Assembly: GCA_950295325.1 (NCBI GenBank)
Contig: OX485805.1
Coordinates: 51,670,758-51,734,757 of the forward strand
From: Polytrichum commune
Taxonomy: Eukaryota; Streptophyta; Polytrichopsida; Polytrichales; Polytrichaceae
Direction: 5' to 3'
DNA length: 64,000 nt
Shown here: positions 1 to 64,000 of the stretch, piece by piece
Position numbering within the stretch: the first letter of the stretch is position 1
How the letters are laid out: every line of letters starts with the position of its first letter
Program-made: the position numbers and the translations under genes
Notes under the pieces: model-generated
What the model was told of the DNA's origin: nothing
The model's input: only the letters and a program-made list of their open reading frames with translations
The model's database searches: none

Positions 1-45
1 CGAATTCAAAGGTGTTTAAATATTATAAATATTATATTAGTTGAT

Positions 46-362
46 AGTTAATTATATATATATATATATATATATATTAATATGTATAATATGTATATAA
101 TATATGTACCATATAATATATATATGTATGTATATATGTATATATATGTCTGTATATATGTATATATATGTCTGTATATATGTATATATATATATGTCTG
201 TATATATGTCTGTATATATGTATATATATGTCTGTATATATGTATGTATATGTATGTATGTATATATGTATATATATAATATATGTAACATATATGTAAC
301 ATATATGTATACAATATATGTAACATGTGTGTATATAATATATAATATATAAATATGTATAC
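46..362. repeat. AT-rich microsatellite (TATATG/TATA type)
   Basis: Almost pure alternation of TATATGTA, TATATA and GTCTGTATATATG units. Open frames across it encode only Tyr/Ile/Thr strings and are not genes. Confidence 0.9.
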
Positions 363-379
363 ATTTACAGTAAATATAT

Positions 380-628
380 ACAGTATATATTTACTGTAAT
401 TATATACATTATATATTTACTGTAATTATATACATTATATATTTACTGTAATTATATACAGTATATATTTACTGTAATTATATACATTATATATTTACTG
501 TAATTATATACAGTATATATTTACTGTAATTATATACTGTATATATACTGTAATTATATACTGTATATATTTACTGTAATTATATACTGTAATTATATAC
601 TGTATATATTTACTGTAAATATATACAT
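380..628. repeat. 26-bp palindromic tandem repeat
   Basis: About nine imperfect copies of a unit containing TTACTGTAATTATATACA, recurring every 26 bp (for example at 391, 417, 443 and 469). Each unit contains inverted arms ACTGTA and TACAGT around an AT core, so the array can form many cruciforms. Some units are shortened near 540-600. Confidence 0.85.
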
Positions 629-701
629 CAAGTAGGTAGTAAAGAGAAATTAGTGGCCTTATTCTAGAAAGGTTTAAAACACTCCGTTTATATAATGTGT
701 G

Positions 702-905
702 ATGTGATGACCTAGTGGTTAAGGCACATGTGTGGGTATCACTAGGTGCAAGGTTCGATTCCCGTGGCCGGCACCTTCGGCCTTGGCCTTGCCACCTATG
801 TGAGTGGTAGGTAGTCTATACTTGTAGGTGAGGTATATGTTGAGGGTTACTTGGGAGGGGTTAGGAATTGCAGATCTTACATTTATTTATTTTTTATTTT
901 TTAAT
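702..905 (+). mobile_element. tRNA-derived SINE
   Basis: A tRNA-like head carries an A box (TAGTGGTTAAGG, 713-724) and a B box (GGTTCGATTCC, 752-762) at normal Pol III spacing. It is followed by a tRNA-unrelated body and a T-rich tail near 885-905. The head does not fold into a complete tRNA with matching acceptor ends, so this is a SINE and not a tRNA gene. Ends are approximate and no target duplication was identified. Confidence 0.65.
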
Positions 906-906
906 G

Positions 907-944
<38 letters not shown>

Positions 945-1358
945 AGTTTTTTTTAAAAAATATTTTTGTGACCATATCAACAGAAAAAATCAACAAAATT
1001 GTGTTACATCATGTCCAGGTCAACGCGTCCTAAGTAACAACCGCGACCAACGCCTTTCTGTTGATCCGGACGCAAAATTTTCTACTAGTGTGGGGATGTC
1101 ATTTTCATTTTGCCACCAGTCAAGACTGGAATTCCAGATGCTTGTGGCAAAGCGATAGATGGCATGAACAAGATTTACGATGGGCATGCCTGGTGCAGAA
1201 CCAAAACAACAAACATTCATAATGAATTTGGTTTGATTTTTCGGAGGTCTTCATGTGTTGGTCATCTCCAATGCCCTAACGACTCATGTGAGTATCTTTC
1301 ACGAAATGGTGGAGTTCGCAACTCTACCGAATAGATCGGAATTACACCCACTATTTTC

Positions 1359-3320
1359 ATGGTTGGTACTGAACCACCAGAGAAATCTAAGGTTCAATGC
1401 AAGGTTTGTCATGCCACTCCTATATGTCTTGATGTTTGCTATGCAAAAATTATATACGTCCATTCACAATCGTCAAGCATGTCGCGTGTTTGTATCCATT
1501 TGGATGTTCATAACCACCATGTGTCTATGGGAGTGTGTCGTGAATCACTAGACATGGCTTATCAATATGTGGCAAACGAGGTGGCTAAAACTCCAACTGC
1601 AAAAAACTCAGCTATTGTTATGACTGCCAGTAAACAATTTTTGGCAGATTACCTCCTCAAATTCCCTCTCCTAGGAGAAAAAAACCATCTTCATGGAGCA
1701 TCCTTGGAGGTGGTAATGGATAAATTCTCTACTTTGGCTTCCCCTAACTGTAGGAACTTCGTGGCGGGTTCAAAGCGTTTCATTCGTAGTGGAATGGGTT
1801 CCTTGGATAGCATCATGGAGCTGAAAAACCACTCTGGATTAAAATATGTGCATGATAGTCGGTTTCTACGGCAATCCAAAGATAAGGTCTTTATGTTCAA
1901 GATGTCAGTGGATCTTGCTGGAAGCGGAGTCGATTTGGTGAAGTGCATGCAGTGTGAAGGAGACATGGAAAATTCGTGGATCATGTTTGATCATGTGAAG
2001 CGCTTACGAGACTGGACTACAATGGCGTGTCATATCTACGAGAACAAACATTGCAAGGTTTTCACAATAACGTGCTGTGATATGCAATCGGAGGATGCTC
2101 GGGCGCAGACCATTTTTTGGAAAAATTTAAATGATATTATGTTGGAGAATGGTGTTCCCAATGTCAATTTCAAAGGATTCATGGCGGACAGTGCCCAGGC
2201 AAATCGGATTGTTGTGAAGAAGATGTATGGTGATGGTGATCCATCCGTCCCTCTTGAAGGTCGCGAGCGTACATGTCATTTCCATTGATCTACCAATTTG
2301 GATAAAATAACACAAAAACACATCCGACCTTCTTTGCAACATGAACACAAACAACTTTGTAAAGACTACAAGGACGCCAAGAGTTTGGAGGACGCCGACA
2401 TCAAATACCATGTCATACGGACATGGTGGTTGTCATCAGGGGCAACCACCGAGGAGGGCATGTACAGCTTGTCAAAATGGTTGAGATTTTGGCATTATCG
2501 ATATAGACAATGGGGAGGTCACATGCTCATTGTAAGTTTCTTCTCATACACAAATGACTCTCCTCTATTATTGATGAAAGTTGTTGTGTCACTTCATTTT
2601 TTGAACTGAAATTATCTCCAATATGTACTACATGATCTGACTTTGGAACAACATGCTGAGATGCCAACTTGCAACCTAGCAGAAACAGTACATAACAAGT
2701 GGTTGCAACAATCTGGGAACAAAATGACATGCTTGTACGAGGCAACCGTAGATGACATGATACGCGCATTCATGCAGATCGCAAATTATCGTTCTTGGCT
2801 CAAAGGGGGTTCTTCAGGGAAAGGGCTAGATCAAGCATCATTGAAGCTCAAAGCTGCAGCGCACACTGGTGATCCCAAGCTCCTTGCAGAGGCAATGAGG
2901 TCATACCCTGGGGCAGAGGATCTTAATACAAGGAATTGAGCACTGGAGGGCTCTAAGTTGTTTGGATCAACTAAGAGGAAATTAGACTTACCGCATGGAT
3001 CTGAGTATGATTCACATTGTCCCGACAAACTGAACTACTCCATCCCTCACCCTAATACAAGGTCAACAAGGGCACACATAGATGAATCATTCAAGCATGA
3101 TGAAATTTGGTGTCTCACACCACTAATGTGTTGGAGTCAGAGTGTCCCAAATCCCAATGGTGTATTTCGTGATTGCCTTATCCGTCCAAGAAAAAATGTT
3201 AGGCATTGCAAGCAAATATTGGACACTCGGGGAGTTCACTGCGATAATATTAGAAAACAACGTGCGGGAAAATATAGGGTAATTTATATTCACAAAAGGA
3301 AAAACTTAGAATTTTCTTAG
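1359..3320 (+). pseudogene. Mutator-like (MULE) transposase relic, catalytic part
   Basis: An open stretch of 309 codons (1359-2288) is followed, after an in-frame TGA that sits where a Trp is expected (motif CHFH then stop, 2287-2289), by continuing homology-like sequence in shifted frames at 2298-2609, 2643-2939 and 2958-3320. A zinc-knuckle-like CKVC..C pattern lies near the start, and the motif FMADSAQAN resembles the second catalytic Asp region of MULE-type transposases. Several stops and frame changes show it is dead. It probably belongs with the SWIM-finger segment at 4171-5001. Family assignment rests on overall architecture and is moderately uncertain. Confidence 0.55.
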
Positions 3321-4170
3321 AAGTAATATAGGTGAGTATGTATGATAAAATTTGTATTATAAATAATATAGGATTGATACAAATAACGCATATTTTTAAA
3401 ATATTTGTAAAAATATACCATAGGATTTAAGGATCTTAGGTTTTTTTTTGAAATAGGGTGTCCTTTGTGTTCAGAGGCAGGAAGATTTTGGATGAAAAAC
3501 TACGTCGATTCAGTTGAAAAAATGGGATGAAAGATTGATGAGGGCGGATAACGGATTCCTAGGTTTAGGATTAAAGGCATGCATTATTTGTTGATTATAT
3601 ACTAGTGTTCTTAAAAGCTAGGAATTGTTTTGCAAGACGAACATGACATCTTTCATTTGCTATGAACAGTTTTGCTAGTATTTTTTAATGCTAGAAACAA
3701 TTTCTCAAGATAAATTAGAGGAGTTTTGGTTGGTCTTGTGTCTATCTACTTCAAGCAAGATGTTGTAGTATTAACTCTATACCCTTCTACATTATTGCAT
3801 GGACCCTATTTTTTCTTGCTTTGTTGTTGGTGTTTTAATTGTTTTACACTCAGTACCGTTGTGTTTAATTGTGCGTGTAACTTGATTGAGGAACATGGGT
3901 TGATTTTGTTGTTTGAAACTGTTTATGAACACTCTTAATGTAAAACCTTGTTGTGCCTTGGATTTTGGTGACTTAGTACTTTGAATGCTCTTAAACCCTT
4001 TGGAGCAAAATCAAATAATTATAATGAACATACCTAGCTTAAAATTAGAGCTTCATCAAATTTAAAAGTAATTATAGGGTCATTTTAAAAACAAGAAATT
4101 AGCAAATTATATAATACTACGGTACAAAAAATTAAGGATGGATAATTAAATACCCCTTGAATAAATACCC
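3321..4170. other. Non-coding spacer inside transposase relic
   Basis: AT-rich sequence with no supported gene. It separates the catalytic-like and SWIM-like parts of the transposase relic and could be an old intron, a later insertion or a decayed coding segment. Confidence 0.4.
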
Positions 4171-5001
4171 TTGTCACGCACGTGTATACATATATACATG
4201 TCTAGTGAACTCCCCGAGATTGGACATCCATGTAGGGCTAAAGTTGGGCAAAGTACACATGGCACACATGCACCAACTTACACAGGGATGAAGAAGGAAT
4301 ATCGTTCCAACAACCACGTTCCTTCAATTTTTTGGTTTTGTGCAGATGACATTAATCGATGTGTGAAGGGGAGCAAGAAAAAATGGGTGTTTGATTGGCC
4401 AAATCTCCCTAAGGTGTGGCCGGTGAAGGTTGGTACAAACCTTACACAAGAAGAGGTGTTTGCATTGGAAAATGTTGGGTTTCAACTGCAACAGAAAAAT
4501 GCATTGTCACCACGTCGTCGATTGAGAACAATGACAAACCTCCCCATCCCTCGCTCACATTTTTGTGTTCCTCCAAACCCATATGCGCATCCAAACACAT
4601 GATTTTCCAAGGCAGTTCGGCGGAATATGGCAACACCATTACCATAGCACAAGAATAAATAGGAGAGCGCATTACACATGGATGGGTATTATGTGGTTGG
4701 TGTGACTCCCATTCCCCTACCCTGGATACGGATGCATCATAACCATAGTTTCCAAAGAGGAGAAGACATACCTTGTCTCCATTGCAGATATTCCACAATG
4801 CACTTGCCCAGACTTTGCAAAAATGTTGTCTTTGGCAGTGGGAAAGAGGGGTCAGTGGGTTTCATGCAAACACTTATATTATGTGTTCAGGTATTTGTGC
4901 AAGGTTGACTACGCCACTGATAAGTTCATTCATGCACCAACATTTAGCTACAATGAGGTAATGCGTCTTCTTGAGCTCGCGGGTGTTGCAGAAGAGGCGT
5001 A
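4171..5001 (+). pseudogene. SWIM zinc finger segment of the MULE-type transposase relic
   Basis: The frame at 4171-4602 reads through a region rich in Trp and Lys. After a frame change, the frame from about 4721 to 5001 encodes an SWIM-type signature: CTCPDF (Cys-x-Cys, from 4799) followed after about 20 residues by SCKHL (Cys-x-His), then an Ala/Glu-rich end and TAG at 4999-5001. SWIM fingers of the CxC...CxH type are typical C-terminal domains of MULE/FAR1-type transposases. The signature is intact but the open frames on either side are disrupted, so this is a relic. Confidence 0.6.
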
Positions 5002-5413
5002 GTGGCATAGGGGTGAAGGGCAGGGACGCAATTATTCCTCACTTTTACCTCTATGGAAATATATGTTTAAATCCATATGAAATGTATGTAGTGCAAACTA
5101 ATGGTGCAACTAAATAGTCGTTTGACACATTAAACTGCTTGACATTTCAATAAAAAGCCTATCACCGTGGATTGGCAAACTTCTTAAAATCCATGGTAAT
5201 AGGGCCAAGTTCAATATTTTGTTGGCCCACAATGTTGTTTTCATAATATATAATCCAACTATATTGGAATGTTTTTCTTTAAAATCCTATTATTGGTCAT
5301 TTTGTTGATCACTGCTCACATGTTACTGCTCACTGCTCACTGCTCACCGCTCACATGCTAGCTTCCCTCTCCTGAAGCTTATATAAGAGAGTTTAAAAAG
5401 GCTTGCATGGTGA

Positions 5414-5923
5414 ATGGGGACAGAGATGAGGCCACTTGGCTTTAGCTTTTTTCTTGATTTCCTTGAAGAAGTCGTTAGTCATTGGTATGAGCAACAATCA
5501 CCAAGTGTCAAGTCTAGTTGGGAAGTTTTAATAAAAATGTTCATTGCCAAGTTTCAATCCAAGGAAAGTTTTTTAAGCCTACTAGGCTCTTTAGGCAATG
5601 TCTGCCGATCTCCCGGAAAAAGTGTGCGTTCATATAGTGAAAGGGTACAAAAACTACAATCCAACATCAAGAAGAGTGTCTTGAGAACAAGCATGGTTGG
5701 CACAAGTAGTGTACCTACATATCTATCAGCGACATTGTTGGGAATTGACAACCTTGTTTTGAAGAGTTTTGTATACGACTTACTGCTAGCATTGCAAGAA
5801 GGGTCGCGTTCACAGATCCCCCAACATTTGACGAAGCTTTGGCTCTTGCTCAATGCACAGAGGACAACCTATTGTGCATGGCGCAACCACCAATCAACTT
5901 ACTTCATTCAGTTGGACCATTAA
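5414..5923 (+). pseudogene. Retrotransposon gag-like fragment
   Basis: A 169-codon open stretch. Around residues 20-85 the pattern WYEQQSPS...SWEVLIKMFIAKF...SVRSYSERVQKL matches the usual Retrotrans_gag layout (Trp-Tyr, then Trp-x-x-hydrophobic, then a Phe and a later Tyr-x-x-Arg/Lys helix). No zinc knuckle, protease or polymerase follows; downstream DNA is AT-rich and stop-filled. It is unrelated in sequence to the intact element at 35-45 kb as far as I can see. Probably a decayed Ty3/gypsy piece. Confidence 0.5.
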
Positions 5924-8900
5924 CCACAACTCCACCCATCCATCCACAACACATAATCATGATGCCAATAGCTAGGGCTCCAGTGTAGTAAACAATTGCC
6001 AAAGATTATTGTTTCACAAAGAGGTTTTGCAAATCATTTTGAGACCTCCAGTGGGTGGGCATTTAGGAGTACAAGGTAATTGATGTGAATAGTATGGTGG
6101 TCTAGAAAGGTCATTTATTTAGTGAATGGATTTGAAGTTTTAAATGGGTAGGCCCCAATCTTTAAAAAAATTGTAATTAAATTTTTTTATATCTCTAAAA
6201 ATGAAAGCTCCATATGGGAGCAAGTGGGTGCATCAGTATTAACTAACATGAATATTTTTAAAGCACTAGCACTAGATATTGTTGAACCATTTAAGACCTC
6301 TCATCCAACATTTTTTATACGAATGACAAGTGGATACTTTAGCCATTACAACTCCTTACCTAGCTCTTCCTCCAACCTTCATGATTTTTCTTTCCCTCTT
6401 TGAAGTCTCGCTCCTACTCTTGGAATTGCTCTTTATGGTGGCCTTCCTCTTAGATTTGCTTGCATTCGTAGTGTTGTTCTTATATTTGCATTGATAGCAG
6501 AGTTTTTGTTCTTAGATTTGGATGTACAATAAGGTTTATGTTCTTAGTTTTTAGAACATAATAAAATATTGCACTTAGATTTGTATAGATGATATGGTTT
6601 TACTCTTAGGTTTGTTTATGAGAGAAGTTAGTAGGATTTGCTCACATACTTTTGTTTATGAGCATTGCTAGAGTTGTCATACCCAACCAGCTAACTTGTG
6701 TTGTTGGTGATGTAGGTACATAAACAACTCAAGAGTCAACGTACAGTGCTCATCAGTTGAGGGAACAAATACACTAGAAAACACAATCAATGAAAGCTTG
6801 GAAAATTTCTCAATTTTCATATTTAGTCCAATTTGCAAGATTGATTTACCTATGAATATCCAAATTTGACGACACCTAACATATTAATCCATGTATGCCT
6901 AAGAGGGCCTAATGTGCCAAACTACATGTGTATATTGTTTGGTATGTCAACTTAATTTTTTTTATGATTATTTGGTAATTTGACATGTGAGTGATATAAA
7001 TATTTTGAATTTGTAGGAATTTCATCATGTGAATTGGACCGTTTTTGAGACATGTGGAATTTTTTGGCCTTTGGTTGATTGGACCTAGCTCCCATGTTTT
7101 GGCAATTCAAACATGCCTACTAGTTTGTTCAGGTACTTCAAATCCTTAATTTAGTTTGAACAATCGTTTTTTAGGCCTAAGCCATGTGCACGAGTTACCC
7201 AATCGCCAACCCCAAAAAAACATAGTTTTCTATGTTCTTGGCCATATTTGTCTTGACATTAACTATTTTTGCTTCAAAAAAATTATTTGAATTATTATAG
7301 TTGCATTTAATATTTGGCTCTTGAGCTAATTTTCTAAAGTGTGTTTTTGAAACACCTAAGATAATCACCACAATGTCTAGACTGCAGTGTGCAAGGCTTC
7401 CCATAATTTGAAAATGTGACCATTTGTGAGCATAAAGGTTGCATGCAATAGGCTTTTGAATGAAATTTCCAATGGTATAGAGCTTATTTTGATCAATGCT
7501 TATATGATATGCAATTCAATAACAAAACATGGCTAAAAGCAATCACTTTTTAAGATACCCTATCATTTACCTTTATAATATCCCAAGTGGATACACTTGA
7601 ACGGTTGTTGTCTTTTGAGTTATTCATCACTTACAATGACTAACCATCCACACGATTTGATACAAAATTGGAGTGACAATTGTGGAGAAACAAATCCTCA
7701 AAGTTTATTGTGTCTCGGAATGGACTTTAAGGTGTCTTTGGGACTTCCAACGGGTAGGCAATTGGGAATTATAATATAAACAAATATATATACACCAATT
7801 CCAATCAACAAAATCCACAAAAAAGAACATGCATTATGGCACATTCGAGCTCCTTGGACATTTAAGGGTTAAGAATGACCACTATGTAGACTTGAATAAT
7901 ATTTCAATTAACTAGTATTAAGCTAATTATGGAATTTTTTTGGCCACATCTAGATTAAATTGTCACCATATGTTTTCATTAATATCTCTCGATGATGCCA
8001 AATATTTACTCACATCTTGTTCATGGTCTTCTAATATATAGTCACCTACATAATGACTACACGGTGAGTACAAATAACAACACTTGAAACACAAGTGTTC
8101 ACATCACAAATGTTCACATCTCCAAAAATTGCCTGCTTATTTCCAAACCCAACAAAAGTTTGGAATGATCCGAATACTAGTTAGTTCAAACTTCTAGAAT
8201 CTTGGAATCTTGTCTAGTTCCAAGTTTAACGTTATTTGAAGAAGATATTTCGTGATGTCAACTCTTTTGTTCCCACCATCGAGAAGACTTTTGTAAATCT
8301 TACATTAATTGCAAGGTCAAAAGAACTCACACCTTCCCCAAACCTTAAAAGTTTGAGGGAGATATTTTTCAATGTGAACTTTTTGTGTTGCCACATACAT
8401 CATATATCTTCCAAAATATCTTCGGACTTTGAACTACACTGACTTTTAGCAAGGCGGGGTCAAAAAAACACACGTTTTTTTTAAGCCACATGGTTCAATG
8501 AAGATAGTTTTGATCGGGATGACCTTTTTAGTGTGTTAGGTTTTTGTGTTGCCACCTACACAATGTTTCCAACCCAATCTATAACCTATAATGTAGGTCA
8601 AGTATCATATGGTCCACTTAAATTTTGGCATACCACAATAATCTTTGTCAATGTAATTTTTTTTAATCCACGTAATCTTGAGGCCACAATATCATATGCT
8701 CAAAATTATATGTACGGATTCAATTTTTTATTTTTTTATAAACACGGCAATCTATAGGTTGAAATGATGAAGATTTCACCAAATATATAAATAAGTTGTT
8801 AGAGTTTTGATCATTTGACTCCAAGGGAGGGGGGGGGGGGGAGGGTTAATGTATAATTTTACTACTATATGTGTGCAACGTGTTATTCAAGGGGGACTTT

Positions 8901-9244
8901 TTCCTCCAGTGTTTTTTAGACTCCGTAATCTTACGTAATTGTGGAAGATGAAGTAATGTAGAGGGGGGGGGGGTTTATTTTGTACTTCCCACATTGTAGA
9001 ATCTCTTAACCCTTTATTTTTCCCTTCGAAACAACAAGTGTTACAATACAAGTAGTGCTCCAAATGTAATCCCCCGTGTTTACAAGATGACAAATGGACG
9101 TGACTAGGTTCTTATAACAAAGCACCTAGAACCCCACAAGTGTTGACAAATACTGAGGCATCACCACAACACTACTCAGCTAATGAGTTGTGTTCGACTA
9201 CCCTAGCTTCAGATTCAGTTGAAAGCACTAGGATTCCGGCATCC
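5924..9244. other. Intergenic, no gene recognised
   Basis: AT-rich DNA with many stops in all frames. It contains two G homopolymers (about 8829-8840 and 8963-8971). The stretch 8240-8660 resembles 46880-47090, indicating an old dispersed repeat. Confidence 0.6.
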
Positions 9245-9552
9245 GGAAGCTTTATTCTTGAATCTACTACGGGACCCAAGAACACCACTCATTAGTTGAG
9301 TAACGTTATGACAAGTGAACTATACCGAACAATGTTAAGTCCAAAATTGAAACAATTTCATTAAGTGGTATCTATTGTCAATATAATTAGCACACATCGG
9401 AAGCTTTATTCTTGAATCTACTACGGGACCCAAGAACACCACTCATTAGTTGAGTAACGTTATGACAAGTGAACTATACCGAACAATGTTAAGTCCAAAA
9501 TTGAAACAATTTCATTAAGTGGTATCTATTGTCAATATAATTAGCACACATC
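9245..9552. repeat. Perfect 154-bp tandem duplication
   Basis: Units 9245-9398 and 9399-9552 read identically, starting GGAAGCTTTATTC and ending GCACACATC. Identity implies a very recent event. No coding content seen. Confidence 0.95.
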
Positions 9553-10471
9553 GTGCCAATTGTAGATGTGGTCCAAGCTAAATGCATGAACAACCTCATC
9601 ATACAACTCGTTCAAAGACACGGCTACATCAATCTAGCCGCGAACCATCTCCTAAACATGGTCGAGTTGCCAACCAACACACCTTCATGGAACACCCAAC
9701 CATAACCATTGCAAAATAATGGGCTTGAGAGCAAGAGAACCACATATTCAGATGGTAAACATGACTACGTGAGTTATTTTTTTATTTATTCACCACAAAC
9801 TCATTGAGATTATTGAAATCTTCGTTGTTCATGTGTAATTTTTTTTTAAAGGTTGTAAGATGAAGCCATTGTGGAGATGATAGTCTCTATCAACCCAAAC
9901 TCAACTAGAAAGATCGTACTTCAATCTCAATTTGCTAGTACTTAAAAACCAACAACCTTCATCAACACCATTAGTAACCTTCCGACAACATCCTCTATCC
10001 CTAAGGTGTTTTTCCTAATCGACCTCATGACAATTACATAAAGGGTGGTTCGTCCTCAAGCTCAATGTTATTAGGACATGGTGTGACGTTCGGTGGTTTA
10101 CATGTTGGAGTTCCGGACATGAGTCAATCTATTCATTGACAAGAAGGGGTTGTTGTTGAGTTAGTTGACCATAGCGTTTTTAATGAATCACGTTTCTTGA
10201 GTAATCAATGGCACAGACAATGTTTTTCCAATTATTTTTTTCTGGCACATGTAATATTTCCTCGTGGTTGTCCACCATATTTCAAGATAACACTAGACGC
10301 TTGTTCTTCAATTGTCACTATGGGATCAATTTAAGCACCTACATCACCATGTCTAGTTGTTTTTGGGGGTCCAAACCTTCAAACACTATTTATGTTTCAA
10401 CTTGCATTGTTTGTAATAGCATCTCACAGTTGCCATCATGTCTTACAACAAGAGTTTTTGAGAGGATAAAG

Positions 10472-10509
<38 letters not shown>

Positions 10510-11530
10510 CAACTTTCTCAATACCTATGGCTTGTCGAATCAAAATTTCATCATGTGTGAGTGAACTCAACACCATATTCACGACTTGTCCACTGAGCTT
10601 CATGCAATCATTCTTTCATGGCGTGCGTAACCATTTCTTATGTTGCCATTGGATTGTAGTCGGAGAGGTCGGCCATTTCTAATTCAGTCAGTAGCAGGTG
10701 CAATTTGGACCAAATGTTTCCATTATGTTATGGGCATGCCCAAAACCCAACCTGTTTGGTATATACTCCATCATTGACAATTGATTCACAATATTGGTGC
10801 ATCAAACGATCTTGGGAAAATTGTATGCACACTCCATCCCCACCATTCCATCGACCATGGAAAAGAAACTCTCACACAAGTTGCTCCCCGTCAAATGCAA
10901 AGGTGTCGGCAAATGTGGATATCGATTCTTGAACAATACAAGAGGACAATGAAATGGCAAAGACATATGTATGTCTAAACAACATTTTTGGCTAACGAAT
11001 GAAGTTTGAGCAGTTGATTTCACATAGTTCCCAAGTACCTTTCATTGAAAAAGAATGTCACCTTGGAAGCAAGGACCAACTTATTACAAAGGTCACAAGT
11101 TGTTGATACAAATATACCACTATAATCGGAACATATCTGCAAGTAGAGTTCAATACCCAATGTTCTTCCATCATGACAATAAACAAGTTCCCTCAAACTT
11201 TTCAAACAATTTCTTACCTTTTGTTGGCACATTCTTTGGGCTAAAGCCCAATTTTGCCGTTCTTTGCACTTATGATAGTTTTCTCACATGCCATGTGCAA
11301 AATTATTATAGAGTATCCCACGATATTCTAGACAACACATATCTCCACTTAATTGTAAAACACGGATAGAGTTGTCCAAAGAATTATGAGCTTCTCTCCA
11401 TCATGTATAACATTTTAGTCACCCAAGTTTTAAATGACACCATTCAAATCAATCGATGTATTTAGCTACCACCCATCCCATGGAATCCTAAATGTGGTCC
11501 CACTTTCAATGAGATATTTTTCCAACATAA
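9553..11530. other. Intergenic, no gene recognised
   Basis: No supported coding sequence. A (TA)n microsatellite lies at about 10476-10505. The 118- and 104-codon open stretches here show no recognisable domain and have low-complexity or Cys/His-random composition. Confidence 0.5.
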
Positions 11531-11865
11531 GTTATCACAAACGAGCTAGACCCACGCGTTAGGCTCAACCGCTATTGTATTGCTGGCGGGGCTTAAAAAG
11601 CCATCCCAGGGCAAAATAACTTGGGTATATTGCAATCCAACTTTCAAATCCTTTAAAAAAACAATCAATTATAAATACCTCACAATCTTTAACTAAATAA
11701 AATCTCAACTTGAACCATTTCTATGTAAAGCCTTGTGTATTGTGAGATGTTTTGATCATGGGACCCATGATTTATGAAGCTCATATAGAGTGAACATGTG
11801 AGAAATATGTTGAGACTACTCCCATCTAAAATAATGATACCTGATTTAGCACCCTTGTGTGTTAG
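11531..11865. repeat. Dispersed repeat, partner at 45590-45905
   Basis: Shares long diverged blocks with 45590-45905, such as TTCTATGTAAAGC, TATGAAGCTCATATAGA, GAGACTACTCCC and GATTTAGCACCC in the same order. Family not recognised; non-coding. Confidence 0.75.
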
Positions 11866-12628
11866 CATTTAGTGTACATTGTGTATTCATGCTTCAATGC
11901 AACAAAAAAAAAATTGTTGTGTAAATTTGATGGGTACAAAGTTAAAGAACATGGAAGACAAATGAAGGAACAGTGACATACCTCAATGAGTGTAGTTTGC
12001 TCCAAACAAATGAAGAAAACGGAATGAATGGTAGTGGTATATTGGTTGGTTCATTATATTAGCAACAACTTGTACTGTAACACTAAAAAAAAAACACCGG
12101 ACCAAAAAACACGTTAACAAAAAATACATGCAAGCAAGAAATACACTTTCTTTTACAACCCGAGAAAGTATAGCCGACCTTTCAAAAGGCATCATCTACA
12201 TTAGATTCCCTCCGGCCTCTCACACGCATGAAGACCTATTGTATAGTATAACTGCAGAAGCCATAAATGATGACCCAAGTCTCTTAAAACTAATTTTTTA
12301 TGAAGTTGGACCATGAAAGTCGGACATGAACTCGGACCATTGACAAAGGCCATCTTCCATGATCCAACTTCATGGTCCATAGTGTAAACCGGCCCTAAAT
12401 GGCTCTACCCCAAGACCTTTAAAAAGCCTACACACGTTCCTTGTGCCGGCTTCCATACTTGTTCATGTGCTTGTTGCCTCATCCCTCCATTAGCTAGTAC
12501 ATGATGACAATAACTTCCAAATTCGGGAGGCAATTGTTGCATGCATTGTGTCCACGTGAACCCCACCAACTTGGCTAACCTAAAGCCCCCACCCTCCCAA
12601 CCAATCACAAGAATTTTAAAATGTAAGG

Positions 12629-13563
12629 TATGCCTTTTTCCCGCTTGACTTTAGCTAAGCCTAAAAGTTGGTTCTAAGAACATAGCCTTCACACCATCGA
12701 CATTATCTAGTCCTGAGCCTAGTTGGCAAATGATGTGGCATGGTTTAAAAGTGGAGGTTTCAAAGCCTCGAGTGCCAACCCTCCCTCCCATCGGTACCTA
12801 GACATGAGGCGAAAATGTAGGACCTTTAAAAGTGTCGCCTCCCACTCTTGTGATTGGTTGCTTTTAACCTTAGCTATGAGGGCACGAGGAGCTTCGTTAA
12901 CAAGAAAACGGTAGAACTCTGTCCTTTGCTACAACTGTAGATGTCTACTTTGCTCATGCCAGTCCATGGCTATTTACCATACCAAACCTTTCTTGGATTT
13001 TGTGCACCTTCTTCTCAAATGCAGGTCAAGGACTAAATCTACTCATTTATCACCCGAAATTTTAAATACAAATAATTAACAACTGCCAAAATAACTATAG
13101 TCAACTAGATTTCTTTCAATACATTTTAGGGAGCAACTAAAGTTAATTAGATATATAAAATTATAGTTAGCATCCACATTAAATCAACTGGACAAAAAAT
13201 AGAAAGAACAAGTAACATCCAAGTGTGAATGCAAAGTGGTTAGGAAATCTGCTCTTGAAACAGAGAAGTTGATGCATAGTCTGTGTCCTACAAACTGAGC
13301 CAACAAAAACCGATGGTAAGATAGATGAGTAGTAAGGAATTTGGGAATGGGACAAAAACTTTCCAACATGTCATTGCTTGGTACATAAAACAATGAACAT
13401 GTGCCAAAACTACTACTCAATTAGAATCTACTCGAAAACCTCCAGAACAAGTTCTTTTAGGTGCATTGAAATAGTCAGATGCCTCCGTTATAACCGAGAG
13501 AACTTTACCAGGTTTTTAGGAAAGACTTTGGTTATTTGGTAAAGTCAGGTGGGAAGGGAGCCA
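12629..13563. mobile_element. TIR element (ATGCCCCCTTCCCACCTGAC family), copy 1
   Basis: The left end (TATGCCTTTTTCCCGCTTGACTTTAGC) and right end (AAAGTCAGGTGGGAAGGGA, near 13540) are inverted versions of the family terminus seen at 19722, 59870 and 60393. Internal blocks around 'CATCGACATTATCTAG' and 'GGGATGGGACAAAAAC' match the other copies. Relative to them it carries about 400 bp extra between roughly 12905 and 13300, so another insertion probably sits inside. No transposase; non-autonomous. Confidence 0.7.
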
Positions 13564-13644
13564 ATAGACTGGTGGTAATCCAACATTTGGCCTTGCAGTC
13601 TATTCCACGGTCCCCCCCCCCCCCCCCCCCCCTTGATTGTTGGA

Positions 13645-16215
13645 TCCCGAGCGGGGCTCTCCCAGGGCACGGGCCGGGCCGAGTACGAAGCATGGACCCG
13701 TTCTCTTTTTCCTTGGTACAAACTACAAAGCCCTAGCCAAGCTCCCTGTACTCTGCACTTGCCGTTTCCAATACCTGTTGCCCTCGACATAGCTAAGGCT
13801 CGATGGAATTGCTCTCAATCTCATTCGGGGAGCAGTAGCTACTCGGTTACAGCAGTAGCGAAAGCATTGTGTCCTTCATCAAGGGACCTTTTAAAACTAT
13901 GGCAGAGCATCTTGCTTCGGTTTTACGACCGGGTGATTTGTTCTTTTATTTGAAGACAGGAGGGGGTATGTCGCAAGCGGCCGAACAGCGAGTCAGCCGT
14001 TGCTGCTCGCGACTATGTATCAAGTCACCGGATGGTGTGGTGCGGAGCGGCACGGGAGGATTCAACAGAGTCAGTATTGCAATTTTTCAGGAGCACTTTG
14101 AGGTTAGATTTTTCTCATGTATGTTTGTGTTGCGTATATCGTAGTTCATGTGCATAGGTCGACGAGGGATGCTCTGGTTGAAGTAAGTGAGCATGTACAA
14201 CGTAGGAGAATTATTTATCAGATTGTGAATGTGTTAGGATGTCTAGCGTGTACATGGATAGGGTTTCGTTCAGTAGATTGGAAAGTGGAATTTATAGTGA
14301 CCATTTTTCTTTTCCAGTTCGAGTTAGGGTTGTTAGTTGTGTTCCTTTATTTCAATTTCCTGTTGCCGTAGTGTGGTGTTCTGTGTCTTCGGTTACTAAA
14401 CACATTATATGTTGTGTACGTGTATGTGTCAGGATTTAGCCATTTGGTGAAAAACTCGAAGTGTGGCGTATGGCACGTTTAGGCAGTTCCTGAATGCTGT
14501 TAGTGTACATCGAGCTCCGGTTGCCGGTGAGTTTCTGTCTTGACGACATTAGCCTCGGTTCTCATTTGGGTGCTTTTGATACGTTTTGGATATTCTGGGG
14601 TTTGAGTTAATATCGACTCTTGTTATTATGTGGACAGGAACTATAGCTCGGGTGCAGTGGCCTTTTTCTGCCTACCAGAAGGTCTGTGTTGTGGCAACAA
14701 CACCTCGGACCTCCTCAGTTGGGACAGGCTTAGGACAGGATTACTTGAAATGTAAGGTGGCTGCGAGCAATTTTATAAGCATGGTGGCTGCGATGGTTCT
14801 TTTCGCAAGAGTGATGGCCGCAGTTTAGCCATGGTGAAATTGTATAAATGAACCTGGCAGACTGTATGGTCGAGGACCTTGCCCTTATGGGTGCGCTTAC
14901 GGGGCGGGTCCTATCTTAAATAAAGAGAATTTGATGGTGGTGGGGGAGATGGTTGATCTCCCCAGGTTTGTGTCGGTTTGGTTGGTTATGTGCTAACTTC
15001 TTCGGAGTGTGCAACGCGTCGACCAAGGTGTTTCTCTTAATCATCTCAGTGCTTTATAATCACTGGGGTGTGATGACGTACTGTGCGGATATCTGATTGG
15101 AGTCATGTCGTAATCCCTGCATACCTTGTGCGGCCGCCGATGAGTACCGTGGTGTTACGTCATTCATAAGTACCTCCTAGTAGTATAAGATACTATCCAT
15201 CACCTCTCCACATGATGAGCGAGACGTTCACTGCATAATGCCGCATGAGAGCTCCACTTCTCCTTGACCTCTAAAAGGACAGTGTCATTGGCGCTCGAAC
15301 ATGGTTGTCAAACACATCTAACGATAACGTGGGCATCCTCAACATACTCGGAGGTAGCTTGCCTCACCCCTCACTATGTGCAACTTTCATTCCTACTTGT
15401 TCTAGTCAACGTTAACAGCATTAATGGAACTTTTTACACCATTCTTTTCAACACTTTCATTCTACGCAACCATGCAATAGGAAGCTCTTTTGCAGTGTAC
15501 GTATTTCCCTGCAGAACCTTTCTCAGCACCCTTCTCTCTCCGTATTTCCTATTCCAATCTCTTTGCCACTGCTATCAACTCGCATGGTTTTTCATTACCA
15601 TGTGCAATGATACGCCTGAAGTTGCACACTGCTGTACCAGAGAGTTATGAAAACCATGGAGGAATTGTTGGATTATTTTGTCAGCGAGATTTTCTCAAGG
15701 CTTTTTTCTAGAAATGACACTTTTGTTTAGTTTTCTGTGTTTTGCTGAGCTTATTGGCAGGTAGTACAAATTCGAGGCAGATGTATGTTGAGAGGACACT
15801 ACACTTCATATGGCTTATCTATGCGTCTCTACATTTCTATGGCATCTTTCCTTCCTTTCAATAATGCAGTTGTCTTATTATTTTACATGTGCTGCGTAGT
15901 GCTTTCAGTTGCTCCACGACTTATGGCATAATCTGTGCAACCTTATCCTTCAGTTTGGACTTTTGAGTTCAGCAGATTTCTTAATTTCAAGCTAGTAAAG
16001 TTTTTCCTGGGTTGGTATCCTCAGAATAGGGATTTAGTAGATTAGATAATTTGTAAAGATGGAAAGTTTGGAAGGTGGGGTGCTTTTAGTTTTTCATGGA
16101 GGTGGTATGTCTGTATCATGTTTAGATAGTTGTAGGTTCATAATGATATTGGCGCTGGCGTGGAAGGTGGCTAAAGTGCATTTCGATCTGGATGCTTCTG
16201 AAGTATCAGAGTACT
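13645..16215 (+). other. Duplicated locus of unknown function, copy 1
   Basis: At least five blocks are collinear with 49115-51790 at an offset of about 35.5 kb: 13650-14110, 14590-15030, 15170-15365, 15480-15650 and 16040-16215. One block contains an ATG followed by codons for MAEHLASVL, also present at the partner, but an indel (ATCAAGTC versus ATCAGTC) breaks frame agreement and the ORFs end differently. The GTTAG after 14103 and the ATGTGGACAG before 14638 look like splice ends and occur in both copies. This could be a non-coding RNA gene, a decayed protein gene pair or part of a repeat family. An unusually conserved hairpin lies at 14874-14911. Confidence 0.55.
14874..14911 (+). other. 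Conserved 38-nt hairpin in duplicated locus, copy 1
   Basis: Arms GGACC-TT-GCCC and GGGC-G-GGTCC enclose a loop with TTATGGGTGCGCTTAC. The same 38 nt recur at 50400-50437, although flanking sequence has diverged more. A likely poly(A)-signal-like AATAAA follows at about 14919. Confidence 0.6.
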
Positions 16216-19200
16216 TGCTGTCGGATACTGGTATTTCTCTCAACTCTTAGTTTTGATACCTAGATTTGCTTAGGTCTCGTTTTCCATTTTGCATAGCCTT
16301 TTCATGTTCAACACTCACCCATCATTTCCATCAAACTGTGGTTCCCAAGATTTTAATCTTTTCACTGCCTGCAGAGTGTTGGTGTCAAAGGCCTCCGCAG
16401 ATGATGTGTGAGCTATGGAAGATCTGATTGGAATGGGATCAATTTCTGGATGGGAGATTACTATTTTGAACCCCAGTCCATCTTCCACCACTGGTGATGT
16501 TTTGGTGCTTTGTACAATGGAGGGGCTTGTCAGATGAGTTTTGCATACAAATTAGCAAATTCCATACAGAATTCTCGGCAATTTTTTTGAAAAACAGAGA
16601 TTATCTAGTAGCAAGCTTAGACATCATACTCTTATTAGTTGGGAGCTGTGTATTACAGGGCTCTCCACAGAAGAAAGCGGGAAGTTTACCAAATACACGG
16701 TATGAAACAGTGATTAGGAAGTTGAATGTACATTCTTCTCCACTAAATGTTAAAATGAATATCCCAATTTCAGGAAGTTCTGAATTGGATACATTATTTC
16801 ACAATTGATCTTTCTGTGCATAATATTTTGTATGATCAAGTCAAGCTCATGTTTCTCCTGTGAAATGGCATCCACAACTCAATGCAGCAAACATTGATAG
16901 ATGTCACAGTACAGTTAGCCCTGGTGACCAGAGGGCCTCCTACTTGGCACAGTGATTCTTATATGCTGTTTTTAATTAGCTGTGCACCCACTTCTCGTAG
17001 GGTGAGACAATGGATTGACAAACCCAAATCATGGCTGTAGTAATTTTCCTCACAATTTTTTGGAATTTGTATGATTATCTTATTCATTATCGAAACTGAC
17101 GATTCTTGACTATGCGAGTCTGAGTGAAAAAAGTAACCCAGTAAGGCCTGCATACCTTATGTCCCGGATTGATTGATTGGAATTGCAGACCTGTTATCTC
17201 TCTTCATCAAATTCCATGCCTTGACACTTCAATTATGGAGTTGAGTTTCAACCAGAAACTAAATGCTGCATCCCTTGGCCACTTATTGAAAATCTCTGAA
17301 CTTTTGACAGCTTGCACTACAACAAAGATTGATGTGTTGGTATCAGGTAAACTTATAAGGAAATGAAAAGGAAAGAACTTTCAGCTTGGCATTGGCTTAC
17401 ATGAGGATTAGTGTCCTGGGGGATTTTTGGGCATAACCAGTTTCCATTCTAATGTTTCCAAGTCCAATTGGTGACATGTTGACATCGTCCAGTTTTTCTT
17501 TACTAATTTGAGGTATACTCTATAGATTCGTTTAAAAGGATTGGTTATTTTCCTGCAGTCTTGAATTTCAACTGGTTATTTCTCAAACTCAACCGGTTCA
17601 TCTATAACTAGCAGCTAGTTCTCCCTGTTTATTGATGAAGATTGATGGCCACTAAGTCAACTCCCCATAGTAGCCTCATGTTCTTTTTTGGAAATGCAAT
17701 GAAATTGATGTTAAACTCTGAGAAGCCAAAAGGGTTATGGGACTAAAAGTATATCAAGATGGTGACGAAACAACTATGTCCTTAGAGTAACTTAGTAGCG
17801 TGCAGTAGCCTTTGTGAGATAGACAACTAATATTGACTTGATGGTCCAATTGAAGGAAAAAATTCAAACTACTTGATATTACATTTTCAAATGATGATTT
17901 TAACTTAATCTCTAATGGAGTTGTATAAGGGTAGTCCAACACAAAGTGTGTCTCGTTTTCAACTATTATATTGTAAGAGCAAAAGTGGGAATTAACACTC
18001 TAGAGATAGGGATAGTTGACCATCATCCGATTTCAATGGCAAGTCTATGAATCGAGGTGCAGTGAGCAACAATGATCTTGCGTAGGTGTGGTGTCATTGG
18101 TTGCTCAAGTACAATTCACATTCACCTTTGAGACAATCCTTGAGGTGGAGATAATCTAATTTCTTCCCTAAGAGATGGAAGGAGTTCCACTCTTTAGCAA
18201 GAAAAGCCTCATTGAGATCATCAAGTGTGATTTTTGATGGTGTTGGGATGTCATGGGTTTATCACTGAGATAGAGCCCATGATGTCTACCACATGGTTGT
18301 CAATTTGTGCCAAGTGACAAATTCTTGTTTGACAAGGTGTTGAAAGAGTGACACTATTTCATGGGAAGGCTCAAATGAGCCTACTCATGTGAGTGGATCT
18401 GTCAAGCCTATTTTTGTGGACTTTTATGTTTATATATAGGCTCGCCTTCATTTTGGAGGGCATCCCAAAAAATACTTCAAGATTGCCGGAGAATATTTGG
18501 GTGGTTGCTGGCAAAAGTATTCAACATTTTGGGCTTGCCCCAAAATTCTTTTGGGTTACTCCAGTAAAAAATTCAAATCAATTAACACTCCATTGTAATT
18601 GTAATAAGAAGTTTCATGTGAGTGTGCTCAAGAATTAGTGTCAATCTTGTAATTGAGCTAGTCTAAAAGTTAGCAATATTTACCCATCAATAAGTAGGCG
18701 ATACCCTTATGTATACAAAGTGGAGTTGGCTACAATAGAACATAAAGGAGAACTTGTGAACTTGCTGTGTATGCATGTTTTAGATCGAGCTTTCTGTTTA
18801 TTTATTATATTGAATGAATAAATTAAATCTAGTTGATTGATGAATATGCCAACTGCTTAATTAGTGAGTGCATGCATGAAGACGTAGGTTTATAATATTC
18901 AATGGAGATATAATTTCCTAAGCTTCGTGGAATTGTTGATCAAATAAGACTTTGTGCATTTCATCCACAATCATCTAGAAAATCTATTGCTAGAATATTA
19001 TTGAGTACTTCTCAAACTACTACATGCAAAAATGGTGAGAAGTACTGGAAATTACATCACTTGAATCTTTAATCACGGATGGTATAAACATAGCAAACCT
19101 GAAGAAAATGCAAAGTTTACATGGGCCTCAAGAGTATTTGGGACATGATAACCCTAAAACATAGTGTCATTATAGGCATACTTGTAAGCATAAATATGGT

Positions 19201-19241
19201 GTGCCAAATTGTTGTGGTTGATGTGTTGGTTGGATGTGGTC
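16216..19241. other. Intergenic, no gene recognised
   Basis: Open stretches up to 104 codons show no recognisable domain. No RNA gene or clear transposon ends seen. Confidence 0.5.
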
Positions 19242-19294
19242 GTTCCATATGATTTTGATAGGGATTAGTGAGGTTGAAGATGAACTATATAAGG
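19242..19294 (+). promoter_or_regulatory. snRNA-type promoter of U2 copy 1
   Basis: An upstream element GTTCCATATGA (19242-19252) and a TATA box TATATAAGG (from 19286), about 33 bp apart, precede the RNA start at 19317. This matches the spacing of plant Pol II snRNA promoters. Confidence 0.6.
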
Positions 19295-19316
19295 TGAGGT
19301 TCAAGAGCAAAGAAGC

Positions 19317-19512
19317 ATACCTTTCTCAGCATGTTGGCTAAGATCAAGTGTATTACTTGTTCAAATTAGTTTAATATATCATACAAGGCTCATCGAGCCT
19401 CATGTTATCAATCAAATTTCTCTTGGTTGTGAGTTCATCCGACAACTTGTTAGAGCCCACGAGCGTCGCCTTGATATTGCATGTTAGAATTAATAACCTT
19501 GGCCAACTTCGA
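19317..19512 (+). pseudogene. U2 snRNA pseudogene, copy 1
   Basis: Starts with ATACCTTTCTCAGC and continues through diverged U2 sequence. The branch-point recognition segment, normally GTAGTATC, reads GTATTACTTG, and the loop before it is changed (CATGTTGGC instead of CCTTTTGGC). The promoter is still recognisable, but the RNA could not pair normally with branch sites. 3' end approximate. Confidence 0.75.
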
Positions 19513-19721
19513 TGATAAGTTAGAGCCAAGTCGACATATCACATATTGACATGTAGGCTAGTGTGCACATGGTAATCAATCACTTTCAATGTTGTGGAAA
19601 TTGTTGAGAAGAGAATTGTCCTTCTGTCATACCTAGGTATGTAGTTGATGATGAAACTGGATGATTTTTGCATTCCTTTTCTTTAGAGGACCTTTACTTA
19701 TAAGTAGTGGTGTTGGGTTAC

Positions 19722-20210
19722 TTATGCCCCCTTCCCACCTGACTTTAGCTAAGACTAAAAGTTGGTTCTAACAACCTGGCCTTCACACCATCGACATTAT
19801 CTAGCACCGAGCCTAGTTGGCAAACGATGTGGCATGGCTTAAAAGTGGAGGTTTTAAGCCTCAAGCACCAACCCTCCCATCGGTACCTAAACACGAGGCA
19901 AGAATATAGGACCTTAAAAAATGTCACCTCCCGCCCTTGTGATTGATTGCTTTTTAGTCTTAGCTATGAGGGCACGAGGAGCTTCATTAACAAAAACCAA
20001 TGGTAAGATAGGTGAGTAATAAGGCATTTGGGGATGGGACAAAAACTACCCAATATTCACTACTTGATAGATAAAACAATGAACATGTGTGAAAGCTACT
20101 TAACTAAAAGCTACTTGAAAATCTCCGGAGCAAGTTCTTGTAGGTGCATTGGGATAGCCGGATGCCTCCGCTATAACCGAGGGAGCTCCGTTTGCTAGTT
20201 TCTTGACCTT
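19722..20210 (+). mobile_element. TIR element (ATGCCCCCTTCCCACCTGAC family), copy 2
   Basis: Begins with the intact family terminus TTATGCCCCCTTCCCACCTG and runs through the shared internal blocks. The right terminus is missing: after GGAGCTCCGTTTGC the similarity ends and a U2 3'-end fragment follows. Confidence 0.75.
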
Positions 20211-20223
20211 GTTTGATTGCTCA

Positions 20224-20264
20224 CATTGCACTGCATCCTTGGCAGGCGCAACCCTCACTTTCCG
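20224..20264 (+). pseudogene. U2 snRNA 3'-end fragment
   Basis: CATTGCACTGCATCCTTGG followed by CAGGCGCAACCCTC matches the 3' terminal stem region of the U2 copies at 21022 and 23721. No 5' half is present next to it. Confidence 0.7.
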
Positions 20265-20948
20265 CAACGCAAATAAATCCAATGAAGCATACTAGTGTTT
20301 CAACAGGGAAACGCAACGCGCGTGATGTTGAAATCTCTACTTGCCTGAAATTATACACCACATCTCACAATGCAAAATGACCTGCATTTTTTGCTACCAC
20401 ACATACCATCGTTTCAGTGCTAACTAAATATTCAACAATGTTTATGATCAACTGTGCAATGTAAGCTCCTGCATGCCATTACATTTGCCTGTCGAGAAAG
20501 TTGATCGCTGCTAGGATGCACTACTTACCTAAGTTGAGGCATACAAGCCCAACCTCCTCAGTTATGTTGTCAGCTTTTATGCTTTGAAGAGCCCTCAATG
20601 TGGAAAGAACGAGAATTGCGGACACAAGCCTGCACTTGAAATTGGTATGGTTGTTTCAGAACTTGGAGAATCGTTGAGGGTTAAATTTGCTCGGCAAGTA
20701 AGTAGCTCCACATCTGTTTCAGGTGCAGTGAGGGCAACCTACGGCTTGGCCGAAACAGGCAATTGAAGCTCAGGTGAGTCTTTTCTACAAACAGAGAGCA
20801 AAATATTGCCCGGCAAGGCTAAATCTGGTGCACTTGAAAACACCGTCACCCAGGGGCAAGAAGTCTGTGTGTAAGTGAAACAATCAACTTGGGCATGATG
20901 GCAAGGGGATTGACTCGAGACTGCCCGTTGTGTTGGGTGGACGTGATG

Positions 20949-20999
20949 GTCCCATAGCTTTCGGAAAGGGTAGTGAGCGAAGAGGTGACCTATATAATG
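20949..20999 (+). promoter_or_regulatory. snRNA-type promoter of U2 copy 2
   Basis: GTCCCATAGC (20949-20958) resembles the plant upstream sequence element RTCCCACATCG. A TATA box TATATAATG starts at 20991, 33 bp downstream, and the RNA starts at 21022. Confidence 0.7.
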
Positions 21000-21021
21000 T
21001 GAAGTTGAGGGAGATAGAAGA

Positions 21022-21217
21022 ATACCTTTCTCGGCCTTTTGGCTAAAATCAACTGTAGTATCTGTTCTTATCAGTTTAGTATCTGATACGAGGCTCGTCG
21101 AGCCTCATGATATTAATCTAATTATGTGTGAGTTCATCCGGCAGCTTGCTGTCAGAGCCCACGAGCGTCGCCTGGGCATTGCACTACATCCTTCGCAGGC
21201 GCAACCCTCCCCTTCGG
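21022..21217 (+). ncRNA. U2 spliceosomal snRNA variant, copy 2
   Basis: ATACCTTTCTCGGCCTTTTG at the 5' end and GTAGTATCTGTTCTTATCAG downstream are canonical U2; the branch-point recognition GTAGTATC is intact. It differs from canonical plant U2 in the U2/U6 interaction segment (GCTAAAATCAACTG rather than GCTAAGATCAAGTG), and the Sm-site region reads AATTATGTG rather than AATTTTTC. It may be an expressed variant or a young pseudogene; the weakened Sm site favours the latter. 3' end approximate. Confidence 0.7.
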
Positions 21218-22368
21218 AAACCCAAAAATTCAAATAGCAATTCATCACAGTATTGTACATTATCTCTATTCCCTCTGAGTCCACATTTGTTTTGGGTTAT
21301 ATGTAAACAAACTCTGTATCTTCTTAATTATGGAGCTAGTAGATTGGTACTAGCAAGCGAGCGAAATGCACCTCTGCCATGGCAACTAATCCAGACCAAT
21401 GTCTTTTAATGACGAGCTGCATTGTCTGAACATTTGAACATGTATGTCCCCGAAGATATGTAGTGAATGACTCTACCATGACAGGTTTTTGGTGTTTGAC
21501 GCATATCTTGCAACAAGTAAGGCTGTGAATGCGCACCAATCAACTTGAGTTCTGAAACTAACTGACTCGTTGGATCCAGCAGAAAGGTAGGCCCACGGGT
21601 TCTTCATCCAGGAATGATTCTGGAAATTTCGGAAGAACTGTTACGTTTGCCGGAATCCCCTTATGTGAGGACGGGTTTAGGGTTTATCTCTGTGCTTTAA
21701 TGATTTAATGACGAAAGCAGGGGATGTCAATGGAGCATATATATACAGAAATTAAGCAATGACCATGTAGGAGGATTACAAGGGACTGTTTGTTTGTCGT
21801 ACATGACCTCTCATGCATCGACAACACCTGTCTTGAAAGGTCCGGCATAGCGGATGCCAAGCAAGAGCAGTGGTGTAGGTGAGGAGGAGCTGCATCTAAT
21901 TCCTGTACAGTCGGAGTAGCTGCACAACTTGGTTCGGGTTGGGAGCTGGTGCGGGCAACACGCCAACAGTCCAACAACTTGCAAGGACTCTCATCTATAA
22001 CTAGCGCGGCAAACTCTTGGATCTTCATCATTAGCACTCAGTACGCAAATCCGATCCAGGCACTGTAGGTTGCCCTGGCTGCGGGATGCTGGATTCATGC
22101 ACCTCATTGTGAAATCTCTTTGGTGACCTTCCATCCTCATCTGGAAGTCGACATAGCCTAGTGCAATTCTGAGATCCTTCCATTCGCATATCTCACATAC
22201 AGATCAACATTGTGGTACAAACTTAAGTCAATATTAGGTTTTAAGTTTTAACTGTTTCAAACACACCCATCACACTACTGGAAATTTGAAATCCCTAATT
22301 CCTCAGTGATCACTAGTGCTAAAGCACAATTTTGTGCCATTGGAACATAAAGCACTACCTGAGACAGG

Positions 22369-22905
22369 ATGGCGAGATTTAGAGCAGGAGCAGCCATGAC
22401 ATCCGCATCGACATCCTGGCCACACACGATGATGGTGTTCGTGATGATGCTCTCCATGACCTCCATGGTCGTAGCAGCGGAGGCACCTGAAGCTGCGTGG
22501 GATCATACGGGGTTGGTGAACATCTACAACTATGTGGGGGATTCAATCACAGTTCACTGCAAGGACCAGTTCACCGATTTGAAGCCGCAGAGGATTGCCC
22601 ACGGGGCTGACTACACCTTCAAAGTGCAGCCCAACCGGGAAGAAACCACTCTGTACACCTGCTCCTTCGTTTGGGGCCTCAACATGTTCCAGGAGTTTCC
22701 TGTCTGGAGAGGGAGCAGCTATCAAGACTCTTCCATCTGCGGAGCTACGGCTTCCAGGAAGTGCTTGTACAAGGCCACCCAGAAGGGCATCTTTGTCGCA
22801 ACTTCCAGCATTCCAGTCAGTCGACCGGAGGGTGCCTCTACTTGGGCGCTTTTCAGGAATTGGATAATTGCTGCAATAAGCCCAAGGAGCCCGGATTCGT
22901 CATGA
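22369..22905 (+). CDS. Secreted plant S1 family (self-incompatibility protein homolog)
   Basis: A single-exon 178-codon ORF. Residues about 21-37 form a hydrophobic core before an Ala-rich segment, as in a signal peptide; a second ATG at 22396 would also keep it. The mature part follows the S1 pattern: VNIYNYVGDSITVHCK (Cys64), later YTCSFVWG (Cys98), then Cys124 and KCLY (Cys132), the four cysteines expected to form two disulphides. S1 proteins are small secreted ligands; the founding member is the poppy pistil self-incompatibility determinant, but most homologs have unknown roles. The last 30 or so residues do not follow the family's C-terminal strand, whereas an overlapping frame is rich in Cys and aromatic residues, so a late frameshift is possible. 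It sits between U2 copies 2 and 3. Confidence 0.8.
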   Translation: MARFRAGAAMTSASTSWPHTMMVFVMMLSMTSMVVAAEAPEAAWDHTGLVNIYNYVGDSITVHCKDQFTDLKPQRIAHGADYTFKVQPNREETTLYTCSFVWGLNMFQEFPVWRGSSYQDSSICGATASRKCLYKATQKGIFVATSSIPVSRPEGASTWALFRNWIIAAISPRSPDSS

Positions 22906-23059
22906 AGGTCCATGGAGAGTCTTCAATTTCATGTCACCAATTTCAGTTTGCTTATCAGGCGGCTCGCTGCAAAATTGTGGCATCTTGATGAAGAAGGAAG
23001 AAGACCTTGGCCATTGCAACAAGGTCCGTGGAAGTAAATTCAATACACTGTCACTGCAT

Positions 23060-23535
23060 GACACATTTCTGTAGATATTCATTCGTTCGGCCTACTCAGG
23101 TGGTATTTTTCGGTGTAGAAATCAATAAATTGGTCCAAGGAGCACGTGAATCAAGAGCTTTTGTGGGCTAGAATTGTTTCAGCAGGTACAAAGACTGGAC
23201 TCAATATATGCTTGCTGTTTATTTATGAGCACTGATGATGAGATAGATGCCTGCCATTCAATGAATCCCATGTTTAGGTATGGATCGACCCCAAGCATGG
23301 AAGGTTTCACAACACTCAATCATAATTCATGATCGTGTTTCCAATCTACCAGTGCGAGTGGTTCAAAAACAGAATAGGTCGAATGTTACGTGTATGAAAT
23401 CAGTGTAGCCAAAGAGAATACCTTTGGTGCACTCATCGAAGAACGACCTGCGCATTTTCTCAAGCTGTTGACAAGGCCAAGCCCAGGCTCTACATATATC
23501 GCATCAGACATCATATCGGACACCGTATCAGTCAT
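23060..23535 (+). repeat. Upstream flank of U2 copy 3, duplicated at 24030-24480
   Basis: Long matching runs recur in order, for example GAATCAAGAGCTTT/GAATCAATAGCTTT, GATGATGAGATAGATG and CCAAGCATGGAAGGTTTCAC. With the U2 copies they form a tandem unit of about 0.9 kb (U2 starts at 23721 and 24596). Confidence 0.85.
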
Positions 23536-23647
23536 TGTTTCATGATCTATCATTAAATTTCTTTATTCTTTTCCCGAACGGAAGGTGAGGCAAGGGGAAT
23601 GAATACCGGCTGGAACAAATAAAGCAAAGCAGTAAGCTCTACCTTGT

Positions 23648-23698
23648 TGCCCCATATGCTTCGGGTATGGATAGTAATGAAGAGGTGAGTATATAAAG
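23648..23698 (+). promoter_or_regulatory. snRNA-type promoter of intact U2 gene
   Basis: GCCCCATATGC-type upstream element at about 23648-23658 and a TATA box TATATAAAG at 23690-23698, separated by about 33 bp; the RNA starts 31 bp after the TATA start. In plants this USE-to-TATA spacing directs RNA polymerase II rather than III. Confidence 0.75.
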
Positions 23699-23720
23699 CG
23701 AAGTTGAAGGTTGAAGAAGT

Positions 23721-23916
23721 ATACCTTTCTCGGCCTTTTGGCTAAGATCAAGTGTAGTATCTGTTCTTATCAGTTTAATATCTGATACGAGGCTCATCGA
23801 GCCTCATGATATTAATCTAATTTTTCTTCGTGTGCGGGTTTATCTGACAGCTTGCTGTCACAGCCCACGAGTGTCGCCTTGGTATTGCACTATATCCTTG
23901 GCAGGCGTAACCCTCC
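23721..23916 (+). ncRNA. U2 spliceosomal snRNA, apparently intact gene
   Basis: U2 snRNA pairs with the intron branch site in the spliceosome. The 5' part is canonical: ATACCTTTCTCGGCCTTTTG, GCTAAGATCAAGTGTAG, then GTAGTATC (branch-point recognition) and TTATCAGTTTAATATCTGAT. An Sm site TAATTTTTC follows, then the 3' stem-loops ending near AACCCTCCCC. It has a well-placed snRNA promoter. Of the five long copies in the window it is the only one with branch recognition, U6-pairing segment and Sm site all normal. The exact 3' end is estimated from the usual length of about 196 nt. Confidence 0.9.
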
Positions 23917-24029
23917 CCTTCGGGGATCCCAATAAACTAAACTGAAACGCGAAGAAGCATGCACTAGACTACACTTCGAAGCCCGTTTAGTCGAATTGTT
24001 CTGTGAAACAAACACAATTTGCGTAGAAA

Positions 24030-24480
24030 TTCGTGCATCCGGTATACTCAGGTAGTATTCAAGCGGTGTAGAAACTAATGAATTGATTCAATGAGCACGT
24101 GAATCAATAGCTTTCGAGTGCTAGAATTGTTTCAGCAGGTACAAAGGCCGGACTCAATGCTTGCTGTTACTTTATGAGCACTGATGATGAGATAGATGTC
24201 TGCCATTCAATGAATCCCATGCTTAGGCATGGATCCACCCCAAGCATGGAAGGTTTCACAACACTCAATCAAAATTCATGATTGTGTTTCCAATCTACCA
24301 GTGCGAGTGGTTCAAAAACAGAATAGGTCAAATGTTCCGTGTAGCCCAAACATTACCTTTGGCAGGCTCATCGAAGAACAACCCGCACATTGGCTCAAGC
24401 TGTGGACAAGACCAAGCCCAACCTCTACATATATTGTATCAGACAGCGTATCGGACATTGTTTTTCCATGATATTTCACT
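24030..24480 (+). repeat. Upstream flank of U2 copy 4, duplicate of 23060-23535
   Basis: Same ordered blocks as 23060-23535 with scattered substitutions and small indels. It shows that copies 3 and 4 arose by tandem duplication including promoter DNA. Confidence 0.85.
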
Positions 24481-24519
24481 AGATCTCTTTATCATGTTTG
24501 TTTTCCTTTTCCTCAACGT

Positions 24520-24570
24520 TGCCCCATACGCTCGGGGTAAGGATTGGTGAGGGCGGAGCTGATCTATACA
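24520..24570 (+). promoter_or_regulatory. snRNA-type promoter of U2 copy 4
   Basis: GCCCCATACGC (from 24521) and a weakened TATA box CTATACA (24564), keeping the 33-bp spacing seen at the other copies. Confidence 0.6.
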
Positions 24571-24595
24571 ACGTGAAGTTGAGGACGGAAGAGGC

Positions 24596-24782
24596 ATCCC
24601 TCTCTCAGCCTTTTGGCTAAGATCAAGTGTAGTATATGTTCTTATCAATTTAATATCCGATACAAGGCTCGTATATTAATCCAATTTTTCTTTGCATGCG
24701 GGTTGATTTGGCAACTTGTTGTCAAAGCCCGTGAGCGTCACCATGGTATTGCCCTACATCATTGGCAGGCACGACCCTCCTC
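24596..24782 (+). pseudogene. U2 snRNA pseudogene, copy 4
   Basis: Begins ATCCCTCTCTCAGCC. The branch-recognition segment is mutated (GTAGTATATG), and about a dozen bases are missing after ACAAGGCTC, where copies 2 and 3 carry a hairpin. Likely non-functional. Confidence 0.75.
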
Positions 24783-26260
24783 TATGAGGACCCTAATAAG
24801 GGCCAGTTTACACCATGGACTAGGAAGTTGTCCCAGGGCGTTGTAAGAGCGTTGATTGGCTACTAAGCTAATCTTGGGATCACTTTTGTTTACATCAAGG
24901 AAAAAATGGCACAGTGACCATGGAGGTCAAGGTCCCCAAAAGACATATTTTAAGACCTAATTAATCTACTGAGATGATCCAACATGTTTTGCGATGGTAG
25001 AATCAAGAGAGGTGGTCTAGTAGGAGAAAGCAAAGGCCCATGGCAAAGAAATGTTGTTTTCATAATTTTTTCTAATGAAGTTTTTTTGGGGGGTTGTAGA
25101 TGATATGGCGACTCCCTTTTATTACAGAATAACGTTATATTTCAAAAAACTAGTATAACATTATGATTTTAGAAACCAATAAACATTAAATAAATTAAGA
25201 CCAATAAAACATTAATTTATAATATGTAATTTATATTCAACTGTATAATATTAAATTGCATTAAGCCAGTATAACCTTAAATTACCTAAAACCAATATAT
25301 AAGGTTGTTGTTTTCTCAACAAGCTCCCATTTCTCTTATGAACATGTTGTGGCGTAGTTTGTATAGTAATATGTATGTTTTTTTACAACAATCGAAAGAT
25401 ATACTATTCATGAGAAATTAGGAACAGAGTCACAATGAGAATGGTTCCATAATTCACAATGAATGCTAGTGATGGCAACTCTAATTTTCATGAACAATCA
25501 ATCGTCGATTTCTACAATGTTACGTGTTCCTAATTTGCTTTCTTGTTCTTCTAGTGCATTTCGTCATCTACCAATCACACCAATGTTTACTTTCTTGCAA
25601 GGTCGACAAATGAAAAAGTATCCTGGAGTTGACATCTTCCAATAATTTGAAAAAGTAGTAACAACAACAACAACAACAACATTTGTACCTGAGAGAAAAA
25701 AATGTGAGCAATAAAATAATAAACGAAGAAGACAAAAAAAACCAAGAAGGATGTTATAGAGGTTGGTGAATCAAAAAAAAAAAAAAAAAAAAAAAAACGG
25801 CAATAACAAAATAAAGGAACTTTAAGGTGAATCGCCTCATTGCTATTCGAGGCGAAATAAACAATGCAATTTTTTCAACATATGTAATTCTAAAAACTAT
25901 TAGTAGTTTTTTTTACATTTAAAAAAAATGTAAAGTCGAATACGAATGTATAAGGTCGTGTGTAGGTCAAAATTACAAACTTCTTTCATTCTCCTTGCAA
26001 AAGCAATGTTTGAATCTAATGTTACGACAGTAATCTAATCTTGCCATCGACGTGAAGATATCTTCTACAATTAAACTCCAGATATACATAATACAAAACC
26101 CAAGAATTAATGCAACCATTGACCTTGCAATACAACACAATATAGTGGGTATAAGTGGCCGGACACATTTCCTCTATGTTTTGCCTGATTCGATGTAGTG
26201 AGAAGCTGGAAAGTGATGGATAGAGGATGGCTGTGGCTATGGCCAGTGCTACGGAGAACT
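24783..26260. other. Intergenic, no gene recognised
   Basis: AT-rich DNA including a (CAA)n run near 25661-25680 and a poly(A) run near 25774-25797. A TAAGGGCCAGTTTACAC terminus at about 24796 resembles the ends of the TIR element at 32306 but has no partner nearby. Confidence 0.5.
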
Positions 26261-26287
26261 CATAAGAACAGATACTACACTTGGTCA
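26261..26287 (-). pseudogene. U2 snRNA fragment
   Basis: The reverse complement reads AAGTGTAGTATCTGTTCTTA, the conserved branch-recognition block of U2, without recognisable flanking U2 sequence beyond a few bases. Confidence 0.65.
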
Positions 26288-27164
26288 TAGGCAACTATCG
26301 AGAAAGGTAACTTGAAGATTTTTGTTATACAATTCATGTTTTTAACACAGGATTTGCCGTAGTGGTGACTTTCTTGTAGTCTAGGAGTCAAGCTGTGGAT
26401 TCTTATCAAACTTGAGGCGCACCAACTCAATCTTCACGGTTCAAGGAAATTCCCACAGCAGTTTCCTCGGCAGTATATAAAATTTTCTTGTTTGGTTACA
26501 TATCTGTTGCTGGGGCTGGACCCTCCATGGGCTCCACCTCAGAGCTAGTCACTTATGTAGAACAGTTTGCTGTTTTCTGAGGGTATTCTGGAGGCTATTG
26601 TTGGCATATCTATCTCAGGCTGAAGTTGCTGTGGCTCTGGTGGCTGATCCTGGAGCTCATTTGATGAGTAAATATCTACGTGGTGCAATTTCTGATTCCT
26701 GAATTGGATTCTAGTGTCTCCAGTGCAATGATAAGTGGTGGTCGAGTCTGTTGTGGATGCCAGAGTTTGTTTTTGGCCGGATTCCAAGGTCGCCTTTAGG
26801 GATGTGGTCATCGAGTTTACAAAATAGGCAGGAGGGGTTCGATTTCGGAACGATGAGACGACAATAAATAGTGGTTTGTGTGGGTGTTCATAGTAGACCT
26901 TTCTCTATTGTGCGGAAAACCTGAACATGATTGTTTGACGGACATTTGAGCTGTTATATATTTGACATTGGAAAAATGCTTTGGGTTCCCGGAAATTTGA
27001 TCTTTCAGTCCACCCGAGGCTCTTCACGACCCAGGTCTTGGGCTGTATGTTGTGTCGATTGTAATAACTGGATCAAAAGATATACGGACTGGTGAACGGA
27101 GCTCGTATTTTCCCTGTTTTGAAGTTCATTCTGTGTAGGCAATCAGATTTGAGTTCACACATTG
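26288..27164. other. Upstream region of the DJ-1/PfpI gene
   Basis: No gene recognised. A TATATAAAA-like box lies near 26476 but is about 880 bp before the ATG of the next gene, so its relevance is unclear. Confidence 0.35.
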
Positions 27165-27252
27165 AAGAAATCGTTGAGAGGCAACATGAGAAAGATGAGC
27201 GAGAAATTAAGAAATCGTTGAGAGGCAACATGAGATAGATGAGCGAGAAATT
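27165..27252 (+). repeat. 44-bp tandem duplication before the DJ-1/PfpI gene
   Basis: Units 27165-27208 and 27209-27252 differ at one base (GAAAGATG versus GATAGATG) and are followed by a (GAA)n tract. They probably lie in the 5' untranslated or proximal promoter region. Confidence 0.85.
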
Positions 27253-27355
27253 AAGAATCTGAAGAAGAAGAAGAAGAAGCAGCTCTTATGTTTGCAAATT
27301 CCCTGGCAAATCGTTGTGACAGATTTCAGCAGCATCTCCTCTTCGAATTGCGGAG

Positions 27356-30300
27356 ATGGGGAAATCGGGGGAGCCGCGGATTCTGCAGATTGCCATCCCC
27401 ATATTCAATGGCATCACGGCACTCGACGCCATAGGGCCCTACAATGTGTTGTCGTGTTTGCCGAATGTGAATATAGTGTTTGTGAGTCACAGCAAGGGAC
27501 TCTGCAGAGACCATGTACTGGCCATGGAGGCGAACGCAAGCTTTGACGAGGTTGCTATCCCTAACCCTCTGCAAGACCATGTCGCTCTGGTTCGAATGTG
27601 TTTGTATCGAGGTTCGTATCCCTGGATGATGCTCCGTCGACTGGTTTGGTATCAAAGTGTGATACTTTCCTTTTGTTTCTGCTGGAGAACAACACACCAA
27701 TGTGGATGATTTGAATTTTCTGGGGATTATCCTGGACTTGTTGCCCTCTGTAGATCTAGGGTAGATTCCACGATGTGTAATTGTGCCATGTCCACAGTAA
27801 GTGGCACAAAATTCACTTAAAATCATGGTGGAGCACTACCCATGGGATTCTGTAAATTGTGTAATAATCTTTTGGCTCGTTTCCGTCTCTTGACGATGAT
27901 GCGTTGACCAATTTGGAATGCGAATGTATGCTTCATCCTGGAGAATCAATTCAATCTGGAGGGTCAAATTCTCCGGGGATCCTCTTGGAATAGTTGCTCC
28001 CCGGTTGCTCCCTGTACATTCCAGGATAAAATGCACGATGTGTAATCGATCCATTTCCACCATTTCTACAAAATCCGAGCTTCGCCCCTGTAGCCAGTGC
28101 CACAATTCCTACTCAGAGCCATGTCCAGACACTATCCATGGGTTATTGTAAATTGTTTACAGTCCTTTGACTCGTGTTGTTCCATTGTTGTGGATCAGGT
28201 TCCAAGGCCAGACATCGTCGTGGTGCCAGGAGGGTTCGGCACTCGCCATCTCATCCACGACAAACCCATCATTGAATGGATTCGCAAAGTAAGGCATTCA
28301 TGCTCCTAGAATTTGATCATTGGCATCATGATCCAACCGATATCGTACAAAATTTTTCTTGTTGGGCAAGAGAGTGATCCTCAAGAAATGCCATATTATC
28401 CTCGTTTTTCCCATGTAGTGTATGCATGGGCGAAGCTAGGATTTTGACCTAGGGGGGGTGACCTCAAAATATAGAAATATCTAGTGCATATTCTATTTTC
28501 AAATTTCAATAGGTGGTCGAATTTGATTATTTATTGAGAGATTTGGATTCGATATAGACTATACATGTATTAACAAATTAGGACTCAAGAGTAGCTTGTA
28601 GGGATATATTACACATAGTAAACAGATGCCCGACTTTCCTTCAATGTCAATCCCCCCCGGACTTCGCCCCTGAGTGTATGTCATGTCAATCCCTGCATGT
28701 GAGAGGAACATGTTTCATCGAAGCTTGGGCTCTCAAATGAAAGGAGATTTGGTCCATTCTTTCCAATCAACTGCCTTCCCAATCCTCCTTCCTTTTGCAA
28801 AGTTTTCGAAAGCTGTTGGTTAATTTAGGGTTTTGTGCAGGTGCATGAGACAAGTCTATACACAACCTCAGTGTGCACAGGATCGCTCTTACTTGGAGCC
28901 GCTGGCCTTCTCAAGGGGCTTGAAGCAACTACCCATTGGAGTGCCTACGAGATACTGTCGAGCTTTGGTGCACACCCCGTCAGCTCCCGCGTTGTTCACC
29001 AGGTACAATTGATCGCTTCAACAACACCCACTCTGTGAATCTTGTGGAGAAATTTACACTGTTCTATCTCTTTAGTATGACACGTTTGGGAAACACACAA
29101 AAAAGTCGTTGTATTGAGGTGTCGTCTTCTCATTCATATGACGTAATGTTGTCGTATTATTGAGGGAATACGAAAACATAAGTAGTGTGTGTTTAGAAAT
29201 ATATATACAACGAGTTTGAGCAATATAGGTGGTATGAAATAATAACTTATAACTCCAAACAAATATGAATATTCTCAAGAACTCTTGAAATAGGAGTCCA
29301 AAGATCTGTGGTGTTGCCTACCCAAGTTAGCGACTACGATCTTATTTAAATTCCCTACCAACTTTTGAAAATTAATCATTTCATTAATACCAAGATATAC
29401 AGAGTTCTTGAATAAGAAACTAGATAGCAATGATGCATGACGTTTAGCATCAAGATATTGGTGATATATATATCGCCCGTGTACAAGGCAACATACTAAG
29501 CATGAGCTCACTCTAACCCTAACCCTAACCCTGTTCATTCTACACTAGTCACCCTAACTATCATTAAGTTCCCAATGATAAGTGAAGCTTCCAAGTAGTT
29601 CCCAAGTGAAAATGGATGTGTTCTAGATGTACATAACATAGATGGAAGGAATTTTAGCGTTAACTACCTTTTTAATATGACAAAACGTGGATTGGAAATG
29701 TTGCATTATCGAGTGTTGTAGTCGTATAAATGAGGGAATTTTTAACTAAAAAGTTTGGTCTGACAAAAATGTTTCATAATATCGAGGGTGTCATATAAAC
29801 GAGTGCCGTACTAACAAGGTTAAGACTGTACATGCGACATATCATATCTCAATGTTCGGCAAACCTTTGACAGAGCAAGATGCACCTTTGCTTCAGAATG
29901 TGAGGGCCACGTTACACTGTGTCCAAGGGGCCGTGACCATGAAATTGTGAAGGCCATACCGTGGAAATTTGAAACTGATTCTTCTCTGGTCATGGGCCTC
30001 GAAGTGTAGAGTAAAGACGTACATGACTGGGCTCTCAACCAAATGGTATTTCATTATCATCCCATCAATCTATACAATAAGTTATAATCTAAAATCAAGG
30101 GCTGTGAGATCCCAGTAGTTGTAGTCTCCCAGGTGTATGTTAGATTGGGTTCAAAAACGTTAAAATCCAGTAGACCATGAAACATTATCCATTGCCATGT
30201 CATGTGACTCCATGTAGGTTTTTCATTCATTCAAACTTCTTTGGTCATTTAGGCCCTTACGCTCTAGTGTGAAGTGAAGTGGATGGTCTTGGCAGTTTCC

Positions 30301-30753
30301 GCCTATGAGAGATTTTGAGATTTCAATGGTCATGGGTCCTCGAGCTATATTGTAAAATGCTCAAGTTTGATCAAACTAATCTTTGCCAAGGTAGAAATTT
30401 GAAGTAATGGCAGCATTCTTGAGACAATAAATTTCGTCAATTTCAAAGAAAAGACATGACTTCAATTCTAATGCATATGTACTTTGAGTATGTGGATGTT
30501 GTTTCATATTTGTGTTGTTGGATACCAGGGCAAGATCATCACATCTGCTGGCGTGTCAGCGGGAATCGACATGGCTCTTCAACTCGCAGCTCTCATCACC
30601 GATGAAACAACTGCACAAGCAGTGCAACTACAAATTGAGTATGATCCTCAACCACCTTATGACACAGGCTCGGTGGCCAAAGCTGGCCCGGTTCTTGTAG
30701 CAAGAGCTAAATTATTGTCACAGAGCCGTCGAGGCCAAGCGAGCGGAGAGTAA
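27356..30753 (+). CDS. DJ-1/PfpI (class I glutamine amidotransferase-like) family protein, four exons
   Basis: Exons 27356-27550, 28199-28288, 28841-29002 and 30529-30753, all phase 0, give 223 residues, normal for single-domain members. The introns have GT-AG ends. The protein follows the family throughout: an N-terminal strand then FNGITALDAIGPYNVL (about 17-32), PDIVVVPGGFGTR, and the nucleophile-elbow motif TTSVCTGSLLL with Cys107, then ATTHW, and SAGVSAGIDMALQL in exon 4. The closest type by motif is the bacterial-like branch that includes isonitrile hydratase and AraC-linked PfpI proteins, not the tandem plant DJ-1 glyoxalases. The substrate is unknown. No targeting peptide is seen, so it is probably cytosolic. 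Intron 2 holds a hAT MITE and intron 3 a pogo-like element. The final residues (SQSRRGQASGE) are an unconserved tail. Confidence 0.9.
28425..28672. mobile_element. hAT-type MITE in intron 2
   Basis: 248 bp with 11-bp terminal inverted repeats (CATGGGCGAAG and, inverted, CAGGGGCGAAG), flanked by a perfect 8-bp target duplication AGTGTATG (28417-28424 and 28673-28680). The 8-bp duplication and CAGNGGCGAAG-type ends indicate the hAT superfamily. No coding capacity. Confidence 0.9.
29057..29828. mobile_element. pogo/mariner-like non-autonomous element in intron 3, copy 1
   Basis: The termini are inverted: CACTGTTCTATCTCTTTAGT at the left and, inverted from the right, CAGTCTTAACCTTGTTAGT, each bordered by TA (29055-29056 and 29829-29830). 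TA target sites and CAGT ends suit Tc1/mariner-pogo elements. The internal sequence repeats at 33015-33767. No transposase. Confidence 0.65.
29513..29532 (-). repeat. Interstitial plant-type telomere repeat
   Basis: About three and a half units of CCCTAAA-like sequence as CTAACCC repeats inside the pogo-like element. The second element copy has only one such unit at the same position (about 33490), so this is a local microsatellite expansion, not a chromosome-end scar. Confidence 0.7.
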
Positions 30754-31675
30754 TTTTCTTCATAACTCGGGTATTGAATATTTTTCATCATGAGTCAGAT
30801 GGTGTGTTTAGAGAGCGTCCACCGTTGGGATCACGTGAGTTTCAATCTTGAACTTTGTATTAAATGTGTAGAAGGTAGAGCATTAGATTGCTTGTAGTCA
30901 ATAGACATGTAATTGAAGAGGTATGAGAAACAATAAGGCTACAATAAGGCTATAATGCTAGTCCGAAGAGGGATAAGGGTTATCTCATATTGTTTGTATG
31001 AACGTTTGAAAAGAAGAATAGCAATAAAAGGCAAAGCAAGGAGAGCATGAGACCATCTCAAGCCAAGATTTGTTCATATGCCTTTGTGTATGTGTATATG
31101 CTTGTGCAATCTTATCTCTAGTCCTGTTGATATCCAATGAAATGGAAGTGTGTTCATGTTAGGATATATCAAGGAACTTGTCTTGCATCATCATCCTGAT
31201 ATTAGAAAATGATGGTGGTCTAGAAATGAGAGTGAATGAAGTGGAATTGCATGTCTTGCTCACGTAATAAGTTATGGCAACGAGAAATTGGGTATGTTGG
31301 ATCTTGCAATATATGTTCCAAGACTTTAAAATCAATTTCATTTCATTTCATTCATATTGGAATCCATCGTGTGTTTGAGAATTGATGAAGCAAGAGGTAT
31401 AAATGACTCAATCTATACTCAATGACGTAAATGTTAGATTTGAACAACCATGCTTAGATAACTAACCAGCAAAATGGTCATGAATATATATACACAGTGG
31501 ACACAAATCCGAAGGGCAACCCTATTAACTATTTGCATGACCTCTCACTTACGGTGTCAATGCAATTTGCAAGTGAGTACCTAGTATTCCGTGCAATATA
31601 GTGTGACACTTGCTTGAAAACTATAGACATGCGGAGTTTTGAAAGCATGTGATTTGATTCATTTTGGTCCCCAAA
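30754..31675. other. Intergenic, no gene recognised
   Basis: Downstream of the DJ-1/PfpI gene. Several AATAAA/AATAAG-like signals occur (for example near 30936 and 31023) that could serve its 3' end. Nothing else supported. Confidence 0.4.
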
Positions 31676-31873
31676 GGGGAGGGTTGAGCCTCCCAAGGAT
31701 ATATTGCACTACCAAGGCAATGCTCGCAGGCTCTGACAACAAGTTGCCACATGACCCCGCACCCAAAATAAAATTAGATTAATATCATGAGGCTCAATGA
31801 GCCTCGTATCAAATATTAAATTGATAGGAACAGATGCTACACTTGATCTTAGCCAAAATGTCAAGGAAGGTAT
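31676..31873 (-). pseudogene. U2 snRNA pseudogene, copy 5
   Basis: Read on the minus strand it starts ATACCTTCCTTGACATTTTG and retains GCTAAGATCAAGTGTAGC, TGATACGAGGCTCA and the 3' stem region. The branch-recognition segment is GTAGCATC instead of GTAGTATC, and the 5' stem is altered. A TATA box (TATATAAAA, minus strand, 31897-31905) is in place, but the upstream GCCCCATATGC-type element is not evident. Confidence 0.75.
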
Positions 31874-32305
31874 GATTTTTTCCACTTCAACTTCATTTTA
31901 TATACTCGCCTCCTATTTGTTGACTCGCAGCCAAAACACATGGATCGATTAGGTCCTTAGGTTTTGTTCTTAAGATGTATGCAAAGTGAGATTGATGTGC
32001 ATTACCAGCTTAGACACACGATATGCTTAAGCATTCCTAGACTTTGTGCACATTGCCATCACAAATTTGAGGAGTTTATGCTTGACTTGTTTTCCATAGA
32101 CACTCTTGAGCTAAACTAAAATTTCGTATGTTGCACTACATAATGCAAATGCTCATTTCAACATATAGAAAATGAGCTTGTGGAAAAGCTACCAAAGATG
32201 GTCACTTGCTTGCCGCTTGCTTGATGTCACTGGCACCAATGGAGGTTGGTACGAAACAAATCAATATATTGTTGTAATGACCTTTTCGTCGTCGACTCCC
32301 ATTAA

Positions 32306-34468
32306 GGGCCGCTTTACACTACGGTGGAGAAGTCCTCCGGTCAAGAATTTTAGGGGGATTTTGAAATTTAATTGGCCGAGAGTGACACTCTTGTCCGGTG
32401 GTGGTTTACACTATGGCCAAGAGTCCTTTGGGGGGGAACTTTGTACATGGATGAAAAACTGACATGGTTGACAACATGGCCACACTTTCTCCAAGGGGAG
32501 TTCTCCGGAGGTCAAGTTTCATGGGCAACCTCAAAGCCTCGGACAAGAAACTTGGCCCCCGGAGAACTCCAACTTCAATAAAAATATTTCTTCCTTAGAG
32601 AAATCTCTCAGGGGTTGCACTCCATTGTCAAGTTGAACATCACGTGCGATAAAACAAATCTATTGTTTACACATAGCATCACCAAAATGGGTCAAAATTT
32701 TATCAATTGTTTTTCATAAGTAGATACACATGGTATCTATTGCATAGTAAAAAATGATAACCAAATTTGATTTTTTTTTAAATAAAAATAAAACATATCA
32801 TTTCTAACTAGAATGACACAAAATTGAATTGAAAAAATTGCTACAAAAAATAAGATGCCTATATATATATATATATATATAATCAATAGTTATGCATATG
32901 TAGAAAATAATATGATAAATTTTAAAATTATATATGGCATACAATATAGGGTAGCAAAAATTTCTCGCATGTGGTTATGAAACGTAAGGGGGTGTGATGG
33001 CCCGACAAAAATCTTTGCTCTATTTTTCTCCCTCTTTAGTATGACATTTTTGGGAAATACAAAAAAAGTCGTATTATTGAGTTGTCGTCTTCTCATTAAT
33101 ATGAAAATTGATGTGAAGTTGTCATATTATTGAGGGAATATGAAAACATAAGTAATATGAACTTTAAAATATATACAACGAGTTTAAGCAATATAGATGG
33201 TATGAAATAATAACTTATAACTCCAAACAATTACAAATATTCTCAAGCACTCTTAAAATAAGAGTCCAAAGATCTTTGGTGTTGCCTACCCAAGTTAGCA
33301 ATTGTCATCTTATCTAAATTCCCATCTAACTTTTGGAGACTATAATTTCATTAACACCAAAATATAAAGAGTTCTCTAATAAGAAACTAGACAACAATGA
33401 TGCATGACGTTTAGCATCAAGATATATACTGGTGATATTATATATATCACCCGTGTACAAGGCAACATACTAGGCAGGAGGCCACTCTCACCCTAACCAT
33501 GTTCATTCTACATTAATAACCCTAATTACCATTAAGTTCCAAGTGAAAATGGATGTATTTTAGATGTACATTGTATAGATGAAAGGATTCTAGCATTGAC
33601 TACCTCTTTAATATGACAAAACGGAGATTCTATATGTTGCATTATCGAGTGTTGTAGTCGTATAAAAGAGGGAGTTTTGAACTAAAAAGTTTGGTCTCGT
33701 AAAACTGTGTCATAATATCGAGAGTGTCGTATAAACAAGTGTCGTATTAACGAGGTTGGACTATACCAACATGTACTTTCTTTAAAAATCAATAAGAAGA
33801 TAATGTTACCTACTTATTCACCTTAATCTGGATGAATTATAGAGGTGGAACATTTTAAAATAAATTATTGTCATGAAAGAAGTTCTAAAACATGGCCATA
33901 TACATCTTATTTTCTTTATCAATATAGTATTTTAAAATATCAATACAATGGTCATTTAGGGGGCAAGGTTTCTACTCTGACCGGCTTTGACCGTTTTGTG
34001 AAGTAGTTTGGTGGACTTCTCCTCTTGGTGAAGTTGTCCAATACACTTCTCTTGTAGGTGGTTATACTACGGCGGCCGGGGATTCGTGGCACTCAAGTAA
34101 AATCATCTGTGCGGATGAAAAAAACACATGAATCATCTAAATGGCTATTTTTGGGCAATTTGATTCCGGAAATAGAGTCAAAGGCCCCGAATTAGTCTAG
34201 TGATGTCACATTCGAATGAATCGGCCCTCAACCCCATAGGGGGGCTTTTTTTATTGGAGCCACTTCATCCACGATATCTTGGATGGATGATTTTACTTGA
34301 GTGCCACGAATCCCCAGCCTACTACAGCCAGTCAAGACTTCTTAAGGCATTATTTTATTGTCTTTTCATCTTCTCCGGCATACCCATCCCTCGCCTCAAA
34401 CAACCATGTCTTGGGGCGAAAATTCTTGACCGACCGGTGCACTTCTCCACCGTAGTGTAAAGTGACCC
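32306..34468. mobile_element. TIR element with TAA target duplication (PIF/Harbinger-like), nested
   Basis: The ends are inverted over about 28 bp: GGGCCGCTTTACACTACGG at the left and, inverted from the right, GGGTCACTTTACACTACGG, both continuing TGGAGAAGT. They are flanked by TAA (32303-32305 and 34469-34471), the 3-bp target typical of PIF/Harbinger. The 2.16-kb interior has no transposase and contains copy 2 of the pogo-like element (33015-33767), so it is a non-autonomous element that received a later insertion. The superfamily is inferred from the target site only. Confidence 0.65.
33015..33767. mobile_element. pogo/mariner-like non-autonomous element, copy 2
   Basis: Collinear with 29057-29828 over most of its length (for example CTCTTTAGTATGACA, TTATTGAGGGAATA, ACTCCAAACAA, GCATGACGTTTAGCATCAAG), with the right end AACGAGGTTGGACTATA. 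The left terminus is less clear, so the ends are approximate. Confidence 0.65.
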
Positions 34469-34471
34469 TAA

Positions 34472-35029
34472 GATTATGTAAAGGATGCCACTTGTGACAT
34501 GCACAAAGCATAAAAGGATGAGGCATTAGGCATTGCGCCTACGCTTTCTTAAAGAATTCTCGAATGCAAATAGATGAGTTGGCCACTTTCTAAATCGAAA
34601 TAACTTGCTTTTGAGGTTCCATAACAAATTCTAGTGTCTGTTGACATTCGACCACAGCCCTAGCCTCTTCTCGATGATGCAACGTTCTATAAATAAACAA
34701 ACAAATAAATAAAATGTAAAGTAACATGCACCAGAGACACGTCAATCACTCTTCACAAAAGATTCTCAAAAGGATGCTCACCGGGACTTGCACAAACCAG
34801 TCATTGAAAGAGGAGGTTCAGAAAAGAGGGAGTGCGTTTTCTACAGACAGAGAAATTAGATTTGTTATGATGATGATGATGATCTAACATAGCATAGAGA
34901 GAGAAGAAACGTTGACCATGTAATCAGCGTGATTGGAAATTGGAATGCCCGTTCGACCCACCCTTGGAATTATACCCTCATGGCATAATACCAGTGATGC
35001 AGGACTACTAACCCCTCTCGGGGTGGGCA
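34472..35029. other. Intergenic, no gene recognised
   Basis: AT-rich DNA with a short (GAT)n run near 34868-34884. No feature supported. Confidence 0.45.
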
Positions 35030-35265
35030 CTATAGTGACACACTATATTAGTTCCTAAGTAGCCACTAGTGCCTTGAGGATACCGGAGATGGAATCCCCC
35101 CAAAGGGCTTTGAGGTACCCATACAACAAGGTCCAAGAACCCCCCCCCCCACCATAGTTGGGTGGACTAAGGTGGTGAGCACCACGCCGGCATGGGGAAT
35201 AGAACCCACAACCTCCTCATTGGGGGCCATGAGCCCTAACCACCAAGCCAAGGCCCGTGGTGCAC
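35030..35265 (-). mobile_element. tRNA-derived SINE, second family
   Basis: On the minus strand a tRNA-like head carries an A box (GCTTGGTGGTTAGGGCTC, about 35231-35248) and a B box (GTGGGTTCTATTCCCC, about 35194-35209). A body with a poly(G) run (poly(C) on + at about 35141-35151) follows. The body differs from the SINE at 702. Confidence 0.65.
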
Positions 35266-35437
35266 TAACGTAGCGTGCACCAATGATTACGCCTCTCCCT
35301 CTTTACGATTTGTGACAATACCACATATTTGAGGATAATTTGTTCTCTTACTGTTGTTTCCCCATGATTTTTATGACAATGCCTCTCATCTAACAATTGA
35401 ATTTGCTATCCTCTTCCAATGTCCACCCTCTTGGGTT

Positions 35438-35770
35438 TGTCACGGTATGCGGCGTCGAAAGCCGCACCATATCCGTTGGGTTTCATCCATCTAGATTTGG
35501 ATAGATGAATCTAGATGTGGAGAGGAAGGCTCCTAAGTGAGGAGCCTCCTCCTTGGCTTGGTATTCTTGCCAAGTCAAGTCTTGTGAGTTAGTGTGTGGA
35601 GAGAGCTTGTGTGAGGTGTAGATTGCATGATTTTGCAATAAATCTTGAGTTCTTCTTCCCCTACTTACACTCTTGGATTCTCCCTTGGTGGAGTGAGAGA
35701 TAGCTTGACTAATTTGTGTGCATTTGAAGAGATTTAGAGCTATTATGAGTGTTCTACTCTCTTCCTTCTC
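35438..35770 (+). repeat. 5' LTR (333 bp)
   Basis: Matches 44892-45224 with one difference (CTACTCTC versus CTACTATC). It begins TGTCACGG. Four perfect hairpins lie in its first half: TGCGGC/GCCGCA (35448-35453 with 35461-35466), CATCTAGATT/AATCTAGATG (35488-35497 with 35508-35517), AGGCTCCT/AGGAGCCT (35527-35534 with 35540-35547) and CTTGGC/GCCAAG (35552-35557 with 35569-35574). An AATAAA signal lies at about 35637-35642. It does not end in CA, which is unusual. Confidence 0.9.
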
Positions 35771-35783
35771 ACTTGGCAAGAAT
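35771..35783 (+). promoter_or_regulatory. Putative self-complementary primer-binding site
   Basis: ACTTGGCAAGAAT starts directly after the LTR and is the exact reverse complement of ATTCTTGCCAAGT at 35563-35575 inside the LTR. Immediate adjacency to the LTR is where a primer-binding site belongs, and I see no match to the usual initiator-Met tRNA site (TGGTATCAGAGC). Self-priming by the RNA's own 5' end is known for Tf1/sushi-type elements; its operation here is inferred. Confidence 0.6.
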
Positions 35784-36099
35784 GCTTCATCTTTGATGTT
35801 TTCTTCTTCATTCTTGAGATGTAACGCGCAAGGGAGGGTGTGAAGACAAGAATTGATGAAGTTGTGAAGTTCTGGAATGACAACATCGCGGATTTGCGGA
35901 GCAACAAGAAGAAAGAGGTGTGCTTGTGAAGTTTACACATCACTTGAATTGTGATGAGAATTCATTGAATTTTTCACGAAATTTTGTACCATTTGGTCGC
36001 TTGCAAGCAAGCATTCACGCCATTGTGCTTTGGAACGGATTCTTCACACTAAGTGGAGAAAGTGTGATTAAAAAAAAAACAAATAACAAAAAAAAAAAA

Positions 36100-36320
36100 A
36101 GGAGAGAGGGAGGCGGCCAGCCTCCCTCTGTTGCTGGCCCCTGGTGTGCAGAACCGCGGCGGCTAGCGGCGGCAGTGTGCGTCAAATCGTGGCGTCTGGC
36201 GGCGGCAGTCTGCGTCAGACCGCGGCGGCAGTCTGTGGCGTCTGGCTGCGACAGTCTGCGGCGTCTGGCTACGACATTTTGCGGCGGCTGGCTGCGTCAG
36301 TCTGCAGGCTGCCATTCCAG
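36100..36320 (+). repeat. GC-rich degenerate tandem repeats in retrotransposon leader
   Basis: Repeating variants of GGCGTCTGGCTGCGACAGTC and GCGGCGGCAGTCTGCG in an otherwise AT-rich 1.5-kb leader between the primer site and ORF1. The stretch may form strong RNA structure; no coding role seen. Confidence 0.65.
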
Positions 36321-37268
36321 CAGAGATTGGAGAGGTTTGTGGGCGTAATCAGTTGATTTCCAAGTGCTTGCAAGTCCAACCGGTTGTGTATTTTGTTTTT
36401 TTTGTTTTTGTTTTTGTTTTTTTTTTAATTAATCAATGCGTTAATGAATTAAAACCGGACTTAATTTAATTTAATTTAATTTAATAATTTAAACCGGATT
36501 TTTTATTTTAATTATTTTAATTAATTAATTAATGTTTTCTTTCAACTTCTTATTTTTCTTTTCTCTCTAAGAGGTTAATTTCTTATTTTCATTAATCAAG
36601 AACACAAGATGAACCCCAAACTTCTTATGAAATATTAAGGTAATTTCATTTGGGGGATTGTTTAAGGATTGCCAAGGGATTTCCACAAGAATGTTGTGGC
36701 ATGTGGAATCATCGTTCGACCTATGTTGAGGTCGAATTGTGTTCATGAACATAGGTTCCACAAGTTTCCTTATGCATTGAATTTTGGGTTGTAATGGAAG
36801 AATAGGATATGTGCATTTCCTTTTCCAAAGCAACAGGGGCTTTTCGTTTTGACCACCGACTGCAGCCGGTGCCAGTTGGTTGCGGTCGTTTTCGATTTCT
36901 GCTTAAGTGTTGTTTTGGGGAAGAGGATCCAGTGCTGTTCTTGCATTGTTCCTTGTATTTTGTTGTGGTACCTTCCCCCGTGGCGGGCTGTTGTGTTGGA
37001 GTATTCCAACATTGCCCCATTTTGTGTAGTCCTAGATTGTGATAGGGTACTGTGGAGGTGAGGTCGGATTAATGACCGACGGGACCTTTGTTTGTGCACC
37101 AAGTGGGCGGTGCTTGTTTTCACTTGTGGTGAGGCTGGGTTAATGACCAGCAGACCATAAGTTTTGGTGGTGGTTGCAGGTGCAGGTTGCCTTTGACCCT
37201 TTTTCTCTTTGTAACTGAATACTAATTCATTTGGGTTGTTGATTCGGTGACCATCCCATTGTGGGTTT

Positions 37269-40200
37269 ATGGTTACAACTCGTACTCAACATTATCGTTC
37301 TCCGTCCCCAGGAGCATCGGAAGGTCATCCCTCGGACCTCTCGGACGTGGAACCAGTGGTAGCACCCAACGAGGCTTTTCAGCCTACTTCGGCGTGGGGG
37401 ACTATCACTCGGTCTCACGTCCTGTGGGTGGGAACCTTTGACGATATGGAGGAGGAGACTAGGGGAGGGATACGGGACCGGTTTTCCGGTCGAGTAGGGA
37501 CCATTTCTCTGCAAGACTGGAAAATCCGGTTTCGTACGTGGATGCGAGAGAAACGCCAACGCAATACCAATTTTAACGATTGGTATGCGTTCGAGCTTTT
37601 GCCTCAACATTTGGAGCATGAAGCTCTCCAAACTTATGAGCAGTGGACGGACACTCATTGGATGGAACTGCGCCAGGTCGAGCGGTACTGGGAGACTCGG
37701 GTTGAGTTGGTATCTGCATTGAAGGAAGGCGCAGCTTCCAGTTTCATGGCCGTCCCTGAGGTTAAGACGGAGGTACAGGAGGGAGTATACGAAGTGGATG
37801 TGGAGGGAGCTTTTCCTATCAATCCCACGGCTCAGGGCCAAGCTCCCGCAACGGCGAGTACCTCGAGCCCCATTCTTCCACTGTCACGTTATGCCCAGGC
37901 TACCCAGGCGGCATTAGCTTCTTTAGGAGCTCCGCCGGGTTTTGATCCTCTACAAGAATTCCAACTCCATTTGGAGGCGGAATATGGAGGCTTCCGCCGC
38001 GATCAAATGCAGCGTATCCAGGACTTTCGACGGGAGAAAGATGACACGCCTCGTACCATGTACACGAGGTTGGCGAGGTTTGCTAGGGAATCTGGAGGTG
38101 TTTTCGCCGAGAGCCAGTTGGTAAAGGTGTTTTTGTCAAAGCTTGACAAACGCCTCATTGACTTAGCTTTACCCAGGATCATCATGGATCATGGTGGCCG
38201 AGCGACACTTGCGGAAGCTTTCACCATTGTTGAGCAGTGTGATCGTGCCTTGTGTCAGCACGACGCCACTGACTTGGTGTCCATGCTAGTGGATTCTAGC
38301 AAATCCCGGAAGGTTCCAGTTGCGGCTGCGGGGTTGGCAGAGGCAGAGGTGGACAAGATCTTGCATTGTTGGTCTTGTGGACAGGCGGGCCATGCTAAGA
38401 AGGATTGTCCTTCGAAGCATAGGCAAGCCCAGAACGTCACTACTCCGAAGCGGAAACCATTTGTTCCCGCTAAGGGCTCGACGAAGGGGACGGGTAATCA
38501 GTTACCCAAACAGTTGAAGTGTTCTCATTGTGGGCGGAACAATCACGCGGTGGAGAACTGCTTCGCTCTCCATCCTGAGAAACGTCCTTCTTCCGACCGG
38601 GAGAAGACGTTGGAGGCGAAGATTGGAGCCATGGAGGAGAGGTTCAAAAGCTTGGCGTCATCCGGCCAAATTTTGGCCTCACCGTCTTCTTCCGCAGCTC
38701 AGGCTAGTTCTTCCACTCCGGATTACTATATGTTCGGAGCCTCGGGCGAGGTGGTGAGTTCTGCCGCTATGACACGTGCTCAAACCGTGTCACGAGCCAC
38801 GCCTTCGACCACAGGAGAGTCTGTGGACAGCTTACGAGCTCGGCACAATAGTCCCGCGGATCAGATTGGTCAGGCACGCCTTCCATTGTCTTTTGGATTG
38901 GCTGATGCTGCCCAATCTGTCAGTGGTCGCAATTCGAGCTTGGAGGCTTCGAGTCCGTCGACCGACGTGGTGCACACTTTGGCATCCAAAGTGTTGCACA
39001 CGCCTTTGTTCACAGCAATGGATTGGTCGTCATCCGATATCCAACCAGCTAAGGTTTTTTACCTAGCAGGTAGGATATTGGAGGGGAAGGCAACCCCGTC
39101 TTCTCTTACTGTGGCTCAAGCAACCGCAGACCTTCCTACCACGGAGGATCCTGAGGAAGCCGCCAAACGGCGAGCGAGGCTTGCGAAGGAGGCCATTGCG
39201 TCTTTTGACGCACACACCTTGGATGGCCAGGAGCCAACCACATCTTATCATTCACCAGCCTCTGCAGGCGCAGCTTATCTATCCGATGTAGCTGCTCGAC
39301 CTGCTCGCGAGCGTCAAGGCATTCGACCTGGCGTTGTACGGATGGTGAATGATACCGGCATTTTGGTGGTCAGTCGCACTGGGAGCAATGTTACTCAGGT
39401 TTCTCCCCGTTGTGTGATGATGGATTCAGGGGCACAGCCAGTTATGATCGGCAAGAGGCTTGCCCAAGAGTTGGGGTTGACGGCCGAGGATTTGGCTCCC
39501 TGTCCATTCACCATTGTCACATCCATTGGTCACGTGGAGCGGGCCACGGGATATACTCGGGAGCCATTACAGCTTAGCTTCCGAGTGAAGCCTGGAGATT
39601 CATCCGCACCTCTTCTTCTTAGGTGTGCGGTGACGGATGCGACCAACTATGACATTTTAGTTGGTCAGCAAGCACTTTATCCTCTTGGTTTTGGTTTGGA
39701 CAACTGGACTGAAGAGGCGTGGATCCGACCAGGTTGGTCGGTTGGGGATGGCCGCAGGGAACTTATTCCCGTGGCTTTCGCGGCAGCCGCAACCATAGCA
39801 CCATTATCTATGGTTTTTGGATGTGGTGCTATGGTGGACACATTGCCTTATGGTTCCGCATTGTTGGATGAGTCATTGGCGTTCATGGGGAGTACAGACG
39901 ATCCACGGGATATGGCACCTAAGGGTGCATTGGTGCGCCATCCCAAGGATCCCCTTCCTCCTTGGCGTGATTCCGCCGAGCTATTTCGGAGGTGCGAGAA
40001 TATTGTTCACTCTCTCACTCCTAGGACACCGGTCATACCGGGTGTCCTCTCGGCATTGGCACATTCCATTTTATGGCAGCCGCCAGACGCGGGAATTACT
40101 TTGGTGGAACTGTTTGGGGGCATCGGCACAGGCTTAGCGGCCGTATTGGAGGCTGGCCTCACGGTTAGACGATATGTCTATGTGGACAACTCTCAAGTGT

Positions 40201-41333
40201 CCACCCGTGTGGCTCGTCATCATCTTCACCAATTGATGGTATTGTACCCCCAGCAGTTACCTCCAACTGCCATTCGTGGGTGTTTTTCACGTCTCCCTCG
40301 TGATGTCACACTCATCAGTGAGGCCGATTTACGACATTTGGGTCCAGTGGATATGGTGATTGCGGGATGGCCATGCCAGGGCCATTCACGTGCTGGAGCA
40401 GGCGGAGGACTAGAGGATACCAGGTCTAGTCTATTTTGGGACCTCATTCGTCTCATGCAGTGGTGGTATTCCCACCAATTTTCCCCTCTAGCATATATTT
40501 TCGAGAATGTACCTATGTTCGGAGACTCCCGGGCCAAGGTGGTGGAAGGCGATCATTATGTTCGTCAACACCTTGGAGATCCCATTTTTGTAGATGCTGC
40601 GAGCATTGGTTCTTATGCCCACCGGCCTCGGTGGATTTGGACCAACCTCACACCATCATCTACATTAGCTGCAGCATTTTCTGCAGTGCCTCCACCTTTT
40701 GATCAAAAGGTGGACAACATCTTGGATCCAAACCGGACTTCTTTGCCGGTTGTCCGAGATGATTTACCCCCATTGGCATTGGTCAACAAAGTGGGGGCAC
40801 CACAGCGGGCTTTTCCCACATTCATGACGTTTCCACAGTCATTTGCTTTCCGCGATCAGGGGCCAGGTATGGTGTGGGATGCTCACACCAAAACCCACAC
40901 CGAACCATTGGCAGATGAACGGGAGCGTGCAATGGGATTTCGCACTGGCACCACCGCAGCTTCTGGCCTTTCTGAAGGCCAACGACGCTTCGTATTGGGC
41001 CAAGCCATGGATCTTCATACTATGGTGTGGACTGTTGGTTTATGTCTTTCATGGCAAAGACATTGTGGTGACCAGTGGTTGCCTCTGGGGGCAGAGAACT
41101 CTGGTCAAGGGGCACAACGGTCCACATCCATTGAGGAGGGAATTCATGCCATGGTTGGAGAAGCCGAACAAACTTCTCAATTCGAGCAGCATGTAATGGA
41201 GGAGCTTCGAGCTCAACATTTTTACACTGCTTCGGCTTCTTCGCCTCTGGTGGTGGCTTCATCATCACATATTGGTGGTGATGAAGAAATGCCAGACTCT
41301 AGTGCTAGCACTGAGACTGGGGGGCATGGTTAA
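37269..41333 (+). CDS. Retrotransposon ORF1: Gag, aspartic protease and DNMT3-like C5 cytosine methyltransferase
   Basis: 1354 residues. Residues about 60-360 are Gag, with a Retrotrans_gag-like helical part around 235-330. Two CCHC zinc knuckles follow: CWSCGQAGHAKKDC (367-380) and CSHCGRNNHAVENC (418-431). The retroviral-type protease has the active site DSGAQ at Asp719. Residues about 945-1275 are a complete-looking C5 methyltransferase: motif I ELFGGIGTG (947-955), motif IV with catalytic Cys1036 in GWPCQGHS, motif VI FENVP (Glu1079), a motif VIII-like AHRPRWIWTNL, and the late motifs ERERAMGF (from 1219) and RRFVLGQAMD. The late part follows DNMT3/DRM order, while PCQGHS resembles DNMT1 and bacterial enzymes. 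The expected reaction is transfer of methyl from AdoMet to cytosine C5. All catalytic residues are present. The stop is TAA at 41331-41333. Confidence 0.95.
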   Translation: MVTTRTQHYRSPSPGASEGHPSDLSDVEPVVAPNEAFQPTSAWGTITRSHVLWVGTFDDMEEETRGGIRDRFSGRVGTISLQDWKIRFRTWMREKRQRNTNFNDWYAFELLPQHLEHEALQTYEQWTDTHWMELRQVERYWETRVELVSALKEGAASSFMAVPEVKTEVQEGVYEVDVEGAFPINPTAQGQAPATASTSSPILPLSRYAQATQAALASLGAPPGFDPLQEFQLHLEAEYGGFRRDQMQRIQDFRREKDDTPRTMYTRLARFARESGGVFAESQLVKVFLSKLDKRLIDLALPRIIMDHGGRATLAEAFTIVEQCDRALCQHDATDLVSMLVDSSKSRKVPVAAAGLAEAEVDKILHCWSCGQAGHAKKDCPSKHRQAQNVTTPKRKPFVPAKGSTKGTGNQLPKQLKCSHCGRNNHAVENCFALHPEKRPSSDREKTLEAKIGAMEERFKSLASSGQILASPSSSAAQASSSTPDYYMFGASGEVVSSAAMTRAQTVSRATPSTTGESVDSLRARHNSPADQIGQARLPLSFGLADAAQSVSGRNSSLEASSPSTDVVHTLASKVLHTPLFTAMDWSSSDIQPAKVFYLAGRILEGKATPSSLTVAQATADLPTTEDPEEAAKRRARLAKEAIASFDAHTLDGQEPTTSYHSPASAGAAYLSDVAARPARERQGIRPGVVRMVNDTGILVVSRTGSNVTQVSPRCVMMDSGAQPVMIGKRLAQELGLTAEDLAPCPFTIVTSIGHVERATGYTREPLQLSFRVKPGDSSAPLLLRCAVTDATNYDILVGQQALYPLGFGLDNWTEEAWIRPGWSVGDGRRELIPVAFAAAATIAPLSMVFGCGAMVDTLPYGSALLDESLAFMGSTDDPRDMAPKGALVRHPKDPLPPWRDSAELFRRCENIVHSLTPRTPVIPGVLSALAHSILWQPPDAGITLVELFGGIGTGLAAVLEAGLTVRRYVYVDNSQVSTRVARHHLHQLMVLYPQQLPPTAIRGCFSRLPRDVTLISEADLRHLGPVDMVIAGWPCQGHSRAGAGGGLEDTRSSLFWDLIRLMQWWYSHQFSPLAYIFENVPMFGDSRAKVVEGDHYVRQHLGDPIFVDAASIGSYAHRPRWIWTNLTPSSTLAAAFSAVPPPFDQKVDNILDPNRTSLPVVRDDLPPLALVNKVGAPQRAFPTFMTFPQSFAFRDQGPGMVWDAHTKTHTEPLADERERAMGFRTGTTAASGLSEGQRRFVLGQAMDLHTMVWTVGLCLSWQRHCGDQWLPLGAENSGQGAQRSTSIEEGIHAMVGEAEQTSQFEQHVMEELRAQHFYTASASSPLVVASSSHIGGDEEMPDSSASTETGGHG

Positions 41334-41352
41334 TGCTCCCTCCTCTCATTAG
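41330..41352 (+). promoter_or_regulatory. Candidate 3' splice site at the ORF1/ORF2 junction
   Basis: GTTAATG (possible branch site, overlapping the ORF1 stop) is followed by the pyrimidine tract TGCTCCCTCCTCTCATTAG ending in AG at 41352. The open frame of ORF2 begins exactly at 41353, in phase 0. The donor was not identified, so splicing is an inference. Confidence 0.4.
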
Positions 41353-44300
41353 CAATTAGAGTCTGTGCCAGCATCAGGTAGTTCTCCTTTGGTGGAGAGG
41401 GAGACTACAGAGTTTGATGATTGGCCACTTGAATTAGGCCCTCGTCTTACTGGTGCTGAGGCACGTAAGGTACGAGCATTTATTCGCTCGTACCGTAGAT
41501 GTTTTGCTTTTAGCCTTCAGGATCTTGAAGGTTATAAAGGAAAACCCATCCACATTCAGTTGGAGGACGACCATCCCATTTTTCGGAGACCTTACAGGCT
41601 CAGTGTTTCCGAGCGGATTGGCGTTCAGGCTCGTTGCCGAGAGCTCTTGGCAGCAGGGCTAATCGAACTTTCCAACGGGGAGTATGCTTGTGCTACGGTT
41701 ATGCCATCGAAGAAGGATATCTTTGGCAATTGGACGGAGAAGCGGATGTGTGGGGATTACCGTCCAGTTAATCGGAAGACCAAGTCGGATCGGTATCCCA
41801 TGCCAATCCCGGAGGAGTTGTTCGATGCAATCGGATTTTCTCGGGTCTTCAGCACTTTGGACTTGAGATCCGGATATCACCAACTTCCATTACTTACGGG
41901 AGATCGGGTGAAGACCGCATTTTGGGGAGTTGATCAAGATGGGAAAGATCAACTTTATCATTGGAAGTTTCTTCCATTTGGCCTGAAGAATGCACCCGCT
42001 GAGTTTCAGCGGGTGATGGATCAGGTTCTCTCTGGCTTGCCCTTTGCTCGGTGTTACATAGACGATGTGATCATCTTCAGTACAACACCACAGGAGCATG
42101 TGAGGCATCTGCAAGCCGTTTTTGAACGGTTGCAGCGGTGGGGATTGCGCTTGCACCACGGCAAGTGCAAGTTTTTCCATGACCGGTTGGCATATTTGGG
42201 ACATATGATTGTTCCAGGAGGTCTTGGGGTACAACAAGCTAAGGTGGACGCATTGCAGAAGATTCCGGCACCGGTAGATGTGCCGAGACTTCGTGCTTTC
42301 TTGGGCTTGGCGAATTACTATCGGCGATTCGTCAAAAACTTTAGTTTGATTGCCAAGCCGCTCACCATTCTCACGAGCAAGGACCAACCTTGGTCTTGGG
42401 GTCGTGAGCAGCAACAGGCATTTGAGACATTGAAGCAGAAACTGGGTACGGCTCCAGTGCTTCGACGTCCAGATGTCTCCAAATCTTTCCAGTTGCATAC
42501 AGATTGGAGTTCATTGGGTTTGGGAGCAGTTCTTACTCAGAAAGATGACGTTGGCCGGGAGTATGTTGTTGCTTACGCGTCGCGAAGCAACAACACGGCG
42601 GAGGCAAATTATTCGTCCTATGAGGGAGAAGCATTGGCGGCGGTTTGGGCTATTGCCCATTTCCGGCCATATCTTTATGGTCAACACTTTACTTTGGTGA
42701 CTGACCATCAGCCGTTACGGTGGCTCATGGAGTCGGATAAGCTTACTGGCAAGCTTGCCAGGTGGGCTTTGTTGCTCCAGGAGTATGACTTTGAGGTGGT
42801 ACACCGTGCTGGGATTACCAACATGGATGCAGATGGACTCTCACGCAATCCAAGTCCTTCGGATGAGGACTTGACCGGGGCCAGGTGGCATGGAGATTGT
42901 GATCGAGAGGCGGTTCCAGGTTGGCACGCGGCTGCCTACCTCACTTTATTTTCTGGTTCATCTGTTGAGATTCCGATACAGGGCTCGGATGATGAGACTG
43001 ATCGGCCTCAAGCTATTGCGGATATATGGGAGGATCTTCCCGTATTGCATAAGCTTCAACATGGTACCTTTCCTTTGTCTATTTCGGCAATGGAAAAAGA
43101 TAGGATTGGACATCGAATAACAAGGTTCCGTTGGGAGAACGGTTTGTTATTTCGATTGTGGCCGGATGGGACAAGGCGTATTGTTCCTAGGCCGGATCAG
43201 AGGGCCTCCTTGGTGCGACAAGTGCACGAGGAACTTGGCCATTTTGGCATACGCAGGACACATTCGATGTTGCGTGGCCAATATTGGTGGACTGGCATGT
43301 ATCAGCAGGTGGCTGCATATGTCGGGAGGTGTGAAGTTTGTGACCGGGTCAGGTCTAGCTTTAACACCTTATCACCTCAGTTACAGCCCTTACCTATCAT
43401 GGGATTAGGCTACCGTTGGTCGCTGGACTTTGCAGGGCCGTTGGTGGTTACACCACGTGGAGCAAAGTACGTTTTGGTGATGGTCGAGCATTTTAGCAAG
43501 TGGATTGAGCTTGTTGCTCTACCCCAGAACTCTGCAGAGTTGGCCGCGGCCGCCTTTTTGGATCGTGTGTTAGCACGTTTTGGAGCACCAGCTGAGGTGT
43601 TGACGGACCAAGGGAGGGAGTTCCTTGGTGCTTTTGAGGAGTTGTGCACTAAAGCTCTCATAGATCACCGCACCACCTCTCGGGATCATCCGGAGGCAGA
43701 TGGCTTGGCTGAACGGGTTGTTCAGACAACCAAGCGTGGCTTGAGGAAGTATGGATTACTTCGGGGAAGCCACCGGGATTGGGACCTTATGTTGCTATGG
43801 ATTGCTATGGGCTATCGATTTAGTAGGCAGGCCTCTTTGGCATCCTACAGCCCGTATCAATTATTGTATGGACGTGAGCCTATACTCCCGAGTTCTATTC
43901 GGGAAAAACTAGCTCCTGTTGTGAACTTGGATGACCCAGACCTTTGGGCAGAGTGTTTGCAGGAGCGGGCTCAATTCTTCCAGAGGGCCATGCCTATGGC
44001 CATGGAGAATTTGTCCATTGCTCAGCACCGTGACACATTGCGTTATGCACGCATTCGTAGTGGTGCTTACCGGCCTCAGTTGCGGAGATTTCGGCAACGG
44101 GATTATGTTTATCTTCAACGTGAGGCGCCTACGACATTGGATGTCAGGGCGGGGCGCACTATCCTTCGGGTGAAGGAGGTGTTGCCAAGTGGTTTGTTGT
44201 TGTTGGAAGGCAAGGATGGCAGGGAATGTCGCGAGCATTCCAAAAACTGTGCCCCATGTCATCTACCTATTGAGGGTACAGTTCATCCTGAACTGGCCGT

Positions 44301-44499
44301 CGTACCAGAGGGTCTTCCATGTTTTGTGTGTGGAGACAAGAAGGGAGCAGCTACTATGCTCTTGTGTGATCAGTGTCAACGCGGTTGGCACATGGCATGC
44401 TTGCGGCCACCCTTGACTTCTCTACCATCTGGACAGTGGAGTTGTCCTCGCTGTCGAGGATCTTCGGTACTTGGTGCTTCCACCAATCGTACTCAATGA
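41353..44499 (+). CDS. Retrotransposon ORF2: reverse transcriptase, RNase H, integrase and PHD finger
   Basis: Open from 41353 to TGA at 44497-44499; numbering here is from the GTG codon at 41365. Reverse transcriptase carries the catalytic YIDD at 231-234. RNase H begins at LHTDWSS (Asp380) with DHQPLRW and NMDADGLSR further on. Integrase has an HHCC finger (His621, His626, Cys656, Cys659) and a D,D-35-E triad (Asp688, Asp748, Glu783), then a C-terminal GPY-like segment. Residues 986-1030 form a PHD finger with Cys4-His-Cys3 spacing (Cys986, 989, 1001, 1004, His1009, Cys1012, 1027, 1030) and Trp1025 before the last pair. PHD fingers commonly bind histone H3 tails, so it may guide integration, as chromodomains do in chromoviruses. 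There is no early in-frame ATG; the frame is +1 relative to ORF1 and does not overlap it. Confidence 0.95.
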   Translation, partial: QLESVPASGSSPLVERETTEFDDWPLELGPRLTGAEARKVRAFIRSYRRCFAFSLQDLEGYKGKPIHIQLEDDHPIFRRPYRLSVSERIGVQARCRELLAAGLIELSNGEYACATVMPSKKDIFGNWTEKRMCGDYRPVNRKTKSDRYPMPIPEELFDAIGFSRVFSTLDLRSGYHQLPLLTGDRVKTAFWGVDQDGKDQLYHWKFLPFGLKNAPAEFQRVMDQVLSGLPFARCYIDDVIIFSTTPQEHVRHLQAVFERLQRWGLRLHHGKCKFFHDRLAYLGHMIVPGGLGVQQAKVDALQKIPAPVDVPRLRAFLGLANYYRRFVKNFSLIAKPLTILTSKDQPWSWGREQQQAFETLKQKLGTAPVLRRPDVSKSFQLHTDWSSLGLGAVLTQKDDVGREYVVAYASRSNNTAEANYSSYEGEALAAVWAIAHFRPYLYGQHFTLVTDHQPLRWLMESDKLTGKLARWALLLQEYDFEVVHRAGITNMDADGLSRNPSPSDEDLTGARWHGDCDREAVPGWHAAAYLTLFSGSSVEIPIQGSDDETDRPQAIADIWEDLPVLHKLQHGTFPLSISAMEKDRIGHRITRFRWENGLLFRLWPDGTRRIVPRPDQRASLVRQVHEELGHFGIRRTHSMLRGQYWWTGMYQQVAAYVGRCEVCDRVRSSFNTLSPQLQPLPIMGLGYRWSLDFAGPLVVTPRGAKYVLVMVEHFSKWIELVALPQNSAELAAAAFLDRVLARFGAPAEVLTDQGREFLGAFEELCTKALIDHRTTSRDHPEADGLAERVVQTTKRGLRKYGLLRGSHRDWDLMLLWIAMGYRFSRQASLASYSPYQLLYGREPILPSSIREKLAPVVNLDDPDLWAECLQERAQFFQRAMPMAMENLSIAQHRDTLRYARIRSGAYRPQLRRFRQRDYVYLQREAPTTLDVRAGRTILRVKEVLPSGLLLLEGKDGRECREHSKNCAPCHLPIEGTVHPELAVVPEGLPCFVCGDKKGAATMLLCDQCQRGWHMACLRPPLTSLPSGQWSCPRCRGSSVLGASTNRTQ

Positions 44500-44771
44500 T
44501 CCTGTGTGGTTTTCATCATCTTGTGCTTGTCCAAATGGAAAATGAAGAGTTATGGCTTAGAGACGCAATCGACATGAGGCGCTGGATTTAATTCTTTGGG
44601 ATCTGATGGCCAAACATCAGAGGCGATTAAGGATGGGGCTCACCTTGCACCCAGCCTACAGTTCCTTGGAATAACGTTTACCACACTAGTTAGTTGCGGA
44701 GCAATCTTTCATGATCCATGCCCTTTAGATTGGCATTGGTCCTAGCTGCTTGGCGGGACTCCATAGTCAGC

Positions 44772-44783
44772 TGAGGGGGGGCA
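44772..44783 (+). promoter_or_regulatory. Polypurine tract
   Basis: TGAGGGGGGGCA lies immediately before TGTCGAGG, the position of the plus-strand primer in LTR elements. It marks the start of the 3' repeat structure at 44784. Confidence 0.8.
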
Positions 44784-44889
44784 TGTCGAGGTGTGTTGTT
44801 TATGTGTGACTTTGCTATGTTTTAGTTTTGTTTGTTAGTGGTGGTTGGTACTCGAGCTGCAGTGACACACGATCGCTATTTACACGACA
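44784..44889 (+). repeat. 106-bp unit A, first copy, between polypurine tract and 3' LTR
   Basis: Begins TGTCGAGG and ends CACGACA, so it has LTR-like TGTCG...CGACA ends. Identical to 45225-45330. It joins the 3' LTR copy through GC, making the palindrome GACAGCTGTC at 44886-44895. It is absent from the 5' end of the element. Confidence 0.9.
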
Positions 44890-44891
44890 GC

Positions 44892-45224
44892 TGTCACGGT
44901 ATGCGGCGTCGAAAGCCGCACCATATCCGTTGGGTTTCATCCATCTAGATTTGGATAGATGAATCTAGATGTGGAGAGGAAGGCTCCTAAGTGAGGAGCC
45001 TCCTCCTTGGCTTGGTATTCTTGCCAAGTCAAGTCTTGTGAGTTAGTGTGTGGAGAGAGCTTGTGTGAGGTGTAGATTGCATGATTTTGCAATAAATCTT
45101 GAGTTCTTCTTCCCCTACTTACACTCTTGGATTCTCCCTTGGTGGAGTGAGAGATAGCTTGACTAATTTGTGTGCATTTGAAGAGATTTAGAGCTATTAT
45201 GAGTGTTCTACTATCTTCCTTCTC
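44892..45224 (+). repeat. 3' LTR copy (333 bp)
   Basis: Same length as the 5' LTR with one base difference. It is bracketed by the two 106-bp units instead of lying at the element edge. Confidence 0.9.
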
Positions 45225-45330
45225 TGTCGAGGTGTGTTGTTTATGTGTGACTTTGCTATGTTTTAGTTTTGTTTGTTAGTGGTGGTTGGTACTCGAGCTG
45301 CAGTGACACACGATCGCTATTTACACGACA
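45225..45330 (+). repeat. 106-bp unit A, second copy, at the element's right edge
   Basis: Identical to 44784-44889. It ends CGACA and is followed by GGTTT, matching the GGTT that precedes the 5' LTR. Confidence 0.9.
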
Positions 45331-45335
45331 GGTTT

Positions 45336-48300
45336 GTGGGCCTATCTCCTTGCCTTTGTGGGCTTGAACCATTAGAGACCGGTATGCAGTGGCACCAATA
45401 ATGACACCTAAACTTGTCACTCCATGGGCTTGGGTGGTCCTTCTTCATGGGGAACGGTTCAAGACAGTAGAGTGTTGGTGATTGGGAGGCGTTTGTAAAT
45501 CTTGCTTTTGGGTGGGGTGTTGGTTTTAGCACCCTCTACCTTATAACGCCCCGAAACGGAAGGGTGTTGGGGTTTAGCTTGGGAGTCATACCCACACATC
45601 ATACCCAACTGCTACAATTCCGTCAACGGGGCCCGGAAAGCCCCCTCAAACTGGAATAGCTTGAGTATATTGCGGCCCAACTTTTAACTCCTCTACGAGA
45701 TAATCAACCATTAATTATATCTCACATTCTTTGACCAAATAGAATCCTAGGTTCGATTATTTCTATGTAAAGCTCCATATATTGTGAGATATTAGTTTTG
45801 ATCATGAGACCTTGTGTTTATGAAGCTCATATAGAATGAACGTGTGGGACATATAATGAGACTACTCCCCTCTAAAATAATTCTACTTGATTTAGCACCC
45901 CCTTTGTGTTTGCGGTTGGTGTACAACACGTGAACATGCCCTTAGAATGTTATCATTGGTAGGATACTCATGACTCATGAGGTAATTCTAATCACTTCCT
46001 ATAGCAATGATTCTACAACATTTAAATTCTAATCAAACCTTGGTGTTAGCCTCCTAATAAGGCCATGCAATTATTCAGTGGATTTTAAACATTTAATATC
46101 TCTTTCAAAAGTCACAATTTAAATATATAAAAATTACACACACTCCATAGTACCATGGATGACTCTTTTTTACGAACAAAAATAATCACATTTACCTCAA
46201 GTCAAGCCATGTGTCAATCTTAGATTGGTTGAGACTCTCTTGAATCATGTGTGAAAACTACATTTTGGCACTAATAAAGACGAGAGCACCCTCTACGGTA
46301 TATGTTATTGCAAAATTCAATTGACAAAAATGTGTACTTAGTGTAGCCCATTCTTTCTTGAGGAAGCCATAGTAATAATTTTCAACTAAAATACCTAGTC
46401 AAGGTCACTGACTTCATACACCTTCTAGACACATGATGCAAGGTATAAAATACTATTCAAGTTCATTCATTAAACTTCCCAATCTTACTCTAACAAAATC
46501 CCAAAAGACATTTTTTTAAGGAGTTGCCTCTTTTTCACTTCTAGTTTCCAAACACATTGCAGTAGAAGGTTTCCTATTTCATCTTTATATGTGTTGGAAT
46601 GTAGTTTCCATTTGGAAAACAAGTGGGTCGTGGCGAAATTTGAGCATGACATGTGGCAAATCTTGAGTGGGGTAGGAAATGATTTTGTGTTGGAATAGAA
46701 AGCCTTCCACGGTATTCATGGAAACTTGGAACCGTACATATATAGAACCTTGTCCAATTTCAAGTTTTACATGGTTCAAAGAAGACCTTTTGTGAAATTG
46801 ACTCCTTCGTTGCCACCATTGACAAATAATAACAATAATGTGGATTTCTTATTGATGTTTCAATCCCACAAGGCCAAAAAGAATTCACACCTTCCTTTAA
46901 AACTCAAATTGAAGGAGATATTTTCAATGTGAGCTTTTGTTGCAAAGAGCACGCACCTTCCAAACACATGATTCGGAAAGATAGTGGGTGGGACAACCTT
47001 TTTGTATTGTCACCTATGTAACTTTCCCAACCACTCTAATAACCCATCATTTCAATTGTAGGTCAAGTTCCGTGCAAGTTATCTTTGTTGACCATAAACC
47101 ACAATCAAAATTCTCCATTCACATTCACGGGCGTCTTGGTCCTTTCCAACCCCCTCTCTCTTCTTGGGAGACTTTATTGTCCTTGTTGTAAGTAAGTTAA
47201 ATTTGTATCCCAATGCAATGATATTCAATTGCTTTTACTCCGAGGTTAGTTAGCTTCTTAAGGTTGGAATAGGTATACTAAGCACCTACTTTAGATCTCG
47301 TGTTCAAAATCGGTCCAATGGACTTCCAAAAAGTGGTAAGAAGTTACCATGTTGGACCGGGAAGGGCATATGAGCTAATGCTTTCTTTTCATTGTTGCCG
47401 TAAACAACATTCTATTTCATCTTTACTAATGTTGGAATGTAGTCTCCACGTGGGCTTCAAGGAGGTCTCAACCAATGTAGGATTGACACATGGCAAAGCT
47501 TGAGGGGAAACCAATTAGTTTATGTCAGATTAGAGAGCCCTTTGTGATATTGAAACGGTAATGTTTTGCAAAGGTCAACATGGCAATCTATGTGTTTATA
47601 TACAATGCAAAGAATGTCACAAAATATAGTTTGGCGAAATCAATTGCCTACATTGGTATGTGTGATTAGGTTGCCCCGTATGTACCAAGTATTGACAATC
47701 ACATCTTTTAACCATTTACTAGCACACTAACAAAACCCAGTAATTATTTTGTTATTATGGTTATTACATGGATGAATAAACAAGGCTATAAGTGTCTGTG
47801 ATCTTATTTTTACCCAAGGGTAATTTGCATGGGTGATGAAGCAACCTATCCATGAAGACAACCTACATGTGAGATTATGCTAGGGTCTAAGACTAATTAA
47901 ATTCTAAAAATCAAGTGACCTAATTGGTCGTGCGCAAAAAATTGACCCCAAGGAACTTACACTAAGGTGCAAGTCCAAGCCATGAAAAAAAAAATGTGGC
48001 ATTAATATGACATCACCATCATGCCAAGTCTTGTTGGTCCCAACTTGAGAAATACTCCTTGTAGTTTGAGAAACCGATCTTCAAGCTTGGGTCTAATCAT
48101 GAGTCTGAATGTAAGTTTCACTTTGAGCTATTTTGAACCCAAAGTTTCTTAAAGACGGATCCTAATGTAAAACCATCCTAAGGTAGACTTGCCTAACTTT
48201 GTTACATATCTTAATCAAACACCTATATTTGAGTGGTATGCGGTTAGGTGTGGCTCCAAGAATGGACACCCCGAATATTGCGTACTTTAAAGGGACTGGA

Positions 48301-49114
48301 CTACATGGTCAAAGTGAGATAAGTGATTTAGACTCAACAATCAACATGATTGAGATGACCTACACGACCATTTATTGAGCAAGAGACAATTCACTTTGAT
48401 AATGAATTGAATATTCACACGAGCTTCAAAAATTACAAGGCAAGTGGCTACGGCCTTGATTTAGGTTGCTAACCATTTTGTACTAATCATGTGTTTCATA
48501 TCGTAAGGTAGAATGACTAAAAATGATGAATGACCACTACTAGTGCCCTAAATTAGGAGTAGAAATCTTCTTTGTGTGGACACAAATTGACTAAAAATGA
48601 TGGCCCAAAAAGGATGTAACGATATGTTGGATACAATGACTGGTCAAATAGGTCTTGTTTCGCACCACTTGAGATCACTTTTGGGTGTCAACGAGTTCAC
48701 CGTTTTGTGTGCATTCCTATGTAAAGTTGGATATTTTGATGCTCAAATTAGAGAAACTCTAGTGTAGAAGTAGGGGGTTTGACTTACTTGCCTCTTTGGC
48801 ACAATATAATTAATTATATATAGCAAATAAAATTATGAAACAACTTGCATTCCTTGTCATTTCCTCGTGCAAAATATAACATAATTTGAAGCCACTCTTT
48901 GTAGCCGACATCAGCTTATTTTCACCGTTTTCCGTATCTCTACCTTACATACTAGGAGAAGTGGGCTAGTTGGGAAAAAAAAAAAAAAAAAAAAAAAAAA
49001 ACCATTTAGGACCCATCTACCTTAATTAGACATTTGATTATGAGTCAGCAACTTAGAAAGAACCAGCTCACCTATACAGCTGTCTGTTCATTGGCCCCGT
49101 TCGTTCGCCTGTAG
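45336..49114. other. Intergenic with dispersed repeats, no gene recognised
   Basis: 45590-45905 is related to 11531-11865, and 46880-47090 to 8240-8660. A local pair of related segments (about 46565-46680 and 47400-47510, with GTTGGAATGTAGT) lies between. A poly(A) run is at about 48976-49002. Confidence 0.55.
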
Positions 49115-51790
49115 CCACGGGGTCGTCCTGGGAACGGGCCGGGTAAGGAGAATGGACCCGTTCTCTCCTTCCTTGCGTCCCACTCCCTCCCCTCCCTCAT
49201 TGGTACAAAACCCTAGCCGAGCATCCTCTCCTTTTCACTTGCCGCTTGTGATCTCCGTCTGTCTCGCCATAGCCAAGGCTTGATCTATTGGCTAACTCTT
49301 CTCATTCGGGCAGCATTAGGTACTTGGTTTTTTACAGCAGTAGCGAACGCTTTGTGTATTACAGGGCATCCTAAATCATGGCGGAGCATCTTGCTTCGGT
49401 TCTGCAACCTGGGGATCTCCTCATTCCACTCGAACATAGGAGTATCATGTATGTCGCTGCTTTGGCCTCCGCAAGTGGCCAACCGCGAATCGACCGTTGC
49501 TGCTCGCGAGTATGTATCAGTCACCGGGTGGTGTGCTGCGGAGCAGCACGAGAAAAGTCAGCAGTGTCGGTATTGCAATTGGTGGGAGCGCTTTGAGGTT
49601 AGTTCTATGTGTGTGTAGTGTTTACGTAGTTGATGTACTCAGGTTGAGGAGAGGTGCCTTGGCTGAAGTAAGTCGGTTATTTTAATGGACGAGGATTTGT
49701 TACGTTACTTATATCGCATAGATGTATAGTGTGTTTATGAATAGGATGGATAGGTCTTCTTTCCCGTAAGACTGGAGGGGGTTTGCCTAGGTGTCGTTTG
49801 TCTAAATACTTCCTCGTGACAAATGTTTTCCCAGTCGAGTTGGGGTTTGTGTCTAGTTTCATATCAGCCGTAGTGTGGTGCGGGGCCTTTTGTCACTAAG
49901 ATGTTCTCACGGTTATTTACTCTTGTGTGTTTAGGTTCCTAGTCACTAGGCCAACAAGGAGTGTGGCGCGATGAAGACTTTGAAAGATTACGAAGGCTGA
50001 ATGACTTGTTGTCGGTGAGTTTGCGTCTTCACGATGTTAGCCTGGGTCCTTTTTTTGACGCTTTTTCTATCTTTTTGGTATACTGAAAATGGATGAACAC
50101 TAATTTCTTCTTTTCATCATGTTGACAGGGTCTATAGTTCGGGCGCAGCGGCTTTTCGTTGCCTAATAGGCTCTGTGTGGAAAGAACACCTCAGGCCTCC
50201 TCAGTCGGGACAGGATTAGGACAGAATTACTTGAAATGTACAGGGTCATGGGAGGCGTGGCTGCCGGTCTCATTGAAATGTACGGGATCTGCGAGCGATT
50301 TATAAGCATGGCGTCTCCGACGGTTCTTCCGTAAGTTTGGCGGCCGCAGTTTAGCCATGGTGATATTGTATATATGAACCTGGCGGACTGTATGGTCGCG
50401 GACCTTGCCCTTATGGGTGCGCTTACGGGGCGGGTCCTACCTTAAATAAAGAGAAAATTTGATGGTGGTGGGGGAGATAATTGGTCTCCCCAGGTTTTTG
50501 TCGGTTTGGTTGGTTTTGTGCTAACTGCTTCGGAGTGTGCATTGTGCAAAGCGTCGACCAAGATGTCTGTCATTATCATCGAGTGCAGGGTAAACGCTCC
50601 ATAATCAATGGGGTGTTATGACATAAGAACTACATGCGAGGCGTGGCTGCCGGTCAGTACAAACCCCATATCATGTGCATATATCATAAGAGCTTTCTCA
50701 CATCCAGAGAAGAGCGATGATCATTTTCTCTCCTGGTAGGGTAAGATACTATTCATCATCTTTCCACTTGACGAGCGACAAGTTGACGTTCCAAATAGCA
50801 AAGTGAGAGCCCCACTCATCCTTGACCTTTGAAAGGGCAGTGCGCCGGCGCTCGTACATGATTGAGTTAAACACATCTAACGATTACGGGCATCCTCAAC
50901 ATACTCGGAGGTAGTTTGCCTCCCCCTCACTGTGAGCAACTTCTAATTCTACATGTGTTAGTTATTGTCAACGGCATTCCTGAAACTTTTTGCACCTACA
51001 ATCTTCTTCAGCACTTACAATCCTATGCAATCCTAATATAGAAAGCTCTTTTGCAGTGCACCCATCTCTCCGCAGCACCCTTTTCAGCACTTCTCTTCCT
51101 TTGCGTTTATGAAATCCTTCCTACCACTGTTATGAACTTGTATGGTTATTTATTACCATTTGCAAGCGTTTGAGGCATGCATGAGCTTCTTATGCTCTGA
51201 GTGCACAATCCCATACCACAGAGCTATGGAACCCGTGGGCGATTATTGTCTTGCTTTCCAGTTAATCATTCAAGTGTACTTATCTAGAAAGGACACGTTG
51301 TTGTAGATGTGGAGTTGGTTCTGTTTGTTGGTAAGTTGTCCAAATTGACGCAGTTTATTTTCAATGTCTGCGTCGTTCAGAGTTGCCGACGTGTCCCTGC
51401 TTTTTTGTGGCATCTTTTCAATAATGCACTCCTGGTAAATTATTTTACATGTGTTTTGTACTGCTCTCAGTTGCTCCAGAATAAAGTAAGTTGTGATCTG
51501 GACAATTTTGTTCTTTCAGTTTGAACTCAGATTCTTGAGTTCGGCGTATTTTCGTAGTTTCAAGGATGTAGGCAATTTGCTTGGGTTGTTACCCTCTGAT
51601 TAGGGCATAGGACATTAGGTTGGCTTTGGAAGGTGGGAAAAAGATGGGGTTGCTTGTAGTTTTTCATGGAGGTGGTATGTTTGTATCATGCTTAGATAGT
51701 TGTAGGTCCAGAATGATTGGAGCTGGCGCGAAAGACGGCTCAAGTGCAGTGCGATCTGGAGCATGGTGAAGATCAAAGAATCTGTGTGCT
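49115..51790 (+). other. Duplicated locus of unknown function, copy 2
   Basis: Collinear with 13645-16215. A 72-codon ORF at 49378-49596 starts with the conserved MAEHLASVL and encodes a Cys/Arg-rich segment (RCCSRVCISHR); its counterpart in copy 1 changes frame in the middle. The start codon context and several intron-like borders are shared, but I recognise no protein family. It may be a long non-coding RNA gene pair. Confidence 0.5.
50400..50437 (+). other. Conserved 38-nt hairpin in duplicated locus, copy 2
   Basis: Same stem (GGACC-TT-GCCC with GGGC-G-GGTCC) and loop as 14874-14911, again followed shortly by AATAAA (about 50445). Confidence 0.6.
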
Positions 51791-53389
51791 TGCTGAGAAA
51801 CGCTGGTACTTCTTTGAATCCGTTTGACTCTGTCTTACAGTTGAAACCGTGTTTTTATGCATGCATGCCCTTTTCATGCCTTAGGAGAGAAGTTATCAGT
51901 TTTTCGATGCTGATAAATGTCGTTGTATTCTATTTTACAGGGAATGTATATTATATTGGAATGTTTGCAAATACTCCACGCTATGTAGAGGCTGGGAAGG
52001 GGAAGGATTTATGAAGGATATTCAGCTTGGTCCTTGCACCAAGCATGGCATGGCATGTTGTGTCAGAGTCTCCAGGTAACGACTCATGATGAACGTAGTT
52101 GAGAGATTTCTCAACACCTCTGTCGTCGGCGGACATTGTCTACTAATGTAGGCAGAGTAGTTGGTTTCCTGCAATTCATTTGTGGGTGAAGAACATAAAT
52201 GCAAAGCTTCTACTTCAAAGCAAACGAAATTCCTCTGCAATATTAGTCCTCAACTGTAACAGGCAAAATTACAGCATTTTGATTTTGAAAATCAAAACCT
52301 TTCAAGCAGGAGAGAAAAGTTGCATTTTTGCTCATAGTAAAGTTTTTTTCTTACTCACATTCCACGTCATCCGAGTGTGATATTGAACAAACATCGGAGA
52401 AGTTGCGGTTGCCAATCCTATAATGATGCTTGTCACGGATCTGAGCACTACATTCTCATTAAGTGCATTGATCGTGCGTGAATGGCATTCTCAGATTTGC
52501 ACCAGAGTTTTTTGAAATGATCATGGACTCTGAAACGTTTCAAACAAACTAAGTTTTGTAGAGCATTCGTTGCAGCAATTCGCATATATGTGTAACCAGA
52601 CTGCTCAATCACCCAATTCTTTTTGTCATTTGTTTTTTAAGTCTCAATTGCAATGTCGTGTTGGTGCACTAAGAGAAGTGGCAGCAATGATGTGGAAGCT
52701 ATTGAGGAAAGGCGCCAATTATGGAGAGCTGAAGGCATCTTCGGGTATGGCAGAAAGAGGCGTCATCATGCAACCCATATATATATATATATATGAGTTA
52801 TCGCTCCAAGCTGAACGATGAGCGCAACAATGATCAGCGTTTTTAATAGTGTCACTTTTCGAACAGCACCACACATGTGGGTTGCGTTATACAGTTATAT
52901 ATATATGGATTCTTTCGGCAAGAGTAGTGCATGCCACAAAAGGTGTTGCATACATCAAAGGGTTTTGGAGAAGAAACGCAAGCACCTGTAGAAGATTGTG
53001 TTATTAAGCAAGGGGGCGAACGCAAAGCAAAAATAACGATGGAGATGCCTTTTTTAACTACCATTCTTACACAGTTCACTTATAAATAAGGCTGGAGAAG
53101 GTCACTTGAAATGAAAAATGTACGAAACCTTTGCTTGCTTTTCCTGTGTTAAAAGCCCATGGGAAGTGGGCCTTCTTGCAAAGTGCCAAAGTGCCAGTCT
53201 ACAGCATGAGTCTCCAAGGGGGTGTGGCCTGGGTTCAAAATCCATTGGATAAAACTACCACAAAAAGAGATGTGCAATGTGATACTGAAATACTCACGCG
53301 GTCCGGAATATTCACAAAATAGAAGGGTTACACGCTTCTGCATCTACAAATACACCTTGGAAAACGCTGAGAGGTGGAGGTCGGCAAAT
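51791..53389. other. Intergenic, no gene recognised
   Basis: Short open stretches without recognisable domains; (TA)n tracts at about 52780-52793 and 52895-52904. The right part may include the 3' UTR of the minus-strand gene that ends at 53390. Confidence 0.45.
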
Positions 53390-56300
53390 CTAACGATGCA
53401 ATTGTGTAAGAACAAAGAGTGAGGCCGATGACAAGAAAATGGACACCGAATAGTAGAGCAAGTCCATTGTGCTTGTGATCACTACTGTCTTGCTCTTCTC
53501 AAACATTTTGACGAGGAGGATCATCACAATGACGTGCCCCAGCTTTGTTTTCAATGCGTCTAGGGATGAGATGCGCATCCAGAGTGGTCGTTCCTGCAAT
53601 TCAATACAAAAATGGATGGGACACATCCACATGCATCAGGTTCACAAGCAATATGCACACTTGTCACTCTGCACTCTGGAGACTAAAAATGTTGATGGAT
53701 ATAATTGAATGTGACATCATTACAAAACTTCGGAGCAGTATTGCAACACCGAGTTTGAAATGGTGTTCCTATTGGTAGTGAAATGCAATTTGATTTCTTA
53801 AAAATTGAAAGAGCAAGAAACTGAATCAGTGATCAGGCCAGAAGTAGTGCTTGACAGAAAGCACTATCCGGTGAAGCCGATCAATTATTCCTGACATGTA
53901 GCAGAACTGCTAACAAACTCACCAAAACACAAAATATCTGACTGGCTTCGTCTCATACAGGCAGTGATTTTTCTCTAAGAAGGTTACCACAACCTATTAT
54001 GAAACCCTCACATCCTATCTTGAGATGTAGTAATTCCAATGCATCATTTCCATTACAGGTCACAAAGCACCAAATGGCAAGCAGGAGAAGATTTCTGAAG
54101 TGGAGGGTCATGTTTTACCTTCAGAGCAAACATGCCAAATAATGTTGTGTTCTCAAGAGCTCGATCAGAGTCCGCATCATACGTTCCATTGCTGATGAAT
54201 AATCCGTAGAGTCCCATTCCGAAAATAAGCATCACTGTCCCCACTAGGTATACATCTGACCTCAACAACCAGAGTTTTATTAGCCCATTGAGGTCAGGAG
54301 AAGTATAAAAGTTACCTTTCAATTGTTCCACTTTTGCTTCCAATAACTGATCCCTCTCAACAATATCCATGAATTTTTAGAGGGAAGGTGCCACATCATT
54401 GAAACTATGACTACATATAGTCTACCACAAACAAAGTAAAATATATCAATCCTCCCTTTTTCCCTCCCTCTCATACTTGTGATTTTATCCTGCTCTCTCT
54501 GCCTTCCTTTCTACCTTATGCATTCCTTACATCTTCCCTTGCCCTCATATACATGTATATTGTGTTCAAGTAAGCTCTAGTAAGTTCCAAGATTAAGACT
54601 CTATTCTAAGGAAAAAGCAAAATCATGCAAGAAGCGATGAAATAACCAATGAAAGTAAGGGACATGCAACTAAATAATTCTTTTTAGTACGACCTTGTAC
54701 ATTTAAATCTTTCAAATTAGTTTCAATGGCCATGATTGTCCGAGGAATGCGCACATGACTGATGAGATCACTATTGTAATTATCCTAGCCTTATCCCTAG
54801 CTACCATACCCCCCTCATTTTCTTTTGCACTCATTGATTGCCATGATTTGATTTTCAAACATATCACCAAACTAAATTACCCCAAACAAAGCAATGATGT
54901 ATGTGATTGACTCTGAAACTGTAATAATCTCTGTCAAAAACTGGGAACTTGAGGACTCACCCACAGCCTCCACTAGTCGAAGGATCACCTTCCCTGTGTG
55001 GCGGCCATACATGCACATCCCAAAGTATGCAACAAACGAGTCGAATACAAACCCACACCCCTGCAACAAGAGTTTTAAAAATCATATTTTGAATGACAAG
55101 TTTCCCAAGGCTCATTGTGCCACAACCTTGAACCACATTCCATGGCCATACTATCCAAGCCTCCCCTCATATGGTTAACCTTAAATAGACCACATGTGTC
55201 AAGGGAATTGAAGGGTCTACATTGGAAGGTGCCATGGAGGAACATTTTACAACTGCACTTAGATTCACAACTAAGGTAGACATGTGTTATTCAAATAGTT
55301 TTCTCTATGCACCCACTGGTCATAGGATATAAAATGCGCAATTAGTGAGTTCAAATCGTGCCCGTAGCCATTTACCTCATAAATCTTGGAGGTCATATGA
55401 AAGTCTTAATTAACTATCAAAGTGAAGGTTCTCTGGCTCATTAAGCAATCATATTAGGTCCCCCCACTCAAATATAAGTGTCCAGATTATTGCTATCTTT
55501 GATTTAGGCATGTCTACCTTAATTGTTTGTTGGTACCCCTTATCATCTCATTAGCACTAGAACCATGTTCTATGTCCAAAAGAGATAACAAAAGGAAGAA
55601 ACAAGGGATCCACGTCATGGCAAAAGTGAAGTATTCCTCAATCACATGGCTCAAGTGCAAACTTGCAATTGCATGAGAGCACATGAGAAGTCCCCTTGAA
55701 GAAGGTGGTTCTCTCATACATGGGCATGCAACTGCCTTCCATGTCTCAAATGTCTAAGTGTGACAATAAAAAACTAGCTTGGCAGCCACCTTCCATTGTC
55801 AAGCTTCTAAGTGTTTTGATGACTACCCCACTTGCCACGGGAGCCATTTCCCTATTCGGGCAACTATCCACTTGTTAGTTCGAATTCCCTTGCACATGAT
55901 GCTACCACCATGTGGTAAATCACTTCGTTATATGAACTAAACCCCCATAGGAGATTCTTTTTTCTTGCACTTCTACTGTCCCCATTAAAAAAACCCATCA
56001 CATTGAGACTGTTATTGCACAATTGCAAAGGAGAAGTCCTCTTGAAGAAGGTTGCTATCTTTGTTGTATGTTTGCATGCAATCATCTGTCATCTATTTCT
56101 CAAGCATCTAAATGTTGTGGTGGCTCTAACCTACTTGGCAACTACCTTCCATTCTCAAGGATATAAGTGTTTTGTAGTTTACCCTACTTGAGAGCCATTT
56201 CCCTAACTTATTATGGACAACTATCCAGATGTTGGTTCAAGCTCACCTGCAAGTGGCGCTTCCCTATGTGGTTCACATGGTTCAATGAACTGACGATTGA

Positions 56301-57634
56301 TAGGGGATTTTTTTTCCCTCCGTTTCTGACCTCAACATGGAAGCCCTGTATAACTAAGGAAGGCTTCACTTCAGATTCTCAAGTTGTAGGTTACATGAAA
56401 ATAATTCTTCTGCGAAAGGAAAGATTCGAGATGGAGTGTCACCTTAAGAAAGCAGAGCAAGGAGCCAGCCAGAGAGCCGACGACAGCCATCAAGGTGAGG
56501 AACCGGAAATCGAAGATAGCCTGCACAAAAGCATCAAAACAAGGAACAGGATCAACCCCCCAAGCTAATCGGGGCTGCACTCAAATGCTTGACCAAATTG
56601 CCACATTAAAATGGAGTCTCCAAATGCTGCACATGTACCCTCCCCATTACGCTTTTCGCTTGAGAACAACGAGATGTTGTCTCTTGCGGTAATTACACCT
56701 ATAATTGTCTTTCAATTCATATGAGCATATTTTCTATTATTATAATCACTTATTTTTGTTGGCTCTTGTTAGTAATTGAAAGATGATATCAGCACATCTT
56801 AGCATACTTAACTATGCTCGGCGTTCGTGCACGCACTCAACGACCTTGATTCTTGCAACTTTGTTCTTGAAGCTAGAATAGTAAGAGAACATCTTTACAC
56901 ATGCTTAAAGAATGCTAAGAATTGGGTAACACCTTTGGGAGCCTGGTTATGGCTGAAAACCGCGACGTCCTGGGTAAGTTCGGTGTTATGGGGATGTCGA
57001 GCCGTTGATGCTGGGAGCCAAGCGGATTTACGACGCTCATTCACCATCAACTATATACCTACAAACTACTATCGAACCACTATCGATGGTTAAGTCGTTG
57101 AGCTCGTGCGGATGGTTTCTACAAATGAGGTGACCTCCAACCATGCTTCCCAAAAGGATTACCCAATTCAAATGAATCAACTAAAGGGACCTAACAAACA
57201 TGGAAATTCTCCGGATAACGCTCACTTACCCTCTCAATTGCGCCTTCAGCTTGAGAAATCCAGGCCTGCTTACTCGGAGGAGGATCAGGAAGAACAACCT
57301 CCCCTTCCACACCACCGGCGGCAGCAACAGCGGCTACAAGAAGGGGCGGTCCTTGCGCAATTCCATTCTCTTCTGCTTGTGGCGATGGTGTAAGCTTCGT
57401 AACAGATGGAGAAATCGCGGCAGCAATGGACCCGTCACTTGGTTTTCCTGCACCGTTGTTGTCCGGGCTCACGGCACTGCAGCATCGGATGTGGGTCCTT
57501 GGAGATTTCGGAGATGGCAATTGCTTAATCCTCAGTTGACTAAACGAGCTGCGTGGAGCAAGCTGCTTCCTCTGCTGCACAAGATAGGAATCCTTGAGTG
57601 GCGGAACGAGGTGGAGTGTCGAAGAGAGCGCCAT
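53390..57634 (-). CDS. UPF0114 family membrane protein, chloroplast-targeted, five exons
   Basis: Exons on the minus strand: 57634-57230, 56520-56443, 55060-54961, 54255-54119 and 53593-53390, giving 307 residues. All introns are GT-AG, with strong donors GTAAGT after exon 1 and GTGAGT after exon 3. Residues about 1-120 are Ser/Pro/Ala-rich and poor in acidic residues at the start (MALSSTLHLVPPLK), as in a chloroplast transit peptide. The rest follows the plant UPF0114 family: FDFRFLTLMAVVGSLAGSLLCFLK (first membrane span), LRLVEAVDVYLVGTVMLIF and MGLYGLFISN (second), LFGMFALK, then LKTKLGHVIVMILLVKMFE and a last span around YYSVSIFLSSASLF. Four predicted spans in all. The function is not established. 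A CTC-rich microsatellite lies just upstream of the ATG. Confidence 0.92.
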
Positions 57635-57660
57635 ATCAGCAATCCCCCATTTGCACCACG

Positions 57661-57690
57661 AGTCCAGGAGGAGGAGGAGGAGGAGGAGAA
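57661..57690 (-). repeat. (CTC)n tract in the 5' UTR region of the UPF0114 gene
   Basis: GAGGAG repeats on the + strand, read as CTCCTC on the minus strand, 27 bp or more before the ATG. Pyrimidine-rich tracts at this position are common in plant 5' leaders. Confidence 0.7.
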
Positions 57691-57694
57691 GTAG

Positions 57695-58804
57695 AAGAAG
57701 CAGCGAAGCGATTCACTGCTAGTCGTTTCTTGCACAAAGTGGCACAACGTTTTTCAGTGCAGATTTGGCGCGCATTGGGTGGCAAATTGATGTGCAATGT
57801 TGGTAGTGGTGCAATTCAAAGACAATGGAGTGCACGGAACATGGTTTTGGGGATTGCTTGAAAACTGAAGAGGTTACTTAGTATAATAAGTGCAATTTGG
57901 TGATTATGGAGGGGTGGCTGCAGGTGAGTAGAAGATATTCGGTACATCGGGCATGCATTCAACATCCATTCTGTATCCACTCCTCCAAGTTTGATTTGAC
58001 CAGATGCAGACACCATTCTCTGGTTTTCCAAGTGACCCACACTACTTTACAGATGTGGGCCTATACCAGACACTTTCAACACTTTTGGCCGTTGGATGAG
58101 ATCGCAAATTGTCTCATTCGGTTTGCAATTGTGAATCATGAAGATTGTTGTTTCAAGCATCGAAATTGGAGTGGAGATGCAAAGGTTGTAATTAAGAGGT
58201 TAAAAATAATGATTTTTCCTTTTTTATATATTAAATAATCACATAAGCCCTTCTAATTGTGTTGACTACTGTGATGTCCAGTCTCAGCATAACACATGTC
58301 TTTTTTGTGTTCATAAGAAATTACAAATCTTGCAATGCATCACTCAAATATAGGTGTTTGCATAGGAATAGTGTTTGATAAAGGTCTGCATATGTTAAAA
58401 AATGAGTTCTTATGTGGTCACCCTTCTTAATTGGACACCCACGTTTGAATGATATATGACAAGGTTAGTAGTTCATAATGTTCTCTAAGTCGGGAGGCAA
58501 GGGGGGGGGGGGTGTTTCTCTTGTCAAAACTAGCAACTCCCATGACCTATTGAATTATATACTCTCTAACACACGGAATGCTAATTGACTCATGCCCTGA
58601 TCACACCAAACTTTCCATCTACTTCTACCTGTATAATTTATGGGGATTATGTTGAGAAGTAGATGCTAGCCCACCACTTTTCACATTATTACAGTTAGAG
58701 ATAATGATGAATGGTCTCTAAACTGGCCAGCGTGATCAACCCCTCATCAAGCTACAACTAGCTTGGGGTACTAGCTCAATGACAACTTGGCTATCAAACT
58801 CAAC
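57695..58804. other. Intergenic, no gene recognised
   Basis: Probable promoter region of the minus-strand gene, followed by AT-rich DNA with a G run near 58501-58511. A 113-codon open stretch at 57897-58238 is His/Cys-containing but matches nothing I know. Confidence 0.45.
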
Positions 58805-59720
58805 TTATGCCCCCTTCCCACCTGGCTCTAGGTAATACCAAGTGGGGTACCCTAAAACCAAGAGGCCACCTTAGAGGTGAACCTGTTCACACCGCACTCA
58901 GGGTCGGAGCAACCTTTCGAAGCAGACCTATTATTTCCGTGATAATAACTTACCTTGCTTCCGCACTTGGTCTACATTTTATGTACGTCAGCACCCACCT
59001 CAGCATATACAGATAGAAATTAACTCACCTTGTTCCTTAAAGGCTATCTAAAACAACATCCTCTAGTTACACTCGTCTTCTCTCGATGAGAGCTCCTTTG
59101 ACCACTTGTGCTTCGGAGTTCTCAATGCCTTCATCAATATGAGATGCAAGCTAGAGAATAGACTCGAAATAGGATTTGCCTGAGGATTGTGTACATCTGA
59201 GATTAATGAGGAACGAAATTACTAAGAATTCAGAGAAACTTGCCTGTTCAAAGAGATCTGAGACAGAAGAAACCAATCACAAAGGCTCGGCTGAAATTTG
59301 TGATGCTTGAAATTCCAAATTGAGGCTCTCAACCTCGGCGACTGCACGACGACTGCACGATCACACTCAAACTTCAACGACTACGACGACTGCAAGTAAT
59401 TTGAATTCGCCTTTGTGCCTGCTCTTATAAATTCCATTTCTTGTAAATGGCAGTTGAATCAAGGATAGATAAAACTTGCTATAGCCAATCCAAGGCCATA
59501 GCCGTTGCGTACTTAGTTTCCCTCAAAGTGGGCCGGATTTGTAGCAACAGTAACCAAGTTCGGTGGCTCAGGAGGTGCTACACCAGTTTTAAGGTGGCCA
59601 ACTCATCCTTCCACATAGGCTCCGCATTAGATAAGGACGCTAGTGTGAACCCTCTATAGCTAACACCAAGTTTTAGGCTAAAACCACTTCAGTCTAGAGT
59701 CAGATGGGAAGGGGGTATTA
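58805..59720. mobile_element. TIR element related to the ATGCCCCCTTCCCACCTGAC family
   Basis: Left end TTATGCCCCCTTCCCACCTG-GCTCTAG and right end (inverted) TAATACCCCCTTCCCATCTG-ACTCTAG. About 0.9 kb without a transposase. The interior differs from the copies at 12629, 19722 and 59870 and carries simple CGACGACTGCA repeats near 59340-59395. Confidence 0.75.
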
Positions 59721-59869
59721 GTGTTGCATGATGTAGAAGCTTGTTCCTTTCGACCGACCAACTACTACCCCAAGATTAGTTGAAGTACCTACTACCCCAG
59801 TAATATTGGGCGAGGACATTGGGTTTTAGATTACGTTGGGTTGTATGCTAAAAAGTAAGGACATTGTTC

Positions 59870-60393
59870 TAATGCCCCCTTCCCACCTGACTTTAACTAA
59901 GACTAAAAGTATTTTTTTTAAACCAAGTAAAGCTCCCTCGGCTATAGCAAATGCATCCGACTATCCCAATGCACCTACAAGAACTTGCTCCGGAGATTTT
60001 CAAGTAGGTTTTAGTTAAGTAGCTTTCACACATGTTCATGGTTTTATCTACCAAGCAATGACATGTTGGGTAGTTTTTGTCCCATCCCCAAATGCCTTAC
60101 TACTCACCTATCTTACCATCAGTTTTTGGTAATAAAGGTCCTCGTGCCCTCATAGCTAAGACTAAAAGCAACCAATCACGAGGGGTAGCGACACTTTTAA
60201 AGCTCCTATGTTCTTGCCTCATGTTTAGGTACCGATGGGAGGGTCAATGCTTGAGGCTGAAAATCTCCACTTTTAAGCCATGCCACATCATTTGCCAACT
60301 AGGCTTGGCACTAGATAATGTCAATGGTGTGAAGGCCGGGTTGTCATAACCACCTTTAAGTCTTAGCTAAAGTCAGGTGGGAAGGGGGCATAA
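59870..60393 (-). mobile_element. TIR element (ATGCCCCCTTCCCACCTGAC family), copy 3, complete
   Basis: Both termini are present: TAATGCCCCCTTCCCACCTG-ACTTTAACTAAGACT at the left and, inverted from the right, TTATGCCCCCTTCCCACCTG-ACTTTAGCTAAGACT. Its interior is the reverse orientation of copies 1 and 2, so the 524-bp length defines the simple form of the element. No coding capacity. Confidence 0.85.
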
Positions 60394-61608
60394 GTTCAAT
60401 AGTTAACACGATTGGGAGGGACTATCTGACTACTTAAAGAGAAAGGTGATCCCCACTTAGACCTTTTGTAGCTTTTACATCTCAACTTTGATTTGAACCA
60501 TGAATTGGCACACTATGTGATTTGCACTTGCAAACTAGATCCAATCCTATTCAACAGTATACTCTATTTGAGGAGTTGGAAGTGCTCACAATAGAGTCTT
60601 GGACTATGTTTTTGAAGAAAGAATGCCACATCTCTGACTGCATCTGGGAACAGGACCAATATAGGTACAGAAAATGGCCCGTTTATCATCTCATCCACAT
60701 TTCGAATATAGATTCAAGACTTTACATTGCAGGACAAGGTTTGACCAAGACCATAGCATGGTAAAAGGACCATCCATTTAGTTTGCTTCATTTCGAAAAG
60801 AGATGGACTGTAAATGTTTCAAGGCTTTAAGCATTTATGATCAAGTCCACAAGGAGCCAAAAGCAAATTTAGTCTCAGGAAAGCTTAAGCTCTCTGGCCA
60901 GGAAGAGCCACCATAATGGTGCAAGCTTAAAGTCAGTGTTAAAAGCACTTCATTGTGAGTAACCTATCTTGATTCCTTTGATCTACAAGTCTACTGCTAC
61001 CAGTCATACCACAGTTCTCATTGCAGTCTATAAAAAAAAGGAGGGCAACAAAGCTTCACTCTCAAGAGCACCAAGTGGTTCAATCTACACGTGAATCATA
61101 AATTTCTCAACCAGTCTATGTTACAAAAGCCTGTCGGTATAAACCCGCCATGTGATAACCATCACATGACCAGACCTAGCTGGCACACAAACACCTGCCC
61201 TATACAAACAAAGTTCACTATACTGAGTAAAACTTGTCCATGGACAAAAGAGCTCTTAACAGAAGCACCAGCTTGTCCACACACATAACAGTATTCCAAG
61301 CACCTCCCTGTGCAAATAACGCACACAGGGTTTTAAAGATCACTTGTAAAATGCTCCCAGCCCATTTTGGACTGGGTTCCATGGCCGGGTATTTGTGGGC
61401 GACTAGAAGAATGACAGAGAAGCGCTTACCACCCCAACAGCTACACGTGGACGGTAGAAACATCTTCTTGTGGATGAAATGAGACCACAGCATTCATGTG
61501 TTTCACCAGAGTTTATATCCTGTTTTATGCACTTTTCGCAACAAGAGACTCCAACACTACAAATCAAGCAAGTGGAGTCTTAAAATAGCCTGAGTGCATA
61601 TTACCCTC
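60394..61608. other. Intergenic and 3' flank of the minus-strand gene
   Basis: No gene recognised. The minus-strand gene ending at 61609 probably has its 3' UTR in the right part. Confidence 0.4.
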
Positions 61609-63638
61609 CTACCGTTGCATTTGCATAGAATGTCGCGTCAAATCCTTGGTTCCTGATGCCTCTTCAAGCTCCTCCACAACTCGTCGAAGCGCAGGAACCC
61701 TAACTGCCAGAGTCTTATACAAACGTGTATAACGTGCCCTCGTGCCATCTGCCGTCCTCGCCATGGCCAGCTGACAAAATGACTCAGGAAGATGGGATAT
61801 GGTCTGTCTGATATCCTCCACTGTCAAACCAGCAAGAACTGATGGCATTGGAACGACTGCCACAATTTCTTTTCCATTTTTTTCGTGCATTTTGGCTTGT
61901 GCTTTCACAACAAGCTCCATACTTGATGTTGCTCCACACTTGATCACAAATGGAGTTGCTGAGCCATTGTTGAATTGCAAGACACTCCATTGCACAACTT
62001 CACTGTCAACACTTGGGTTACTCATTCCATCATCCCAGTCCCCAGTAACGTCACCAGACGGGTCAATGTCCTCCATAGTGCGAGACCTCGAGTGGCGTAC
62101 TCCTGGACCTTCTTGGTGCTCTTCCAGGGACTACAAACAAATTAAATGAAAGTGCTTTGTGAGACTGGTAATTTCAATTATGCAACAACACATCAGGAGA
62201 GGAAAACTAAACACCATGTCAAAGAGATAGCCACATTGCATTTTTCACAATTGTTTAGGCCATGCAGAAAGCATGCACTTACTTCAACAAAATCCCTGGT
62301 CTCCAGGATACACTTCTGAGCAGATGGATGGTCAACGGAAAGGAGGGTGGACATGCGCTCCTCAAGTGCATCGAGCTGCCTCAAATAGCCCATTTTCTTA
62401 TTTGCTGTTGTTGCTTTTTGCTGTGACTCCTTTTGTATTTCCTGAGTAAAAGATTTTTTATAGAACATCCAATCAGATCCTCTGAACACAACATATTACA
62501 TAGAGGATATACCATCCCACTGCAGCATTACAATGACCATGGCCTTACAACACCAAACCCCAGAACATAGGAAGCAACTTCTAGAGCTTGATAGTTGACA
62601 AATTCAAATAGCACCTCGGTCTGCTTGTAGATGTCTTCTAAAGAGATCAGTGATGCCACCCGGGCATCTTCTGTTGCAGTCGATGGATTTCGGGTTGGAG
62701 AGCCACCATCCTCTTTCGTCAGAAGAGACACATCAGTGCGCATCTGGTGCAAGACCTGCCATACCAATGAGCACAGTAAGCAAGGCATTCTAAGCAGACT
62801 AGGAAATAAGTGGCTGTTCACTCCCTTTGGGAGTCCCAGAGGAATTCCATGAAGTCATCTTCCAACAAGAATTGAGACAATTCATGTACTGAGTTGCCAC
62901 CATTTCCTTCTGACAGTCTGACTGAAAACTAGTTGTAGCCATGGGTTGGTACAAGGCCCAAGAATTTGTGACCTTCTGAAAAGCTGATACACTAACAAAT
63001 AGCATACACTATGGGTAAGCCACAGAATGCAACTCATTGACCTCTAGATATTAGCACTCAGATGTCACCAGCTAGCACTGAGTCAAGATTGCCAAAACCA
63101 ACCTTCCGGCGCTTATGCTCCACAGATTCTAGAGCTGACCGGAGCTTAGTAACTTGAGCTGCATCTTCTGCTTCCTCAGTTGCCAGTGTAGCTGCAACAT
63201 CCTGAAAAGGATGTCCAAGAATTTGAGAACAGACCTACAAAGACTATGGATAAAGAAACTGCCATAATATTTGCAACATATTCTGGCAGGGGAGACGTAC
63301 AACTTAAATTAGGACAGTCTTCTAAGATTTACAAACACAACTCTCATGATTGGTCTAGACCCAGTTATTATACATTTGTCAGCAGACTAGAGTGTTAGTT
63401 ACCTTAAGATGTTGAAGCTGGCGACTGTACACAAGCTTAGTGTAATCAGACAAAAGCTGTCCCAAGGCATCAGTACTTGGCCTGGCTGGAACCCCAAGAC
63501 CTGACATCCAGCCATCCAAGATTGCTGTAGAAAGCTGCTCTAAGTGATTTGTCACCCCACCTATTGTCTCTCCACCAGTCAGAGACAAGAAGTCAAAGTT
63601 CTCAGCAAGCCATCCTCGGATCTGACGCTGCAGCTCCC
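61609..63638 (-). CDS. Conserved plant protein of unknown function, 3' part (five exons, 5' end beyond window)
   Basis: Minus-strand exons 63638-63403, 63201-63103, 62755-62615, 62441-62283 and 62130-61609 join in frame with GT-AG introns to give 384 codons plus a TAG/TGA-type end. The N-terminal part visible reads ELQRQIRGWLAENFDFL; then come helical, charged segments (for example SDYTKLVYSRQLQHLK, LRSALESVEHKRRK) that suggest coiled coil. The C-terminal exon carries a compact domain beginning VVQWSVLQFNNGS with several beta-like stretches, then ARTADGTRARYTRLY and a Lys/Arg-rich helix. Exon lengths and borders are clean, so it is a live gene. I believe the family is plant-wide but cannot attach a name or function. 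The first exon shown starts with two bases of a split codon, so more exons lie to the right. Confidence 0.8.
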
Positions 63639-64000
63639 CTGGGTTCAGAAAGCAAAAGAAAAACTGTCATTCTTCACTTCTAAACAATATCTGATAATTA
63701 CGCAGTCTACCTATCTGACGCATTGAATGTAGAAATAATACTCGTACTTGAATAAAGTACACAAATTACGTGTACACAGATGGATGTTGTTCTAGACTAC
63801 TCATATTTTGCATACACATATAATGACATTTGCTTCTAAGTCAGCTTACAATATGAGTCCAAGAGAAGTTCCAGCCATTCAAACAAAATTACCAGTAACT
63901 GTGAACCACCCTCAAGTATCTGGGTCCTCAAACAAATGCATTCAACTATATTCTAGGTTAAGATCAGATTGTATGAAAAAGTGCAGTCTCCCTTGGTTTT
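63639..64000. other. Intron or upstream part of the minus-strand gene
   Basis: Begins with a splice acceptor (minus strand, ...CTGAACCCAG). No further exon was identified before the window ends. Confidence 0.5.

Follow-up and report, generated by a model that had tools for sequence, protein, structure and literature searches.

The closest published case to the element described here is KnitGypsy-Dnmt3 of Klebsormidium nitens, reported in 2018, which combines a gypsy domain composition and a DNMT3-class domain under purifying selection with DIRS-structured repeats (PMC5890265). Its DNA methyltransferase (DNMT) domain was inactive in yeast, a result that the authors call inconclusive, and retrotransposons without a DNMT also move in these genomes (PMC5890265). 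SymbioDIRS-Dnmt3 of dinoflagellates is a DIRS-type retroelement with a DNMT3, for which de novo CG methylation was shown in yeast; it is a DIRS and not a gypsy element, and the authors state no relationship (PMC5890265). The same source gives DIRS methyltransferases as adenine type, and another classes the cases known from print as "LTR Copia and DIRS" (PMC12344493). Besides these two sources, no report of the family was found among the literature matches listed, a scope that leaves out bioRxiv and most subscription journals.

Here, we analyzed a 64,000-nucleotide stretch of Polytrichum commune DNA (the window), in which a first-pass annotation had placed a methyltransferase inside the Gag-protease ORF of a young Ty3/gypsy retrotransposon. 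That annotation also pointed to captured DNMTs in charophyte and dinoflagellate retrotransposons, which KnitGypsy-Dnmt3 and SymbioDIRS-Dnmt3 exemplify (PMC5890265). Based on sequence comparisons, we lean toward a reading in which the window element is a recently mobile Ty3/gypsy-type retrotransposon and one copy of a large family whose Gag-protease polyprotein stably includes a DNMT3-class cytosine methyltransferase under selection; this leaning covers, jointly, the replication model and the methyltransferase role proposed below.

Results

A DNMT3-like domain continuous with Gag and protease

ORF1 of the element encodes Gag, protease, and a C5 methyltransferase (MTase) in one open frame.

37269..41333, + strand: ORF1, open frame of 1354 aa, in the order Gag, CCHC knuckle, aspartic protease, C5 methyltransferase (open frame, Pfam)
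40092..41078, + strand: DNMT3-like C5 methyltransferase domain, residues about 942-1270 (Pfam, PDB phmmer, profile, fold)
40113..40127, + strand: motif I FGGIG, residues 949-953 (sequence and family alignment)
40374..40376, + strand: catalytic Cys1036 in WPCQGHS (Cys in 81/87 family rows, 3 gaps)
40503..40505, + strand: Glu1079 of ENV (Glu in 85/87 family rows)

The earlier placement of the domain at 40090..41100 was right, and both sequence and Pfam agree with its continuity with Gag-protease and with the FGGIG, PCQ (Cys1036), ENV (Glu1079), and ERERAMGF/VLGQAMD tail motifs named for ORF1. The Pfam model DNA_methylase matched residues 1011-1088 at E 1.1e-11, passing its cut-off, while zf-CCHC (residues 366-382, E 0.0037) and a pair of aspartyl-protease models starting at residue 716 (E 0.0068 and 0.016) fell short of theirs. 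No PWWP or ADD model was found in ORF1 at E ≤ 1. Searched against the PDB with phmmer, the window MTase matched DNMT3A at E 1.7e-11, and its predicted model has a mean pLDDT of 92.7. Together with the Pfam E value, these two figures rule out a chance open frame.

By profile and predicted fold, DNMT3A/B come closest among solved C5 MTases, at about 25% identity; DNMT3A has a PCN catalytic motif, whereas the window MTase has PCQ. The first-pass annotation had read the domain as a blend of DNMT3-like order with a DNMT1-like PCQGHS motif. Its DNMT3-type character held up by phmmer, profile, and fold; DNMT1 ancestry gained no support, with no DNMT1 or CMT chain among the 57 sequences matched by the family profile at E ≤ 0.01. 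PCQ is a general C5-MTase motif. DNMT1 and CMT were likewise missing from the matches listed from the PDB phmmer, profile, or fold comparison, an absence that does not amount to exclusion.

Phylogenetic trees were built with DNMT3A and M.HhaI as references and with four of five standalone MTases, P0290 being left out. The 28 retroelement MTases formed a single clade (support 100/100). Their grouping with DNMT3A received 87/48 on long branches, and with outgroups limited to DNMT3A and M.HhaI, the two outgroups joined each other. The five standalone MTases, drawn from the best 120 of 376 protein matches, match at 26-43% identity over part of the domain, and none of the five is a close free-standing source gene. 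Judged from identities within the same best 120 of 376, protein matches down to about E 1e-20 were taken to be retroelement pieces. Scanning IMG/VR with the family alignment gave 22-52% identity, mostly over a partial domain, for the best 80 of 376 stretches; going by the listing, we regarded these as ordinary MTases of phages or bacteria.

A conserved and widespread MTase family

The first-pass annotation had raised the prospect of a chance fusion, with other copies lacking the domain or the family having lost its catalytic residues. Neither was borne out. In the assembly that holds the window, the MTase gave 112 scored matches, of which 11 lie in stop-free frames of at least 1340 aa. Among 21 own-genome copies picked for stop-free MTase frames, window included, Cys and Glu are each kept in 20. 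Across the 87-row family alignment, Cys is present in 81 rows (3 gaps, 3 other letters), ENV Glu in 85, and ENV Asn in 84. The dN/dS of the MTase is about 0.2, and by this sequence-level measure the domain is under purifying selection. The four closest copies each differ from the window MTase by 5-6 nonsynonymous versus 1-4 synonymous changes; this mostly nonsynonymous pattern fits, as expected, neutral drift after insertion and gives selection no support.

Retroelement relatives from two green-plant phyla carry the domain at two positions: upstream of RT in the window element, Marchantia, Sphagnum, and Closterium, and between RNase H and integrase in Haematococcus and Volvox. Because the retroelement MTases form one clade at two positions across green plants, the sequences suggest that the MTase-bearing retrotransposon goes back to one old capture. 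Residue conservation over 87 rows, the 112 matches, and the dN/dS rule out a chance fusion or decayed domain. That a host DNMT gene was captured by chance and recently fused, functionless, into one family is accordingly hardly credible given the match count, the dN/dS, and relatives in two phyla with two insertion points.

pol, a PHD finger, and a leaky-type stop

Downstream of ORF1, a stop codon in a leaky-type context opens pol.

41350..41358, + strand: UAG-CAA-UUA leaky-type stop, start of pol (sequence; in register with ORF1 in 6/7 sister copies, not in the window copy)
41353..44499, + strand: pol, with RT, RNase H, H2C2/DDE integrase, and PHD finger (Pfam)
44320..44454, + strand: PHD finger, integrase C-terminus (PF00628, E 1.4e-10)

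Pfam detected the integrase core (rve, E 4.3e-14) and H2C2. No tyrosine recombinase model was found in ORF1 or pol at E ≤ 1, and no chromodomain at the same threshold, a PHD finger being present instead; the nearest solved PHDs are those of CHD4, PHF12, and KMT2D. UAG-CAA-UUA is a described leaky context, and changes on the 5′ side of UAG reduced readthrough in one construct (PMC2754532). The codon preceding UAG is CAU here, compared with CAA in tobacco mosaic virus. Close to the ORF1 end, the window copy differs slightly in length from its sister copies; the difference shifts the frame and puts ORF1 and pol out of register. This copy looks unable to produce the full-length readthrough protein itself.

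Split direct repeats at the element termini

The termini consist of two repeats, A and B, flanked by target site duplications.

35434..35437, no strand: left target site duplication, 4 bp, GGTT (repeated at 45331-45334)
35438..35770, + strand: repeat A1, left end, TGTCACGG...CCTTCTC (332/333 identical to A2; leader directly after A in 24/24 readable copies, window included)
44784..44889, + strand: repeat B1, TGTCGAGG...CACGACA (identical to B2)
44886..44895, no strand: proposed integrase site, palindrome GACAGCTGTC spanning B1-GC-A2 (sequence)
44892..45224, + strand: repeat A2 (1 difference from A1)
45225..45330, + strand: repeat B2, right end, ...CACGACA (abuts A2 directly in 11/13 copies, window included)
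45331..45334, no strand: right 4-bp target site duplication GGTT (sequence)

The resulting order, A1...B1-GC-A2-B2, is one of split direct repeats: A1 stands at the left and B1-GC-A2-B2 at the right, with no identical long terminal repeat at both ends. The Ty3/gypsy assignment is upheld by the protease and the RT-RNase H-DDE integrase order but needs amending at the termini, which are not plain LTRs. The element was rightly called young, because A1 and A2 differ at 1/333 positions and B1 and B2 at none over 106-107 positions. The split repeats, the self-priming site, the PHD finger, and the leaky-type stop had all gone without mention in the first-pass annotation.

Ends were read in 27 copies plus the window, chosen mostly for long open ORF1/MTase frames, a sample in which old or broken copies are under-represented; 4/27 were unreadable at the 5′ side and 4/27 at the 3′ side. 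A2 was found at 20 of the 24 readable 3′ ends, with B1 preceding it in all 20. The GC spacer between B1 and A2 recurs in 13/14 copies (window included), and 4-bp target duplications flank 18/22. An A-B-A-internal-B arrangement occurred at none of the 24 readable 5′ ends. The repeats of eight copies showed 42 differences, 35 of them transitions, and just 3 of these lay at CpG; a CpG decay signature was not found in this set.

Taken alone, A2-B2 resembles a normal 440-bp LTR (TGTC...GACA), and the split repeats might go back to an ordinary A+B LTR that lost its 5′ B by deletion. We consider this very improbable: B1 stands before A2 at the 20/24 readable 3′ ends that have A2, the self-complementary stretch described below begins exactly after A, and the direct A-leader junction at 24/24 readable 5′ ends rules out a plain LTR with a deleted 5′ B. 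Four of 24 copies have a single B. Whether these arose from B1 × B2 recombination after insertion or from one-repeat circles is, in our estimate, evenly balanced. Recombination is favored by the near identity of the 106-bp direct repeats B1 and B2 and by the target duplications that also flank the single-B copies (three perfect, one 3/4); it would, however, cover these copies only and leave the permuted ends of the other 20 unexplained.

A proposed self-primed, end-joined replication model

Three further features bear on how the split arrangement may be replicated.

35563..35575, + strand: A-internal stretch ATTCTTGCCAAGT, putative RNA 5′ self-primer (perfect reverse complement of 35771-35783)
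35771..35783, + strand: putative self-priming primer binding site, directly after A1 (13 bp complementarity)
44773..44783, + strand: polypurine tract GAGGGGGGGCA (sequence; similar tract before B1 in 12 other copies)

A tRNA primer was set aside, the bases after A1 reading as the reverse complement of the A1 interior. The complement spans 12-16 bp in 12/16 other copies and merely 0-9 bp in 4/16.

In the proposed model, element RNA would start within A1, and Tf1-like self-priming would take place where A1 meets the leader. Plus-strand synthesis would begin at the polypurine tract before B1, so that the reverse transcription product would be B-A-internal-B-A. Joining its ends would yield an end-joined (circular) intermediate, and the A2|B2 junction corresponds to exactly that join. 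Integrase, possibly guided by the PHD finger, would then cleave the GACA-GC-TGTC palindrome within the left repeat, and a permuted linear molecule, A-internal-B-A-B, would be inserted. We propose the intermediate because integration leaves ends that are permuted with respect to those inferred for reverse transcription; the DNA copy probably must close into a ring before insertion. Cutting would have to be directional, since cutting at either junction predicts A-B-A-internal-B in half of the copies and none appeared among 24 readable 5′ ends.

A more far-reaching possibility, which we think less likely than not, is that end-joined circular cDNA is the true substrate of the retroviral-type DDE integrase, cut at the palindrome and inserted as a permuted copy, and that the MTase serves this cycle, not silencing. 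Within it, the permutation is much better supported than the MTase link, which is a guess. Both arms of the proposed integrase site carry CpG (CACGACA-GC-TGTCACGG), and methylation could protect the ring or pick which junction is cut. Its argument is that split- or inverted-repeat retroelements (DIRS, SymbioDIRS, KnitGypsy, and the window family) repeatedly acquire a methyltransferase beside their core enzymes.

Discussion

Possible roles of the MTase

Encoded ahead of the leaky stop, the MTase would be made in every Gag polyprotein and enter the particle. There it may methylate the element's own new DNA, so that a copy would arrive pre-marked, either protected as "self" or in a tolerated chromatin state. 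Such self-methylation of element cDNA is plausible and is the least certain step of the model. The yeast inactivity of the KnitGypsy domain and the mobility of DNMT-free retrotransposons count against it. Further points against the overall reading are the missing CpG decay signature, the short self-priming complement in 4/16 copies, the CAU codon before UAG, the mostly nonsynonymous changes in the four closest copies, and the need for directional cutting.

Alternatively, the MTase might be recruited with the integrase/PHD complex and methylate the host genome or insertion site, leaving the new copy less expressed and less harmful. The histone-reader-type PHD finger speaks for this, and slower transposition as a fitness benefit is one possibility offered by de Mendoza et al. 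(PMC5890265). We judge it unlikely, as in the window's branch the stop leaves the MTase with Gag and separates it from the integrase. Less likely still is an MTase that acts as a nucleic-acid-binding or structural particle component, or methylates RNA, without selection for DNA catalysis. It would suit membership in the Gag polyprotein, the inconclusive yeast result for KnitGypsy (PMC5890265), and the 37/87 family rows in which E replaces P before the catalytic Cys, but binding alone would not call for the retention of Cys (81 rows), ENV Glu (85), and Asn (84) across the 87-row alignment.

Implications and comparison with known elements

These results show that the retrotransposon-captured DNMT3 is no oddity confined to one alga but a module kept over a long time in a widespread green-plant lineage spanning streptophytes and chlorophytes. 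Long retention at differing insertion points implies that the element must benefit from it strongly. The family offers a system for asking why a parasite methylates DNA, with young copies, an assembled genome, a defined DNA product, and a DNMT3-like domain that is predicted to fold well and whose catalytic site is conserved. Should the permuted ends be what they look like, the family would also break the rule by which integrases act on linear DNA bearing reverse transcription ends.

The window element shares with Ty3/gypsy elements the order of protease followed by RT-RNase H-integrase (the protease models being short of the Pfam cut-off), the DDE integrase, and a fixed-length target duplication. 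The self-priming gypsy elements Tf1/sushi and Tcn1 have ordinary LTRs. They resemble the window element in a primer site complementary to their own RNA, not to a tRNA, but are chromodomain elements, whereas the window element has a PHD finger and split repeats (PMC6317226). Within DIRS, the PAT group has split direct repeats, and the DIRS/PAT methyltransferase follows RNase H, the place it occupies in the chlorophyte branch of the window family; these elements, however, use a tyrosine recombinase and have neither integrase nor protease, whereas the window element has a DDE integrase, a protease, and 4-bp duplications (PMC2685390).

The comparison with KnitGypsy-Dnmt3 is by description only, with no Klebsormidium row among the relatives listed. 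Its DNMT lies in the Pol ORF, whereas that of the window element is part of Gag-protease and precedes a leaky-type stop; the words PHD and protease are absent from the main text of the report, and its sections on this element do not mention target duplications or self-priming (PMC5890265). A retrotransposon with its own DNMT3 was known already; here it takes an unusual form that is apparently of great age.

Element architecture and coding capacity

The methyltransferase (MTase) module is real, functional-looking, and old. It is carried by a complete retrotransposon with the following parts:

35438-45330, forward strand: complete retrotransposon, with the 4-bp duplication GGTT at both flanks
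37269-41333: ORF1 (open frame and domain models), encoding Gag, a CCHC knuckle, and an aspartic protease and running uninterrupted into a C5 cytosine methyltransferase
41353-44499: pol frame (domain models), encoding reverse transcriptase (RT), RNase H, an H2C2/DDE integrase, and a PHD finger

The first-pass annotation had read an MTase within the Gag-protease ORF of a young Ty3/gypsy element, and its MTase motifs were borne out: FGGIG (ORF1 residues 949-953), Cys1036, Glu1079, and the ERERAMGF/LGQAMD tail each lie where it had placed them. Elsewhere in the window, an open frame at 22363-22905 encodes a small protein that begins with a signal-like stretch and by eye resembles the plant S1 self-incompatibility family. 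A short open frame at 5414-5923 looks gag-like by eye and is probably a remnant of another retroelement.

Related copies and selection on the methyltransferase

Searching the element's own assembly (408 Mb, 64 contigs), in which the window occupies C3:51670758-51734757, yielded at least 112 scored matches from 602 first-look candidates. Six of these were at least 98% identical (window copy counted), dozens were near 90%, and 11 lay within stop-free frames of at least 1,340 amino acids. Between the window copy and 16 of 20 fetched copies (dS above 0.05), dN/dS in the MTase was 0.19-0.32, with a median of 0.23 over 179 pairs above the same dS threshold; the fetched copies were picked for stop-free MTase frames, which biases these values downward. 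In the four nearest copies, nonsynonymous changes in the MTase outnumbered synonymous ones, but these copies are too close to the window for judging selection. Given that dN/dS in the RT was 0.01-0.21 (15 copies), the MTase is constrained, but less so than the RT. A chance fusion of the MTase was rejected on the number of own-genome matches and these MTase ratios.

Synonymous divergence also differed between domains, with dS of 0.15-0.22 in the MTase versus 0.06-0.11 in the RT for most pairings of the window with a sister copy. When window positions 38500-42600 were compared with family copies L087, L088, and L129-L168, the first two were only 77-80% identical to the window around 38750-39250, against 89-97% in neighboring stretches. 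Because the dS values disagree and this low-identity stretch is present, the family is probably a mosaic produced by template switching between subfamilies.

Expression across the ORF1-pol stop

In six of seven sister copies compared, ORF1 and pol are in frame with each other, with a UAG and then CAA UUA at the boundary, a context we take to be the leaky one of tobamoviruses. For the wild-type stop region of tobacco mosaic virus, transient plant assays gave 32% readthrough, against 6-10% in transformed plants (PMC2754532). The codon preceding the stop is CAA in the virus, whereas it is CAU in the window family, a difference that may lower readthrough. Since UAG separates ORF1 from pol, the MTase falls on the Gag side in the window's branch and, if readthrough operates, would be produced in excess over Pol. 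The two frames are out of register at the stop in the remaining sister copy and in the window copy; for this reason, the window copy is probably unable to produce the long ORF1-pol protein.

Split repeats and proposed replication

The element is bounded by split direct repeats: the left side consists of the 333-bp A1, the right side of B1-GC-A2-B2. Ends were read in 27 further copies. The leader directly follows A in all 24 readable 5' ends (window and 23 of the 27). Of the 24 readable 3' ends, 20 carry B1-A2-B2 (window and 19 of the 27), including L124, in which B2 is truncated. The other four readable 3' ends have a single B (L093/L094, L107/L108, L109/L110, and L113/L114), with a target duplication that is perfect in three and matches at 3/4 bases in one. 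Perfect 4-bp duplications flank TGTC...GACA ends in 18 of the 22 copies read at both ends; of the remainder, three match at 3/4 bases and one is truncated at an end. Three of 10 other copies have identical repeat pairs.

The sequence of 35771-35783, the first 13 bases beyond A1, matches the reverse complement of 35563-35575 within A1 perfectly. Among 16 other copies, 12 have 12-16 bp of this self-complement and four have 0-9 bp. Tf1/sushi and Tcn1 elements are described as priming themselves through the same arrangement (PMC6317226). The last base of the polypurine tract immediately precedes B1. Because the putative self-priming site directly follows A1 and the polypurine tract directly precedes B1, reverse transcription would produce B-A-internal-B-A ("internal" being the element body), with the start of B and the end of A as its termini. 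Once integrated, the element instead terminates at the start of A and the end of B. Joining of the two cDNA ends would create the A2|B2 junction: in 11 of 13 copies, the base preceding the primer site and the base following the polypurine tract abut there exactly. Subsequent cutting at the left B|A junction would give the observed A-internal-B-A-B form. B1-GC-A2 forms a palindrome (GACAGCTGTC); its two central bases are absent at integrated ends, as after integrase processing. Cutting the other junction would be expected to give A-B-A-internal-B, a form found in none of the 24 readable 5' ends. Single-B copies could come from insertion of a one-repeat ring or from later B1-B2 recombination.

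Distribution and age of the capture

Protein searches retrieved 52 relatives with an MTase and 250 with integrase/PHD (120 listed), and the MTase was present in 107 of 172 proteins mapped (171 listed plus the window). Wherever neighboring domains are present, it occupies one of two places, ahead of the RT or between RNase H and integrase. Among organism-named rows, a minority of all rows, the former position occurs in the streptophytes Marchantia, Sphagnum, and Closterium, and the latter in the chlorophytes Haematococcus, Volvox, and Tetrabaena (one row each). MTases between RNase H and integrase form one clade (SH-aLRT 94 in an 87-row MTase tree; 100/99 in a careful 34-row tree). In the 34-row tree, moreover, DNMT3A, M.HhaI, and four standalone MTases fall outside a single clade (100/100) of the 28 retroelement MTases. 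In a 67-row RT-RNase H-integrase tree, a branch with support of 100 sets apart 27 rows with the MTase between RNase H and integrase, together with three MTase-less rows. The simplest reading is a single MTase capture and later relocation within the polyprotein, before or around the time the two plant phyla diverged; the same distribution could arise by horizontal transfer. The authors describing KnitGypsy-Dnmt3 placed gypsy capture of a DNMT in the Klebsormidium lineage (PMC5890265).

Four relatives with the MTase before the integrase (P0035, P0036, P0039, and P0046) have some 320-390 extra residues C-terminal of the PHD finger, in which Pfam gave no match above cut-off. The P0046 extension contains, by eye, an SPW motif as in some adenine methyltransferases. 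Separately, a piece 67% identical to the window MTase (P0173) is annotated as a DNA cytosine methyltransferase of a 'Candidatus Obscuribacterales bacterium' MAG and is probably plant DNA in a bacterial bin.

Possible roles and comparison with known elements

As the MTase would be packaged with Gag, particle cDNA is its likeliest substrate. Methylation could let the element pass as self DNA, favor a tolerated chromatin state, or serve the proposed cycle of end joining and cutting. For gag-pro, the CpG observed/expected ratio was 0.83, compared with 0.60 for the MTase and 0.50-0.56 for the flanks. Differences between repeats were not concentrated at CpG, which accounted for 3 of 35 transitions.

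SymbioDIRS-Dnmt3 enzymes of dinoflagellates carry out de novo CG methylation in yeast; the Klebsormidium element's domain gave no methylation there, a result its authors call inconclusive (PMC5890265). In the text consulted, KnitGypsy-Dnmt3 repeats are described only as DIRS-like in structure, in a figure legend (PMC5890265). Within the portions of the literature searched, we found no Gag-side MTase, PHD finger, leaky-type stop, green-plant spread, or permuted DDE-integrase ends; retrotransposon-borne DNMTs as a kind have been known since 2018 (PMC5890265).
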